Shown: piece after piece, positions 1 through 51,974 of the stretch
How positions within the stretch are numbered: position 1 is the first letter of the stretch
How the letters are laid out: each line of letters begins with the position of its first letter
NCBI GenBank assembly: GCA_016284295.1
Contig: JAEEOP010000003.1
Span: 1 to 51,974 of the forward strand
Direction of reading: 5' to 3'
Source of the DNA: Methanomassiliicoccaceae archaeon
Lineage (GTDB): Archaea > Thermoplasmatota > Thermoplasmata > Methanomassiliicoccales > Methanomethylophilaceae
Length of the DNA: 51,974 nt
The notes under the pieces: generated by a model
Told to the model about the DNA's origin: nothing
What the model saw: only the letters and a program-made list of their open reading frames with translations
The model's database searches: none
Program-made: the position numbers and the translations under genes

Positions 1-281
1 TGCTCCATACCTTTTGGTCCATGCGTTCTCCCTCTCAGGTCAACCTCATTTTCGCATGTTGTCGAATTACGGACCTTATGACGATTCACATTACGTTCTT
101 CCATCCCGATTCACCCTGGCGGTTCGGCCCGTTGAGGTCCGGGCCTCTCCGCTTCGTCCCAGGAGCTCCATACCCTCGGATTGCTCCGAGCGCATGTCCT
201 GGTAGGGTCGAGGGGGGATGAATCCCCTGGCTACTTCGTTCTTACTTCTTTTCGCAATCCTCCTGGTTGCTTCGCGTCGCA
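1..281. other. No supported gene (left edge of window)
   Basis: Several short open frames overlap on both strands here, but none has a recognisable motif, ribosome binding site or family resemblance. A weak hairpin (GGGGA-TGAA-TCCCC) lies near 213-226. The stretch ends at the left terminal repeat of the insertion element, so it may be older flanking DNA or the edge of a broken gene. Confidence 0.5.
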
Positions 282-297
282 CACCTGAGTTTGACAC
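282..297 (+). repeat. Left terminal inverted repeat of the IS element
   Basis: CACCTGAGTTTGACAC pairs in inverted orientation with 1938-1953, with one mismatch (G versus T at the eighth position). It lies about 100 bp beyond the transposase stop codon. Confidence 0.75.
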
Positions 298-395
298 GCC
301 TGCACGATAGCGTCAGCTGACAAAAACGGAAATCGACAGAATTTGACAGCAGCCTATGACCCCGCTGCGTGGGGTCTCAAGCTGCTGATTTCACC

Positions 396-1863
396 TTATT
401 TGCGCGTGTTCTCACATCGGAAAACCTCCGGAATGACCCCGAAAGCTCTGAGGATCGCCTGATTCAACGAGTTGAAGTTCGATAGAATGAACTCAGTACC
501 CTCCATCCCCTTCCTCCTCACCGTAAGTGTCAATTTTTGCATCGCATCCGATATGAATTTCGTCGCCTTGCCATCTGCTGGCTTGGCCAGAAGACGTGTC
601 ATCGCGATCAGCGCCTGAGCGAGAAAACCTATCAAAAGTACGCCATACACGCCGTCATCGGTCCAGGCCCGAATGGGCCTGATACCGATGTCGGACTTCA
701 TCGAAGAGAACAGCTTCTCCACACAGTCCTTGTCGCGGTACATCTTCCTGATCGCATACGGGTTCAGGTCCAAATTCGATGTGAGACAGAAGAAATCCTT
801 CGCGTCCGTCGACGGTCCTTTCAAAGATATAGTCGCGTGCCTCCTGTTCAGTCATGTGCGTGAGCTTCGTCTGCAGATAGATCCTCGCTTCAATGAGATC
901 GTTCCCGAACTGGTACCTCTTCTTCAGCTTCTTCCCCTTATCCAGATCCGCTTGCAGGCTGACCGCTTCGCGGTACAGCTTGTCCGCTTTCTTCTTGCGA
1001 GCGGCCATGTTCAAATCGTACAGCTCCTCGCTGAAGAAATAGTAGTTGACCCTCGACGGGAACCTCTTCTTCAGACAGTATTCCCCTTTCTCCTCGTCCA
1101 CGCATTCCCATGTATCTTTGGAGAACGATCAGAACAGCTTGTCGTCCGATTTGTTCAGCTTCTTCCTGGTCAGGAAGTTGTTCCTATCGTCCACAATCTG
1201 GTCCAGGATGTCCTTGCAGTTAGCTCCGGCATCGAATATCATCGTCGTATCCTTTCTCAGATCGTCTTTGACCTGCTCGTACGAATGCACCATATGCTTC
1301 GAATCATGGGTGTTCCCCGGCATCACCGTGAGACCGATGGGGATGCACAGCGGCTTCGCCGTCTGTGCTACACCGACGGTCATCTGGCATTCCTCCGGAT
1401 GCCCGTCCTTGGAATGACCTCTCATCGCCAGCTCCGGCTTGTACCCGAAATACACCAGCGATGTCCAATCGAATATCACATCGGAGATCTGCGGACCGTA
1501 TTCCTTCAGAACCCGTTGTCTGAAGGCCGCCACGATCCTCTCCCTGTTCTGCCCCAGCCTTTCCACCGCACGGTACAATGTCTTCACATTGAACTCATAA
1601 AGCCCGAAACGTTCCCTGATGACCGGCTCCATGATGAATTCATGTGCTTTGAATATGCTGAAGTTGTCGCCCAGTTTGTATGCGACCATCAGCTCTGCCA
1701 GTTTGGAGAGGTCTATGCCCTTGGCCTTTAGCTTCGATATCTCCCTGTCGAGACCGTATTTCCTGAAGAAAGCCTCCGACAGCAGCACGTTCCCGACGGC
1801 AACTGATTTATTGCCGTTAGGCTTGATACGCCACGTTCCTGTGGCTTTGTGTTTGCAAGACAT
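396..1863 (-). pseudogene. IS1634-type DDE transposase, nonsense plus frameshift
   Basis: The frame starts at ATG 1863 (MSCKHKATGTWRIKPNGN) and encodes the N-terminal and first catalytic regions, including the FDWTSLVYFGYKP stretch and IFDAGANCKDIL. It meets an in-frame TGA at 1131-1129 and continues in the same frame from 1128 to about 825. The reading then shifts to another frame for the C-terminal part (396-824). That part has the IS4-like signature Y-R-...-E-(6)-K in MYRDKDCVEKLFSSMK, followed by SDIGIRPIRAW. The reconstructed product is about 490 residues, the usual size for this family. The TGA and the shift are independent lesions, so it is inactive. Confidence 0.85.
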
Positions 1864-1937
1864 GAAAGAGCGTACAGGAACACCTGTACTTTTCCATTGC
1901 CCAGCATGTTCAAGAATTGCACTTCACTTTGCTCGAT

Positions 1938-1953
1938 GTGTCAAAATCAGGTG
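1938..1953 (-). repeat. Right terminal inverted repeat of the IS element
   Basis: On the plus strand this reads GTGTCAAAATCAGGTG, the reverse complement of the left end with one mismatch. It lies about 75 bp upstream of the transposase start. Confidence 0.75.
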
Positions 1954-2078
1954 ATAACTTAAACTTCCGCGGGAGCTCTTACGATCTAGTCCGAGAAGAT
2001 TCCGCTCTCAGGAGGATTTGCCTCATCCACATTCGAAACGGTGGAACGCCCAGGGTTACAGGATAAACTACTCTCCGG

Positions 2079-2237
2079 GTGATCGATCCCGACCGCCTGC
2101 TGAAGGGTTTGGTCCAATGGGCGGCCCTCATCTACTACAACCTATTCGCCAATCTCGATACGGAGGAGCATCACGCCTGCCCCGTATCGAGTAAGGCGAC
2201 TCCGCATCGAATTGATAACAGGGCCATCGCAAAGTGA
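2079..2237 (+). pseudogene. C-terminal gene remnant, unknown family
   Basis: From GTG 2079 a 52-codon frame runs to TGA 2235-2237, with an upstream in-frame TAA at 2064. It reads IDPDRLLKGLVQWAALIYY and continues NLFANLDTEEHHACPVSSK, which has the composition of real protein with a hydrophobic helix. It has no ribosome binding site and is too short to be a whole gene. It sits between an insertion element and an ATPase cassette and may be the tail of a gene cut by those insertions, perhaps another transposase. The assignment is uncertain. Confidence 0.35.
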
Positions 2238-2241
2238 GTTC

Positions 2242-2268
2242 ATAAGCATAATTTATTGGATATATCCA
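2242..2268 (+). repeat. Inverted repeat bracketing ATPase A, 3' copy
   Basis: A 27-nt sequence beginning ATAAGCAT and ending in the palindrome TTGGATATATCCA recurs in inverted orientation at 3548-3574 with one mismatch (26 of 27). This copy begins 12 bp past the ATPase stop codon. The core extends here to a perfect 16-bp palindrome, ATTGGATATATCCAAT (2255-2270). Confidence 0.9.
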
Positions 2269-2279
2269 ATGGATTCTGG

Positions 2280-3527
2280 TTAATAGCTATCCAAAGAATC
2301 CGGATCCTTCATGAAGTCTATGACGTTCATTATCCTAATGCCCTTCTCGTTCGTATGAGGCGGCACATCGTCCCCCACCAGCATGATCTTCCTGAAGCCG
2401 TCGTTGACCTTCAGGAATGGCCTGATCTCCTGCTCTTTCTTCTCTGGATCGTCAATCCTGTACGCCGATTGGATGTAGTATCTCCGATCGCCTCTGTTGG
2501 CCACGAAATCGATCTCCAGCTGCCTATACTGCCTTTTACCTTCGACATATTCCCTGATGCCGATGACCCCTACATCCACGGAGTAGTTCCTGCACCTCAG
2601 CTCGTTGTAAATGGCATTCTCCATCAGATGGGTGTAATCGTTCTGTCTGAAGCCCAGCTTGGCGTTCCTTATGCCAAGGTCCACCGCGTAGTATTTGGAA
2701 GGCGTGTCTATGTATGCGTTCCCTTTGACGTCGAAGCGCTTGGATTCCTCGAATAGGAACGAATCCTCCAGGCATGATATATGATCCGACACTGTCCCTC
2801 CGTCCACATCGAAACCGCTGCTGATCAGGATGTTGTCTATGCGGTGGGGATTGGTGAGGGAGCCCACGGCCGACGACAGTATGTTGAACACAGAATCCAG
2901 GACATCCGGGCGCCTAATCCTTCTCCTATCGATGATATCCTTCAGATAGACCACGTCTATCAGCTCGGACAGGTAGTTCATCCTCTCGTCTTCGTCGATG
3001 GACAGCGTCTCGGGAAGGCCCCCGTATGTCAGATAGGAATGCCAGGCGGAATGCTCATCCATTCCGGATGCAGGGAGGTATTCGGAGAATGAGAGGGGGC
3101 GGACGTTTATTTGGATCCCGCGGCCCCTGAATTCGGTGACTATGTCCGATGAAAGGAATCTGGAATTGCTACCGGTGATGTACAGATCCACATTCTTTCT
3201 GCGCTTCAGGCTGTTGACCACATCGACGAAGCCCTCAGCCAGCTGTATCTCATCCATCATTATGTAATATGGATCGTCGTCGCTGATTCTGGAGATCACC
3301 TCCTGATAAAGCATATCGGCATCGCGGAGTTGACTGTTCTCAATGGAATCCAATGCGATGCGGACGATGTGGTCCTCAGGCACGCCCAGGCTGATGAGAT
3401 GGTCATAGAACAGGTTGAACAGAAGATACGATTTTCCTGAACGTCTGAGCCCCGTTATGATCTTCACACCGCCTGCGAATCTCAGCCTATCCAAACGATC
3501 GAGGTAGCCGTCCCTTCTTATCTCCAT
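2280..3527 (-). CDS. AAA+ ATPase, AAA_14/DUF4143 family (ATPase A)
   Basis: This 415-residue protein has an N-terminal AAA_14 ATPase domain: Walker A GLRRSGKS at residues 26-33, Walker B YYIMMDEIQ near 90, and sensor-like TGSNSR near 120. A DUF4143 C-terminal half follows, with YYAVDLGIRNAKLGF and LEIDFVANRGDRRYYIQSAY. The last motif resembles a PD-(D/E)XK nuclease core but has Q-S-A where a nuclease needs E-x-K, so cleavage is doubtful. The chosen start is ATG 3527; an in-frame TTG at 3560 lies inside the upstream palindrome and is less likely. The gene stands alone between inverted repeats and ends in TAA, unlike its neighbours. The cellular role of this family is not established. DNA-linked functions are an inference. 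Confidence 0.85.
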   Translation of the reverse strand: MEIRRDGYLDRLDRLRFAGGVKIITGLRRSGKSYLLFNLFYDHLISLGVPEDHIVRIALDSIENSQLRDADMLYQEVISRISDDDPYYIMMDEIQLAEGFVDVVNSLKRRKNVDLYITGSNSRFLSSDIVTEFRGRGIQINVRPLSFSEYLPASGMDEHSAWHSYLTYGGLPETLSIDEDERMNYLSELIDVVYLKDIIDRRRIRRPDVLDSVFNILSSAVGSLTNPHRIDNILISSGFDVDGGTVSDHISCLEDSFLFEESKRFDVKGNAYIDTPSKYYAVDLGIRNAKLGFRQNDYTHLMENAIYNELRCRNYSVDVGVIGIREYVEGKRQYRQLEIDFVANRGDRRYYIQSAYRIDDPEKKEQEIRPFLKVNDGFRKIMLVGDDVPPHTNEKGIRIMNVIDFMKDPDSLDSY

Positions 3528-3547
3528 ATTATCAATCCAGATTTCTA

Positions 3548-3574
3548 TGGATATATCCAATAAATTCTGCTTAT
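3548..3574 (-). repeat. Inverted repeat bracketing ATPase A, promoter copy
   Basis: Read on the minus strand this is the same 27-nt sequence as 2242-2268, with G for T at position 8. Its palindromic core TGGATATATCCA (3548-3559) lies 21-32 nt upstream of the ATPase start. A TATA-like TATATAAG precedes it (about 3571-3578), so the core sits near the expected transcription start, a natural operator position. Confidence 0.88.
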
Positions 3575-4089
3575 ATAGACATATCGAGTCTGATTGTGAA
3601 GGCGCCTATTGTAAAAGAGGCCGGATTTCATCAAGATATAACAATATCAGTTCCCTGGTCTGGCCAAAGAACTCGCACACAACTGCATGAGAGTCTGACC
3701 GCTTGATTTGGATATGGGATTCATCAGATGTTTTCGATGAGGCTCGTCCTACCATCTATCTTGTTATCCTTGTTCGTGCTGCTACGTCTTGTCATGGAAA
3801 CATGACCTCCGAGGGAGAGATATCAGGCCTCGTAAACGTGGCACTCTCCCTGTTTTTGACACTTCTTTAGGCATCTGGCTACGCCGTTTTCCTATCATTT
3901 TCAGTAGGCTTTCACTCTGTAAAAATTATAATAAAAACTAAATATTAGAACGATGCACAAAAATATACATAGTAAGTTTTGAGCAACAAAGGGGAATCAT
4001 TGTAAACTCGTCATGTCAGAAAAGAGATAGTTTCAACGGGGCTGATGGTCTGGAAATGATGAAACGGCACATCGGACATGTTTCTGATT
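3575..4089. other. Intergenic, no supported gene
   Basis: About 515 bp between the promoter of ATPase A and the end of the membrane-protein gene. The right half is AT-rich (3920-3980) with no open frame worth calling. A 25-codon hydrophobic frame at 3728-3805 has no supporting signal. A short frame near 3600-3705 could be a gene remnant but matches nothing I recognise. Confidence 0.5.
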
Positions 4090-4560
4090 TCAGATCCTTC
4101 CCTTGAAGACAGAGACTACGCCTCCGGCGATTGCCAGGATGCCTCCGAACATCGATAGGTACTGGCCGAAGCCATGCTCGAAACCGAAATTGTAGGGGAT
4201 CTTTGTAACGGGGCCGTCAACGTAGTATGCCACCATGTCGCCGAGCACTATGTCCTTCACCAAGTATCCCAGCACGATTATCGCGATACCGAGAACGACG
4301 ACCACAAGGGACAGGGTCAACCTCTTCCTGCCATCGGTTCTTGCCATCGCAACGCCGATCAAGGCGACTATGGCTCCCAGCACTGCGGTGACTATAGGCA
4401 TGTATGCTTGCCAGGTGCGTGGCAGAGGCCCGTTGTGAAGGTCCAGCCCGATTGTCGAGATATTGCTCTCTGGGTCCACACCCCATGGGAGGAACAGCGC
4501 CACGAACGACAGAATGCCTCCGACGATGCAGACTACAGCTATGATCTGTCTTGTTTCCAT
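4090..4560 (-). CDS. Small four-helix membrane protein, function unknown
   Basis: The 156-residue protein has four predicted transmembrane stretches: IIAVVCIVGGILSFVALFL near the N-terminus, then ones centred near residues 60, 90 and 140. A polar extracellular-type loop (PWGVDPESNISTIGLDLHNG) follows the first helix. A basic TDGRKR segment between helices 2 and 3 suggests a cytoplasmic turn. ATG 4560 has hydrophobic sequence from residue 5 and no alternative nearby. It stands alone between two ATPase cassettes. I do not recognise a family. Confidence 0.7.
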   Translation of the reverse strand: METRQIIAVVCIVGGILSFVALFLPWGVDPESNISTIGLDLHNGPLPRTWQAYMPIVTAVLGAIVALIGVAMARTDGRKRLTLSLVVVVLGIAIIVLGYLVKDIVLGDMVAYYVDGPVTKIPYNFGFEHGFGQYLSMFGGILAIAGGVVSVFKGRI

Positions 4561-4699
4561 CTTCTATGCCCCATTTGGTCTATACATCCAATACTGTCTG
4601 ATAATGTATATTATTCCATGCCGTCGGACCGTGTTCAGCTCTCATTGAAGCACCGGTTGGGACCTGTATCCCATTGGAACCGATCCTCCATATTGAAAT

Positions 4700-4782
4700 G
4701 TAAGTCATACTTTTGACTTACTTCTCAAAATATTATATACCTCACGGCTAATATTGAGAAGTAGGTACGAAAACGTATCTAC
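4700..4782. promoter_or_regulatory. Three consecutive dyads upstream of ATPase B
   Basis: Three inverted repeats are packed into 83 bp, ending 14 bp before the ATPase B start. They are GTAAGTC-N8-GACTTAC (4700-4721), ACTTCTCAA..TATT paired with AATATTGAGAAGT (4720-4734 and 4750-4762), and GTAGGTACG-AAAA-CGTATCTAC (4761-4782, one mismatch). The second spans TATTATATAC, a likely TATA element. This is a plausible operator region for a DNA-binding autoregulator. None of the three sequences resembles the repeats at the other ATPase genes. Confidence 0.7.
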
Positions 4783-4796
4783 ATATCAATGATACC

Positions 4797-6071
4797 ATGA
4801 GGATAGAACGTGACACTTACATCGACAAGCTGATTGAGAGGATGTGGAACGGATCGGTGAAGGTGATCACGGGACTGAGGCGTTCCGGCAAATCGTTCAT
4901 AGTGTTCGAACTGTTCAAAGACTACCTTCTATCCAACGGTACGAAAGAGGAGGACATCATAGAGGTGCAGCTGGACGATATCGTTAACGCCTCGCTTCGC
5001 CACCCGATCAGACTGTATGAGCACATAAGATCCAGATGTGGGGAAGAGGGGAGGAAATACGTCCTGATAGACGAGATCCAGATGGTGCCCATGGTGAAGA
5101 ACCCGTATGACGGCGAAGGCGGGGAACTCACATTCTATGACACTCTGAACGGGCTCACCAAACTGGGCCGTCTGGACATATATGTGACAGGCAGTAACTC
5201 GAGAATGCTCAGCACGGACATCCTGACGGAATTCCGCGGACGTGGGGACGAGATACGCGTCCATCCGCTGTCATTCTCCGAATACTATTCCGCAGTGGGC
5301 GGGGACCGGATGATGGCTTTCCAAACGTATCAGAGATACGGAGGCATGCCGCACATCCTTTCCATCGCATCGGATGAATCCAAGGAGAAATACCTGAGGG
5401 ACCTCTTCACAGAGACATATATCAAGGACATCAGAGAAAGGCACCGTATCGATAGGATAGATGTCATGGAAGGGACCATCGATGTGCTGTGCTCCAGCAT
5501 AGGCTCGTTGACCAATCCGACCAACATCGCCAATGCGATATCGGAGAAAGTCAGCGACAACACGGTCAAGACGTATATCGGGCACCTGATCGACTCATTC
5601 CTGTTCTCGGAAACTAAAAGATATGATGTGAAGGGGAGGAACTATCTGAAGTACCCTGTGAAGTACTACTGCGAGGACATCGGTCTGCGGAATGCCCGCC
5701 TGGGGTTCAGACAGATAGAGGCGACGCATATCATGGAGAATATACTGTACAACGAACTCGTCAACCGCGGGTTCAATGTGGACGTCGGCATGGTCACAGC
5801 GGATGAGAAGGATGCGTCCGGGAAGATAGTGCGCAAGCGCAAGGAAGTGGATTTCGTCGTGAACAAAGGAAACATGTATGTCTACATCCAATCCGCATTC
5901 TCGATACCCGATGAAGAGAAGATGGCCCAGGAAAAAACGCCCCTGGACCGCATAAGAGGTTCATTCCCGAAGGTGATCATCCGCATGGATACCTTCGGCA
6001 GATGGTACGACGACGACGGGATCCTTCACATCAACCTGCTGGACTTCCTGCTGGATAAGGATTCCATATGA
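4797..6071 (+). CDS. AAA+ ATPase, AAA_14/DUF4143 family (ATPase B)
   Basis: The 424-residue protein is close to ATPase A throughout. It has Walker A GLRRSGKS at residues 26-33, Walker B KYVLIDEIQ near 90, TGSNSRMLSTDILTEFRGRG, and the DUF4143 signature YYCEDIGLRNARLGFRQ near 295. The nuclease-like strand KEVDFVVNKGNMYVYIQSAF again has Q-S-A instead of E-x-K. It is slightly longer than A between Walker B and the sensor because of an insertion (MVPMVKNPYDGEGGE). ATG 4797 aligns with the MEIRRD start of ATPase A. It overlaps by ATGA a short remnant frame downstream. Confidence 0.87.
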   Translation: MRIERDTYIDKLIERMWNGSVKVITGLRRSGKSFIVFELFKDYLLSNGTKEEDIIEVQLDDIVNASLRHPIRLYEHIRSRCGEEGRKYVLIDEIQMVPMVKNPYDGEGGELTFYDTLNGLTKLGRLDIYVTGSNSRMLSTDILTEFRGRGDEIRVHPLSFSEYYSAVGGDRMMAFQTYQRYGGMPHILSIASDESKEKYLRDLFTETYIKDIRERHRIDRIDVMEGTIDVLCSSIGSLTNPTNIANAISEKVSDNTVKTYIGHLIDSFLFSETKRYDVKGRNYLKYPVKYYCEDIGLRNARLGFRQIEATHIMENILYNELVNRGFNVDVGMVTADEKDASGKIVRKRKEVDFVVNKGNMYVYIQSAFSIPDEEKMAQEKTPLDRIRGSFPKVIIRMDTFGRWYDDDGILHINLLDFLLDKDSI

Positions 6072-6295
6072 CCGCAAACCCATTGACGGCATGGATCCAG
6101 GCGAAACGGGACGATGCCATCTGCGAAGCTCTTGGCCGCCAGCCGGGAGATATAATAAGGCATGTCGAGAACGACGATGAGGAATCGGACCCGTGATGGC
6201 TGCTCTGGTCACAGGACATCCTCGGAGGCATCCATCTCAAAGGTTACTTCGACAACTTCACATACAGTATGATGCGGACGGTATCTCCCGTCTGA
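6068..6295 (+). pseudogene. Hel308/Ski2-like helicase C-terminal remnant
   Basis: A 42-codon frame overlaps the ATPase B stop (ATG 6068, TGA 6194-6196). It reads LTAWIQAKRDDAICEALGRQ then PGDIIRHVEN. The same frame continues after the TGA with WLLWSQDIL. The pattern W-I-x-I-x-GD-x-VE followed by a W-L-x-Y/W-S helix is typical of the winged-helix/ratchet end of Hel308-type Ski2 helicases. The motor domains are absent, so this looks like the broken tail of a helicase gene interrupted by the ATPase cassette. The match is by eye only; an unrelated small protein remains possible. Confidence 0.45.
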
Positions 6296-6432
6296 TCTGC
6301 GATACCTGCATAGCATTGTACGAGAACAGACCAAGAGGATGCGTTGTCGTCATGTGCTGTGAGATATAGTACCTTTCAGAGCCTCGGCAAGGTTGCTCCA
6401 CACGAACGTATGATCATAACATATTAGACATA

Positions 6433-6494
6433 GTTTCCGAGAATTACGGAAAGACTTTAGATATTTCCTTGATGTTTCCGTAAAACTCGGAAAC
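6433..6494. promoter_or_regulatory. Paired TTTCCG dyads upstream of ATPase C
   Basis: Two dyads of the same design precede the gene: GTTTCCG-N7-CGGAAAG (6433-6453) and GTTTCCG-N7-CGGAAAC (6474-6494). They are spaced exactly 41 bp apart, about four helical turns. The second ends 6 bp before the start codon. Binding there would block initiation, so autorepression is the simplest reading. Half of the first dyad recurs downstream of the gene at 7840-7851. Confidence 0.8.
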
Positions 6495-6500
6495 ATAATC

Positions 6501-7745
6501 ATGTTAAAAACCAAGAAAGGGATTGCGAATCATGGATTACGTTCCCGTGAGGCATACATCGGCAGGATAGCGCCATTCGTAGGCAACAGTAACGCAAAGG
6601 TCGTAACGGGGGTCAGACGCAGCGGCAAATCCACCTTAATCAAGGGATTGCTCTTACTCAATACGGATTGCAACATCCTGCTATACGACATGGAATTCTG
6701 GTCCAACCGCAAATACCGCGATCCGGATATTCTTTACAGATCGATAAAGGAGTCCCTCGACCCCGGAAGGACGAACGTGCTCATCATAGATGAGGTCCAG
6801 GATGTCAACGAATGGGAGGAGCTGATCAGATCCCTCATAGCGGAGAGATGCTGCGACATATATCTCACAGGATCCAACTCGAAACTGCTCTCGGGGGAGT
6901 TCGCCACCTATCTCGGAGGGAGGATCAATACGATCCAGGTATGCACACTGAGCCTTAGGGAATGCATCCTGTTCGATGAGAAGTACGGCTCGGGACTGTC
7001 GGATGACGGCATCCTTGAAAAGCTGTTCAGAGTGGGGGGATTCCCGTCCGTGTGGGTGGCAGATTATCAGGAATCCGACGCCCTGTCCGAGATACGGGAT
7101 ATCGTCCAATCGATACTGATGATGAACGTCGTGAGGAGATACAAGGTGAAACGCGCCGATGTACTGGAGAGCATTCTGATGTTCATGTGCGACAACATCG
7201 GCAACGTCAGCTCTTTGAACAGCATGGCAAGGACACTGTCCTCTTCCGGCAAAGGAGTGAACAAGGATCTGGTCTACGAGTATGCAGGATACCTAGAGGC
7301 TGCATGTCTGGTGGATAGGGTCGAAACTTACGACGTGAAGGGGAAGGACATTCTCACTTCGAAATACAAATACTATCTCGCAGACGTAGGCATAAGGAAC
7401 GCATTGCTCGGATTCAGAGCCTCGGACATCCCCGGCTACATCGAGAACATCATCTATCTGGATCTCAAAAGCCGCGGCTATAGGATATGGGTAGGGAACA
7501 ATAACGGGATGGAAGTGGATTTCATAGCCATGAAGGAGGGAAAGCCTGTGTACATCCAAGCGACCACGGCACTTGAAAGCGAGGATGTCGTGAACAGGGA
7601 ATTCGGAAATCTGAAAGGCATAGATGACAACTATCCGAAATATGTGGTTGTACTGAACAAAGGCCAGCTGGATTCCGACATCGATGGGATCCATTGCATC
7701 GGCCTGAAGGACTTCCTCCTTCTTGAAGATCTGCAGAGGCCTTGA
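6501..7745 (+). CDS. AAA+ ATPase, AAA_14/DUF4143 family (ATPase C)
   Basis: The 414-residue protein is a more distant member of the same family. It has Walker A GVRRSGKS at residues 37-44, Walker B NVLIIDEVQ near 96, the sensor LTGSNSKLLSGEFATYLGGR, and DUF4143 signature YYLADVGIRNALLGFRA near 295. The nuclease-like strand is MEVDFIAMKEGKPVYIQATT; the E-x-K residues are replaced by Q-A-T. The start ATG 6501 lies 6 bp after an operator-like dyad, leaving almost no untranslated leader. It is a single-gene unit convergent with the decayed copy D. Confidence 0.87.
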   Translation: MLKTKKGIANHGLRSREAYIGRIAPFVGNSNAKVVTGVRRSGKSTLIKGLLLLNTDCNILLYDMEFWSNRKYRDPDILYRSIKESLDPGRTNVLIIDEVQDVNEWEELIRSLIAERCCDIYLTGSNSKLLSGEFATYLGGRINTIQVCTLSLRECILFDEKYGSGLSDDGILEKLFRVGGFPSVWVADYQESDALSEIRDIVQSILMMNVVRRYKVKRADVLESILMFMCDNIGNVSSLNSMARTLSSSGKGVNKDLVYEYAGYLEAACLVDRVETYDVKGKDILTSKYKYYLADVGIRNALLGFRASDIPGYIENIIYLDLKSRGYRIWVGNNNGMEVDFIAMKEGKPVYIQATTALESEDVVNREFGNLKGIDDNYPKYVVVLNKGQLDSDIDGIHCIGLKDFLLLEDLQRP

Positions 7746-7839
7746 TCGATCACGGATCATGCGACTCCCGGAACCTGTTGTTGCATCGAAGACGTCCGTG
7801 CGACCCGCCTCACTTTGGAATTTACGTACATGCAGACAT

Positions 7840-7851
7840 TTTCCGTAATTC
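7840..7851 (-). repeat. Downstream inverted copy of the ATPase C half-dyad
   Basis: TTTCCGTAATTC here is the exact reverse complement of GAATTACGGAAA at 6441-6452. The pair brackets ATPase C as an inverted repeat, much as the longer repeat brackets ATPase A. It also overlaps the stop codon of the decayed copy D, so it could belong to either gene. Confidence 0.6.
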
Positions 7852-8908
7852 ATATGCAATCGGAATCCATGAGGAAATCGATCAGACCTATCCTCTCGAT
7901 GCCATCCTCGTCATATCTGCGCCCTTTCCCATCCAAGGTGATGATCACCTTCCGGAATGAATCCTTGATGCAGAGGTACGGGCGCTTCTCCCTGAGCCGC
8001 ACATCCTCCTTATCCATACTGTAGACCGATTGGATGTATATCCTCTCATTACCGCGGTTCGCGACGAAATCCACCTCGCATCCGACCCTCCTGCGTCTGC
8101 CTTGATCGGTTTCAGTCGTGTACAGCGAACCCACATCCACATCATATCCACGGCAGCAGAGCTCGCAATAGATGAGGTTCTCCATGATGTGCGGCCCATC
8201 GTCCTGCCTGAAATGCTCCCTGGCATTCTTCAGACCGATGTCGGCCACGTAGTACTTCTTCTCGGAATCGATGTGCTTCCTTCCTTTGATATCGTATCTT
8301 CTGGCCTCATCGAACAGGTATGCATCGCACAGATACCCGATGTACTTCTTAACCGTCTTATCGGTTATCGGATGGTTGCAAGCGAACATCGCATCTGAGA
8401 TTCGCTTGACACTGCTGGCCGAACCGATGGATGAGAGCATGAAATCCGTCAGATCCTCCAGCTCCCTGGCGTTCCTGATCCCATGCCTCTCAACGATATC
8501 CGTGAGATACACCAGTTCGACAAGGTTCTCGAGATAGTCAGACCTCTGCTCATCGGTGACATATTGGAACAGCTCCGGCATGCCGCCAACTCCATATACT
8601 CATCCAGACAGTCGCGGGATCGATGCCTTTGGCAGCGACGAACTCTCTAAAAAACAGCGGACGCACCCTGATCTCGGTGCTCCTGTCTTTGAATTCGGTC
8701 ATGATGTCCTTGGACAGGAACCTTGAATTGCTGCCTGTGACATAGGTGTCCACATTCTTGCGATGGATCAGGCTGTTCAGCACCTCATAGAAATCCTCCA
8801 CGAGCTGGACCTCGTCTATCAGGACATAATAAATCGAATCGTCGGTCAGCTTAGACAGTATGTCCTCGTACAGTGCCCTCTTATCCCTCAAGCCTGTGAG
8901 GATCGATG
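7850..8908 (-). pseudogene. Decayed AAA_14/DUF4143 ATPase (copy D)
   Basis: Two frames together cover most of an A/B-type ATPase. The upstream frame (about 8891-8560) has Walker B YYVLIDEVQ and TGSNSRFLSKDIMTEF. The downstream frame (8581-7850) has the DUF4143 part with YYVADIGLKNAREHFRQ and CEVDFVANRGNERIYIQSVY. They are joined by a frameshift near 8570-8590, at the point where relatives read YGGMPE. Upstream, ILTGLR runs straight into RDKRALYED. In intact copies ITGLR starts Walker A, and a later LRD precedes this helix, so an internal deletion has removed the P-loop and about 55 residues. It cannot bind ATP normally. Confidence 0.85.
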
Positions 8909-8960
8909 GAAGTCGGTCCGCCCAGGCCCCTTCGGGGACCCGTAGCGGATGGTTAAGGTC

Positions 8961-8979
8961 GCCGAGGCGGAGCCTCGGC
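8961..8979 (-). terminator. Hairpin terminator after the acyl-CoA-synthetase-like gene
   Basis: GCCGAGGC-GGA-GCCTCGGC is a perfect 8-bp stem with a 3-nt loop, about 50 bp past the minus-strand stop at 9028. A second C-rich/G-rich hairpin (CCCC-TTC-GGGG) follows near 8930. There is no strong T tract, so its role as a terminator is inferred from position and stability. Confidence 0.55.
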
Positions 8980-9027
8980 TATTGTCCGATAGGGATTGCA
9001 CATCCCCTCATCCGTTCCGGAATCGGA

Positions 9028-11691
9028 TCACTGCGTCTTCTTGGAGGTCTTGGCCTTGGTGTCCTTCTTCTTGGCGGAAGAGGACTTCGCTTTGGACTTC
9101 GGCTCCGAACCTTCCTTCTTGGAGCGCTCCTTCCTGATCTCCGAGACCTGGTCGGATACCGAGGCTGCCATATCGCGGGACCTCTCCTGGCTCTCGATGT
9201 AGAAGGTGGCGACGGAATCCGCCTGGTCCATGAGGTGCTCCTTGGACCTCTCCTCGAACTCCTGCCAGTGCTTCATCATCGCCTTGGGCGACATGGGCCA
9301 GGGGGCGAATCCGGGCAGGGTGGGGAGCTCGTCGGGCAGGGAGTCCGCGAAGGAGCTCTCCATCTCCATGAGCTTGTCTGTGAACTCGTCCCACTGCTCT
9401 CTGGAGGATTCGATGGACGACTTCTGCATGTCGATTATCTGGTCCCACATCTTCTTGGCGTTGGCGTTGATGTCGTCCATCCTGTCATCCATCCTGGGGA
9501 CGGGCATGAAGGGCATGGGCGGCATCATCATCGGGGGCATCATCGGAGGCATGAAGGGAAGCGTCTTCCTGTCGCCCATGGGCACGATGTCCTCCAGCTG
9601 GCCCATGTCCCTGATCAGCGGCTTCAGCTCGTTCTTGTAGATGACCGTGAACAGCCTCGGCGCCGTGTACAGGAGGCTCTGGGGGATGTTCTTGATGTCG
9701 AAGTCGGTCAGCTTGATGACCAGCTCCCTGAATCCGGGGATGCTGAGCGCCCTCGTCAGTCCCTTGTCCTTCATCTCCGGGATCGCCGCGAAGAACTCTG
9801 CGAGGATAGTGTACGAATCCTCCTCGAGCTCCTGGGGCACACCCGCTCCGACCGTGGCGAACTCTCCCTCGGCCGCCGGGATCAGGACGATGTCCAGAAG
9901 CTTGTCGTCGACGTAGACGGGCTTGATCGAGTAACGGTCTCCCGACACCGTTCCGGATTTGAGCTTCTTGCTGTCGACCTTTCCGTTGGAGTTCAGCGGC
10001 ATGCTCTCCACGAGCACGCACTGGCTCGGGAGGTTCGTGTCGGAGATAAGCTCGTCCCTGATGAAGACCTGGACCAGCGCGTTGCGCAGCGTCTCCAATT
10101 CATTGATGCCATGGTCCTTCATCTCCACGTAGAGGATAGGGATGTTGTCGTGGAGGACCTTGTGGAACTCGGGGGCGAGACCGCAGAACCTCACACCGGG
10201 CTGCGATGTGACCGCCGTCTCCACCAGTCCCGCGTCGAAGCGCACTCCGGCGTTGTTGACGAAGTAGTTGTTGGACCTGCCGATGCAGATCATGCATCCG
10301 TCCTCCTCCACCTTCACCAGGTCGTGGGAGTTGAAGTACATCTCCCCGTCGACCTCCTCGAGCTCGAAGAACACCTCGTCCTCCAGCCTGCCGTCGCTCA
10401 TGGTCGGGGAGTTCAACAGGAGAACACCGGTGCGGGGACCGTCTGAGATGTCGTAGTAGCGGTCCTCCTCCTCGACGTAGATCTTCGCCTTGAATCCCGG
10501 GAGCAGATAACCGATGGCATCGTCCTCCCTGTCGGACGGACATACGATACAGGCACCTCCCATCTCGGAGAGTCCGTAGCCGTTGATGAAGCGCGCCTCG
10601 GAGTTGCATGACCTGAGGTACTCGTTGAGCTCCTTCTTGTATTCCGATGAGATGTAGGTGCCTCCCATGATCACAAGTTTCAGTTCCGAAAGGTCCATCT
10701 GCGGCCTCATCTTGTTCCATGTGTCGAACAGGATCAGACCCGTGAACAGGACATTGACCTTGTAGCGCTCGATGGCCTCCGCGTAACGGGGATTCATGGA
10801 TGCCATGGGCAAGCACACGACCTCGGCGCCCAGGCTCAGGGCCGTATGCATGGAGTCGACCATGAAGTACGCCCAGCTCAGGTAGAACGGCACCGTGGTG
10901 ACGACGTGGTCCGGAATCTGCGCGAAATCGTCGAACTCGTCCTTGGCCTGTATGAGGCTCAGGACCACACTGTTGATCGCCTTGTTGGACAGCGGCACAG
11001 GCTTGTGCATTCCGCTGACGGTACCGGTTGTGTGAAGGACGAACGGCTTGGGCTCGTCGGACATCGAGATGGGGTGAGCTTCGTACTTCTCCAGAAGGTC
11101 CTCCATCAGGATGCTGCCCTCGAGCTCTCTGTACAGCCCCTTGTTCAGCTTCCTGACGAACTCGAATGCGGGCATCCCGTACTCCCCTCCCATCGGGCTG
11201 GGAAGGAGGATGATGTTCTTGATCCCCAACGATTCCCTGTCCCTGAGCAGACGCTTCATCACGTTGGGGAATGCGAATATCTCGGAGATGATCAAGTCGG
11301 TGATCTTCTCCCTCTCGATCATGCTGTAGATCTGCTTCTCGTCGTACAGGTCGAGGTGGTAGATCAGGGAGACGTTCGCACCGGTCATGTTCAGACCGTA
11401 CAGCGCGAATATCGTCTCAGGCAGAGGCACGCTGATGATACCTACGTGGGATCCGTTCTCGCCTGTGAGTCCGAGTCCGGAGAACGCCTCCGCGTACCTC
11501 TCCCATGCGCGGAACATCTGTCTGTATGTGTACTGCCTGTAGCTGTCAATCAGCGCAACGCTGTCGAGACGTTCCTCCGAGCCGGAGTTCATCTCCTTGA
11601 TGAAGGACCAGCAGGGCTGATCCGCGATCTCTCCGCTCTTCATGCGCTGCATGAACTTCTGCTTTGCATTGCTGTCTCTCTTCTCGGTCAA
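9028..11691 (-). CDS. AMP-forming acyl-CoA-synthetase-like protein with phasin-like C-terminal tail
   Basis: The 887-residue protein has an ANL adenylation domain over about residues 20-580. It carries a divergent P-loop (TTGTVSGMHKPV), YGLSEMGG, GRSNNYFVNNAGVRFD and the C-terminal lysine motif NSNGKVDSKK. It should activate a carboxylic acid as an acyl-adenylate; the substrate is unknown. About 300 further residues follow: a Met/Pro-rich linker (FMPPMMPPMMMPPMPFMP), a long amphipathic helical region (MWDQIIDMQKSSIESSREQW), and a Lys/Ser tail (SSSAKKKDTKAKTSKK). The helical part recalls PhaE/phasin-type granule proteins. The start is TTG 11691, preceded by GGAGGG at good spacing, with no better ATG. 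Confidence 0.75.
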   Translation of the reverse strand: MTEKRDSNAKQKFMQRMKSGEIADQPCWSFIKEMNSGSEERLDSVALIDSYRQYTYRQMFRAWERYAEAFSGLGLTGENGSHVGIISVPLPETIFALYGLNMTGANVSLIYHLDLYDEKQIYSMIEREKITDLIISEIFAFPNVMKRLLRDRESLGIKNIILLPSPMGGEYGMPAFEFVRKLNKGLYRELEGSILMEDLLEKYEAHPISMSDEPKPFVLHTTGTVSGMHKPVPLSNKAINSVVLSLIQAKDEFDDFAQIPDHVVTTVPFYLSWAYFMVDSMHTALSLGAEVVCLPMASMNPRYAEAIERYKVNVLFTGLILFDTWNKMRPQMDLSELKLVIMGGTYISSEYKKELNEYLRSCNSEARFINGYGLSEMGGACIVCPSDREDDAIGYLLPGFKAKIYVEEEDRYYDISDGPRTGVLLLNSPTMSDGRLEDEVFFELEEVDGEMYFNSHDLVKVEEDGCMICIGRSNNYFVNNAGVRFDAGLVETAVTSQPGVRFCGLAPEFHKVLHDNIPILYVEMKDHGINELETLRNALVQVFIRDELISDTNLPSQCVLVESMPLNSNGKVDSKKLKSGTVSGDRYSIKPVYVDDKLLDIVLIPAAEGEFATVGAGVPQELEEDSYTILAEFFAAIPEMKDKGLTRALSIPGFRELVIKLTDFDIKNIPQSLLYTAPRLFTVIYKNELKPLIRDMGQLEDIVPMGDRKTLPFMPPMMPPMMMPPMPFMPVPRMDDRMDDINANAKKMWDQIIDMQKSSIESSREQWDEFTDKLMEMESSFADSLPDELPTLPGFAPWPMSPKAMMKHWQEFEERSKEHLMDQADSVATFYIESQERSRDMAASVSDQVSEIRKERSKKEGSEPKSKAKSSSAKKKDTKAKTSKKTQ

Positions 11692-11734
11692 AAGTTTCCC
11701 TCCGAGCGAATGGGGTGTGAATCTGAATCATCGG

Positions 11735-11742
11735 TTATATAA
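11735..11742 (-). promoter_or_regulatory. TATA box of the acyl-CoA-synthetase-like gene
   Basis: TTATATAA lies 44 nt upstream of the TTG start. That predicts transcription starting around 11710 and a leader of about 20 nt containing the GGAGGG ribosome binding site. Confidence 0.5.
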
Positions 11743-11891
11743 CTCTGGCATAGTCGATTCATCCGTGAAGAGGTATTTGATTGCACATCAATAGATCGGG
11801 ATCCTGTACAGATCGAACAACGATACGATGCATCCTTTATTACTCTAGATGGACTAACGGCACTTTACTGTGACGCAGAGAAGGAACCCCT

Positions 11892-13214
11892 ATGACCGAA
11901 GGCAATCCGAGAGCGCTGATCCCCATCCTCGTATTCGTGATACTCTATCTGGGATTGGGCATCGCCCTGGAATACGGGTTGGGCGTGCAGCAGGGATTCT
12001 ACAGCATCCCCGTGCTCCTGATCTTCCTGATAGCGCTAGCCATAGCGTACATGCAGACCAAGGTAGATTCTAACGAACGCTTCAGCATCATGTCCAAGGG
12101 CGTCGGCGACCCCAACGTCTTCATGATGATCCTCATCTTCCTGTGCGCCGGGGTGTTCACCGGAGTGATGAACAAAGCCGGTGCGGAGAGCGTGGCGAAC
12201 TTCGTCCTGACGTATGTCCCGATGGAGTATGCGGTCATCGTGCTCTTCGCGGTGAGCGCCTTCGTGTCCATATCGATGGGAACATCGGTGGGGACCATTA
12301 CCGTCATCACGCCGATAGCCGTGTCGGTATCCGGCATCTCCGGTTTCGATCCCGCGCTGTGTGTCGGGACCGTCATCGGCGGGGCCATGTTCGGCGACAA
12401 TCTCTCCTTCATCTCCGACACCACCATCGCCGCATGCAACGGGCAGGGGTGCAATATGAAGGACAAGTTCAGGGAGAACTTCTGGATAGCCCTCCCGGCC
12501 GCGGTTGCCACGGTGATCATCATCGCGCTGATGACCGTCTTCTCCGGAGGGGGATCCGGTACCCCGGAGGAGTTCAACCTGGTGCTTGTCATCCCGTACC
12601 TGATCGTACTGTTCGGCGGGATCCTGGGATTCAACGTGTTCATCGTCCTCGCCGCAGGCATAATCGTCGGAACGGTCGTGATGGTCGCCACGGGCACCAT
12701 CGATGTGCTGGACGTGTTCCCAATGATCAGCGCCGGAATGGGAGGCATGCTCGAGACCGCCATGGTGGCGATTCTCGTCTCCGCAATATGCGCGCTGATA
12801 GCGTTCAACGGAGGGTTCGAAGCCCTCCTGTCATGGATCAAGAAGGTGTTGAAGGGAAGGAGGGGCGGCATGTTCGGGATAGGCATGCTCGTCAGCGCCA
12901 TGGATGTGGCCACCGCCAACAACACCGTGGCGATCGTCATGGCCAACCCGATAGCCAAAACGATATCCGAAGAATACGACATATCGCCAAAGAGGACGGC
13001 CTCGCTCCTAGATACATTCTCGTGCATAATGCAGGGGATACTCCCCTACGGCGCGCAGATGCTGCTCGCGGTCTCCACTGTGGCCATGCTCGGACTGTCC
13101 CTGTCCGCATTCAACATCATCCCGTACCTGATCTACCCGTTCATGCTGCTGATCAGCATGCTGGCGTTCATTCTCTTCGTGCCCGAGCGGAAGGTCATGG
13201 CGGAAGGGAAGTGA
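11892..13214 (+). CDS. nhaC: NhaC-type Na+/H+ antiporter family protein
   Basis: The 440-residue polytopic membrane protein has about eleven hydrophobic segments. It has the family's conserved features: SISMGTSVGTITVITPIAV near residue 135, the GGAMFGDNLSFISDTTIAA stretch near 165 with acidic and polar residues in mid-membrane, and ATANNTVAIVMANPIAK near 340. NhaC-type carriers exchange Na+ for H+ or organic acids at the cytoplasmic membrane; the substrate here is not determined. ATG 11892 is followed directly by the first helix. It is a single-gene unit facing away from the acyl-CoA-synthetase-like gene, with a gene-poor kilobase downstream. Confidence 0.8.
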   Translation: MTEGNPRALIPILVFVILYLGLGIALEYGLGVQQGFYSIPVLLIFLIALAIAYMQTKVDSNERFSIMSKGVGDPNVFMMILIFLCAGVFTGVMNKAGAESVANFVLTYVPMEYAVIVLFAVSAFVSISMGTSVGTITVITPIAVSVSGISGFDPALCVGTVIGGAMFGDNLSFISDTTIAACNGQGCNMKDKFRENFWIALPAAVATVIIIALMTVFSGGGSGTPEEFNLVLVIPYLIVLFGGILGFNVFIVLAAGIIVGTVVMVATGTIDVLDVFPMISAGMGGMLETAMVAILVSAICALIAFNGGFEALLSWIKKVLKGRRGGMFGIGMLVSAMDVATANNTVAIVMANPIAKTISEEYDISPKRTASLLDTFSCIMQGILPYGAQMLLAVSTVAMLGLSLSAFNIIPYLIYPFMLLISMLAFILFVPERKVMAEGK

Positions 13215-14251
13215 ACGATCCTAGATGAAAAGCAACAGAGCGACAGGTTTCGTGGATGCGAATGCCCTTATGATAAAGGAGCGGATTCGCTTCAATGGTC
13301 GGATGAAAATAGAATGCTACAGCCATGACTCGGTCCATTGACGTATCAAAACGGTCCTGAGAGGCCGTATCCGATAGCCGGCCATACGAATGATAGCCTC
13401 ATATCACCCCCATACCGATCAAAATCTCTGCTGCAATCCAGCCTAGGCAATTTCAATCCGCACCACTACTGACAAGTCCTTGTCTTCTGTCATCCCATCC
13501 CGAAGTATGATCCTACTCCTGTGATGGCGGACGGGATCCGAATCATCAGATCTCAAGCTGTGTCCGCCGATCTTCACTCTAGTCGATTTTTTCCAAAGTA
13601 TTGTGGATAATGTCTACTACAGATAAGACAGACCGGTAATCGAAATTTGATATCATGGAATATCAGAGAGAATCATACGTCTGCCAACTCGCCGGAAGGA
13701 TTGACAACGGTCTGATAATGGTGATCAGAAACTCCAGAGGATCGAGTTATTCTTTCCTAATGAACAACCTATTCTGCCGAAGCCTGATTCGATCGGGTGT
13801 CGGTGCTGGAATTACGTTCCGCATTCGATTCTAATGATGTCGACCTCCTCGACAGATGCCTTCCGTGAAGGAGGCGGGGATCGAACTTGAGGCCGATCAC
13901 AGATTCAGGGTTCCTTGTACCTCTCATACTCGATGAACCTATTAGCCATGAGGGACGGCTTGAACCTGTCGCACATCATAAGACGATTATCCCTGTCGGC
14001 AGGGCATCCCTATTATTGCACACGGCGATACTTCTTCGGACAGACCTGTCTGTCCGGACCGCTGGATGTGACCGCCAAGGACTCCCGCAGGATGCCGTTC
14101 GATGAGGACTACGACCCTCAGCTGCAGTTCATCAAGAACTGCATTGCGGATGGCTGGCAACGCGACGGGGAGCTTGGGGCGTACCGCCGCATCAGGGATC
14201 GAGACGTCACCTTGACCTTCGGGATCCGATGCACTGTGATGCGACCTTAGA
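13215..14251. other. Gene-poor kilobase with unsupported short frames
   Basis: About 1 kb without a gene I can defend. A 59-codon frame (13655-13834, MEYQRESYVCQLAGRIDNGL onward) and a 111-codon frame (13915-14250, containing GHPYYCTRRYFFGQTCLSG) have protein-like stretches. Neither has a ribosome binding site, a recognised family or a neighbour that would explain it, and the second ends in TAG, unlike every secure gene in the window. They are best read as decayed coding DNA. No repeat or tRNA was found. Confidence 0.45.
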
Positions 14252-14776
14252 TCAGGAACCTTCAAACGACGGCTGCTGGTCTTCGTCGGTTCCTGATCCT
14301 GTATCACCGGTTCCAGATCCAGTCTCGCCCGATCCTTCCGATGTTGTGGTATCCTTCTCCAGTATGAACTGTATCCTCGAATCCATGTTGGACCCTGAGA
14401 AATCTCCGGGCTCCACCCTGATAGGGCTCTTGAACTTTATGTTCAGTGTAAAGTTGTAATCCCCTTCCGTGACCGTGAGCTCGCAGGGATCGCTGGCTAC
14501 ACCGACACCGCCCTCCGTATGGTAGGTGATGACCTCGCCCACCCTCAGGAACCTCTTCTCATGGTCCGGGACGTGCTCGACCATCAGCAGCGTGTCGGCG
14601 GGGAACGAATCCACCGCGTAACCGCGGACATCGCCGTCCATAGAATCGGTGACCACGAGGACGACCTCCCTGTCCGAGAGGTCCAGCGATCCGCCGTTGA
14701 AGTCGTACAGGATGTAGACGCATCCTCCCACTAAGCACGCGCACGCGACCAGAATTATTATGGACTTCAGACCCAT
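14252..14776 (-). CDS. Membrane-anchored signal-peptidase-like (S26) protein, probably degenerate
   Basis: The 174-residue protein has one N-terminal transmembrane helix (IIILVACACLVGGCVYIL). The exported region contains VVLVVTDSMDGDVRGYAV and RFLRVGEVITYH. The TDSM serine motif and the v-G-(D/E)-V-I-T-Y strand match the first two boxes of archaeal signal peptidase I. The later H-R box that supplies the catalytic base in the archaeal enzymes is not visible. The tail is Ser/Gly/Thr/Asp-rich (TTTSEGSGETGSGTGDTGSG), as in cell-surface linkers. It may be a non-catalytic relative or a pilin-like secreted protein. Confidence 0.5.
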   Translation of the reverse strand: MGLKSIIILVACACLVGGCVYILYDFNGGSLDLSDREVVLVVTDSMDGDVRGYAVDSFPADTLLMVEHVPDHEKRFLRVGEVITYHTEGGVGVASDPCELTVTEGDYNFTLNIKFKSPIRVEPGDFSGSNMDSRIQFILEKDTTTSEGSGETGSGTGDTGSGTDEDQQPSFEGS

Positions 14777-15202
14777 GGATCAGGACCTCCCGCTGAATAT
14801 AGCCTGGGCTGCGATGATGCCGCAATGGTTTGATGTGGCTGGGTTGTCAGGTGCATTCTCCTCTGCATTCCGACCACCCTCATCTGGGTTCCGAATCGCC
14901 GAAAGCCGTATCGCGGACCCGAAAAGGAACATGGTCCGCAACAGAACGGTAACAGTGCCGTTCCGATGATGCCGCATACAGCTGGCATCGCATTCTTTCA
15001 ACGCTTATAGTTACTAAGACTAAACACTATTTAACATCATTCCCGAATCAATCCAACATAGTACAATGGGATTGATTACTGGCTATATAGGATCCGATTG
15101 TCCCGGGAGGATGCATCCATCGTGTTCTGGCTATGCACAGAGGCGGTCGGATATCATCGTTCGGCATAGGCTCCAAAAGAAATGGTTCGGATATTCGGGA
15201 TA
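14777..15202. other. Intergenic, no supported gene
   Basis: About 425 bp. Overlapping minus-strand frames exist but lack motifs and ribosome binding sites. The AT-rich segment 15000-15045 (TATAGTTACTAAG onward) is a likely promoter for the divergent S26-like gene or a minor transcript. Confidence 0.45.
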
Positions 15203-16075
15203 TCATCCTTCGTGAGAGTGCATGTCCGAGAGCATCACCGCGAACTCCCTGGCGTGCGGCTGGGCATCCCCCCTCAGGGCCAGGACGCAATCGAACCCTT
15301 CCGGGCAATCGAACGGGATCCATCTGAACCCGTCCCCCTTCTCATGCAGGAAATCCGGTGCCAGGCAGACCCCGGACCCGACGGCCACGTTGGTCAATGT
15401 GGTATCATGATCCGGGCTGTTGAAGTAGTCCACCCTGCCGGATGATATGATCCTCTGCTGGACCCTCCTCAGGGCCGGAGGGGATCCTCCTCCGACCATC
15501 AGCGTCCTCCATTGGAGGTCGCCCTCGCCGACCCTCTCCCTGGAGGCCAGCGGGTCGTCCTCCGCCACGATCAGGGATATCCCGGAGCGGTACAGCGGCA
15601 CGACATCCACCCCTTTCATCGATTCTGCCTCCTCCCTGAGCATGAACTCCATGTCCGTGCTCCCGGACAGGAACGAAGAGAGGTCCCCATAAACATGGAA
15701 CTCGGGGACGACGGATACGTCGGAGGTCGACTCGTAGAACCTCCTGATGGCCTGCGGCAGCAGAGGGATCGCCGACCTGAACGGCAGACCTATGCGTATC
15801 GACGACGAGTACTTCCCGTCGATGTTTTGGGCCCTCTCCACCGCACGCTTGTAATCCTCCCTGATCTCCCTCAGGGATATGCAGAACTGCTCCCCGGCGG
15901 GCGTGAGGGATATCGTCTTCCCGTCCCTCCTGAAGATCCTGAAACCTATCTCCTCCTCGGCCTTCTTCACCTGGTAGGACAGTGTCGGCTGGGAGACCCC
16001 CAGCTCCTCGGATGCGCGCTTGTAGTTCATCGTCCTCTTTATCGTGAGGATCTGGTCCATCTGCTCCGTGTCCAT
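15203..16075 (-). CDS. LysR-family transcriptional regulator
   Basis: The 290-residue protein has an N-terminal winged helix-turn-helix: MNYKRASEELGVSQPTLSYQ then VKKAEEEIGFRIFRRDGKTISLTPAGEQF, over residues 15-65. A periplasmic-binding-type effector domain follows. LysR proteins are mainly bacterial, so a gene acquired from bacteria is plausible. It is divergent from the flavodoxin / aldo-keto reductase genes across about 100 bp of very AT-rich DNA, the classic arrangement in which LysR controls the adjacent operon in response to a small molecule. The co-inducer is not evident. Confidence 0.88.
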   Translation of the reverse strand: MDTEQMDQILTIKRTMNYKRASEELGVSQPTLSYQVKKAEEEIGFRIFRRDGKTISLTPAGEQFCISLREIREDYKRAVERAQNIDGKYSSSIRIGLPFRSAIPLLPQAIRRFYESTSDVSVVPEFHVYGDLSSFLSGSTDMEFMLREEAESMKGVDVVPLYRSGISLIVAEDDPLASRERVGEGDLQWRTLMVGGGSPPALRRVQQRIISSGRVDYFNSPDHDTTLTNVAVGSGVCLAPDFLHEKGDGFRWIPFDCPEGFDCVLALRGDAQPHAREFAVMLSDMHSHEG

Positions 16076-16172
16076 GATATCATCATGATTTAATTATTAA
16101 ATTAATAATCAGATATATTGATAGGAATATTTAATAACAAACTCTCCCATGGTTAGAGCAGAGGCAAATCGA
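16076..16172. promoter_or_regulatory. Divergent promoter region, LysR / flavodoxin
   Basis: This AT-rich intergenic segment contains the imperfect dyad GATTTAATTATTAAATTAAT (from about 16089) and ATATTTAATAAC. Both directions have TATA-like sequence. A LysR-type binding site is expected here from gene order; the dyad is the best candidate. Confidence 0.5.
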
Positions 16173-16691
16173 ATGTCGAAGAATCTGATCATGTACTACT
16201 CCCGCAAAGGACAGAACTACTTCTCGGGATCAATCCGCAGCATCGCGAAGGGCAATACAGAATACGTGGCGGAGTTCATCCGCGACGCCATCGGCGGCGA
16301 CCTGTTCGAGATCGACACCGTCAGGCCCTACCCTGCGGACTACATGGAATGCACCGAGGTCGCCAAGGCGGAGCTAAACTCCAAGGAGCGCCCCGAACTG
16401 AAATCGTATATCGAGGACATCTCCGGATACGACAACATCTTCGTATGCGGGCCCTGCTGGTGGGGCACGTTCCCCATGGCCGTCTTCACGCAGCTCGAGA
16501 AACTGGACTGGGACGGGAAGAGGGTGTTCGCGGTCATGACGCACGAAGGGAGCGGGCTGGGCAGCTCCGAGAGGGACCTCAGGAACGCCTGCGCCGGCGC
16601 GACTGTCGGAAAGGGGCTCTCCATCCCCGGCGGACAGGCGTCCTCGTCGCAGAAGAAGGTGGCCGAATGGGCCAGGAAAGCGATAGAGTGA
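16173..16691 (+). CDS. Flavodoxin family protein
   Basis: A 172-residue flavodoxin fold. The strand MYYSRKGQNYFSG with IAKGNTEYVAEFI fits the FMN phosphate loop, and CGPCWWGTFPMAVFTQLE and MTHEGSGLGSSERDL fit the isoalloxazine-side loops. It probably carries electrons for oxidoreductases in the cytoplasm. I start at ATG 16173 (MSKNLIMYYSRKG) because an upstream ATG at 16149 only adds eight residues before the first strand. The stop overlaps by four bases the GTG start of the next gene, so the two are translationally coupled. Confidence 0.85.
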   Translation: MSKNLIMYYSRKGQNYFSGSIRSIAKGNTEYVAEFIRDAIGGDLFEIDTVRPYPADYMECTEVAKAELNSKERPELKSYIEDISGYDNIFVCGPCWWGTFPMAVFTQLEKLDWDGKRVFAVMTHEGSGLGSSERDLRNACAGATVGKGLSIPGGQASSSQKKVAEWARKAIE

Positions 16692-18214
16692 TCCGTGTCC
16701 TGGAGAGGATGCTAGACGGCATGGTCCGCAAGAACCCGGACCTCCTGAGATCCGTCCTCTCCGAGGACATGGTCCTGGTCCATATGACCGGAACCAGACA
16801 GACCCGCGAGCAGTTCCTGGCGCAGCTGATGGACGGCACCCTCAACTACCGCTCCGCCAGGATCGTGGACGCGCCTGTCACCATCGATGGGGACAGAGCC
16901 GAGGTCAGACTCCTGACCGAGACTGTCGCTGCCGTGTACGGCGGGGGATACCGCAGATGGGACCTCGCACTCGACACAGAGCTCCGCAACGTGGGCGGCG
17001 AATGGGTCGTGACGAGGTCCGAGGCAGGGACGTTCCGATCCCTGCGAGAACCACATATCATCAAAAGAGGCGAAACAGTGATGCAGAACACACATTTCCC
17101 AGAGGTCAATGGCTATTTCGGCTTCGGCCTGATGCGCCTGCCCCAGAAGGACGGCGATACCGACATGGAGACGCTGGACTCCATGGTCGATGCGTTCATC
17201 GGCGCAGGGTTCAACTATTTCGACACCGCACGCCCGTACCACAACGGCAGGTCGGAGACGTCCTTCCGCGATAGCGTCACCAGGAGGTACGACAGGAAGG
17301 ACTTCCTCATAGCGGACAAGCTGACGGAACCGTACTTCAACAAGCAGGAGGACATAGTCCCGTTCTTCGAATCCCAGCTGGAGGCATGCGGCGTGGAGTA
17401 CTTCGACTTCTACCTGATGCACGCGCAGGACAAGAACAACTACAAGAAGTTCCAAAGGTGCAAGGCGTACGAGACTGCCTGCGAGCTCAAGAAGCAGGGG
17501 AGGATCAGGCATTTCGGGATCTCGTTCCACGACAATGCGGATATGCTGGACACGATCCTCACCGAGCATCCCGAGGTGGAGTTCGTACAGATACAATTGA
17601 ACTATGTGGATTACGAGGACCCCTCCGTCGAGGGCAGGAAGGTCTACGAGACCTGTGCGAAGCACGGGAAGCCGGCGATCGTCATGGAACCCGTCAAGGG
17701 CGGCAGCCTGGTGAACCTCCCCGAGGAGGCGGACAAAGTCCTCCGCTCCCTGAACGGCGGGAGCAACGCGAGCTACGCCCTCCGCTTCGCGGGCAGCTTC
17801 CCGATGGTCTCGGTAGTGCTCTCGGGCATGAGCGACATGGCGCAGATGGAGGACAACATATCCTCCATGAGGGACTTCAACCCCCTGTCCGACAGGGAGA
17901 GGGAGGCTGTGGACAAGGTCTGCAGCATCTTCAGGAGCATGGACCTCATCCCCTGCACGAGATGCAGGTACTGCATCGAGGAGAACGACTGCCCGAAGGG
18001 GATTCTCATCCCCGAGGTGTTCGGGGCGATGAACTCGTACTCGGCCTTCCACAACTGGAACAGCCAGTTCTACTACAACAGCATCATCACTGGATCCGGC
18101 CACGGCAGGGCATCCGACTGCATCGGATGCGGCAAGTGCGAGAAGGTGTGCCCCCAGCACCTGAGGATAAGAGATCTGCTGAAGGACGTCGCCAGGACGT
18201 TCGGGAACCGATGA
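16688..18214 (+). CDS. NTF2-like domain fused in frame to a 4Fe-4S aldo/keto reductase
   Basis: From GTG 16688 one frame encodes an NTF2/SnoaL-like domain (about residues 1-120: LERMLDGMVRKNPDLLRSVL, VHMTGTRQTREQF, GEWVVTRSEAGTF) and then, without a stop, an aldo/keto reductase. The reductase has the usual Asp/Tyr (FDTARPYHNGRSE), Lys (IADKLTEP) and His (FYLMHAQD) motifs. It ends with two Cys clusters, CTRCRYCIEENDCPKG and CIGCGKCEKVCP, typical of the iron-sulfur AKR subgroup. A second start at ATG 17081 has AGAGG upstream and would give a normal 377-residue AKR, so two products are possible. The gene is coupled to flavodoxin, which may supply electrons. Confidence 0.8.
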   Translation: MIRVLERMLDGMVRKNPDLLRSVLSEDMVLVHMTGTRQTREQFLAQLMDGTLNYRSARIVDAPVTIDGDRAEVRLLTETVAAVYGGGYRRWDLALDTELRNVGGEWVVTRSEAGTFRSLREPHIIKRGETVMQNTHFPEVNGYFGFGLMRLPQKDGDTDMETLDSMVDAFIGAGFNYFDTARPYHNGRSETSFRDSVTRRYDRKDFLIADKLTEPYFNKQEDIVPFFESQLEACGVEYFDFYLMHAQDKNNYKKFQRCKAYETACELKKQGRIRHFGISFHDNADMLDTILTEHPEVEFVQIQLNYVDYEDPSVEGRKVYETCAKHGKPAIVMEPVKGGSLVNLPEEADKVLRSLNGGSNASYALRFAGSFPMVSVVLSGMSDMAQMEDNISSMRDFNPLSDREREAVDKVCSIFRSMDLIPCTRCRYCIEENDCPKGILIPEVFGAMNSYSAFHNWNSQFYYNSIITGSGHGRASDCIGCGKCEKVCPQHLRIRDLLKDVARTFGNR

Positions 18215-18239
18215 CGTCATACCGACATGATGAATTCGA

Positions 18240-19379
18240 TCATGGTCCGACCGTATGGATCACGTTGACGCACCGGTTGGAACTGTACTTGTGCCAAAAC
18301 AGGTAGAAGTTCCCTCCGGCCGCCACCAGGGACCCGATGAGGAACCCGTACGGGCTCTCCATGAACCCGAACACTATCGCCGCACCGGCGGCGATGAGCA
18401 GCATGGACAGAGCGAACTCCTTCCAGGTCGGCTTGAACTCCGGGCTGTTCAGGAGCGACGTCGAGTGCAACGACAGGTAGAACACCAGGATGGACACTAT
18501 CATGAGGCCGGCCGTGAACAGGTGGTTGGCCTCATCGCTCTCGAAGTAAAGCAGCGCCACGGTGACCATGTTGATGGCGATGATGATGAAGTAATGGCTC
18601 ACGGTGATCGCGGAGACCTTCTTGATCTGATGGTGGTTGCAGATGTAATGCACCTGCGCCACATACGATCCGAACATGAATATCAGGATCATGAACACCA
18701 TCGGCGATGCTATCGACAGCTTGGACACCTCGAAGAATCCCGTGATGCCGACGATCCCCTCCCCGAAGGTTATGATCGTCAGGAGCTCCAGCCTCTCCAT
18801 CAGGTGCGGGAGGCTGATGATCTTCAGGTCGTAATCGCCATGCTTGATCAGCGGCATCATCATGCCGAGCACCACCGCGGCGATGTTCACGAACAAGGAC
18901 TCCTCCTTGTACCCCGCCAGGCTGATGCACAGGGAGACCGCATATATCCCCAGGATGACAAGAATGATACCCAAGGAATGGCGGGCGGCCGCGGTGTCCT
19001 GCTTCTCCACATAGAGCTGTATCGCGTACAGCGCCCCGACGCAGGATATCATGATCATCATCGATATGATGAAGGCAGTACCGCCTTCCACGTGACCGAC
19101 AGTAAGGGTGGTGGACATCAGGACCGCCGCTGCCATGTTGATCACCAGGAAGACATACTCGTACCAGCGCCATGTGGCGTAGCGGTTGACGTACGTGGTC
19201 ATGTACAGCCATGCCTGGATGATGACCATGGACGAGATGATGTACAGGAGGAACATGTCGACGGTGAGGATCCCTCCCTCGGGCTCCTCGACCATGAGCG
19301 TCATCCTGGATATCGCGAACACATAGATTAGATCGTAGAACAGCTCTATGAGCTCGACTTTCTTCTCCTTAACGGCCAT
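18240..19379 (-). CDS. Low-temperature-requirement A (LtrA) family membrane protein
   Basis: The 379-residue protein starts MAVKEKKVELIELFYDLIYVFA, and the family hallmark VELFYDLIYVFAI sits at its N-terminus. About ten transmembrane helices follow, with HLMERLELLTIITFGEGIVG near residue 190, the second LtrA signature. The biochemical function of LtrA proteins is unknown. The frame is open far upstream of 19379, but the sequence before ATG 19379 does not look like protein and overlaps the divergent gene. It is convergent with the aldo/keto reductase, 25 bp apart. Confidence 0.85.
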   Translation of the reverse strand: MAVKEKKVELIELFYDLIYVFAISRMTLMVEEPEGGILTVDMFLLYIISSMVIIQAWLYMTTYVNRYATWRWYEYVFLVINMAAAVLMSTTLTVGHVEGGTAFIISMMIMISCVGALYAIQLYVEKQDTAAARHSLGIILVILGIYAVSLCISLAGYKEESLFVNIAAVVLGMMMPLIKHGDYDLKIISLPHLMERLELLTIITFGEGIVGITGFFEVSKLSIASPMVFMILIFMFGSYVAQVHYICNHHQIKKVSAITVSHYFIIIAINMVTVALLYFESDEANHLFTAGLMIVSILVFYLSLHSTSLLNSPEFKPTWKEFALSMLLIAAGAAIVFGFMESPYGFLIGSLVAAGGNFYLFWHKYSSNRCVNVIHTVGP

Positions 19380-19475
19380 TTGACACCCGCTCCCGCACCA
19401 TCGGCATCCTTCCCGACAGGACAGGGGCGAAAGAATAAAATCGCTATAAATAAACGACCCGCAAGTCAGGTTAAC

Positions 19476-20102
19476 ATGGTAAAGAGAATCGTAGCGATCA
19501 ACGCAAGCCCCCGCAAGGGATGGAACACGGACATGCTCGTGGAAGAGGCCGCCAAGGGGGCCGCTTCCAAGGGAGCGGAGATAGAGAAGGTGGACCTCTA
19601 CCACCTGGACAGGTTCGCCGGATGCGTCTCGTGCTTCGGCTGCAAGAGGGAGGGGCACAAGGGAGAATGCATCTACAAGGACAGCCTGAAACCCGTATTG
19701 GATGCTGTGAAGGACTCCGACGGGCTCATCGTCGGCGCACCGAACTACTTCGGCGACCTCTGCGCGGAGTTCAAGCTGTTCTACGAGAGGCTTGTATTCC
19801 CTTACCTCACGTACAGGACCGATGTGAGATGCTGCAACGACCACCCGATCCCCGTGCTGCTGATCATGACCAGCAACGCCCCGGAAGGGATGTACGACAG
19901 CATGCTGTCCAACTACAGGTCCGTCCTGAGCAGCTTCATCGGGCCGACCAAGGTCTTCGTCAGCGGAGAGACCATGCAGGTCAACGACTACAGCAAGTTC
20001 GATTGGAACATGTTCGACGGAGACCAGAGGAAGGAGAGGAGGGAGAAGGTCTTCCCCTCGGAGATGAAAGCGGTACACGACCTGGCCGCGGACATGTTCT
20101 GA
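19476..20102 (+). CDS. Iron-sulfur flavoprotein / NADPH-dependent FMN reductase family
   Basis: The 208-residue flavodoxin-like protein begins MVKRIVAINASPRKGWNTDM, an FMN phosphate-binding loop. A cysteine cluster follows, CVSCFGCKREGHKGEC (C-x2-C-x2-C-x8-C, residues about 48-63). This resembles the compact cluster of methanogen iron-sulfur flavoproteins, though the last spacing is one residue longer than usual. GAPNYFGDLCAEFKLFYERL is the second flavin loop. These proteins move electrons or reduce oxygen species in anaerobes. ATG 19476 is chosen over an upstream start at 19380 because the FMN loop begins here. Confidence 0.82.
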   Translation: MVKRIVAINASPRKGWNTDMLVEEAAKGAASKGAEIEKVDLYHLDRFAGCVSCFGCKREGHKGECIYKDSLKPVLDAVKDSDGLIVGAPNYFGDLCAEFKLFYERLVFPYLTYRTDVRCCNDHPIPVLLIMTSNAPEGMYDSMLSNYRSVLSSFIGPTKVFVSGETMQVNDYSKFDWNMFDGDQRKERREKVFPSEMKAVHDLAADMF

Positions 20103-20123
20103 TATTCAGTTGATAGAGGTGAG

Positions 20124-20678
20124 ATGATGGAATGCGAGGAGAAAAGGGTCGACACGCGTGTGCTCGACCAGGACGAGATGGCCCTGATGGTGAGGAACTC
20201 ACAGCTCATATTCAGGATCAACCACACGATGCCCTTCACGGATGAGTACAACTCGTTGGTGAAGGAGCTCTTCGGCGACAGGATCGGGGAGGGGTCGGTC
20301 ATCACCGCGCCCTTCAACCTGGTGGCCTCGGAGCACATGAGGATCGGGAAGAACGTCTACATCGGAGGCAACCTCCTGGGCATGTGCCGCGGCGGGATCG
20401 ATATCGAGGATGATGTTATGATAGCCGCCAACGTCTCGCTGATATCGAACAACCACGACCTGTACGACAGGGCCGTCCTCCTGTGCAAACCTGTGAAGGT
20501 CTGCAAGGGAGCATGGATCGGCGCCGGAGCGTACGTCATGCCCGGGATCAGGATCGGGAAGTATGCTGTCGTCGGTGCGGGATCCGTGGTCACCAAGGAT
20601 GTCGGGGATTACCAGGTCGTCGTCGGGAATCCGGCCAGGCCCATCAAGGAACTGGACAGGTCCAGGTTCGACGAGTGA
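20124..20678 (+). CDS. Hexapeptide-repeat O-acetyltransferase (maltose/galactoside type)
   Basis: The 184-residue left-handed beta-helix protein has hexapeptide turns [28 protein letters not shown], then the catalytic His in SNNHD (about residue 112). [20 protein letters not shown] and [11 protein letters not shown] follow at the C-terminus. Such enzymes transfer acetyl from acetyl-CoA to a sugar hydroxyl as trimers. GAGGTGAG precedes ATG 20124 (a second ATG follows directly). It starts 21 bp after the flavoprotein gene and is probably co-transcribed with it. Confidence 0.85.
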
Positions 20679-20693
20679 TATCTTTTACAAACC

Positions 20694-21656
20694 TCAACGG
20701 ATAAGGGGGACCATTAGGTCTGGACGGTCCGTGACGATGCCGTCCACCCCCATCCCTATCAGTTTCTCGGCGTATCCGGTGTCATCCACCGTCCACACCA
20801 GGATCTTCTTGTCCATAGCGTGTATCGCCTTGACCAAGTCCGGATCCATGATGCAGGACAGGTAATGGCAGATCACGTAATCGGGGTCGAAGTCAAGTCC
20901 GGCCACGTATCCGGGGATGTCCGCCTGCTCCATCACATGCCCCTTCATGTCCCCGAACACATCTCCCGGGAACATCGATCCGAGCATCAGGCCCATGTTG
21001 AGGAGGACCGCCTTCGGATCTGCCCCCTCCACACCCAGGAGCTCCTCGATGAACGAGGTGTCCTCCAGCGGCACCACATCGTCCTCGGTCAGTCTGTCCA
21101 GGGGCACGTCGGCTGGGTAGCACTCCGCGAAGATGTCCATTATCTCCCCGATATCATCGAAAGTCGGCGTAAGTATCGCTCCTGTCAGGCAATTCGCACC
21201 CCTGTCGCAGAAATCAGACATCAGGATGTGGTCGAACGAGGATGCCAGGACCCTGTCCCCCAGTCCGGACGACTCCACGGAGGCCGCCACGCTCTCCAGG
21301 TACTCGCTGCGCCTGACGCCGGGGGTCTTCAGCTCCATGTCGACCATGCCCCTGCCGCCTATCACGGAAAGGGATTCTTCCAATGTGGGGATCCTCGTAC
21401 CCTTGAATACATCGCCCTTCCAGGATCCGAAATCGTAGCCCCTCAGCTCGTCCAGTGTCATCTCCTGAATGGCCCCCTTACCGTCGCTGTGGGCGTCGAT
21501 GGTGTAGCTATGGGAGATCACCGGGACGCAGTCCATGGTCATCTGCACATCCTCCTCGAAACCGTCAGCTCCGGAATCCAATGCCATCCTGAAAGACGGC
21601 AGCGTGTTCTCCGGCGCCTTCTCAGACATACCTTTGTGGGCTAGTATGAAAGTCAC
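20694..21656 (-). CDS. Glycerophosphodiester phosphodiesterase family protein
   Basis: The 320-residue protein has the GDPD motif at its N-terminus: FILAHKGMSEKAPENTLPSF, then GADGFEEDVQMTMDCVPVIS. The metal-binding Glu residues and catalytic His are present, although the common HRG is HKG and the later HD is HS. MVDMELKT and the C-terminal VWTVDDTGYAEKLIGMGVDG / VTDRPD are also typical. GTG 21656 is chosen because it begins just before the first strand. Hydrolysis of glycerophosphodiesters, possibly from membrane lipids or host phospholipid, is the family role. Confidence 0.87.
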   Translation of the reverse strand: MTFILAHKGMSEKAPENTLPSFRMALDSGADGFEEDVQMTMDCVPVISHSYTIDAHSDGKGAIQEMTLDELRGYDFGSWKGDVFKGTRIPTLEESLSVIGGRGMVDMELKTPGVRRSEYLESVAASVESSGLGDRVLASSFDHILMSDFCDRGANCLTGAILTPTFDDIGEIMDIFAECYPADVPLDRLTEDDVVPLEDTSFIEELLGVEGADPKAVLLNMGLMLGSMFPGDVFGDMKGHVMEQADIPGYVAGLDFDPDYVICHYLSCIMDPDLVKAIHAMDKKILVWTVDDTGYAEKLIGMGVDGIVTDRPDLMVPLIR

Positions 21657-21677
21657 GGAGGCACCGTGACTCACGAC

Positions 21678-21685
21678 GTATAAAA
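21678..21685 (-). promoter_or_regulatory. TATA box of the GDPD gene
   Basis: TTTTATAC on the minus strand is centred about 25 nt upstream of the GTG start at 21656, which predicts an almost leaderless transcript. Confidence 0.45.
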
Positions 21686-21792
21686 CTGCTACTGGCCGAT
21701 GTTCACATCTTCTGCGAACCGTCACGGATGGATTGAACAGAGTCTTAAACAGTAGTTAATGCTTTATTGACGGACCCGCATCGGTTCACGAG

Positions 21793-22968
21793 ATGTATCA
21801 GCTGACCCTCGACATATACCAGAGCGCCGGCCTCGGCGCAGCCGTTCTAGCCTTAGGGATACTGATACTGAAGCAATCTCCGCTGATGAAGAGGTTCTGC
21901 GTCCCCTCGGCCGTGGTCGGAGGACTCATATTCTCCATATTGGCGCTGGTTCTCTACAAGATGGATGTCGTGGAGATAACCTTCGACGAGACGCTGAAGG
22001 ACGTCTGCATGAGGGTGTTCTTCTGCTCCATCGGTTTCATGGCATCCCTCTCGATGCTGAAGAAGGGCGGGAAGATACTGATAATACTGGCAGTCCTGCT
22101 GGCCGCCCTCGTGCTCTCGCAGAACTTCCTCGGAATAGCGGTGATGACCGCATTCGGATTGGACCCACTGTACGGGCTGGCCGTAGGATCGATATCCCTG
22201 TCCGGAGGCCACGGCACCGCCGCCGCATACGGGGAGGTCCTGGTGGACCACGGTCTGATCGGAGGGGATGTGGTCGCCGTAGCTGCCGCCACCTTCGGAC
22301 TGGCCATCGCCAGCCTGCTGGGGGCGCCCATGGCGAAGAGGCTCGTCGACAGGTACAAGCTGGAGCCGTCCGGAGAGGTGATCGAGGAGACGAAGAAGGA
22401 GGAGAAGAGCATCCTCAACGATTCGTTCCTGTGGGCGATGATCCTCATCGTGATCAGCCTCGGCGCGGGCACCCTGATCAACGACGCGTTCAAATCCGTG
22501 GGCATCGCGCTCCCGTCCTATCTGGGTGCGCTGGTAGTCGCCATCGTCATAAGGAACGTAGCAGACTGGAGGAAGCATGATATGCCCTACAGGGAGATCG
22601 ATGTGCTCGGATGGATCTGCCTCAGCCTGTTCCTGGCCATGGCCCTCATGTCGATGAAGTTGTGGCAGCTGGAGGGCCTCGCCCTGCCCATGATCGCGGC
22701 GCTGGTCATACAGACGCTCTTCCTCCTGTTCTTCACCGCTGTCGTGGTGTTCAGGATGACCGGGAAGACCTACGAATCCGCTGCGCTGTCATCGGGTTTC
22801 ATGGGATTCGGAATGGGTGCCACGCCCAACGCGGTCGCGAACGTCGAGGCGCTGATGTCCTGGTCCGGCCCCGCTCCGCTGGCATACTTCCTGGTCCCTC
22901 TGGCCGGAGGCGTGTTCCTCGACGTGATCAACGTGGCCATACTCACCGGGTTCTTCAACGTGCTCTGA
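21793..22968 (+). CDS. gltS: Sodium/glutamate symporter (GltS family)
   Basis: The 391-residue membrane protein begins MYQLTLDIYQSAGLGAAVLA and has ten or more hydrophobic helices in two halves. The half-repeat signatures are SLSGGHGTAAAYGEV (about residues 137-151) and SGFMGFGMGATPNAVANVEA (about 335-354), both characteristic of GltS re-entrant loops. It would import glutamate with Na+ across the cytoplasmic membrane. A hydrophilic central loop, EVIEETKKEEKSILND, separates the halves. It is divergent from the GDPD gene. Confidence 0.9.
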   Translation: MYQLTLDIYQSAGLGAAVLALGILILKQSPLMKRFCVPSAVVGGLIFSILALVLYKMDVVEITFDETLKDVCMRVFFCSIGFMASLSMLKKGGKILIILAVLLAALVLSQNFLGIAVMTAFGLDPLYGLAVGSISLSGGHGTAAAYGEVLVDHGLIGGDVVAVAAATFGLAIASLLGAPMAKRLVDRYKLEPSGEVIEETKKEEKSILNDSFLWAMILIVISLGAGTLINDAFKSVGIALPSYLGALVVAIVIRNVADWRKHDMPYREIDVLGWICLSLFLAMALMSMKLWQLEGLALPMIAALVIQTLFLLFFTAVVVFRMTGKTYESAALSSGFMGFGMGATPNAVANVEALMSWSGPAPLAYFLVPLAGGVFLDVINVAILTGFFNVL

Positions 22969-23037
22969 TGCGATGCATCGACGATCCCTAAGGGGATGGA
23001 CGCACGTTTATCTATGTCCTGGATTTAACAGCGCGAT

Positions 23038-23889
23038 ATGACGCACGGAGTTCTGGGGATTGTCGCATGCCCCATGGTGGACGATAACCTGGTCTACAGC
23101 CTGGCCAAGGATCCGGAGGAGAAGGACATAGTCATCGTGGAGAACAAGAACACCTCCTCGATAACCAGGAAGCTGGATTCCAAGAACATCAGATACAGGA
23201 TCGTGCCCTGGTCCGAGATAACGTCCTACCGCATGGAACTGGACCACAGCAGGTACACCCTGCTCATCCACATGACGGATCTCGGCCTCCATGCGAGACC
23301 GGAGGTCCTGAAGAGCACCGTCGAGGAGATCGTCACCGACATGCAGCCCTTCGTGGACGCGGTCGGACTGTACCTGGGCACCTGCGGGAACTTCGATTGG
23401 AACATCCCCAGATGGTGCGAGCAACGCGGCTTCAAACCGTCTGCCATGTTCTGCGATAAGAACGGCAACCTCTGCCACGACTGCGTCGGCATCAACATCG
23501 CAGGAGGCCCCAAGTACAAGGATCTCCAGATGAAGTACACAGGGCACCTGTACGTGTTCCCTGCCATGGCCACCAACTTCGACGAGTTCATGAACGCCGA
23601 CAGCGCGGACAGCGCCACCACGGAGGCGAGCCTGACCCCCGAGATGAGGGAGGCGCTGGGCATCGAGGAGGGACGCGACGGATACCTCAGGTGGCTCCTC
23701 GGCCTTGGAGGCTACGAGCACATCCTGAGGATCGACACCGGCATCGGCGACAGGGAGAACTTCGAGAAGGATCTTGAGAAGGTGGCCGAGAGGACTCACC
23801 TGAAGATCAAGGACGCCGATGAGGGCTGGGCCGATCTGGGTCCCACCGATGCCCTGTATGACCAGTGCAAGGGATTCCTGGTACAATGA
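23038..23889 (+). CDS. DUF1638 protein
   Basis: The 283-residue soluble protein has the DUF1638 layout: GVLGIVACPMVDDNLVYSLA at the start, the central LYLGTCGNFDWNIPRWCEQ, and a late HILRIDTGIGDRENFEKDLE. DUF1638 proteins are common in methanogens and often lie near corrinoid methyltransferase genes, but their reaction is unproven. Conserved cysteines and histidines (CPM, GTCGN, CHDC) suggest a metal or cofactor site. The stop overlaps the next gene's start by ATGA. Confidence 0.8.
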   Translation: MTHGVLGIVACPMVDDNLVYSLAKDPEEKDIVIVENKNTSSITRKLDSKNIRYRIVPWSEITSYRMELDHSRYTLLIHMTDLGLHARPEVLKSTVEEIVTDMQPFVDAVGLYLGTCGNFDWNIPRWCEQRGFKPSAMFCDKNGNLCHDCVGINIAGGPKYKDLQMKYTGHLYVFPAMATNFDEFMNADSADSATTEASLTPEMREALGIEEGRDGYLRWLLGLGGYEHILRIDTGIGDRENFEKDLEKVAERTHLKIKDADEGWADLGPTDALYDQCKGFLVQ

Positions 23890-26366
23890 GGGCGCCGGAC
23901 CACATAGAGGTCCGCGGGGCCCGCATCCACAATCTGAAGAGCGTGAATGTGGACATACCCCTGAACAAGGTGGTCGGCATAGCCGGCGTATCCGGATCCG
24001 GCAAATCGTCGCTGGCCCTTGGGACGCTCTATGCAGAGGGGTCCCGCCGCTATCTGGAATCTTTGTCGACTTACACCCGCAGAAGGATGACGCAGGCCGC
24101 CAAGGCGGACGTGGACGACATCCGCTACGTCCCTGCGGCCCTGGCGCTCCACCAGCGCCCGGGAGTCCCCGGGATCAGGAGCACGTTCGGAACCTCGACC
24201 GAATTGCTCAACAGCCTGAGGCTGATGTTCTCCAGGCTTTCCAACCACAGGTGCCCCAACGGGCACTATCTCGAGCCCAGCATCGACTTCGCCGCCATGA
24301 TAGACATCGCCTGCCCCATATGCGGGGCCAGGGTGGAGCCGCCCAGCGCCGAGGAGCTTGCATTCAACAGCACCGGCGCCTGCGAGAGGTGCGGAGGAAC
24401 GGGGGTCATCCACGAGGTGGACGAGACCACCCTGGTGCCCGACGAGTCCAAGACGATCGACGAGGGAGCGGTCCTTCCGTGGCAGACCCTGATGTGGTCG
24501 CTCATGAAGGACATCGCCCGCGACATGGGCGTACGCACCGACGTGCCGTTCAGGGAGCTGACCGAGAAGGAGCGCGAGATCGTGTTCCACGGGAAGCCCG
24601 AGAAGAGGCATCTGCTCTACTACAACGAGAAAAGCGGCAATGCCGGAGAGATGGATTTCACTTACTACAGCGCCGTCCACACGGTGGAGAACGCCCTCGC
24701 CAAGGTCACCGACGAGAAGGGCATGAAGAGGGTGGAGAGGTTCCTGAAGATGGGCACATGCCCGTGCTGCAACGGGACCAGGCTGAATGAGAGGGCCCGC
24801 GCGCCCCTGCTGAGAGGCATATCTCTGGACAAGGCATGCGAGATGACACTGTCCGAACTGGAGGAGTGGGTGAACGACGTCCCGGGATCCCTCCCCGAGG
24901 AGATGGTCCCGATGGCCGAGAGCATATGCGAGGCGTTCCACGACACGTCCAGGCGCCTGCTGGACCTCGGCCTAGGATACCTGACACTGGACCGCCCGGC
25001 ATCCACCCTGTCCACAGGCGAGAGACAGCGCACCCAGCTCGCAAGGTCCGTGAGGAACCGCACCACAGGTGTGCTCTATGTCCTCGACGAGCCGTCGATA
25101 GGATTGCATCCCTCCAACATCGAGGGACTGATCGGCGTCATGGACGACCTTGTCGCCGACGGGAACTCCATACTCCTCGTGGATCACGACACGCAGGTCC
25201 TGGCCCGCTCCGACTGGCTGGTCGAGATGGGCCCCGGAGCCGGCTCCGACGGAGGAACGGTCATCGCTGAAGGAACTGTGTCCGACTTGGTCTCCAACAG
25301 TGATTCCAAGATAGGGCCGTTCCTGAAGGAGGGCAATCCGGGCCTGCGCCCGAGAGTCTCCAAGGATAAACTGTTCGACCTTGGAACGATACATATGACG
25401 ACATCCCAGATCCATACAGTGAAGCCGCTGGACGTCAGGATCCCCAAGGGGAGGCTCACCGTGGTCACCGGGATGTCAGGGAGCGGCAAGACCACCATGG
25501 TTCTGGACAGCCTTGTGCCCGCGCTGGAATCGTCCATATCCGGTACCGAGATGCCTTCTCATGTCACATCCATTGAGGCCGAGGGGATCAATCACGTCAA
25601 GTTGATCGATGCCACACCGATAGGGATCAATGTCCGTTCCACCGTCGCCACCTACGCCAACGTCCACGACGAGCTCCGCAAGGTCTTCGCCAAGACGGAC
25701 AAGGCAAAGGAAGCGGGACTGAAGGCGGGAGACCTTTCGTACAACACGGGATCCATGAGATGCCCCACATGCGACGGAACCGGATCCGTCAGCCTAGACG
25801 TCCAGTTCCTGCCGGATGTGGACATACCCTGTCCAGACTGTGGCGGATCGCGCTACCGCCAGGAGGCCTTCAGGATCACCAGGACAGGCAAGGACGGCAC
25901 GGAGCTGTCCCTGCCGGGCATCATGGAGATGAGCGTCAAGGAAGCGACATCCGCCTGCGGGGACCTGAAGGTCGTCAGAAGCAGGCTGGAGACGCTGAAC
26001 GAGGTCGGCCTCGGATACCTGACATTGGCCGAAGCGACACCGGGCCTCTCCGGAGGGGAGGCGCAGCGCCTCAAGCTGGCCAGCGAGATGGGCCACGGGC
26101 AGGAGGACACCGTCTTCGTCTTCGACGAGCCCACGATAGGACTCCACCCGCTGGACGTGCAGGTGCTGATGGGCATCTTCCAGCATCTCGTCGAGAACGG
26201 GGCCACCGTGATAATCATCGAACATGATCTGGATATCATCAGGAGCGCGGACTACATCATCGACCTCGGGCCTCGCGGAGGGGACGAGGGCGGACGCATC
26301 ACCGTGAGCGGCACCGTGGAGGATGTGAAGGCATGCCAGGACAGCGTCACGGGAAAGTACCTGTGA
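23886..26366 (+). CDS. UvrA-like ABC ATPase (UvrA2-type paralogue)
   Basis: The 826-residue protein has two UvrA-type ABC modules. The first has Walker A GVSGSGKSS (residues 34-42), a zinc module (CPICGARVEPP ... CERCGGTG) and signature LSTGERQR. The second has Walker A GMSGSGKTT, a zinc finger (CPTCDGTGS ... CPDCGGSRYR), signature LSGGEAQR and VFDEPTIGLHP. It is over 100 residues shorter than housekeeping UvrA. The shortfall lies in the N-terminal module where UvrB docks, so it fits UvrA2-type paralogues linked to drug or DNA-damage tolerance. It is translationally coupled to the DUF1638 gene. Confidence 0.85.
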   Translation: MRAPDHIEVRGARIHNLKSVNVDIPLNKVVGIAGVSGSGKSSLALGTLYAEGSRRYLESLSTYTRRRMTQAAKADVDDIRYVPAALALHQRPGVPGIRSTFGTSTELLNSLRLMFSRLSNHRCPNGHYLEPSIDFAAMIDIACPICGARVEPPSAEELAFNSTGACERCGGTGVIHEVDETTLVPDESKTIDEGAVLPWQTLMWSLMKDIARDMGVRTDVPFRELTEKEREIVFHGKPEKRHLLYYNEKSGNAGEMDFTYYSAVHTVENALAKVTDEKGMKRVERFLKMGTCPCCNGTRLNERARAPLLRGISLDKACEMTLSELEEWVNDVPGSLPEEMVPMAESICEAFHDTSRRLLDLGLGYLTLDRPASTLSTGERQRTQLARSVRNRTTGVLYVLDEPSIGLHPSNIEGLIGVMDDLVADGNSILLVDHDTQVLARSDWLVEMGPGAGSDGGTVIAEGTVSDLVSNSDSKIGPFLKEGNPGLRPRVSKDKLFDLGTIHMTTSQIHTVKPLDVRIPKGRLTVVTGMSGSGKTTMVLDSLVPALESSISGTEMPSHVTSIEAEGINHVKLIDATPIGINVRSTVATYANVHDELRKVFAKTDKAKEAGLKAGDLSYNTGSMRCPTCDGTGSVSLDVQFLPDVDIPCPDCGGSRYRQEAFRITRTGKDGTELSLPGIMEMSVKEATSACGDLKVVRSRLETLNEVGLGYLTLAEATPGLSGGEAQRLKLASEMGHGQEDTVFVFDEPTIGLHPLDVQVLMGIFQHLVENGATVIIIEHDLDIIRSADYIIDLGPRGGDEGGRITVSGTVEDVKACQDSVTGKYL

Positions 26367-26458
26367 CACCCTGCGGCGCATCATCCAACACTTACATTCT
26401 TTGATGTCAGACTGAATAAGGGCCAGTTTCAAATAGTGAGATTATCGATACCTTACTC

Positions 26459-27838
26459 ATGGGACTAATCAAGGCTATCGGTGCTGCAGCAGGCAGTACT
26501 CTCGCCGACCAGTGGAAGGAGTTCTTCTACTGCGAGAGCATACCGGCGGACACCTTGGTCGTCAAGGGACAGAAACGCGTCAGCGGACGTTCCGCCAACA
26601 CCAAGGGCAGCGACAACATCATCAGCAACGGTTCAGGCATCTCCGTAGCGGACGGACAGTGCATGATCATCGTCGAGCAGGGAAAGATTGTCGCCATCAG
26701 TTCCGAACCGGGACTGTACACCTTCGACGTCTCCACCGAGCCCAGCGTCTTCGCGGGCAACCTCGGTGCCAGCGTCATCAATTCGTTCAAGACCTTTGGA
26801 AGACGTGTCTCCTACGGAGGCGACACCGGCAAGGATCAGCGCATATACTACATCAATGTCAAGGAGATCATCGACAACAAGTTCGGTACCTCCATCCCGA
26901 TCCCGTTCCGCGTGGTAGACAGGAACATCGGCCTGGACGTCGATGTGTCCGTCCGCTGCTTCGGTACGTATTCGTACAAGATCTCGGACCCCATCCTGTT
27001 CTACACCAACGTCTGCGGTAACGTCACGGACATCTACAAGAGGACCAACATCGACGGCCAGCTGAAGACCGAATTCATCGCAGGGCTCCAGCCCGGTTTC
27101 GGAAAATTGTCCGACCTCGGGCTCCGTCCCAACCAGATCATGATGCACACGGAGGAGCTCCAGGAGGCGATGAACGAGGCCCTGTCCAAGAAGTGGTCTC
27201 AGCTGCGCGGTATTGACGTCGTCAGCGTCGCCCTCGGATCCGTCACGCTGCCCGAAGAGGATGCCCAGATGATCAAGGAGGCCCAGAGGATCGCCATCCT
27301 CCGTGACCCCAGCATGGCAGGCGCCACCCTGGTCGAGGCACAGTCCGAGGCCCTCAAGTCCGCCGCCAAGAACGAGGCGGGTGCCGTCACCGGACTCATG
27401 GGAGTCGGTATGGTCGGCCAGGTCAGCGGCAACAGCATGAACGCCCAGGGCTACTACAACATGCCCAACCAGCAGCAGCCGCCACCGCAGGGCGCCCCCC
27501 AGCAGGGAGTCCCCAACCCGGCCGCCGCTCCGAATCCGGCAGCGGCCATGGCCTGGACCTGCGCATGCGGCCAGGTAGTCACCGGCAAGTTCTGCCCCGA
27601 ATGCGGTAAGAAGAAGCCCGAAGCGCAGCCCCAGCCGGAAGGATGGGCCTGTCCCAAATGCGGGAACAAGAACCTCGGCAAGTTCTGCCAGGAATGCGGG
27701 GAGAAGAAGCCCCAGGGAGTCCCCCAGTACCGCTGCGACAAGTGCGGCTGGATGCCCGCCGACCCGAGCAAGCCGCCCAGATTCTGCCCCGAGTGCGGGG
27801 ACCCGTTCGGTGACGAGGACATAACACATCACGCTTGA
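26459..27838 (+). CDS. SPFH/Band 7 protein with C-terminal zinc ribbons
   Basis: The 459-residue protein starts MGLIKAIGAAAGSTLADQWK, the usual opening of virion-core-like SPFH proteins, and has an SPFH domain over about residues 40-290. A low-complexity linker (QQQPPPQGAPQQG) leads to three tandem zinc ribbons: CACGQVVTGKFCPECG, CPKCGNKNLGKFCQECG and CDKCG...RFCPECG. There is no transmembrane helix. SPFH proteins form scaffolds at membranes; the ribbons probably bind protein or nucleic-acid partners. It is followed 17 bp later by a small membrane protein, a likely anchor. Confidence 0.85.
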   Translation: MGLIKAIGAAAGSTLADQWKEFFYCESIPADTLVVKGQKRVSGRSANTKGSDNIISNGSGISVADGQCMIIVEQGKIVAISSEPGLYTFDVSTEPSVFAGNLGASVINSFKTFGRRVSYGGDTGKDQRIYYINVKEIIDNKFGTSIPIPFRVVDRNIGLDVDVSVRCFGTYSYKISDPILFYTNVCGNVTDIYKRTNIDGQLKTEFIAGLQPGFGKLSDLGLRPNQIMMHTEELQEAMNEALSKKWSQLRGIDVVSVALGSVTLPEEDAQMIKEAQRIAILRDPSMAGATLVEAQSEALKSAAKNEAGAVTGLMGVGMVGQVSGNSMNAQGYYNMPNQQQPPPQGAPQQGVPNPAAAPNPAAAMAWTCACGQVVTGKFCPECGKKKPEAQPQPEGWACPKCGNKNLGKFCQECGEKKPQGVPQYRCDKCGWMPADPSKPPRFCPECGDPFGDEDITHHA

Positions 27839-27855
27839 ACAAAGGAGGTCAAGAC

Positions 27856-28221
27856 ATGGCAGAAAATGAAAAGGAATCTACGAACTGGGGAGCGATCACC
27901 GGCGTGGTCGTGCTCGTTGCTATCATCGTCGGACTGCTCTACTACTACTACACGTCGCAGGTGATCCCGGCAATAGGGATACCTCTGCTGATAATCGGAG
28001 TCTTCGAAGTCCTCTCTTCGATTGGCAAGAGCTCAACGCCCGATCAGTTCGGCACCAGCGAATCCTACGCGGCCACCGTGCTAGGGTTCCTGCTAATAGC
28101 CATAGGCGGAGCGATGCTGGTGTTCATCTACTCGGACAGCATCATCTTCCCGATCGTCTTCGCACTCGTGGTCATCATCCTCTTCTTCCTGGTATCGATG
28201 GCCAAGAGGAAGAAGGAATGA
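27856..28221 (+). CDS. Small membrane protein, partner of the SPFH protein
   Basis: The 121-residue protein has an acidic N-terminus (MAENEKESTN) followed by four hydrophobic segments. The first ends LLYYYYTSQV, and the tail is basic (MAKRKKE). ATG 27856 is preceded by AGGAGGT at ideal spacing; that settles the start against an in-frame TTG at 27835. No family is recognised. Its position 17 bp after the SPFH gene and before a strong hairpin suggests a two-gene operon, with this protein as a membrane anchor. Confidence 0.75.
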   Translation: MAENEKESTNWGAITGVVVLVAIIVGLLYYYYTSQVIPAIGIPLLIIGVFEVLSSIGKSSTPDQFGTSESYAATVLGFLLIAIGGAMLVFIYSDSIIFPIVFALVVIILFFLVSMAKRKKE

Positions 28222-28228
28222 GAAAACA

Positions 28229-28244
28229 GGCCGGGTGACCGGCC
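28229..28244 (+). terminator. Hairpin terminator between convergent genes
   Basis: GGCCGG-GTGA-CCGGCC is a perfect 6-bp GC stem with a tetraloop, 8 nt past the stop codon and followed by pyrimidine-rich GTCTTCCCTTT. It may serve both converging genes. Confidence 0.65.
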
Positions 28245-28276
28245 GTCTTCCCTTTACAATTATTGATACTTGAACG

Positions 28277-29143
28277 TCACCTGACGGTCTTCATCCATGA
28301 CAGAAGGGAATCCGCTTCGTAACGGTAGGTGTTGACCTGGTCCTTGCTTCCGGAGACCTCTCCGCCCTTGAAGGACTTCTCCCACTTCTGTCCGAGGATT
28401 GTCCTGTATGCATCGAGGAACAGCGACGCGGGTTCGGCGAACGAGGAGTCCACGAACACCGTGCCGGCGACGAAGAACAGACGCTCGTTGCGGATGTCGG
28501 AGACCGCATCCCAGTTGGATTGCGTCATCCCTCCCTGGATGGATTCCACATCCTTCCGGCACTCCTCGAGGAACTCCGAGCAGCCAGCCATGAATGCCCC
28601 CTTCAGCTCCGGATCCGTGAAGTAGGGTTCAATCCTCTTCCTGATCTCGTACAGCCTCACGTTCTCTATATCCGCGGGCTTGACCTTCCTGTAGGTGACG
28701 TAGACCCGCTTGAAGTCCCTGTCCCTCTCGGACAGATAGTTGCTGACGTACGTGCGGAGCAGCTCTGTGTAATCCTCCTTCGTAAGAGCAACGGATGCCT
28801 TCGGCATGCTGCGGGCGATGGCCGCGAACGAAGACGCTTTCTTGAAGTCCTTGTCGAGCAGCGCCACGTACTTCACAAGCAGAGGGGCGGGATCCGTGCT
28901 GTCCAGGTCGGATGCCTTGTCGGCGTACTCCAGGGCTGTGATGTAATCCTTGTTCCTGATGCACTGCACCGCGGCACGTACCGCATCGGTGAACTCATTG
29001 CCCTTCTTCATGGACGAGTATTCCGAGGAGGACATCTCCTTCTCGACCGGGGCCCCGCAGAATTCGCAATAGCACATGTTCCTGCCCGCAGGCATCTAGA
29101 TCGGTGCACCGCAGCTCGGACACTTCAGAGTGATGATAGCCAT
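28277..29143 (-). CDS. Zinc-ribbon / TPR-like protein with in-frame amber codon (possible pyrrolysine)
   Basis: From ATG 29143 the frame reads MAIITLKCPSCGAPI, then TAG at 29098-29096, then MPAGRNMCYCEFCGAPVEK and 260 more residues to TGA. The two cysteine knuckles of one zinc ribbon, CPSC (residues 8-11) and CEFC (26-29), lie on opposite sides of the TAG with normal spacing, so the domain is complete only if TAG is decoded (residue 16). The rest looks helical and TPR-like (DYITALEYADKASDLDSTDP). Restart at the ATG after the TAG would lose half the zinc site and has no ribosome binding site. Pyrrolysine insertion, low readthrough or a recent nonsense mutation are the alternatives. It is convergent with the SPFH operon. 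Confidence 0.7.
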
Positions 29144-29256
29144 ACATTCACCGCCCGGACCCGATATGGGCCGGCATCCGCGACATCTGCATCATACGAC
29201 ATAAAACCATGCGAAAACGTCGATGCCAGACATCATTCGGTTCAGTCCGACGAACC

Positions 29257-29272
29257 ATAAGCAAATGCTTAT
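29257..29272. promoter_or_regulatory. Palindromic promoter element of the cation exchanger gene
   Basis: ATAAGC-AAAT-GCTTAT is a perfect dyad overlapping a TATA-like GCTTATAT, 24 nt upstream of the ATG at 29296. A bound regulator here would cover the TATA element. Confidence 0.5.
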
Positions 29273-29295
29273 ATTGTAACCTGTTAACCCCCGTT

Positions 29296-30249
29296 ATGTT
29301 CTGGATTGCGGTGAGCTTGATCGCAGGTGCGGCAATGCTCTATTTCGGTTCCGAATGGCTCGTTCGCGGTGCCAAAGGCCTCGCCCTGCGCCTCGGAGTC
29401 TCGCCTTTCATAATCGGTCTGACCATAGTCGCCTTCGGTTCCTCTGCGCCCGAATGCATCACATCGATCGTGAGCACCAGCAATCCGTCGCTGATCATCG
29501 GAAACGTGGTCGGTAGCAACATCGCCAATGTCGGACTTGCCATAGGCCTGGCTGCTATTGCGGGGCCGATGGCTGCGGTATACAAGGACATGAAACTTGA
29601 GATTTGGGCAATGCTGGCAGCCTGCGTCGGACTCTGTGCCCTCGGACTTCTCGGCAGTATCGGCCTGTACATCGGAATAGTTCTCATCGCACTGCTGTTC
29701 GTATTCCTTTTCGTGGTCTTCAAGAGGAAGAAGACCGATGATAGCGGAAGAGCTGCGTATGAGGATGACGTTAAAGAAGAGAAACTGGGTACGCCCGTCC
29801 TCGCAATCCTGTGCGTCGTGGGGCTTGTGCTGCTCTATTTCGGAGCAAGATTCTTCATAGACGGCGCCAAAGACCTCGCGGCCCTGCTCGGGGTGTCCGA
29901 TATGATCATCGGACTGATCGTCGTCGCAATCGGCACCTCGCTCCCCGAGATGTGCATCAGCATCATGGCATCCCGCCGCGGAGAGGCGGACCTGGCCGTT
30001 GCGAACATCGTAGGCAGCAACATATTCAACATCCTCTTCGTCCTCGGTATCGGAGCCGTCCTTGTAGACGTCCCCGTGTCAGAATCCATGCTCATGTTCC
30101 ACATGCCCGTGATGCTCATCTTCAGCCTGGCGATGTTCCTCTTCGTTCGTTTCAGGAATCGTATCGAACGCCCGACTGGGATGCTGTTCGTCGGGATGTA
30201 TGCAGTGTACATCGTCATAATGGGGCTGGTCCCATCCTTGATGATCTGA
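29296..30249 (+). CDS. Ca2+/Na+ exchanger family protein (CaCA, YrbG-like)
   Basis: The 317-residue protein has two homologous halves of about five helices. Each carries the alpha-repeat motif: TIVAFGSSAPECITSI and VVGSNIANVGLAIG in the first, VVAIGTSLPEMCISI and IVGSNIFNILFVLG in the second. The acidic Glu in each P-E pair is the ion ligand of the family. A basic/acidic loop (FKRKKTDDSGRAAYEDDVKE) separates the halves. It should exchange Ca2+ for Na+ or H+ across the cytoplasmic membrane. ATG 29296 directly precedes the first helix; an earlier start would run into the promoter. Confidence 0.88.
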   Translation: MFWIAVSLIAGAAMLYFGSEWLVRGAKGLALRLGVSPFIIGLTIVAFGSSAPECITSIVSTSNPSLIIGNVVGSNIANVGLAIGLAAIAGPMAAVYKDMKLEIWAMLAACVGLCALGLLGSIGLYIGIVLIALLFVFLFVVFKRKKTDDSGRAAYEDDVKEEKLGTPVLAILCVVGLVLLYFGARFFIDGAKDLAALLGVSDMIIGLIVVAIGTSLPEMCISIMASRRGEADLAVANIVGSNIFNILFVLGIGAVLVDVPVSESMLMFHMPVMLIFSLAMFLFVRFRNRIERPTGMLFVGMYAVYIVIMGLVPSLMI

Positions 30250-30262
30250 TGCGGTACGGAAC

Positions 30263-31057
30263 ATGAAGTACCCTGTGCTGCTGGACTATGACGTATCCGC
30301 TACCGATTGGGACGGCCCCTGCGAGCTCGTGCAGTGCAAGAGGGCCCTGCACCCGACCGTGCTGGGCGACGCCAAGTACAGTCTCAACCCGTACGGCGGA
30401 TGCGAGCACGGATGCATCTACTGCTTCGCACCCGGACACACCCACACGGACATCTCGTTATGGAGGGTGGTGAGGGTCAAGACGAACATCGTCGAGCGCC
30501 TCTCCAAGGAGCTGGATTTCACTGAAGGACAGATAGCCCTGGGCACCGTCACGGACCCGTATCAGGCGGCCGAAGGGAGGTTCAGGCTCAGCCGCATGTG
30601 CCTCGAGGTGCTCCAGCGGAAAGGGAGAGGCGTATTCATAATCACCAAATCTGACCTCGTCACCAGGGATGCCGATATCCTGAAGGACATGGATGCGACT
30701 GTGGCCATCACGGTCACCAACCCCGACGACAGGATCTGCAGGATGACCGAACCCGGTGCGCCTACGACGAGAGAACGCCTCAAAGCGGCGAAGACACTAG
30801 TGGACGAAGGTGTGGATACCATCGCATTCATAGCACCCGTGCTGTCGTCGCTCGAGGGTCGCGAGGAGGAACTGCTCCAAATGATCGCGGATTCCGGGAT
30901 CAGAACCGTGTTCGTGGACCAGTTCAAACCTAGAGGTGTGACCATGGACAGGATGGACCGCATGGGCATCACATCGTCCGAGAAGGCTGAGAGGTGCATC
31001 CATGAGGTCGGCAGGTCGATGGGATTCAAGATGCTCCCTCCAAGACACTTCCGATGA
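30263..31057 (+). CDS. Radical SAM protein (SplB/Rv2578c-like)
   Basis: The 264-residue protein has the motif YGGCEHGCIYCFAPGHTHTD, in which Cys-x3-Cys-x2-Cys binds the 4Fe-4S cluster that cleaves S-adenosylmethionine. IALGTVTDPYQAAEGRF and ITKSDLVTRD are the other conserved loops of the SplB-like group. The substrate is unknown; members are often called spore-photoproduct-lyase-like without that activity. It begins 13 bp after the exchanger gene and may share its transcript. It converges on the cobalt transporter operon, with stops 2 bp apart. Confidence 0.85.
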   Translation: MKYPVLLDYDVSATDWDGPCELVQCKRALHPTVLGDAKYSLNPYGGCEHGCIYCFAPGHTHTDISLWRVVRVKTNIVERLSKELDFTEGQIALGTVTDPYQAAEGRFRLSRMCLEVLQRKGRGVFIITKSDLVTRDADILKDMDATVAITVTNPDDRICRMTEPGAPTTRERLKAAKTLVDEGVDTIAFIAPVLSSLEGREEELLQMIADSGIRTVFVDQFKPRGVTMDRMDRMGITSSEKAERCIHEVGRSMGFKMLPPRHFR

Positions 31058-31059
31058 CA

Positions 31060-32205
31060 TCAGACCGTTCTGACGTCGATCTTCCCGTATCCGTTGCCAT
31101 TGATGAAATCCGCGGACGATACGGCCTTGTCTACCATTATCGGATCGCACAGGAGAACGGAATCCTCTCCCGAGAGGCACTTCCTTATGCAGTTCTCCGG
31201 ACCGTTGTACATGAAGTCCACGGACATCTCAGTCTTATTCCTGGCGGTCCTCGCGGACATGCCGTATATCCCAATGGGAAGCCCTTCCAGGCCCTCGGAG
31301 GCCAGCAGTGCCGGTATATCTGTGTCCTTATCGACCTTCACAACGTTCATCACACCGAAGTCCGTCGCGCAGCGGTCGGATATCTTCACCGACAATTGGC
31401 TCTGGGTGTGCGGATAAGGCTCCAGTTCGCATTTTCCGAGGTTCGCGAACGTCCTGTTCATCCTGTAGACCGACGGCATCAAAAGACCCGCCTTCTGCAC
31501 CAGCTGATAATCCTCATAGAAAGGCTCCGGAATGCCGGAGTAGACACATTTCGATGAATTCAATACGCGTATCTCATCCGCCCATGAATAGACCAGATCC
31601 GTGTCATGAGAGGACATTATGACCGTGACACCGGACGAATTGAGCTGCTCCGCAATCTCCATGACCTCATAGGCCATCTGGGGATCCAGACCTGCGGTGG
31701 GCTCGTCCATGATGAGCACACTGGGCCTCATGGCCAGCACGCCTGCCAGCGTGACCCTCTTCCTCTGCCCGTAGGACAGCTTCATGATGGGGGACTTGCG
31801 GTACGCCTCCATGCCCACGGCGAAAAGGGCCTCCTGGACCCTCTCCTCAACCTCCTCCTTGGGGAGCTTCATGTTCTCCGGACCGTAGGCGACATCCTGC
31901 TCCACATAGGGCTTGAACATCATCTCGTTGGGGTTCTGGAAGAGGATCGACACCTCCGACCTCATCCTGATCTTCCCGCTGTGGCTGTAGGACATGGGCG
32001 CATCCTTGTAGTACACCTTGCCGCTGGCGGGCTTGTTCAGTGCGTTCAGGACGCTGAACAGCGTGGACTTGCCAGCGCCGTTGGATCCGAGGATCGCGGT
32101 CTTCTTCCCGACAGGGATGTCTATGTCCATCTCGTCGAGGACCTTGGCCCCCTTCCTGCTGTACGAGAAGGTGACCTTCTCCGTTCTCAGAAGCGAATCG
32201 CTCAT
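31060..32205 (-). CDS. cbiO: Cobalt ECF transporter ATPase CbiO (first copy) with extra C-terminal domain
   Basis: The 381-residue protein has an ABC ATPase over residues 1-250: Walker A GSNGAGKS, signature LSYGQRKR and Walker B VLIMDEPTAGLD. About 130 further residues, beyond the usual CbiO length, contain PYPHTQSQLSVKI, GIYGMSARTARNK and SVLLCDPIMVDKAV. The neighbouring CbiO has a related extension. It powers cobalt uptake with CbiQ and CbiM/N at the cytoplasmic membrane. Its start overlaps the preceding CbiO stop, and it is the last gene of the operon. Confidence 0.88.
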   Translation of the reverse strand: MSDSLLRTEKVTFSYSRKGAKVLDEMDIDIPVGKKTAILGSNGAGKSTLFSVLNALNKPASGKVYYKDAPMSYSHSGKIRMRSEVSILFQNPNEMMFKPYVEQDVAYGPENMKLPKEEVEERVQEALFAVGMEAYRKSPIMKLSYGQRKRVTLAGVLAMRPSVLIMDEPTAGLDPQMAYEVMEIAEQLNSSGVTVIMSSHDTDLVYSWADEIRVLNSSKCVYSGIPEPFYEDYQLVQKAGLLMPSVYRMNRTFANLGKCELEPYPHTQSQLSVKISDRCATDFGVMNVVKVDKDTDIPALLASEGLEGLPIGIYGMSARTARNKTEMSVDFMYNGPENCIRKCLSGEDSVLLCDPIMVDKAVSSADFINGNGYGKIDVRTV

Positions 32206-33338
32206 CTCACCGCCTCCGTGCGTATATCGGCGCCGAATGCGCCGAGCCTCTTTGCCTGCTCCTTCACAGACACGTCGTATATCGGGTCGTAGAACAAGAC
32301 GGTGTCCTTCCCCTCCACCGCCTTCAGGAAGCAGGCGTCCACGGCATCGAACCTGAACTCCACATCCCTTTCACGCAGTGCATAGCGGACATCCGGACCG
32401 TACACCCCTGTGCACATGCCCCTCATGTCCTTCATGACGGAATCATACCTATCCGCCGCCTCCGCTTCCTCCACAGGCACGCAGTACACCGTCCCAACCT
32501 CAGACGGCCTTCCGAACTTCGCCGTAAACTCGCTGCAGCTGTGGGGGTACGGCGATGCGTCCATGCCGTTGACAGCCGACACATCCTTGTTCATGCCGTA
32601 TACCGAAGGTATCAGCAGACCGCAGTCGTACACCCTCTCGGGATCGGAATAGAACTCGTCCGCATCCCCGGTGAACTCTATCTTCCCCTTGTTCAGAACG
32701 TCCGAAACATCCGCCCATCTGTAGACCAGGTCGATGTCGTGCGTAGAGATCAGCACGGTCACACCGTTCAGGCGGAGCTTCTCCGCAAGCTCCATGACCT
32801 CCATGGAGGCCTGCGGATCGAGCCCTGCCGTGGGCTCGTCCATGATCATAATCTTGGGCTGCATCGCCAGGGCGCCGGCAATCGCCACCCTCTTCCTCTG
32901 TCCCCCGGAAAGCTGCTGGAGGGGACGTCTCGCGTATTCGCTGATCCTCATGTCCCTCAGGGCCTTCTCCACCCTGGCCTCCACCTCGTCCCTGTCTATG
33001 CCGAGATTGAGAGGGCCGAACGCCACATCCTCCTCGACCAGCGAGCAGAATATCTGCTCGTCCGGGTTCTGCAGGACCACGGCGACATCCGATCTCAGGT
33101 CGCGCAGTCCCTCGCGTGTATAATCTATGGGGGATCCGTTGTACAGGACCTGCCCCTTCTGCGGCCTGTGCACGCCGGTCAGCGTGTAGAACAGGGTCGT
33201 CTTCCCGGCCCCGTTGGCTCCCAGGACGGCCGTGCGCCTTCCGCCTTCTATCGTAAGACTGAATCCGTCCATCACCGGCGGGACGTTCGGATTATGGGCG
33301 AACGTGACATCCTCCAACCTGAATAGCTCCGTCATCAT
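32202..33338 (-). CDS. cbiO: Cobalt ECF transporter ATPase CbiO (second copy) with extra C-terminal domain
   Basis: The 378-residue ABC ATPase has Walker A GANGAGKT, Q-loop VVLQNPDEQIF, signature LSGGQRKR and Walker B IMIMDEPTAGLD. The C-terminal extension (PYPHSCSEFTAKF, TGVYGPDVRYALRERDVEF, DTVLFYDPIYD) matches that of the other copy in order and key residues, so the pair arose by duplication of an already extended gene. The two may form a heterodimeric motor. The start lies 1-2 bp from the CbiQ stop, indicating tight coupling. Confidence 0.88.
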   Translation of the reverse strand: MMTELFRLEDVTFAHNPNVPPVMDGFSLTIEGGRRTAVLGANGAGKTTLFYTLTGVHRPQKGQVLYNGSPIDYTREGLRDLRSDVAVVLQNPDEQIFCSLVEEDVAFGPLNLGIDRDEVEARVEKALRDMRISEYARRPLQQLSGGQRKRVAIAGALAMQPKIMIMDEPTAGLDPQASMEVMELAEKLRLNGVTVLISTHDIDLVYRWADVSDVLNKGKIEFTGDADEFYSDPERVYDCGLLIPSVYGMNKDVSAVNGMDASPYPHSCSEFTAKFGRPSEVGTVYCVPVEEAEAADRYDSVMKDMRGMCTGVYGPDVRYALRERDVEFRFDAVDACFLKAVEGKDTVLFYDPIYDVSVKEQAKRLGAFGADIRTEAVR

Positions 33339-33339
33339 C

Positions 33340-34164
33340 TCACCATCCGAACAGCGGAGCGAAGATCTGCTGCATGTCTATCCATCCAACGCTGTACAGT
33401 CCAAAGACGTACAATACGACCGCCGAGCCGATCGCCACGATCGGCCACATGACGGACATCTTCCTGGGAGGACGGTATATCGGGAAGTAGCCGTTGTAAT
33501 TCCTGCAGGCCAATGCCGCTTCCGATTTCTCGGCCATCTCCATGGAGAATATGAACGTGCCCGCCATGGCCCCGCCGTAGGACCTCATGGCCGTCAGCGA
33601 TCCGTTGTAGCCGAGCCTGCACTGCGCCGCATCGATCATGACGAGGAACCTCTCCAGGAGCAGAAACGCGTATCTGTAGATCAGGACGATGAGTTCCGTT
33701 ATCTCGCTGGGGAAATGCAGACTCCTGAAGGCCTGCGCCAGATGGGGTATCGGCGTGGAGCTGGCGAACGAGAGCATAAGGGTCACTCCCGCAATCGCAC
33801 GGATGAATATGATCCATGCCTTGTTGAAACTGGTGGCGGTCATGTGGATCTTGAACCAGAGTATCTGACCCTCCCAAAGGGCAGGCTCGTTCGGATCGCC
33901 CATGATCGATATCATACCGCTCCCGATGATCATGATCAGGATCGCCTCCCCTATGGCCAGGGAGAGGATCAACGGTATCTTCATGTTAGTTGAATAAGCC
34001 ATCAGCAGGATGCCGATGACGAACGTGATCATAGGGACCACGATGCTCTCGGTGATGAGACCGACGATAAGGAGGCACATCACCAGAAGGAGTTTGCCGA
34101 GAGGGGCCCAGTCGACCATGCGGGAGCTGTACGCCAGCTCATCCATCTCAACCTGTTCGGACAC
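33340..34164 (-). CDS. cbiQ: Cobalt ECF transporter transmembrane protein CbiQ
   Basis: The 274-residue protein has five to six helices. The coupling region after helix 4 contains AQAFRSLHFPSEITELIVLI and the conserved cytoplasmic loop EKSEAALACRNYNGYFP, whose A-R type motif contacts the ATPases. It is the T component linking CbiM to CbiO. The start is GTG 34164 with AGGGTGGG upstream; an ATG six codons later is an alternative. Gene order M-N-Q-O-O is standard for cobalt operons. Confidence 0.88.
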   Translation of the reverse strand: MSEQVEMDELAYSSRMVDWAPLGKLLLVMCLLIVGLITESIVVPMITFVIGILLMAYSTNMKIPLILSLAIGEAILIMIIGSGMISIMGDPNEPALWEGQILWFKIHMTATSFNKAWIIFIRAIAGVTLMLSFASSTPIPHLAQAFRSLHFPSEITELIVLIYRYAFLLLERFLVMIDAAQCRLGYNGSLTAMRSYGGAMAGTFIFSMEMAEKSEAALACRNYNGYFPIYRPPRKMSVMWPIVAIGSAVVLYVFGLYSVGWIDMQQIFAPLFGW

Positions 34165-34187
34165 GGACCCACCCTCTTATTGAGGTT

Positions 34188-34499
34188 TCAAGCCTCGGAA
34201 TCCTTCGACGCGTTGGCCTGCCTTCTGGCGTTCAGCATACCGATGAAGTATCCAATGATGACGGCACCGATAGCGGCCTGCACGGCGAACAGGAAGGACT
34301 CGGTCTCTCCGGGGAGCTCGAATCCGAGGTTCTCCATCCAGTTGCCTGTCCAAGGCTCATATCCGTAGCTCTCTGCGGCCTGTCCTCCAGAATCGTCCGA
34401 TCCTCCGAACTCACCGGGGACCAGAAGGAGGGTGCCCACCACGAGCACCGCTATGATCGCGAATCCTACGATGTACATTGTTGAGTTCTTCATCTTCAC
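34188..34499 (-). CDS. cbiN: Cobalt transport accessory protein CbiN
   Basis: The 103-residue protein has two helices (IVGFAIIAVLVVGTLLLV and FAVQAAIGAVIIGYFIGML) around an extracytoplasmic loop (GYEPWTGNWMENLGFELPG). This matches the CbiN layout, though the loop is diverged. It assists CbiM in loading Co2+. The first codon is GTG 34499, which overlaps the CbiM stop; ATG 34493 two codons on is an alternative. Confidence 0.85.
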   Translation of the reverse strand: MKMKNSTMYIVGFAIIAVLVVGTLLLVPGEFGGSDDSGGQAAESYGYEPWTGNWMENLGFELPGETESFLFAVQAAIGAVIIGYFIGMLNARRQANASKDSEA

Positions 34500-35182
34500 A
34501 CCTCGGTGGAGAAGGGGTTGAGCTTGTTCTCATCCGCGATTCCGAAGATCTCAGGCTTTGCGGTGGAGAGGTACTGCGCGAACATCGCCAGCACGAGACC
34601 CTCGACGATTGCCAGAGGGATCTGTGTGACCGCGTACACAGACATAAAGTCGATGAAGCTCGATGCGAAGTCGGCTCCGGTGGACGTAACGACGTTGAGC
34701 GTCATCTGGATAGCGGTGACAACGTATGTCATGAGGTCCGCTATGGCGGCTGCGACGAACATGCTGATGAACACTCCCGCGTTCGCCTTCCTGATGAGCT
34801 TCCAGAGTACGAGACCGCAGAGGGGTCCGATGATTCCCATGGAGACACAGTTGGCTCCGAGGGTTGTGAATCCTCCGTGTGCGAGGAGGAGCGCCTGGAA
34901 CAGCAGGACGATCGTGGCGAGGACGGAACAGACTCCGACTCCATAGAATACGACTGCGATTCCGGTTCCTGTGGGGTGCGAGCTCGATCCGGTGACCGAG
35001 GGCAGCTTGAGCGAGGAGAGCAGGAAGATGAATGCTCCGGAGAGAGCTACCGTCATCTTCTGCTCGGGGTGCTCCGCAAGGATCTTGCGGAGCTTGATGA
35101 CACCGACCACGAAGAACGGAATCATCACCACGAACCAAACTGCACACCACATAGGGTCTAGATAACCTTCCATTATGTGCAT
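34496..35182 (-). CDS. cbiM: Cobalt-binding S component CbiM
   Basis: The 228-residue protein begins MHIMEGYLDPMWCAVWF. In CbiM/NikM the mature N-terminal amine, His2 and nearby His residues bind the metal ion, so the start at 35182 is fixed by function. Seven hydrophobic segments follow, with the conserved SSSHPTGTGIAVVFYG loop near residue 65 supplying another histidine. GGTGA precedes the ATG. It heads the operon and determines Co2+ specificity; a nickel preference cannot be excluded from sequence alone. Confidence 0.9.
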   Translation of the reverse strand: MHIMEGYLDPMWCAVWFVVMIPFFVVGVIKLRKILAEHPEQKMTVALSGAFIFLLSSLKLPSVTGSSSHPTGTGIAVVFYGVGVCSVLATIVLLFQALLLAHGGFTTLGANCVSMGIIGPLCGLVLWKLIRKANAGVFISMFVAAAIADLMTYVVTAIQMTLNVVTSTGADFASSFIDFMSVYAVTQIPLAIVEGLVLAMFAQYLSTAKPEIFGIADENKLNPFSTEV

Positions 35183-35205
35183 TACTTTTCACCATCCAAT
35201 GGTAT

Positions 35206-35230
35206 TTCGTCTAAAGCATAGACTGACGAA
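35206..35230 (-). promoter_or_regulatory. Dyad in the leader of the cobalt transporter operon
   Basis: TTCGTC-N13-GACGAA (35206-35230), with a nested GTCTA/TAGAC pair, lies 24-48 nt upstream of cbiM. A TATA-like TTTATTATA lies further out (about 35277-35286). The dyad therefore falls in the predicted leader RNA or at a metal-regulator operator. I see no B12-box and no cobalamin riboswitch core. Confidence 0.5.
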
Positions 35231-35439
35231 TGTCCGGCTAGAGATCATTCGGTTGGACGGGTTATCCACCAATCAGTATAATAAACATTAACAGTCGAAA
35301 ATGAGCAATTAAGGACCGTAATTATCCAATGCCCTTCGAAATCTGGACTTTGGAGAGAAGTCTACCCAATTCTGTATCCAACCGGAATGCGAAATTTCCG
35401 TCCGTTCCATTTTATAATATTAACGATGATGACCCGCGC

Positions 35440-35832
35440 ATGTCAACTATAATCATCTATGCCTCGTCCAACGGTAACACGAAGGCCGTGGCCGAATACA
35501 TCGCATCGAAGACCGGCGGGAAGGCCGTGGACGTCGCTGCGGCGGCATCCGAGGACCTCAATTCCTACGACACCATCGTCATCGGCGGAAGGGTCTGGGC
35601 CGGGAAGCTCCCCAAGGACCTGGTCGAGTTCGTCGGAAAGAACAAGTCGGTCATCGATTCCAAGAAGTCCGCGTTCTACGTGTGCTGCATGTACAACGAG
35701 GAGAAGGGCCAGAAGCAGTGCGACAAGCTCGCATCCGAGATGGGAATCGCCAAGCACACCTTCTTCAACAAAGGAAAGAAGCTCGTCCAGAACGACACGA
35801 GCTCCATCGACGCGTTCATCGCATCGCTCTGA
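35440..35832 (+). CDS. Flavodoxin
   Basis: The 130-residue flavodoxin starts MSTIIIYASSNGNTKAVAEY; the SSNGNTKAV loop binds FMN phosphate. IVIGGRVWAGKLPKDLVEF is the flavin-flanking loop, and FYVCCMYNEEKGQKQCDKLA resembles the C-terminal part of protoporphyrinogen-oxidase-type flavodoxins. ATG 35440 directly precedes strand 1; an upstream in-frame ATG at 35329 lies before the TTATAATATTAA promoter-like sequence and is unlikely. It is a single gene ending at a hairpin. Confidence 0.87.
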   Translation: MSTIIIYASSNGNTKAVAEYIASKTGGKAVDVAAAASEDLNSYDTIVIGGRVWAGKLPKDLVEFVGKNKSVIDSKKSAFYVCCMYNEEKGQKQCDKLASEMGIAKHTFFNKGKKLVQNDTSSIDAFIASL

Positions 35833-35837
35833 AACCC

Positions 35838-35853
35838 CGGGCCGTAAGGCCCG
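35838..35853 (+). terminator. Hairpin between convergent flavodoxin and Fe-S genes
   Basis: CGGGCC-GTAA-GGCCCG forms a perfect 6-bp GC stem with a tetraloop, 5 nt past the flavodoxin stop and 7 nt before the end of the opposing gene. It probably ends both transcripts. Confidence 0.6.
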
Positions 35854-35860
35854 CTTCATC

Positions 35861-36706
35861 TCATACCTTGCCTGTGCCGTTGAGCAGGAGGGCTATCCTC
35901 TCCACTTCTTTGTCGACGATGCCCTCATTGAAAGTCACCTTGATCGCTTCCGCGGGGCATTCCTCGGCGCATCTTCCGCATCCCCTGCAATGACCGGCAT
36001 CGATCTCGAACCTACCGTCCTTAGGATGGATCGCTTTGCAGAAGCATATCTCCTGGCACGAGCCGCATGCGATGCACTTGTCGCTGTCCATGGTGACAGT
36101 GACGCTCTCCATCCTGTGGAACTTGCTTCCGATATCATCAGATATGTCGCGGGCCATGTTCCAAAGGCAGCAGCAGGGGCAGCAGTTGCAGATGGTCATC
36201 AGGTCCTTCTTGTCCCCGGTGTTCAGCCAGATGCTGTCGAGCTTGTTCCTTCCGATGATGTGGACGAAGCCCAGCCCCCCGCATTCGTCTATGTACGCCT
36301 TGGCTTCCTCGGACGTGGCGATATGCCCGTACTCTTTGGGTATCTTATGGATCCCCTTCCCCAAGAACACGCATCCGTGGTCGGCGGGAAAGTCCTTGCA
36401 CTTGTTGGACGTCCTGCATAGGCAGAAGTTCATGATGAATATCTCATCGGTCTTCTCGAGCATCCTCTTGACGATGTCGCTGGGAAGGACTGTCGTGTCC
36501 CCGGGATCATCTATCTCTATGTTGGTCTCTATGACCCTGGAGACTACGCTGTCCTTCGGTAGCACGAGCATGTCGTCCCCGTCAAACAATATCCTGTCTA
36601 CGACCTTCTTGAAGACCCCGTTCTTACGGGTCCACGAGGCGAGCCTGTATCTGGTGTTGAAAACCCTCTTCACCAGGCCCACGGATATGTACGGGACGAC
36701 CCTCAT
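35861..36706 (-). CDS. 4Fe-4S protein with unusual clustered cysteines
   Basis: From ATG 36706 (MRVVPYISVGLVKRVFNTRY) the product is 281 residues. The centre has FCLCRTSNKCKDFPADHGC and then ICNCCPCCCLWN with six cysteines in eight residues. The C-terminus is a two-cluster ferredoxin (CIACGSCQEICFC and CRGCGRCAEECPAEAI). Proteins with this arrangement are found in anaerobes and are presumed electron carriers; the partner is unknown. An upstream start at 36790 is open but reads through the likely promoter. The central cysteines may hold a non-standard cluster. Confidence 0.75.
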   Translation of the reverse strand: MRVVPYISVGLVKRVFNTRYRLASWTRKNGVFKKVVDRILFDGDDMLVLPKDSVVSRVIETNIEIDDPGDTTVLPSDIVKRMLEKTDEIFIMNFCLCRTSNKCKDFPADHGCVFLGKGIHKIPKEYGHIATSEEAKAYIDECGGLGFVHIIGRNKLDSIWLNTGDKKDLMTICNCCPCCCLWNMARDISDDIGSKFHRMESVTVTMDSDKCIACGSCQEICFCKAIHPKDGRFEIDAGHCRGCGRCAEECPAEAIKVTFNEGIVDKEVERIALLLNGTGKV

Positions 36707-36852
36707 GGATTTGGGATTGGTTCGGATTTGATAACGTTTTCCTTCTCCTGCTCGCAAAACCCGCTGTTTTTCGAGCGTTGGCACATGCATGAGTTAAGGT
36801 CGTAGCGAGAATTTTTAAATCTCTTTCATACCTTACTTATCTGGGTGAATGG

Positions 36853-38706
36853 ATGGATGAAACGGTTCTACTCGTCAGTTTGGCATTGTTCCTGCTACTG
36901 GCAGCCGTATGCTCCATCGTTTTCAACAAGATCAGGCTCCCGCCGCTGATCGGATACCTGATGGCAGGTATCATCGTAGCGAACTTCGTTTCCATATCCG
37001 AGGAGCAGATGGATGTCGTGGACATCCTATCGGACATGGGTCTGACGATGCTGATGTTCTGCATCGGTCTGGAGATCAATCTGAAGAAGCTGCGCAAGCA
37101 GGGAGTCTTCGCCATGAAGGTGGCCATGGTAGAGATACCGTTCATGGTCCTGGCGGGCACGATATTCGGCGGACTGTTCGGGCTGGACTCGTTCCAGAGC
37201 CTGTGCCTGGGTGCGGTCATGGCCGGCTCCAGCACCGCCGTGGTGCTCGGAGTGCTGAAGATACAGAACCGTCTCGAGAAGGACCGCATAGACACCCTGA
37301 TTCTCGTCATCATCATGGAGGACATAGCGCAGGTCATAGTCCTGTCGATGATCACCCCGCTCATGGCCGGATCCGCGCTGGACGCGGGCGGGCTGGCGGC
37401 GATGGTCGTCAGCATCATAGCTTTCATGGCGGCCAGCATCATCTTCGGAGTGAGACTGATGCCTCGTGTCATCAACTGGGTGTCCGATAACGTTTCGTCC
37501 GAGGTCCTGGTCCTGTTCACCGTCGGACTCGCATTCGGCATGGCCCTCCTGGCCAGCTACGTCGGGCTGTCCGTCGCTATCGGAGCGTTCCTGATGGGTA
37601 TGATGATTGCATCCAGCAGGAAGAGCAAGGACATCAACCATGACATCGAGCCTATGAAGAACATCTTCATGGCCATGTTCTTCATCTCCGTAGGAATGGA
37701 GATCAGCCTGGTGACGCTCATAGACAACATCGGACTCACCGTCGCCCTGCTCATACTGTTCGTGGTCATGAAGTCCCTGGCGGTGTTCCTCGGTTACTGG
37801 CTGGCCAACGACACCCCGCGCAACAGCGTATCATCTGCGGTGAGCTTCCTGGCCATGGGAGAGTTCGCATTCATCATCGCCAAGCAGGCACTGGACTACA
37901 ACGTGTTCTCCGACACCATATACACATCCATAGTCGGTGCCGCGCTGCTGTCCATGGTAACACTGCCGTTCATATCCAAGAACGCCACCAGACATTATGA
38001 CTACATGTACGAGAGGCTGCCCGACGGCATCATGAACATGTTCAAGAAGATCAACGCCACCAAGGTCGCATTCTACTCGGGCATCCTGAACTCTCCGAAC
38101 AAGTCCAGGAGGGAGATGCTGTCGTCGGTCACCATGTCCTACATCTGCATCCTGCTGCTGGCTGTCATAGAGATAGTGTTCATCCTCGTCGCGCCCACCA
38201 TCAGCGGGTGGGCGTTCACCTACTTCGGAGGATCCGTCCTGCTCTGGAGCATCACAGTGCTGCTGATCAACCTGTTCGCCCTTTACATCCCGACGTACAC
38301 CCTGATCGAGAACATCAAGGACATCTACAGGAAGGCCAACACCAGCAACGCGGACTCCGCCAGAGGGAACGTGAGGTTCACCGTCATCGACAGCTTCCTC
38401 ATGACGCATACCCTGCTCATAGCCCTGATGATCGACATCACCATCCTCATCATCATGCCCAACGGGCTGGACATATGGGAGCACATTGTCGTGCTGGCCA
38501 TAGCCCTAGTCATACTGCTGGTGCTGAACAAGAGGTCGCTGAGGAAGAGGGCGGAGCAGGACTCCTACGATGTGGAGGACGAGGACTTCAACAATATGGA
38601 TACCGACTCGTTCAAGGCGCTGGTCCGCAGCAAGGTCAGCGATCCCCTGGAAGAGGAGAAGGTCGAGAGCGTCGTGTCGATAGACAGCGGCGATATGACT
38701 AGATGA
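36853..38706 (+). CDS. CPA2-type cation:proton antiporter with extra C-terminal membrane domain (copy 1)
   Basis: The 617-residue protein has a Na+/H+ exchanger domain over residues 1-400: LPPLIGYLMAGIIVAN, MLMFCIGLEINLKKL, AGSSTAVVLGVLK, SVAIGAFLMGMMIA, FFISVGMEI and a late MGEFAFIIAKQAL. It lacks the TrkA-N domain of Kef channels. Instead about 200 more residues contain four further helices and an acidic cytoplasmic tail (DVEDEDFNNMDTD). A second gene at 43618 has the same design. It would exchange Na+ or K+ for H+ for pH or salt homeostasis. Confidence 0.85.
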   Translation: MDETVLLVSLALFLLLAAVCSIVFNKIRLPPLIGYLMAGIIVANFVSISEEQMDVVDILSDMGLTMLMFCIGLEINLKKLRKQGVFAMKVAMVEIPFMVLAGTIFGGLFGLDSFQSLCLGAVMAGSSTAVVLGVLKIQNRLEKDRIDTLILVIIMEDIAQVIVLSMITPLMAGSALDAGGLAAMVVSIIAFMAASIIFGVRLMPRVINWVSDNVSSEVLVLFTVGLAFGMALLASYVGLSVAIGAFLMGMMIASSRKSKDINHDIEPMKNIFMAMFFISVGMEISLVTLIDNIGLTVALLILFVVMKSLAVFLGYWLANDTPRNSVSSAVSFLAMGEFAFIIAKQALDYNVFSDTIYTSIVGAALLSMVTLPFISKNATRHYDYMYERLPDGIMNMFKKINATKVAFYSGILNSPNKSRREMLSSVTMSYICILLLAVIEIVFILVAPTISGWAFTYFGGSVLLWSITVLLINLFALYIPTYTLIENIKDIYRKANTSNADSARGNVRFTVIDSFLMTHTLLIALMIDITILIIMPNGLDIWEHIVVLAIALVILLVLNKRSLRKRAEQDSYDVEDEDFNNMDTDSFKALVRSKVSDPLEEEKVESVVSIDSGDMTR

Positions 38707-38716
38707 AAAGGGGTTT

Positions 38717-38732
38717 CGGGGGATGCACCCCG
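38717..38732. terminator. Weak hairpin between convergent genes
   Basis: CGGGG-N6-CCCCG lies between the antiporter stop (38706) and the end of the opposing amidohydrolase (38739). A 5-bp stem without a T tract is modest evidence. Confidence 0.4.
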
Positions 38733-38738
38733 TGGACC

Positions 38739-40028
38739 TCATCTGAGGCAGAGGGTCTTCCAAATATCCTCGGACTCCGACAGCACCTTGTCCTTGTCCA
38801 ACGTGAGGATGTTGCCGTTCTCCATGACCATGTCGCCCTGGCAGAAGACGGTCTTCGTGTTCAGGCCGTTGCCGGAGTAGACGATGTTGGCGATCATGTT
38901 CTCTGGGAGCAGGGGCCTCAGGTTGGGGGCCTTGCCGTCGAGGATTATCAGGTCGGCGTACTTGCCGACCTCGATAGAACCGATCCTGTCCGCCATGCCG
39001 ACGGCCTTGGCGCCGTTTATGGTGGCGAAGTCCAGGAGCTGCTGTGCGTTGCAGACGAGGGGATCCCACCTGCTGGATTTCTGGAGGAGTCCGAGGGTCT
39101 TCATCTCGGCGAACATGTCAAGCGTGTTGTTCGTGGTGTTCCCGTCGGTACCGAAGGACACGTTCACGCCGGCCTCGATGAACTCCGGAACCGGGGCGAC
39201 ACCGCCGGTGGCCAGCTTCATGTTGGATACCGGGCACGAGGATATCGACATCCCGGACTTGCCCATGAGCATGACCTCCCTCTTGGTCAGCCATGCGGAA
39301 TGCGCAGCAACAGCCCTGGGGCCGAACACGCCTATCTCCGAGAGCCACTCGCCGGGCCTCATGCCAGTCTGCTTCTTGTGGTCTGCGACCTCGCCTCTGG
39401 TCTCGGACAGATGGAGGTTCATGGGTGCTCCGACCTCGTCGGAGAACTCCTTCGCCTGTACGCAGGTCTCCTCGTTGCACACGTAGACTCCCTGAAGACC
39501 GACTCCGGGGACGATCTTCCTCTCGTCCTTGAACTTGGAATAGAAGCTCTTGCAATTCTGGACCGGGTTGCCCTTCTGCGTGGTCTTGTCCTCGTCGAGG
39601 CAGCACCAGCAGAGCACGCCTCTGATACCGGCCTGCTGCGTCGCCTTGGCGATCACATCCTCGGAGTAGTACAGGTCCATGAACGTCGTGGTACCGCTGC
39701 GGATCATCTCCATGCATCCGATCTTGGTACCGATGTCGAGGTCGCGATCCGTCCTGTCGCTGTCGATCTTGAATACCTTGTCCAGGAAATCGGGGAAGGT
39801 CAGGTCGTCCACGACACCTTTCATCACAGACATCGCAACATGGGTGTGGGTGTTGATCATACCGGGCATCACTATATCGCCGGTTGCGTCGATATCCCTG
39901 TCGGCTGTGCCTTTGTACTCGGGACCCACGGAGACGATCTTCTCCCCGTCGATCACCACATCGCCGCGGAGGATCCTCCTCTCGGAGTCCTGCGTGACGA
40001 TCCATGCGTTACGGATGGCTGTTATCAT
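38739..40028 (-). CDS. dadD: Amidohydrolase, 5'-deoxyadenosine / S-adenosylhomocysteine deaminase type
   Basis: The 429-residue metal-dependent deaminase begins MITAIRNAWIVTQDSERRIL. The metal and catalytic motifs are HTHVAMSVMKGVVDD (HxH), MNLHLSETRGEV, VAAHSAWLT and FGTDGNTTNN. IGSIEVGKYADLIILD closes the small beta domain. In methanogens this group deaminates 5'-deoxyadenosine, S-adenosylhomocysteine or methylthioadenosine to inosine forms, recycling products of SAM reactions. ATG 40028 is chosen over an upstream start at 40076, which would pass through a TATA-like ATTTATAT. Confidence 0.85.
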   Translation of the reverse strand: MITAIRNAWIVTQDSERRILRGDVVIDGEKIVSVGPEYKGTADRDIDATGDIVMPGMINTHTHVAMSVMKGVVDDLTFPDFLDKVFKIDSDRTDRDLDIGTKIGCMEMIRSGTTTFMDLYYSEDVIAKATQQAGIRGVLCWCCLDEDKTTQKGNPVQNCKSFYSKFKDERKIVPGVGLQGVYVCNEETCVQAKEFSDEVGAPMNLHLSETRGEVADHKKQTGMRPGEWLSEIGVFGPRAVAAHSAWLTKREVMLMGKSGMSISSCPVSNMKLATGGVAPVPEFIEAGVNVSFGTDGNTTNNTLDMFAEMKTLGLLQKSSRWDPLVCNAQQLLDFATINGAKAVGMADRIGSIEVGKYADLIILDGKAPNLRPLLPENMIANIVYSGNGLNTKTVFCQGDMVMENGNILTLDKDKVLSESEDIWKTLCLR

Positions 40029-40101
40029 GGGACGTGAATCCCGAATGCGCAATATAAATCTCAGCGTCAACATCATAATTTAGTATCTGCATTACCGAAG
40101 C

Positions 40102-40935
40102 ATGACATTCCGCATAACCTTCTTAGGAACCGGCGGTGGCAGGCACACCACCATGTATCAGGTCAGATCGACCGGCGGGATGCTCATAGAGCATGACGGC
40201 AAGATGCTAAACGTCGATCCCGGACCGGGGGCCCTCGTCCAGATGCAGAGGATACATTACGATGTGTGCAACACATCCTCCCTGATCATCTCCCACTGCC
40301 ATCCCGACCATTACTCCGATGCGGAGTCGGTGGCCGAGGGGATGTCCCGCGGCGGTTGGGAGAAGAAGGGCCACATATACGGATCCCCGACGGTGATCGA
40401 GGGGGACGGGAAACTGGGGCCGTGCCTGTCCGCATACCATCTGCGCATAGTCGAGGGATACCACGTCTTCAAACCCGGAGATGTGTTGGACGTGGACGGC
40501 CTGAGGGTGGACATCAAGAAGGCGAAGCACAGCGACCCCACCAACGTGGGGTTCGTGTTCCACACCGAGCACGGCCTGGTGTCCTATGTGAGCGACACCG
40601 AGTTCACCGAAGAGATTGCCCGGCAGTACATCGGATCCCGCGTGCTCATACTCCCGGTCACCACCCCGATGGGGAACCGCATCAAGTACCACCTCTGCAC
40701 CGACGACGCGATAAGCTTCATCGACATAGTGAAACCGGAGCTTGCGATCTTCATCCACCTAGGAGTGGTCATTATCCGCAGGGGTCCGGACGGCGAGGCC
40801 GCCTTGGCCGAGAAGAGCACCGGCGTCAGGACCATAGCCGGCAGGGACTTGATGGTGCTGGATGTGGGCGAGGAGCTCAGCATATCCGATGCAGAGACCT
40901 TCGAGGGCGGATGGATACCGCCTTCCTCGGTATGA
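40102..40935 (+). CDS. MBL-fold metallo-hydrolase
   Basis: The 277-residue protein begins MTFRITFLGTGGGRHTTMYQ. The metallo-beta-lactamase motif is ISHCHPDHYSDAES (HxHxDH), with a preceding NVDPGPGALVQM and later SDTEFTEE and FIHLGV as metal ligands. The layout resembles tRNase Z / phosphodiesterase-like MBL proteins of archaea; the substrate is unknown. It is divergent from the amidohydrolase across 73 bp and ends at the same base pair where the next, opposing gene ends. Confidence 0.82.
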   Translation: MTFRITFLGTGGGRHTTMYQVRSTGGMLIEHDGKMLNVDPGPGALVQMQRIHYDVCNTSSLIISHCHPDHYSDAESVAEGMSRGGWEKKGHIYGSPTVIEGDGKLGPCLSAYHLRIVEGYHVFKPGDVLDVDGLRVDIKKAKHSDPTNVGFVFHTEHGLVSYVSDTEFTEEIARQYIGSRVLILPVTTPMGNRIKYHLCTDDAISFIDIVKPELAIFIHLGVVIIRRGPDGEAALAEKSTGVRTIAGRDLMVLDVGEELSISDAETFEGGWIPPSSV

Positions 40936-42084
40936 TCATGCGGGATAGAAGCCCGTCATGCCCCACTGCGACATCGTGTTGTACGTCTGCAGGGGGCCCG
41001 CGGTAAGATATCCTGCTGGTATCTGCCCGTTGATGGTCTCGAGCGCATAGTATGTGACGTCCGAATCCCCGTATACAGATCTGCCTTCGGCATGCTTCAG
41101 GGCATCTACGGTGGTTATGAATTCGCCGTACTCGGAGAGATCCCTCTCTGAGAAGCCTTTGAGCGACACGCCTGCAGCCACATGGCCATATAGCGCCAGG
41201 AGGGCGGTGTCGAAGCCTGCGGTCTTCAGCAGGGAGCATGCGACGGCTGCAGAATCCTCGCAGTCCCCGATCCCGTGATGAAGCGTCTCGAGGGTGTGGG
41301 CCCAATGCTCTTCGCATCCCCAGACCTCGTAATCCGTGGACCTCTTCGGGATGCCATCCACAAGGACTGGGTTTCCATCCCCGTCCGTCCACACGTACGG
41401 CCTCGAAGGATACCCGATGCCCGACTGCGCGAAGGATGCGATGAAGTCCGCGTATGACTGGCGGTCATCAGTCGAGCCGCCTATCCTCACGTATTCGGAG
41501 GTCAGCTGCGACACTATGGACCTGGTAGTATCGTTGACGCATACCAGCGACGGGAGCTCATCGAACTTGAGGAACATATCGGAATTCAGCTCGCGGCTTC
41601 TCTCCGTGACGCTGGCGAGCTCTGCGATGTCGATGTCATAGGACACGGACACCTCATGGACCTGCCCGTCCATGCAATACTCCCAGGATACGGTCCTCGT
41701 CTCGGTCCCGGCCACGGCGATGCGGAACGATTCCCCACCGACCGTCACGCTGTAGTACCCGGGATCCAAGGCAAGGGAGCGTCCATGGTGCCTCTCGACC
41801 GTCTTGTCCAGGTGGGCCTTGAGCTCATCGGTCACGGACCATTCCGAATCCCTCTCCGACAGGAGGGTCCTGATACTCGCATCGTAGCAGATGCCTTCGG
41901 GATATTGGACGGGTTCGGGCTCCGGATCGGGTATGACCGGATCCACGGGGTCATCGGACGGTCCGACGACGGGCTGGTCCTTGGCCACCCCTGTGTCCCC
42001 CATCGGAAGGAACATCACCAGTGCCAGAGAGAAGAGCGACACCAGAATCACCACGGCTATGATGGCCTTGATCCTCCCATCCAT
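40936..42084 (-). CDS. Membrane-anchored transglutaminase-like protein
   Basis: The 382-residue protein has an N-terminal transmembrane helix (IIAVVILVSLFSLALVMFLP), then a Pro/Asp-rich linker (DPVDPVIPDPEPEPV). The extracellular C-terminal half has the transglutaminase-like core GIGDCEDSAAVACSLLKTAG with Cys275 and LYGHVAAGV with His301, followed by YYALETING. Relatives are cell-surface cysteine proteases or cross-linkers of unknown substrate. The gene at the right edge of the window has the same core. It is 30 bp downstream of the next minus-strand gene and probably co-transcribed. Confidence 0.78.
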   Translation of the reverse strand: MDGRIKAIIAVVILVSLFSLALVMFLPMGDTGVAKDQPVVGPSDDPVDPVIPDPEPEPVQYPEGICYDASIRTLLSERDSEWSVTDELKAHLDKTVERHHGRSLALDPGYYSVTVGGESFRIAVAGTETRTVSWEYCMDGQVHEVSVSYDIDIAELASVTERSRELNSDMFLKFDELPSLVCVNDTTRSIVSQLTSEYVRIGGSTDDRQSYADFIASFAQSGIGYPSRPYVWTDGDGNPVLVDGIPKRSTDYEVWGCEEHWAHTLETLHHGIGDCEDSAAVACSLLKTAGFDTALLALYGHVAAGVSLKGFSERDLSEYGEFITTVDALKHAEGRSVYGDSDVTYYALETINGQIPAGYLTAGPLQTYNTMSQWGMTGFYPA

Positions 42085-42114
42085 GAATAGGGGGATGTCA
42101 TCCCCAATTAATAA

Positions 42115-42729
42115 TCAGCGCGCCTTCCGGAATGTCAGCACGAACTCCCTCAGAACCTCATCGTCCTCGCAGACGGCAGCACGGAAGCGGTCCCTGTCGA
42201 GGACCTCGATGTAGTACGGCCTCAGATCCGACATCGCGCAGACCCTGTTCGAACCGCCGCTACGGCATGCAAGCAGCCAGCGGAAGCCGTCGGTGGCCAC
42301 ACCACATGGGGCGTTATCGGCGTTCATGGCGCACAGCACGCGGACGGTCGCATCGGTCAGCACAGAGTTCATCGACACGGTCGCCAGGGATACTCCGGGC
42401 ACCCTGCCCCTGAACACCTCCCCCGAGAACACCGATGAGTATCCCAATATCTCCATAACGGGCCCCACCAGGACCCTCTGGGTCAGCCTCAGCGGATCCT
42501 CCTTGGTCCTCACATCCTTGTACGACGGCACCCTGTTCCCGGCGACCACCGAACCCGACACGTAAGGGCCGAAGCTGTGGTCCAACTCACGCAGCGCGGA
42601 CAGCATCGCCGACTTGATATCTTCCTCTCTGGACACGGATTCGGATTCTGGGCAGAGGTATTTGAATAGGATATCGGGGTGACCGAACATCCTTGCGCAG
42701 AACGATATAGCCAGCGTTATCAGAAACAA
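42115..42729 (-). CDS. Conserved-looking hypothetical protein with N-terminal helix
   Basis: The product is up to 204 residues. The first 15 (MFLITLAISFCARMF) are hydrophobic and the open frame continues hydrophobic upstream, so a membrane anchor is likely. TTG 42729 is the only start that keeps it; ATG 42690 (MFGHPDILFKYL) is the alternative and would give 191 residues without the helix. The rest is mixed alpha/beta with HSFGPYVSGSVVAGNRVPSY and PVMEILGYSSVFSGEVFRG. The opening hints at a restriction-type N-terminal domain, but I cannot assign a family. Confidence 0.55.
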   Translation of the reverse strand: MFLITLAISFCARMFGHPDILFKYLCPESESVSREEDIKSAMLSALRELDHSFGPYVSGSVVAGNRVPSYKDVRTKEDPLRLTQRVLVGPVMEILGYSSVFSGEVFRGRVPGVSLATVSMNSVLTDATVRVLCAMNADNAPCGVATDGFRWLLACRSGGSNRVCAMSDLRPYYIEVLDRDRFRAAVCEDDEVLREFVLTFRKAR

Positions 42730-42782
42730 TCCGAAAATAGAGAGGTAAGGGGTTTGGGAAGAGGTTTCTTATGGATTGGTAC

Positions 42783-43370
42783 TCACATGTTCATCTCTTT
42801 CTTGACTTCGGGGTCAACAAGGAGAATGAGCATGAAGATGTAGATGATCAGGTCGCAGATACCGTTGATGATACCGACGATGGAGATGATCTCCACGATG
42901 GCGACGAGGATCATGATGACGAAAGCGATCAGGAGGATGATCCAGATGATCTTGTCACCGATGGTCTGCTTTCCATCGTTGATCTTGCTTCCGATGAACA
43001 TGATGATAAGTCCCAGGATGATCGCAACAATCGCACCGACGATGCTTGCACCGATGTCTGCACCGATAGCGATGTTGGCAATTGCAGCGAAGATACCGCC
43101 GATGATGGTGATAACTCCGATGACCCTCACGAACTGAGCGAGGATCTCGATCTTTGCAGAGATGACTCCACCCCTGACCTTCTGTCCATACATAAACATC
43201 AAGGCACCGCAGATAATCTCGCCAACTCCAAGGATAATACTCTGTACTGTGTTATATCCCTCATAGTTGATCGCACCGAGAATAATCAGCGCGATACCAC
43301 CTATGATGTCGATGATCGAGACTATCATCAATGCCAATCCAGCATTTCTAGGATTGTCGAAGAATGACAT
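42783..43370 (-). CDS. Six-helix membrane protein, unknown
   Basis: The 195-residue very hydrophobic protein starts MSFFDNPRNAGLALMIVSII. It has six helices in a repeating pattern rich in Ile and Gly (GIALIILGAI, GVITIIGGIFAAI, GAIVAIILGLIIMF) and ends in an acidic-basic tail (LLVDPEVKKEMNM). It resembles DUF308/HdeD-type helical-hairpin proteins only in layout. Upstream AT-rich DNA (43380-43440) is a likely promoter. Confidence 0.65.
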   Translation of the reverse strand: MSFFDNPRNAGLALMIVSIIDIIGGIALIILGAINYEGYNTVQSIILGVGEIICGALMFMYGQKVRGGVISAKIEILAQFVRVIGVITIIGGIFAAIANIAIGADIGASIVGAIVAIILGLIIMFIGSKINDGKQTIGDKIIWIILLIAFVIMILVAIVEIISIVGIINGICDLIIYIFMLILLVDPEVKKEMNM

Positions 43371-43617
43371 GATTACCTAATTTTTATGCGGATATATACT
43401 TGTTTCTATAATGTATCCATATATGTATAAGATCTGGCACCGGATTACTGTTGGTTTTTATAAAGAAAACACTGAAATCCAACTACTAAAACGTGTATGG
43501 TTCACATATTATGACCAACAAATGCCGTTATCGTGCATTCTTTCAGCAAGAGGTTCCTCGATAAGAGTTATAATATAGACGGGAATCACGCCTTGAACCG
43601 CTTCGGAGCATCCATCC

Positions 43618-45384
43618 ATGGAAGAGATTGTCCTCATTTCGAGCATGGCCATCCTAGTCATCCTAGCCGCATTCTTATCGATAGTGATGAACAGGATAAA
43701 ATTCCCGCCACTGATCGGATTCCTGGCCGCAGGGATAATCATAGCCAACTTCATGCATCTCTCCGAGGACGCCATGAACGTCGTGGAGGTCTTCTCCACA
43801 CTGGGTTTGATCATGCTGATGTTCTCCATAGGGATGGAGATCGATCTCCGTAAGCTCAAGAGCCAAGGGAAGTTCGCCCTCATCGTCGCGGCCGTCCAGC
43901 TGCCGCTGATGGTGGTCGGAGGCGTCCTGGCAGGCTCGTTCCTCGGATTCACCATGCTGCAGAGCATCTGTCTCGGATGCATCATATCCGGTTCGAGTAC
44001 GGCCGTCGTCATGGCCGTGCTGAAATCGCAGGGCACCCTGGACAAGGAGCACATCGAGATGCTCGTCCTCATAACGATCATGGAAGACATCGGACAGGTC
44101 ATCATGCTGTCCATGCTCACCCCCATGCTCAACGGCGGAACGATGAGCGGTGATGCCCTGGTGATGCTGATCCTGCAGATCGCCGTATTCATGATCGCAT
44201 GCTTCACGCTCGGACTATTCATCGTCCCCCGCGTCATAGACTGGTTCTACAAGAGGGCCAACGACGAGCTGATCGCCCTGCTGTGCATCGGAGGGCTGTT
44301 CACATTGGCATGGGCCGCCCACGGCATGGGGCTGTCCGTCGCTATCGGAGCGTTCCTCATGGGGATCATCGTGGGAACATCCCGCCCGAAGGAGGCCGTG
44401 GAGCATTTCGTGGAACCCCTCAAGAGCCTTTTCATGGCCATGTTCTTCATATCCGTCGGAATGGAGGTCTCCCTGTCGAGCCTCACCGACAACATCGGCC
44501 TCATCCTGATAATCTACGCCGTGTTCGCCATATGCAAGTCCCTCACCGTGTACCTCGGGTACTGGGTGGGCAACGGGGACGGACGCAACGGCTTCGTGTC
44601 CGCGGTCGCCCTGTGCGCCATGGGAGAGTTCGCATTCATCATATCCAAGCAGGCGTTGGACGCAGGCGTGGTGGACCAGGCGTTCTACTCGTCGGTCATC
44701 GGTGCCGCATTGGTGTCCATGATCGTCCTCCCGATACTGACCAGGTACTCCGACAGGGCGTACACCGGCATCAGCAATAGGTGCCCCGGGCCCCTCAAGT
44801 CGTTCTTCGCCAAGCTTACCGAGAAGAGGGACAACGTGTACAAGGGCATCGCGGCCCTGTCCACCAAGACGAAGAGGATGCTCACGGCCGGACTGGCCAA
44901 GACCTACGTCCTCGCGATCCTCATCGTGATCATACAGGTCGTGTTCTATGTGATCTACGACCCCCTCAGCTGGTGGCTCGCGGAGAATGTCGGCAAGATC
45001 GACCAGGGAGAATGGAGGCTGGTCATACTCCTGGCCAACTTCATCGTGCTCCTGCCCCCGTGTACCAAGGTCACAACGTACGTCCGCAACACCCTGTACA
45101 TGATAGGGATGGGTTCCAAGAAGGTGTCCAAAGACCAGAACGACGACAGGGTCAGGTTCTACGAGAGCATGAACCCCCTGGTCCTCGGAGGCGCGGTGGA
45201 CATCATCGCCATCATAATCACCCCGAACGGCATCGACACCATGACCCATCTCGTGGTGTTCGGCGTGGCCCTCATCGTCATCGCCATACACCAGATCTGG
45301 AAGATCAGGTCCGGTAAGAGGAACCCCGCCCTGCCCCGCATCCAGGACGACGATGACGTAACGGACGCCAAGGCCGAGTCCTGA
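43618..45384 (+). CDS. CPA2-type cation:proton antiporter with extra C-terminal membrane domain (copy 2)
   Basis: The 588-residue paralogue of the 36853 gene begins MEEIVLISSMAILVILAAFL. It shares FPPLIGFLAAGIIIANFMHL, LMLMFSIGMEIDLRKL, SGSSTAVVMAVLK, SVAIGAFLMGIIVGTSR, FFISVGMEVSL and MGEFAFIISKQALDAG. After the antiporter domain, about 190 residues with four more helices (KTYVLAILIVIIQVVFYVIY, LLANFIVLLPPCT) replace the usual TrkA-N domain. ATG 43618 precedes the first helix. It is a single-gene unit after an AT-rich promoter. Confidence 0.85.
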   Translation: MEEIVLISSMAILVILAAFLSIVMNRIKFPPLIGFLAAGIIIANFMHLSEDAMNVVEVFSTLGLIMLMFSIGMEIDLRKLKSQGKFALIVAAVQLPLMVVGGVLAGSFLGFTMLQSICLGCIISGSSTAVVMAVLKSQGTLDKEHIEMLVLITIMEDIGQVIMLSMLTPMLNGGTMSGDALVMLILQIAVFMIACFTLGLFIVPRVIDWFYKRANDELIALLCIGGLFTLAWAAHGMGLSVAIGAFLMGIIVGTSRPKEAVEHFVEPLKSLFMAMFFISVGMEVSLSSLTDNIGLILIIYAVFAICKSLTVYLGYWVGNGDGRNGFVSAVALCAMGEFAFIISKQALDAGVVDQAFYSSVIGAALVSMIVLPILTRYSDRAYTGISNRCPGPLKSFFAKLTEKRDNVYKGIAALSTKTKRMLTAGLAKTYVLAILIVIIQVVFYVIYDPLSWWLAENVGKIDQGEWRLVILLANFIVLLPPCTKVTTYVRNTLYMIGMGSKKVSKDQNDDRVRFYESMNPLVLGGAVDIIAIIITPNGIDTMTHLVVFGVALIVIAIHQIWKIRSGKRNPALPRIQDDDDVTDAKAES

Positions 45385-45454
45385 GGTTATCCCCGCATAA
45401 AGAGATATATCAGACCCCCGATATCGCAACAATCCCAATCAAGGATCTGGTAAC

Positions 45455-46540
45455 ATGTCAGAGAAACTCAAGGTAGGTATCCTGGGCGCCACCGGTATGG
45501 TCGGACAGAGGTTCGTCTCCCTTATGGAGAACCACCCGTGGTATGAGATCGTCGTGCTTGCAGCGAGCGAACGCTCCGCAGGAAAGAGCTATGAGGAGGC
45601 GCTCGGAGGCCGCTGGAGCATCGAGACCCCGCTTCCCGAGAAGTACAAGGGCATGATCGTCCAGAACATCAACGAGATCGATGACATCTGCAGCAAGGTC
45701 GATTTCGTGTTCAGTGCCGTCAACATGCCCAAGGAGGAGATCAAGAAGATCGAGGAGGCGTACGCTCAGCACGAGGTGCCCGTGGTCTCCAACAACAGCG
45801 CGCACCGCTGGACCCCCGACGTGCCCATGATCCTCCCGGAGATCAACCCCGGGCACATAGAGGTCATCGAGGCGCAGAAGAAGCGTCTCGGCACCAAGCA
45901 CGGATTCATCGCCGTCAAGCCCAACTGCTCCATCCAGAGCTACACCCCCGTACTGGAGGCATGGAAGGAGTTCGAGCCCTACGAGGTCATCGTCACCACC
46001 TACCAGGCGATCTCCGGAGCCGGGAAGAACTTCGACACCTGGCCCGAGATGGTCGGGAACGTCATCCCCTTCATCTCCGGAGAGGAGGACAAGAGCGAGA
46101 GGGAGCCCCTGCGCATATGGGGACACGTGGAGAACGGCGAGATCGTCCCGGCCACCGTGCCCAAGATCACCAGCCAGTGCATACGCGTACCCGTCCTCTA
46201 CGGACACACCGCCGCCGTGTTCGTCAAGATGAGGAAGCAGGCCACCAAGGAACAGCTCATCCAGAAGATGAACGAGTTCAGGGGAGAGCCCCAGGACCTG
46301 GACCTTCCCAGCGCCCCCAAGCAGTTCATCAAGTACATGGAGGAGGACAACCGCCCCCAGGTCACCCTGGACGTCAACTACGAGCACGGGATGGGCGTGA
46401 CCGTCGGAAGGCTCAGACCCGATAGCGTCTACGATTGGAAGTTCGTCGGCCTGTCCCACAACACCCTCCGTGGAGCCGCCGGCGGGGCCGTGCTCTGCGC
46501 AGAGCTCCTCACCGCCAAAGGGCTCATCACCAAACGCTGA
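45455..46540 (+). CDS. asd: Aspartate-semialdehyde dehydrogenase
   Basis: The 361-residue enzyme has the NADP-binding GILGATGMVGQRF at residues 8-20, the catalytic Cys158 in VKPNCSIQSYTPVLE, and the catalytic His region VPVLYGHTAAVFVKM. The sequence and length match the archaeal/fungal branch. It reduces aspartyl phosphate to aspartate semialdehyde for lysine, threonine, methionine and isoleucine synthesis in the cytoplasm. No other amino-acid biosynthesis gene is adjacent. A strong hairpin follows the stop. Confidence 0.93.
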   Translation: MSEKLKVGILGATGMVGQRFVSLMENHPWYEIVVLAASERSAGKSYEEALGGRWSIETPLPEKYKGMIVQNINEIDDICSKVDFVFSAVNMPKEEIKKIEEAYAQHEVPVVSNNSAHRWTPDVPMILPEINPGHIEVIEAQKKRLGTKHGFIAVKPNCSIQSYTPVLEAWKEFEPYEVIVTTYQAISGAGKNFDTWPEMVGNVIPFISGEEDKSEREPLRIWGHVENGEIVPATVPKITSQCIRVPVLYGHTAAVFVKMRKQATKEQLIQKMNEFRGEPQDLDLPSAPKQFIKYMEEDNRPQVTLDVNYEHGMGVTVGRLRPDSVYDWKFVGLSHNTLRGAAGGAVLCAELLTAKGLITKR

Positions 46541-46542
46541 AC

Positions 46543-46571
46543 CCATCTGCCGGCGATACGCCGGCAGATGG
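46543..46571 (+). terminator. Perfect 13-bp hairpin after asd
   Basis: CCATCTGCCGGCG, the loop ATA, and the exact reverse complement CGCCGGCAGATGG lie 3 nt past the asd stop. There is no T tract, but the position and perfect stem suggest a terminator or mRNA-stabilising element. Confidence 0.65.
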
Positions 46572-46651
46572 TCAATTCTGATATGGCCCCTTCGGCCCTT
46601 CCTTTCCGTTCCGACCATGATGATATACCTAGAACGCCATTTTCCTTGACG

Positions 46652-47296
46652 ATGAATCAGTCTCGTGCTATGATCGGGGTCCTCCGCCTGGCCGCTGCGG
46701 CCATAATAATCTCAAGTGTGATCTGGCTGGTATACGGGAGCGGTCCTGTGTACCTGCTGTACTTCACGATCCAGTCCAACCTGCTCGGGATTGCGGTCCT
46801 TGCATTCGGCGGGATAACGGCCCTGACCGGAGGAAAACTGGCCGCCTGCCCGAGACTGTCGTTCATTGCCACATTCTCCCTCCTAATGACGATGCTGATG
46901 TTCTGGGGAATCATAGCCCCGTCCGTCGAGTTCGAGCTCGTGACATTCGTCAATATCACACAGCATCTGTTCGCCCCCCTCGTGGTGATACTCGACCGCG
47001 TACTGTTCTATACCGGATGCGCACCTACGAAAAAGGGAGCGCTGATAGCGCTGATACACCCGATACTGTTCTTCATACAGGCGATGATCGTAGGCGCAGC
47101 GAAACTTGTGGAATTCCCGGACGGCACCAAATGGTTCCCGTACCCGTTCCTCGACTTCTATGAGCACGGTATGATGATGCCGGTGTTCATCCTCGTGATC
47201 GCCCTGCTCATGATCCTGTCAGCCTCTCTGATGGCTTGGTGGGAACGCAGGAGGGACAAGAAGCTGGTCATGCGTGCGCTGACTAGAGGTCCCTGA
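46652..47296 (+). CDS. Pr6Pr/FAR-17a-like six-helix membrane protein
   Basis: The 214-residue protein has six helices. The loop YLLYFTIQSNLLGIAVLAFG near residue 35 is the typical F-T-x-Q-S-N signature of Pr6Pr-family proteins. A conserved polar pattern follows later (TQHLFAPLVVILDRVLF and KWFPYPFLDFYEHGM). The function of the family in prokaryotes is unknown. ATG 46652 (MNQSRAMIGVLRLAAAA) is chosen because upstream codons overlap the hairpin after asd. The tail is basic (WWERRRDKKLVMR). Confidence 0.65.
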   Translation: MNQSRAMIGVLRLAAAAIIISSVIWLVYGSGPVYLLYFTIQSNLLGIAVLAFGGITALTGGKLAACPRLSFIATFSLLMTMLMFWGIIAPSVEFELVTFVNITQHLFAPLVVILDRVLFYTGCAPTKKGALIALIHPILFFIQAMIVGAAKLVEFPDGTKWFPYPFLDFYEHGMMMPVFILVIALLMILSASLMAWWERRRDKKLVMRALTRGP

Positions 47297-47380
47297 ACAT
47301 CGGCCTTTTCGGACCGCTGGGCACACATGCCACGAATCGCAGTTCTGGATGAGAGACAGACAGGCCTCTGACCCGTAACA

Positions 47381-47480
47381 TTTGGAAAACGTACATTTTC
47401 CATATTCTTAATATTTGGAAAACGTACAAATCTTGATTATGAAACATTTGGAAAACGTACAATTATTCGGAACCAGTACA
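47381..47480 (+). repeat. Iteron array upstream of ATPase E
   Basis: The 15-mer TTTGGAAAACGTACA occurs three times without mismatch at 47381-47395, 47414-47428 and 47447-47461, with start-to-start spacing of exactly 33 bp (about three helical turns). A degenerate fourth copy, TTCGGAACCAGTACA, lies at 47466-47480, directly before the gene start. The first copy also forms GGAAAA-N6-TTTTCC. Same-face repeats like these are typical of cooperative protein binding at iteron origins, partition sites or operators. Confidence 0.9.
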
Positions 47481-47487
47481 TAATCTC

Positions 47488-49106
47488 ATGACCGAGGTCA
47501 TGTTTAGGCGCAAAGCATACGGTGCTCTCAAAGAATGGAAGGCCAGGTCGAACGGTTCCACCGCGATGCTGGTCGAAGGCGCCAGAATGGTCGGCAAGAC
47601 CAGCCTCGTCACAGAATTCGCCAAGAACGAATACGAATCCTGCATCATAGTGGATTTCTACAGGGCTAGCAATGATGTGAAGAAGCTGTTCGATGATCTC
47701 AGCGACCTGGAAGGCCTCTTTCGCGGACTGCAACTCTACTACGACACCGAACTCAGGGAAAGGAGGTCGGTCATAGTGTTCGACGAAGTGCAGAGGTTCC
47801 CCCGTGCCAGAGAGGCCATCAAGGCCCTCGTCCAGGACGGAAGGTACGATTACATAGAGACGGGCTCCCTGATATCGATCAAAAAGAACGTGAAGGACAT
47901 AATCATCCCCTCCGAAGAAGAGAAGATGGAGCTCCATCCCCTGGATTTCGAGAAATTCATTTGGGCCAAGGGGGTGAACACGTTCCGTCTCCTGTATCCC
48001 AATTACAGCAATAGGAAGAAGGTCGACGACAAGGTGCACCACCACATGATGAAGCTGTTCAGGGAGTATCTTGCCGTCGGCGGAATGCCCCAGGCCGTTC
48101 TCAAGTATGTCGAAGGCGGAAGCTATCAGGATGTAGACAGGGTCAAGAGAGACATCATACAGCTGTATCTGGATGACTTCAGGAATATGGATCCTAGCGG
48201 CAAGCTCGAAAGACTGTACCTGGCCATCCCCTCCGAGCTGTCGAGCCAATCCACAAGATACAGGATAACGGAAACGATCCCCAACGGGAGGATGAACAGG
48301 GAAGGACATCGTTCTATAATCTGGAGGACTCCCAGACAGTCCAGATATGCCAGCACGTGAACGATCCGAAGGTCGGCCTCGCTGCTACGGTCGATGCGGA
48401 TTTCTTCAAGATGTTCGCAGAGGATACGGGCCTGTTCGTCACACTCTGCTTCTACGACAAGCAGTTCTCAGAGAACATCATCTATTCCGAGCTGGTCAGC
48501 GGAAGGCTGTCGGCGAATCTTGGATATGTCTATGAGAATGCGGTGGCCCAGGCGCTCACGGCCATCGGGTTCAAGCTATACTACCACACGTTCAAGAAGG
48601 ATGGCGATACAAGGCATTCCTACGAGATCGACTTCGTCACTACGGTAGGCGACAGGGTCCGCCCGATAGAGAGCAAATCGTCACGTGCGACGGAACACAG
48701 GTCGCTGGACGAGTTCATCTCCAAAAAAGGGCTGATGCTGGATACACCGATCGTGATGTCCCCCAAGAACCTGAGCTACGCTGATGGGATCCTGTACCTC
48801 CCAGCGTATATGATGCAATTCCTGGATGGCAAGGAATACGGATCCGACGAAGCGGACGATTCGTACACCGTCGAGTTCGAAGCCGATGACTGGATCCCGG
48901 TCGACGGAGGATATATCATCTACATCAAAGGCAGGGAGCATGGGAAGACCGAACCAATCGTGTCCGTAACCGCCCATAGGAGGGATGGGTCCTCGGAGTC
49001 TGTGGATGCGGCTGTCGAAACCGATACTCGGCGTAATGTCAAGATCACATATGACGAAAGGATGCACTGCACGGTAAGGATCTCGGAAATAAACGGCGAG
49101 GCTTGA
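47488..49106 (+). pseudogene. AAA+ ATPase, AAA_14/DUF4143-type, frameshifted (ATPase E)
   Basis: Two overlapping frames make one gene of about 539 codons. The first (47488 to about 48302) has Walker A GARMVGKT at residues 31-38, Walker B VIVFDEVQ and FREYLAVGGMPQAV. The second (about 48302-49106) has DADFFKMFAEDTG, NLGYVYENAVAQAL and YEIDFVTTVGDRVRPIESK. A minus-one shift near 48300-48305 joins them cleanly. Unlike copies A-D the nuclease-like core keeps D...E-S-K. It also carries about 80 extra C-terminal residues (DDWIPVDGGYIIYIKGREHG). It may be a real inactivating lesion or a sequencing error. Confidence 0.8.
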
Positions 49107-49915
49107 GAACCCAACCGGTGTTCGGCCTTTCATTCTGTTTTTGGACACATATGCTGCTATGGTCTCCTCGCATCGATGGGTGGAAGAAGGCCCCTGTGCA
49201 TCCTGCTGCATCTGTATGTGCGGTATGTTCCTGATCTTCATGGTATAGCAGATATTAGAGAGCTGATGCGTAATCCAGGTCAGACGATGATCTGAGATAT
49301 CCGAACTGAACTCTCTATGGATCACACGGATTCTACGATACCGATAGCATCCGCATGATAACGTCAGGCCCGAGTATCGAATGGACCGTTGCAATGTACG
49401 GATGTTGGGGCCACGATATTATAGTGCATGCTGCCCCATGACATTCCGGCATCTTACTTTCAATCCGATTCGGTGGTAGATATCGGATGACCTTTCCATT
49501 TAACGCGATAAAACTTCACCGTTCTGAAACTTTTGTAGCGTTATTCTTCGCATCGGATTCGAAGGATGCAGCAGATTGCAGACCAATATCGGACATATGC
49601 ATAGAGAAGCTGTTCAATGAGAATGATCTCCATCCTACAACCTGAGTTAAAACCATTTGAGCTTGGTGACCTGATTGTTGGCAACATTCAATTTTGAACA
49701 TGGATACGGCAAATTAGACCATATGATGATTCAGACACGGCCTCATTTCGATTGAAATTTTTGTACAGGCCCTGCCCTGATCCACCATAGTACGAAGGAT
49801 CTATCATCAGCTGTTGTGAACTTTACCTGATTGGGTCTGGCTCTACAGCGTCCTCGGAGCTCCAAAAAAAGGAATGCCCATAAATTGAAGGTTCAACGAT
49901 GAACTATGTGGTAAG
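49107..49915. other. Gene-poor region after ATPase E
   Basis: About 800 bp with no frame I can support on either strand. Short minus-strand frames near 49516-49701 lack motifs and ribosome binding sites. Base composition becomes AT-richer than in the housekeeping part. No copy of the iteron was found on this side of the ATPase gene. Confidence 0.5.
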
Positions 49916-50110
49916 ATGAGCATAGAGTCGGATTACTTCATGAGGATGGATTTCATCCCTTACGTGGGAGAATGGATAGCGATACACGGCGAATCCGTGG
50001 TTGCACACTCCAAATCACTCAAGGAAGTTCACAAACAGGCCTGCACTCGCTACAGCATGTCTTCTTTACTATTCGTCCCGGTTTTGGGCGATGAAACCTA
50101 TCTCGTGTGA
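49916..50110 (+). CDS. Small DUF5678-like protein
   Basis: The 64-residue protein MSIESDYFMRMDFIPYVGEW continues with IAIHGESVVAHSKSLKEVHK and ends FVPVLGDETYLV. The order YVGEWIAI, VVAHSKSLKEV and final VP-x-DE-x-Y-V matches the short DUF5678 family, found as small soluble proteins in archaea and bacteria, often near other small or toxin-antitoxin-like genes. Its function is unknown. GTGGTAAG precedes ATG 49916. It is isolated between remnants. Confidence 0.6.
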   Translation: MSIESDYFMRMDFIPYVGEWIAIHGESVVAHSKSLKEVHKQACTRYSMSSLLFVPVLGDETYLV

Positions 50111-50329
50111 TCCTATGATGTTGAACTGCAGGTATCATCGGATGAGTAACAAGTAACGTCCGAAAAAGGCCAGAATTAACGTATCATTCTCAAACGGATC
50201 AAATGTGTTCAAACCCGACTTTTGCAGTTACGCCCAATATAAGAGTCGCACGCACAAAACATCCGCTAGCCTGTATGCGAAATGTGCAGCGTTTGCACCG
50301 TTCTCAGTTACTGCGTCGGCAGTAATCAC

Positions 50330-50674
50330 CTATCTTCTTTGGCGGAATCCCCTAGGTATGGCCTCCATTGTGGCAGGGATTCTGTCCAATATGGTCCTCA
50401 TCAGCCATCCGAAATTGCTGAATACGCGGTCCTTGACCTCCTCCTCGTCCCTGACCACCGTAACTGAGAACGAGTTCATCACTTGGATCAATGTGTCTGG
50501 CGTCTTCTCCCTTGCCTCCGGGACGAAGAACTTGGTCAACGACAGTACAAGATACGCGAGGAAAGCGATCAGCACCCTGCCCTTGATAGAGGATTCGCCA
50601 GTGCATCTGAGCGGCCTGAGATCTATGCCGTGCTTCAGGTCCCGATTTAACATTTTCAACCGTTTAGAATGAAC
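50330..50674 (-). pseudogene. Transposase C-terminal remnant (IS1634/IS4-like)
   Basis: The frame reads LKMLNRDLKHGIDLRPLRCT and continues ESSIKGRVLIAFLAYLVLSL, then VMNSFSVTVVRDEEEVKDRVF. The K-x-x-x-D-LRP and RVLIAFLAYLVLS stretches match the end of the catalytic domain and tail of IS1634-type transposases. An in-frame TGA at 50675-50677 closes it upstream and the rest of the gene is missing. It is not the same copy as the element at 282-1953, since the sequences differ clearly. Confidence 0.65.
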
Positions 50675-50908
50675 TCATATCTCCAACTGAATTTCAAAGA
50701 TCAGATTATTTTGACGTCCTAAATAAAGTGAAGATTCCAATCCGAATGTTACCACGATTCTCAATGGTCTCTTAACCGGATCCTCAGTTCATTTCCTCGT
50801 TCTATCGGCATTCTCAGAGGATCGGACCTATCGATGTTCTTGAGAGGTGCGAAGATTGCCAGGGGACGGCCTAACCAGGCGATGATGAAGTCTGACGGTC
50901 AGAATATG

Positions 50909-50933
50909 AAAAACTAGGGGGGGTGACCCCCTA
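50909..50933 (-). terminator. Intrinsic-type terminator of the surface-protein gene
   Basis: On the minus strand TAGGGGG, loop TCACC, CCCCCTA is followed by GTTTTT, starting about 27 nt past the stop at 50960. The 7-bp GC stem plus T tract is the best classical terminator in the window. Confidence 0.75.
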
Positions 50934-50959
50934 TTAAGGCTTCTCTGAAGGCATTCCAA

Positions 50960-51974
50960 TCAGATTATGACCACCACATCGACGGGGCCGTAATCTTCCG
51001 GTGTTTCGCCCAGCGTCCATCCCGGAACGGTCGTCTCGCAGTAGTAGTAATTGATCCCACCTACTTCGTAGCATTTGCCCGGGGTGCCGGAGGGCATGCC
51101 GATTCCTGCGGCCATGTGGTTATCATACAGCAGAAGTGCGACATCGTAACCCATCGCCTTCATCAGTGAGGCATAGAGGATTGTCTTGTCCTCGCAGTCC
51201 CCGATGGTATTGAACAGGGTCTCGAAGGGATACTTCCAGTATCCGTCCATGCCTTTGCCCGAAGAGCCACCGGTGTAGGTCAGGCCCTCCTGGACGAACC
51301 TGAGGACAAAATTGGCCATCTGGAGGTCGGAAAAGTGCTTGCATCCCTCACTCATCTCTTTTACCAGATTGACGATTTCGGGAGAGGTGTATGCAAGGAA
51401 CTCGCTGTCCTTGACATTGTCTGTATGATGTCTTCCGTCCGTATTGAAGTTCTTGAAATACACATAGCTGGGGATGTAATCCTCCGAGGTTATGGTATAC
51501 CTATAACTGTTGAAATCCCAAGTGTATTTGTTCGTACGGACAAAGCCGGTGATCAGGTCTTGTTTCAGATCGACATCCTTGCCGCCCGTTTTTGCCGTGA
51601 ACGATGCGGTATATGACATGGATTCCTCAAGGGAAACGAACGCAGGATTGGAGTGGGCGGTGGCCACGACATTGCCGGTACGGTCGTCGGTGACGGTCCA
51701 TTTCGGATCGGAATAGGATCCTTCGACATAGACGGCGTACTCGTTCTTCTCCAGGGCGAACAATGTCAGGGAATCGCAGGCCACGAACTTCATCGATGGA
51801 TTGCTGTAGAGGCCGTTTCCGTCTAAACAGAACCCTTTGAATATCTTTCCGGAGGATGCCGTCGCGGTCAGACTGACGTCGTCCCCGACGCTGTAGGTGC
51901 CTGAACCCTTGACGGTTATGCCGTCGCTCGAGTAGACGGTTATCGTAACGACCGTCGGGACCGTGTATGTGGAA
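50960..51974 (-). CDS. Surface protein with repeat domain and transglutaminase-like domain (partial)
   Basis: The frame is open to the right edge of the window, so the N-terminus is missing; 337 residues are visible. The first part (VYSSDGITVKGSGTYSVGDD, LTATASSGKIFKGFC) looks like an InlB-B-type or similar beta-rich surface repeat, and a second beta segment follows (GSYSDPKWTVTDDRTGNVVA). The C-terminal 150 residues form a transglutaminase-like core with GDCEDKTILYASLMKAMGYD, the His motif NHMAAGIGMP and YYYCETTVPGW. It is probably exported and acts at the cell surface. It shares its core with the 40936-42084 protein. Confidence 0.78.
   Translation of the reverse strand, partial: STYTVPTVVTITVYSSDGITVKGSGTYSVGDDVSLTATASSGKIFKGFCLDGNGLYSNPSMKFVACDSLTLFALEKNEYAVYVEGSYSDPKWTVTDDRTGNVVATAHSNPAFVSLEESMSYTASFTAKTGGKDVDLKQDLITGFVRTNKYTWDFNSYRYTITSEDYIPSYVYFKNFNTDGRHHTDNVKDSEFLAYTSPEIVNLVKEMSEGCKHFSDLQMANFVLRFVQEGLTYTGGSSGKGMDGYWKYPFETLFNTIGDCEDKTILYASLMKAMGYDVALLLYDNHMAAGIGMPSGTPGKCYEVGGINYYYCETTVPGWTLGETPEDYGPVDVVVII

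Follow-up and report, generated by a model that had tools for sequence, protein, structure and literature searches.

An in-frame TAG between the knuckles of a zinc ribbon as a candidate pyrrolysine codon in a Methanomassiliicoccaceae archaeon

A gene encoding a zinc-ribbon protein in a Methanomassiliicoccaceae archaeon (assembly GCA_016284295.1, contig JAEEOP010000003.1) carries one in-frame TAG at codon 16, and, judging from the sequence, readthrough of this UAG with pyrrolysine at a tolerant position is very probably the best explanation. The gene, located in the 51,974-nucleotide stretch analyzed here (hereafter the window), would yield one full-length 288-residue protein composed of an N-terminal four-cysteine zinc ribbon and a helical domain, with codon 16 presumably decoded efficiently by the endogenous pyl machinery, which would insert pyrrolysine. 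The TAG probably stems from one substitution in a sense codon, for instance CAG (Gln) or GAG (Glu), at a position that varies, and it may be tolerated since this genome would treat UAG as sense. No special role for the pyrrolysine residue is indicated. The features of the gene are listed below.

28277..29143, minus strand: gene for the zinc-ribbon and helical-domain protein, 288 codons with one in-frame TAG, plus TGA (frame, homology, alignment and model)
29096..29098, minus strand: in-frame TAG, codon 16, proposed pyrrolysine codon (sequence; one TAG inside the homology match)
29148..29152, minus strand: Shine-Dalgarno-like GGTGA, 4 nt upstream of ATG 29143 (sequence and duplex energy)
29141..29143, minus strand: start codon ATG, aligned to orthologue N-termini (alignment and ribosome site)
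29111..29122, minus strand: first zinc knuckle CPSC, residues 8-11 (translation and alignment)
29057..29068, minus strand: second zinc knuckle CEFC, residues 26-29 (translation and alignment)
29093..29095, minus strand: ATG adjoining the TAG, a possible start of a truncated 272-aa product, without a clear ribosome site
28280..29029, minus strand: all-helical C-terminal domain, residues 39-288, TPR-like at best (model; weak fold matches only)

On the minus strand, ATG 29143 begins MAIITLKCPSCGAPI, whose 15 codons are followed by TAG 29098-29096, after which ATG 29095-29093 and 271 more sense codons lead to TGA 28279-28277. An earlier note, made from the letters alone, had described the same start, TAG and onward frame, which are confirmed, except that 255 codons lie downstream of MPAGRNMCYCEFCGAPV rather than the 260 it gave. 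Its observation that the gene bears no other lesion also holds, since the 288 codons contain the single TAG and no further stop. Two CxxC knuckles, C8/C11 and C26/C29, lie on opposite sides of the TAG, so that one half of the ribbon falls on either side, and the four cysteines are invariant in a four-row alignment of the protein with its orthologues, in agreement with the proposal that the ribbon is whole only if the TAG is translated.

A rival reading of the 5' end has translation start instead at ATG 29095, giving a 272-residue protein with the TAG lying within a leader or ending a leader peptide. This ATG adjoins the TAG and is the one picked by a caller that treats TAG as a stop, yet such a protein would lack half of its zinc ribbon. 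Homology to orthologue N-termini also extends over the 15 codons upstream of the TAG: compared with the start of orthologue L014 (BLOSUM62, ungapped), they score 70 with 11 of 15 residues identical, and no other among 627,699 stop-free 15-codon stretches (six frames, 452-kb sample) reaches this value, the runner-up scoring 45, which argues that the match is more than chance. Their codon-usage score (-1.2) carries no signal of its own. Moreover, the strong ribosome site belongs to ATG 29143, where GGTGA with a 4-nt spacer forms a duplex of -11.4 kcal/mol, a strength found at 6% of 254 called ATG starts and 1.2% of 1260 random ATGs, whereas the duplex at ATG 29095 (-5.4) is unremarkable and is equalled by 46% of called and 34% of random ATGs (an assumed 16S tail sequence was used for these energies). 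A start at ATG 29095 is therefore considered very unlikely. RNA structure downstream of the TAG, of the PYLIS type, did not exceed chance (z 0.08) and was rejected as a recoding signal; the mtmB control was likewise weak (z -0.76).

Full-length orthologues were found in three of 30 other genomes of the genus, so the gene was found in 4 of 31 (many of which are drafts), or in 4 of 17 when the more complete genomes are considered, and it is thus dispensable in many genomes. The three orthologues are 39-41% identical to the protein, can be aligned with it both before and after the TAG, and retain all four zinc cysteines. The copies in G018 and G030 are followed on the 3' side by the same two genes as here; neither of these genes lies within the 1.5-kb flanks of the third. 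In wider searches, among 102 genomes of the family, 19 had a match at E <= 1e-6 and four, including the window itself, were full-length, and among 100 relatives, 27 had a match at E <= 0.001, again with four full-length including the window. A contig scan using the post-TAG part of the protein as query gave no further orthologues, and one using the alignment as query gave 48 loci, of which L063 alone matched full length and, its contig being equal in length to that of G018, was taken as the same gene.

None of the three full-length orthologues has TAG at codon 16. Their codons are GAA, CAG and CAG (Glu or Gln), which fits a TAG that originated in this genome through one change, and UAG is thus not conserved across orthologues in the way known for catalytic pyrrolysine of the methylamine methyltransferase type. 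The position also appears tolerant, as had been suggested earlier: 11 different residues (Pro 10, Gln 9, all CAG, Lys 6, Glu 4, Asn 4, and others) occupy position 16 in 45 distinct ribbons, which are motif matches in 45 loci of the order after removal of repeated loci, the motif also catching other ribbons there. A stop at this position was never seen in those 45 ribbons, nor in 143 ribbons of 48 wider loci. At about 40% identity, even the nearest orthologue is too distant to set a bound on when the TAG appeared.

The main rival is a recent nonsense mutation, in which the TAG still terminates and this strain makes a 15-residue peptide or nothing useful. Sense codons in the orthologues are compatible with such an event, as is the failure to find the gene in 27 of the 31 genomes searched in the genus, many of them drafts, which implies that its loss is tolerated; as the collections searched yielded no close orthologue, such a mutation keeps some probability on sequence grounds. 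Against it stand the 288 codons with no second lesion, the complete pyl system, the rarity of TAG as a stop and the presence of similar TAGs in well conserved genes, and overall we regard a nonsense mutation as unlikely.

The genome is a 1.857-Mb draft in 45 contigs, 95% complete with an estimated contamination of 2.67%. The absence of pyl genes had been named beforehand as fatal to the pyrrolysine proposal; in fact tRNA-Pyl (pylT, anticodon CTA) is present, and pylS, pylB, pylC and pylD lie in a row at L043:3084-6935 (contig C36), each above its NCBIfam cut-off (TIGR02367, TIGR03910, TIGR03909 and TIGR03911, respectively). They are preceded by mtmB, which has a TAG at codon 202 and matches the MtmB model end to end, with a Pfam score of 692 bits across the TAG. 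PylS is short (273 aa), and this, together with the gene set, fits Methanomassiliicoccales. Two small SMR-type transporter genes were also observed directly 3' of pylD (L043:6999-7663, plus strand).

The use of TAG was surveyed in a sample consisting of the window and twenty 20-kb stretches (451,974 bases in total, or about 24% of the genome), in which genes were called by a purpose-written codon-usage caller treating TAG as a stop. Among 386 called genes, 347 end in TGA, 28 in TAA and 11 in TAG; over all frames of the sample, 5,226 of the 25,014 stop triplets are TAG, a tally that includes one stray 290-letter protein record, of which the gene counts are free. Within the window, 42 of 43 called genes end in TGA, one in TAA and none in TAG, which bears out the earlier remark that no neighbour uses TAG as its stop. 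Five of the 11 TAG-ended genes run on as strong coding sequence: mtmB, and genes for an Lhr-type helicase, a CobN/Mg-chelatase, a periplasmic binding protein and a TPR protein. The remaining six comprise five weak calls (scores 11.6-20.3) and one strong call, purD. UAG is accordingly avoided as a terminator, ending at most 6 of 381 genes in this 24% sample, one of them a strong call. The purD gene (L062:4230-5552, plus strand) ends TAG GCA TGA; its TAG is either a stop backed up by the TGA or a codon that is read through, adding two residues.

Together with the decarboxylase-like gene described below and the zinc-ribbon gene itself, the five run-on genes bring the number of in-frame-TAG genes in the sample to seven, six of which are non-methyltransferase genes. 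Those other than mtmB and the zinc-ribbon gene are as follows.

L047:9414-13166, minus strand: CobN/Mg-chelatase-type gene, in-frame TAG at codon 563, spanned by one Pfam domain
L045:16641-19355, plus strand: Lhr-type helicase, in-frame TAG at codon 537, between two Lhr-type domains
L047:6395-7459, plus strand: periplasmic binding protein, in-frame TAG at codon 131, within a Pfam domain
L052:2-2470, minus strand: TPR protein, in-frame TAG at codon 216, the frame exceeding the fetched stretch
L052:5997-7445, minus strand: diaminobutyrate-decarboxylase-like gene, in-frame TAG at codon 21

Three of the five run-on genes (MtmB, CobN and the periplasmic binding protein) have their TAG inside one Pfam domain, and none of the Pfam stretches listed for the helicase and TPR genes crosses theirs. 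Nineteen genes that stop at TGA or TAA and have a coding extension in the same frame served as a control, and a Pfam stretch was seen across the stop in none (Pfam gave no match for two of them; the tables give the best stretch per family, and two cases with a second stretch were checked separately). In 16 of these 19, a called neighbour gene starts inside the extension. These data bear on the possibility that a sequencing or assembly error made the TAG from a sense codon, for which the draft state of the genome, in 45 contigs, leaves room: the sampled quarter of the genome holds six other in-frame TAGs, an interrupted domain occurs in 0 of 19 TGA/TAA cases, and random errors would not select TAG alone. 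Such an error is thus extremely improbable; in a draft of 45 contigs with 2.67% contamination, a base error, or pyl genes derived from another organism, keeps a small residual probability.

The decarboxylase-like gene offers a close parallel. Eight other genomes of 41 searched contain matches of 78-84% identity without a stop, seven beginning at query residue 1 and one at residue 4. At the TAG site these relatives have Gln (two), Glu (four), Lys (one) or Arg (one), followed by Met in each, and the six codons that were read are CAG, GAG or AAG, each one base from TAG. The Pfam domain (residues 58-420) falls short of the TAG at codon 21; a longer NCBIfam match reaches it, but below the family cut-off. 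This TAG would be the same kind of change as that proposed for the zinc-ribbon gene. It is likewise followed by ATG, and because the corresponding Met is simply a conserved residue in 8 of 8 relatives, a TAG followed by ATG need not mean reinitiation; the pair was dropped as a reinitiation signature, and the same observation speaks against a start at ATG 29095. A more elaborate scheme would make the UAG a switch sensing pyrrolysine supply, the full ribbon protein being made with pyrrolysine and, without it, termination and reinitiation at the adjacent ATG giving a 272-residue form lacking a working ribbon, so that a regulator would be coupled to methylamine metabolism; this seems a most improbable arrangement.

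Under the preferred reading, readthrough with pyrrolysine, the predicted protein consists of the ribbon followed by helices. An AlphaFold2 model (input of four sequences) has a mean pLDDT of 82.5 and a pTM of 0.69, with pLDDT values of 62-79 over the ribbon, and Pfam scores for the ribbon are all sub-threshold (best 19.1 vs a cut-off of 25). A fold search for the C-terminal domain gave no PDB match at E <= 0.001, the best being 0.053 and the matches mostly TPR proteins, so that the modelled domain may be called TPR-like at best. The sole PDB sequence match, a designed protein (E 0.074), was set aside.

The earlier suggestion of a candidate pyrrolysine protein outside the methylamine methyltransferases is therefore supported by the pyl set, the depletion of TAG and the in-frame TAGs in other conserved genes. 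Gene calling with TAG as a stop truncates this gene and drops half of its zinc ribbon, and such genes are easily misannotated. The gene adds to the evidence that UAG may be an ordinary sense codon drifting into tolerant positions in some of these methanogens; if true, cells would depend on the pyl system for far more than the use of methylamines.

Pyrrolysine proteins outside the methylamine methyltransferases have already been predicted in print for this order, and the gene reported here is a further example, an ordinary rather than an exceptional case (PMC4153887, PMC5011839, PMC4824259). Table 7 of PMC4153887 gives 16 predicted non-methyltransferase pyrrolysine proteins for Ca. M. alvus, in which 1.6% of stops are TAG, and Borrel and co-workers argued there that in this organism an amber codon, once it appears within a coding sequence, would be stably kept. 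M. luminyensis, of the same order, is described in the corresponding part of that paper as having no such predicted proteins beyond the methyltransferases and 11.3% TAG stops, so that the habit of in-frame TAGs is not general in the order. In addition, 46 in-frame-amber genes are stated for ISO4-H5 (PMC5011839), and 25 predicted pyrrolysine proteins, nine of them methyltransferases, for ISO4-G1 (PMC4824259). The present case resembles these predicted Methanomassiliicoccales proteins in its in-frame TAG, several of them also having amber-free homologues in relatives, in the very low use of TAG as a stop and in the complete pyl genes. It differs in its family, as a zinc ribbon with a helical domain is neither named in Table 7 of PMC4153887 nor found in the portions of PMC5011839 and PMC4824259 compared, a comparison that covers the named proteins of those lists.

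A literature search pairing pyrrolysine with zinc ribbon returned nothing related by title. Archaea using all TAG codons as pyrrolysine were reportedly described in 2025. In MtmB, MtbB and MttB, pyrrolysine takes part in catalysis and the amber codon is widespread; the zinc-ribbon protein is like them in that its UAG is predicted to be decoded as pyrrolysine by the same machinery, but differs in that the position is variable and the TAG occurs in this genome only among the genomes searched. A likeness in origin is provided by the tRNA-His guanylyltransferase of Methanosarcina, another protein in another order, in which pyrrolysine occupies a position thought to stem from neutral change, as may also be the case here.
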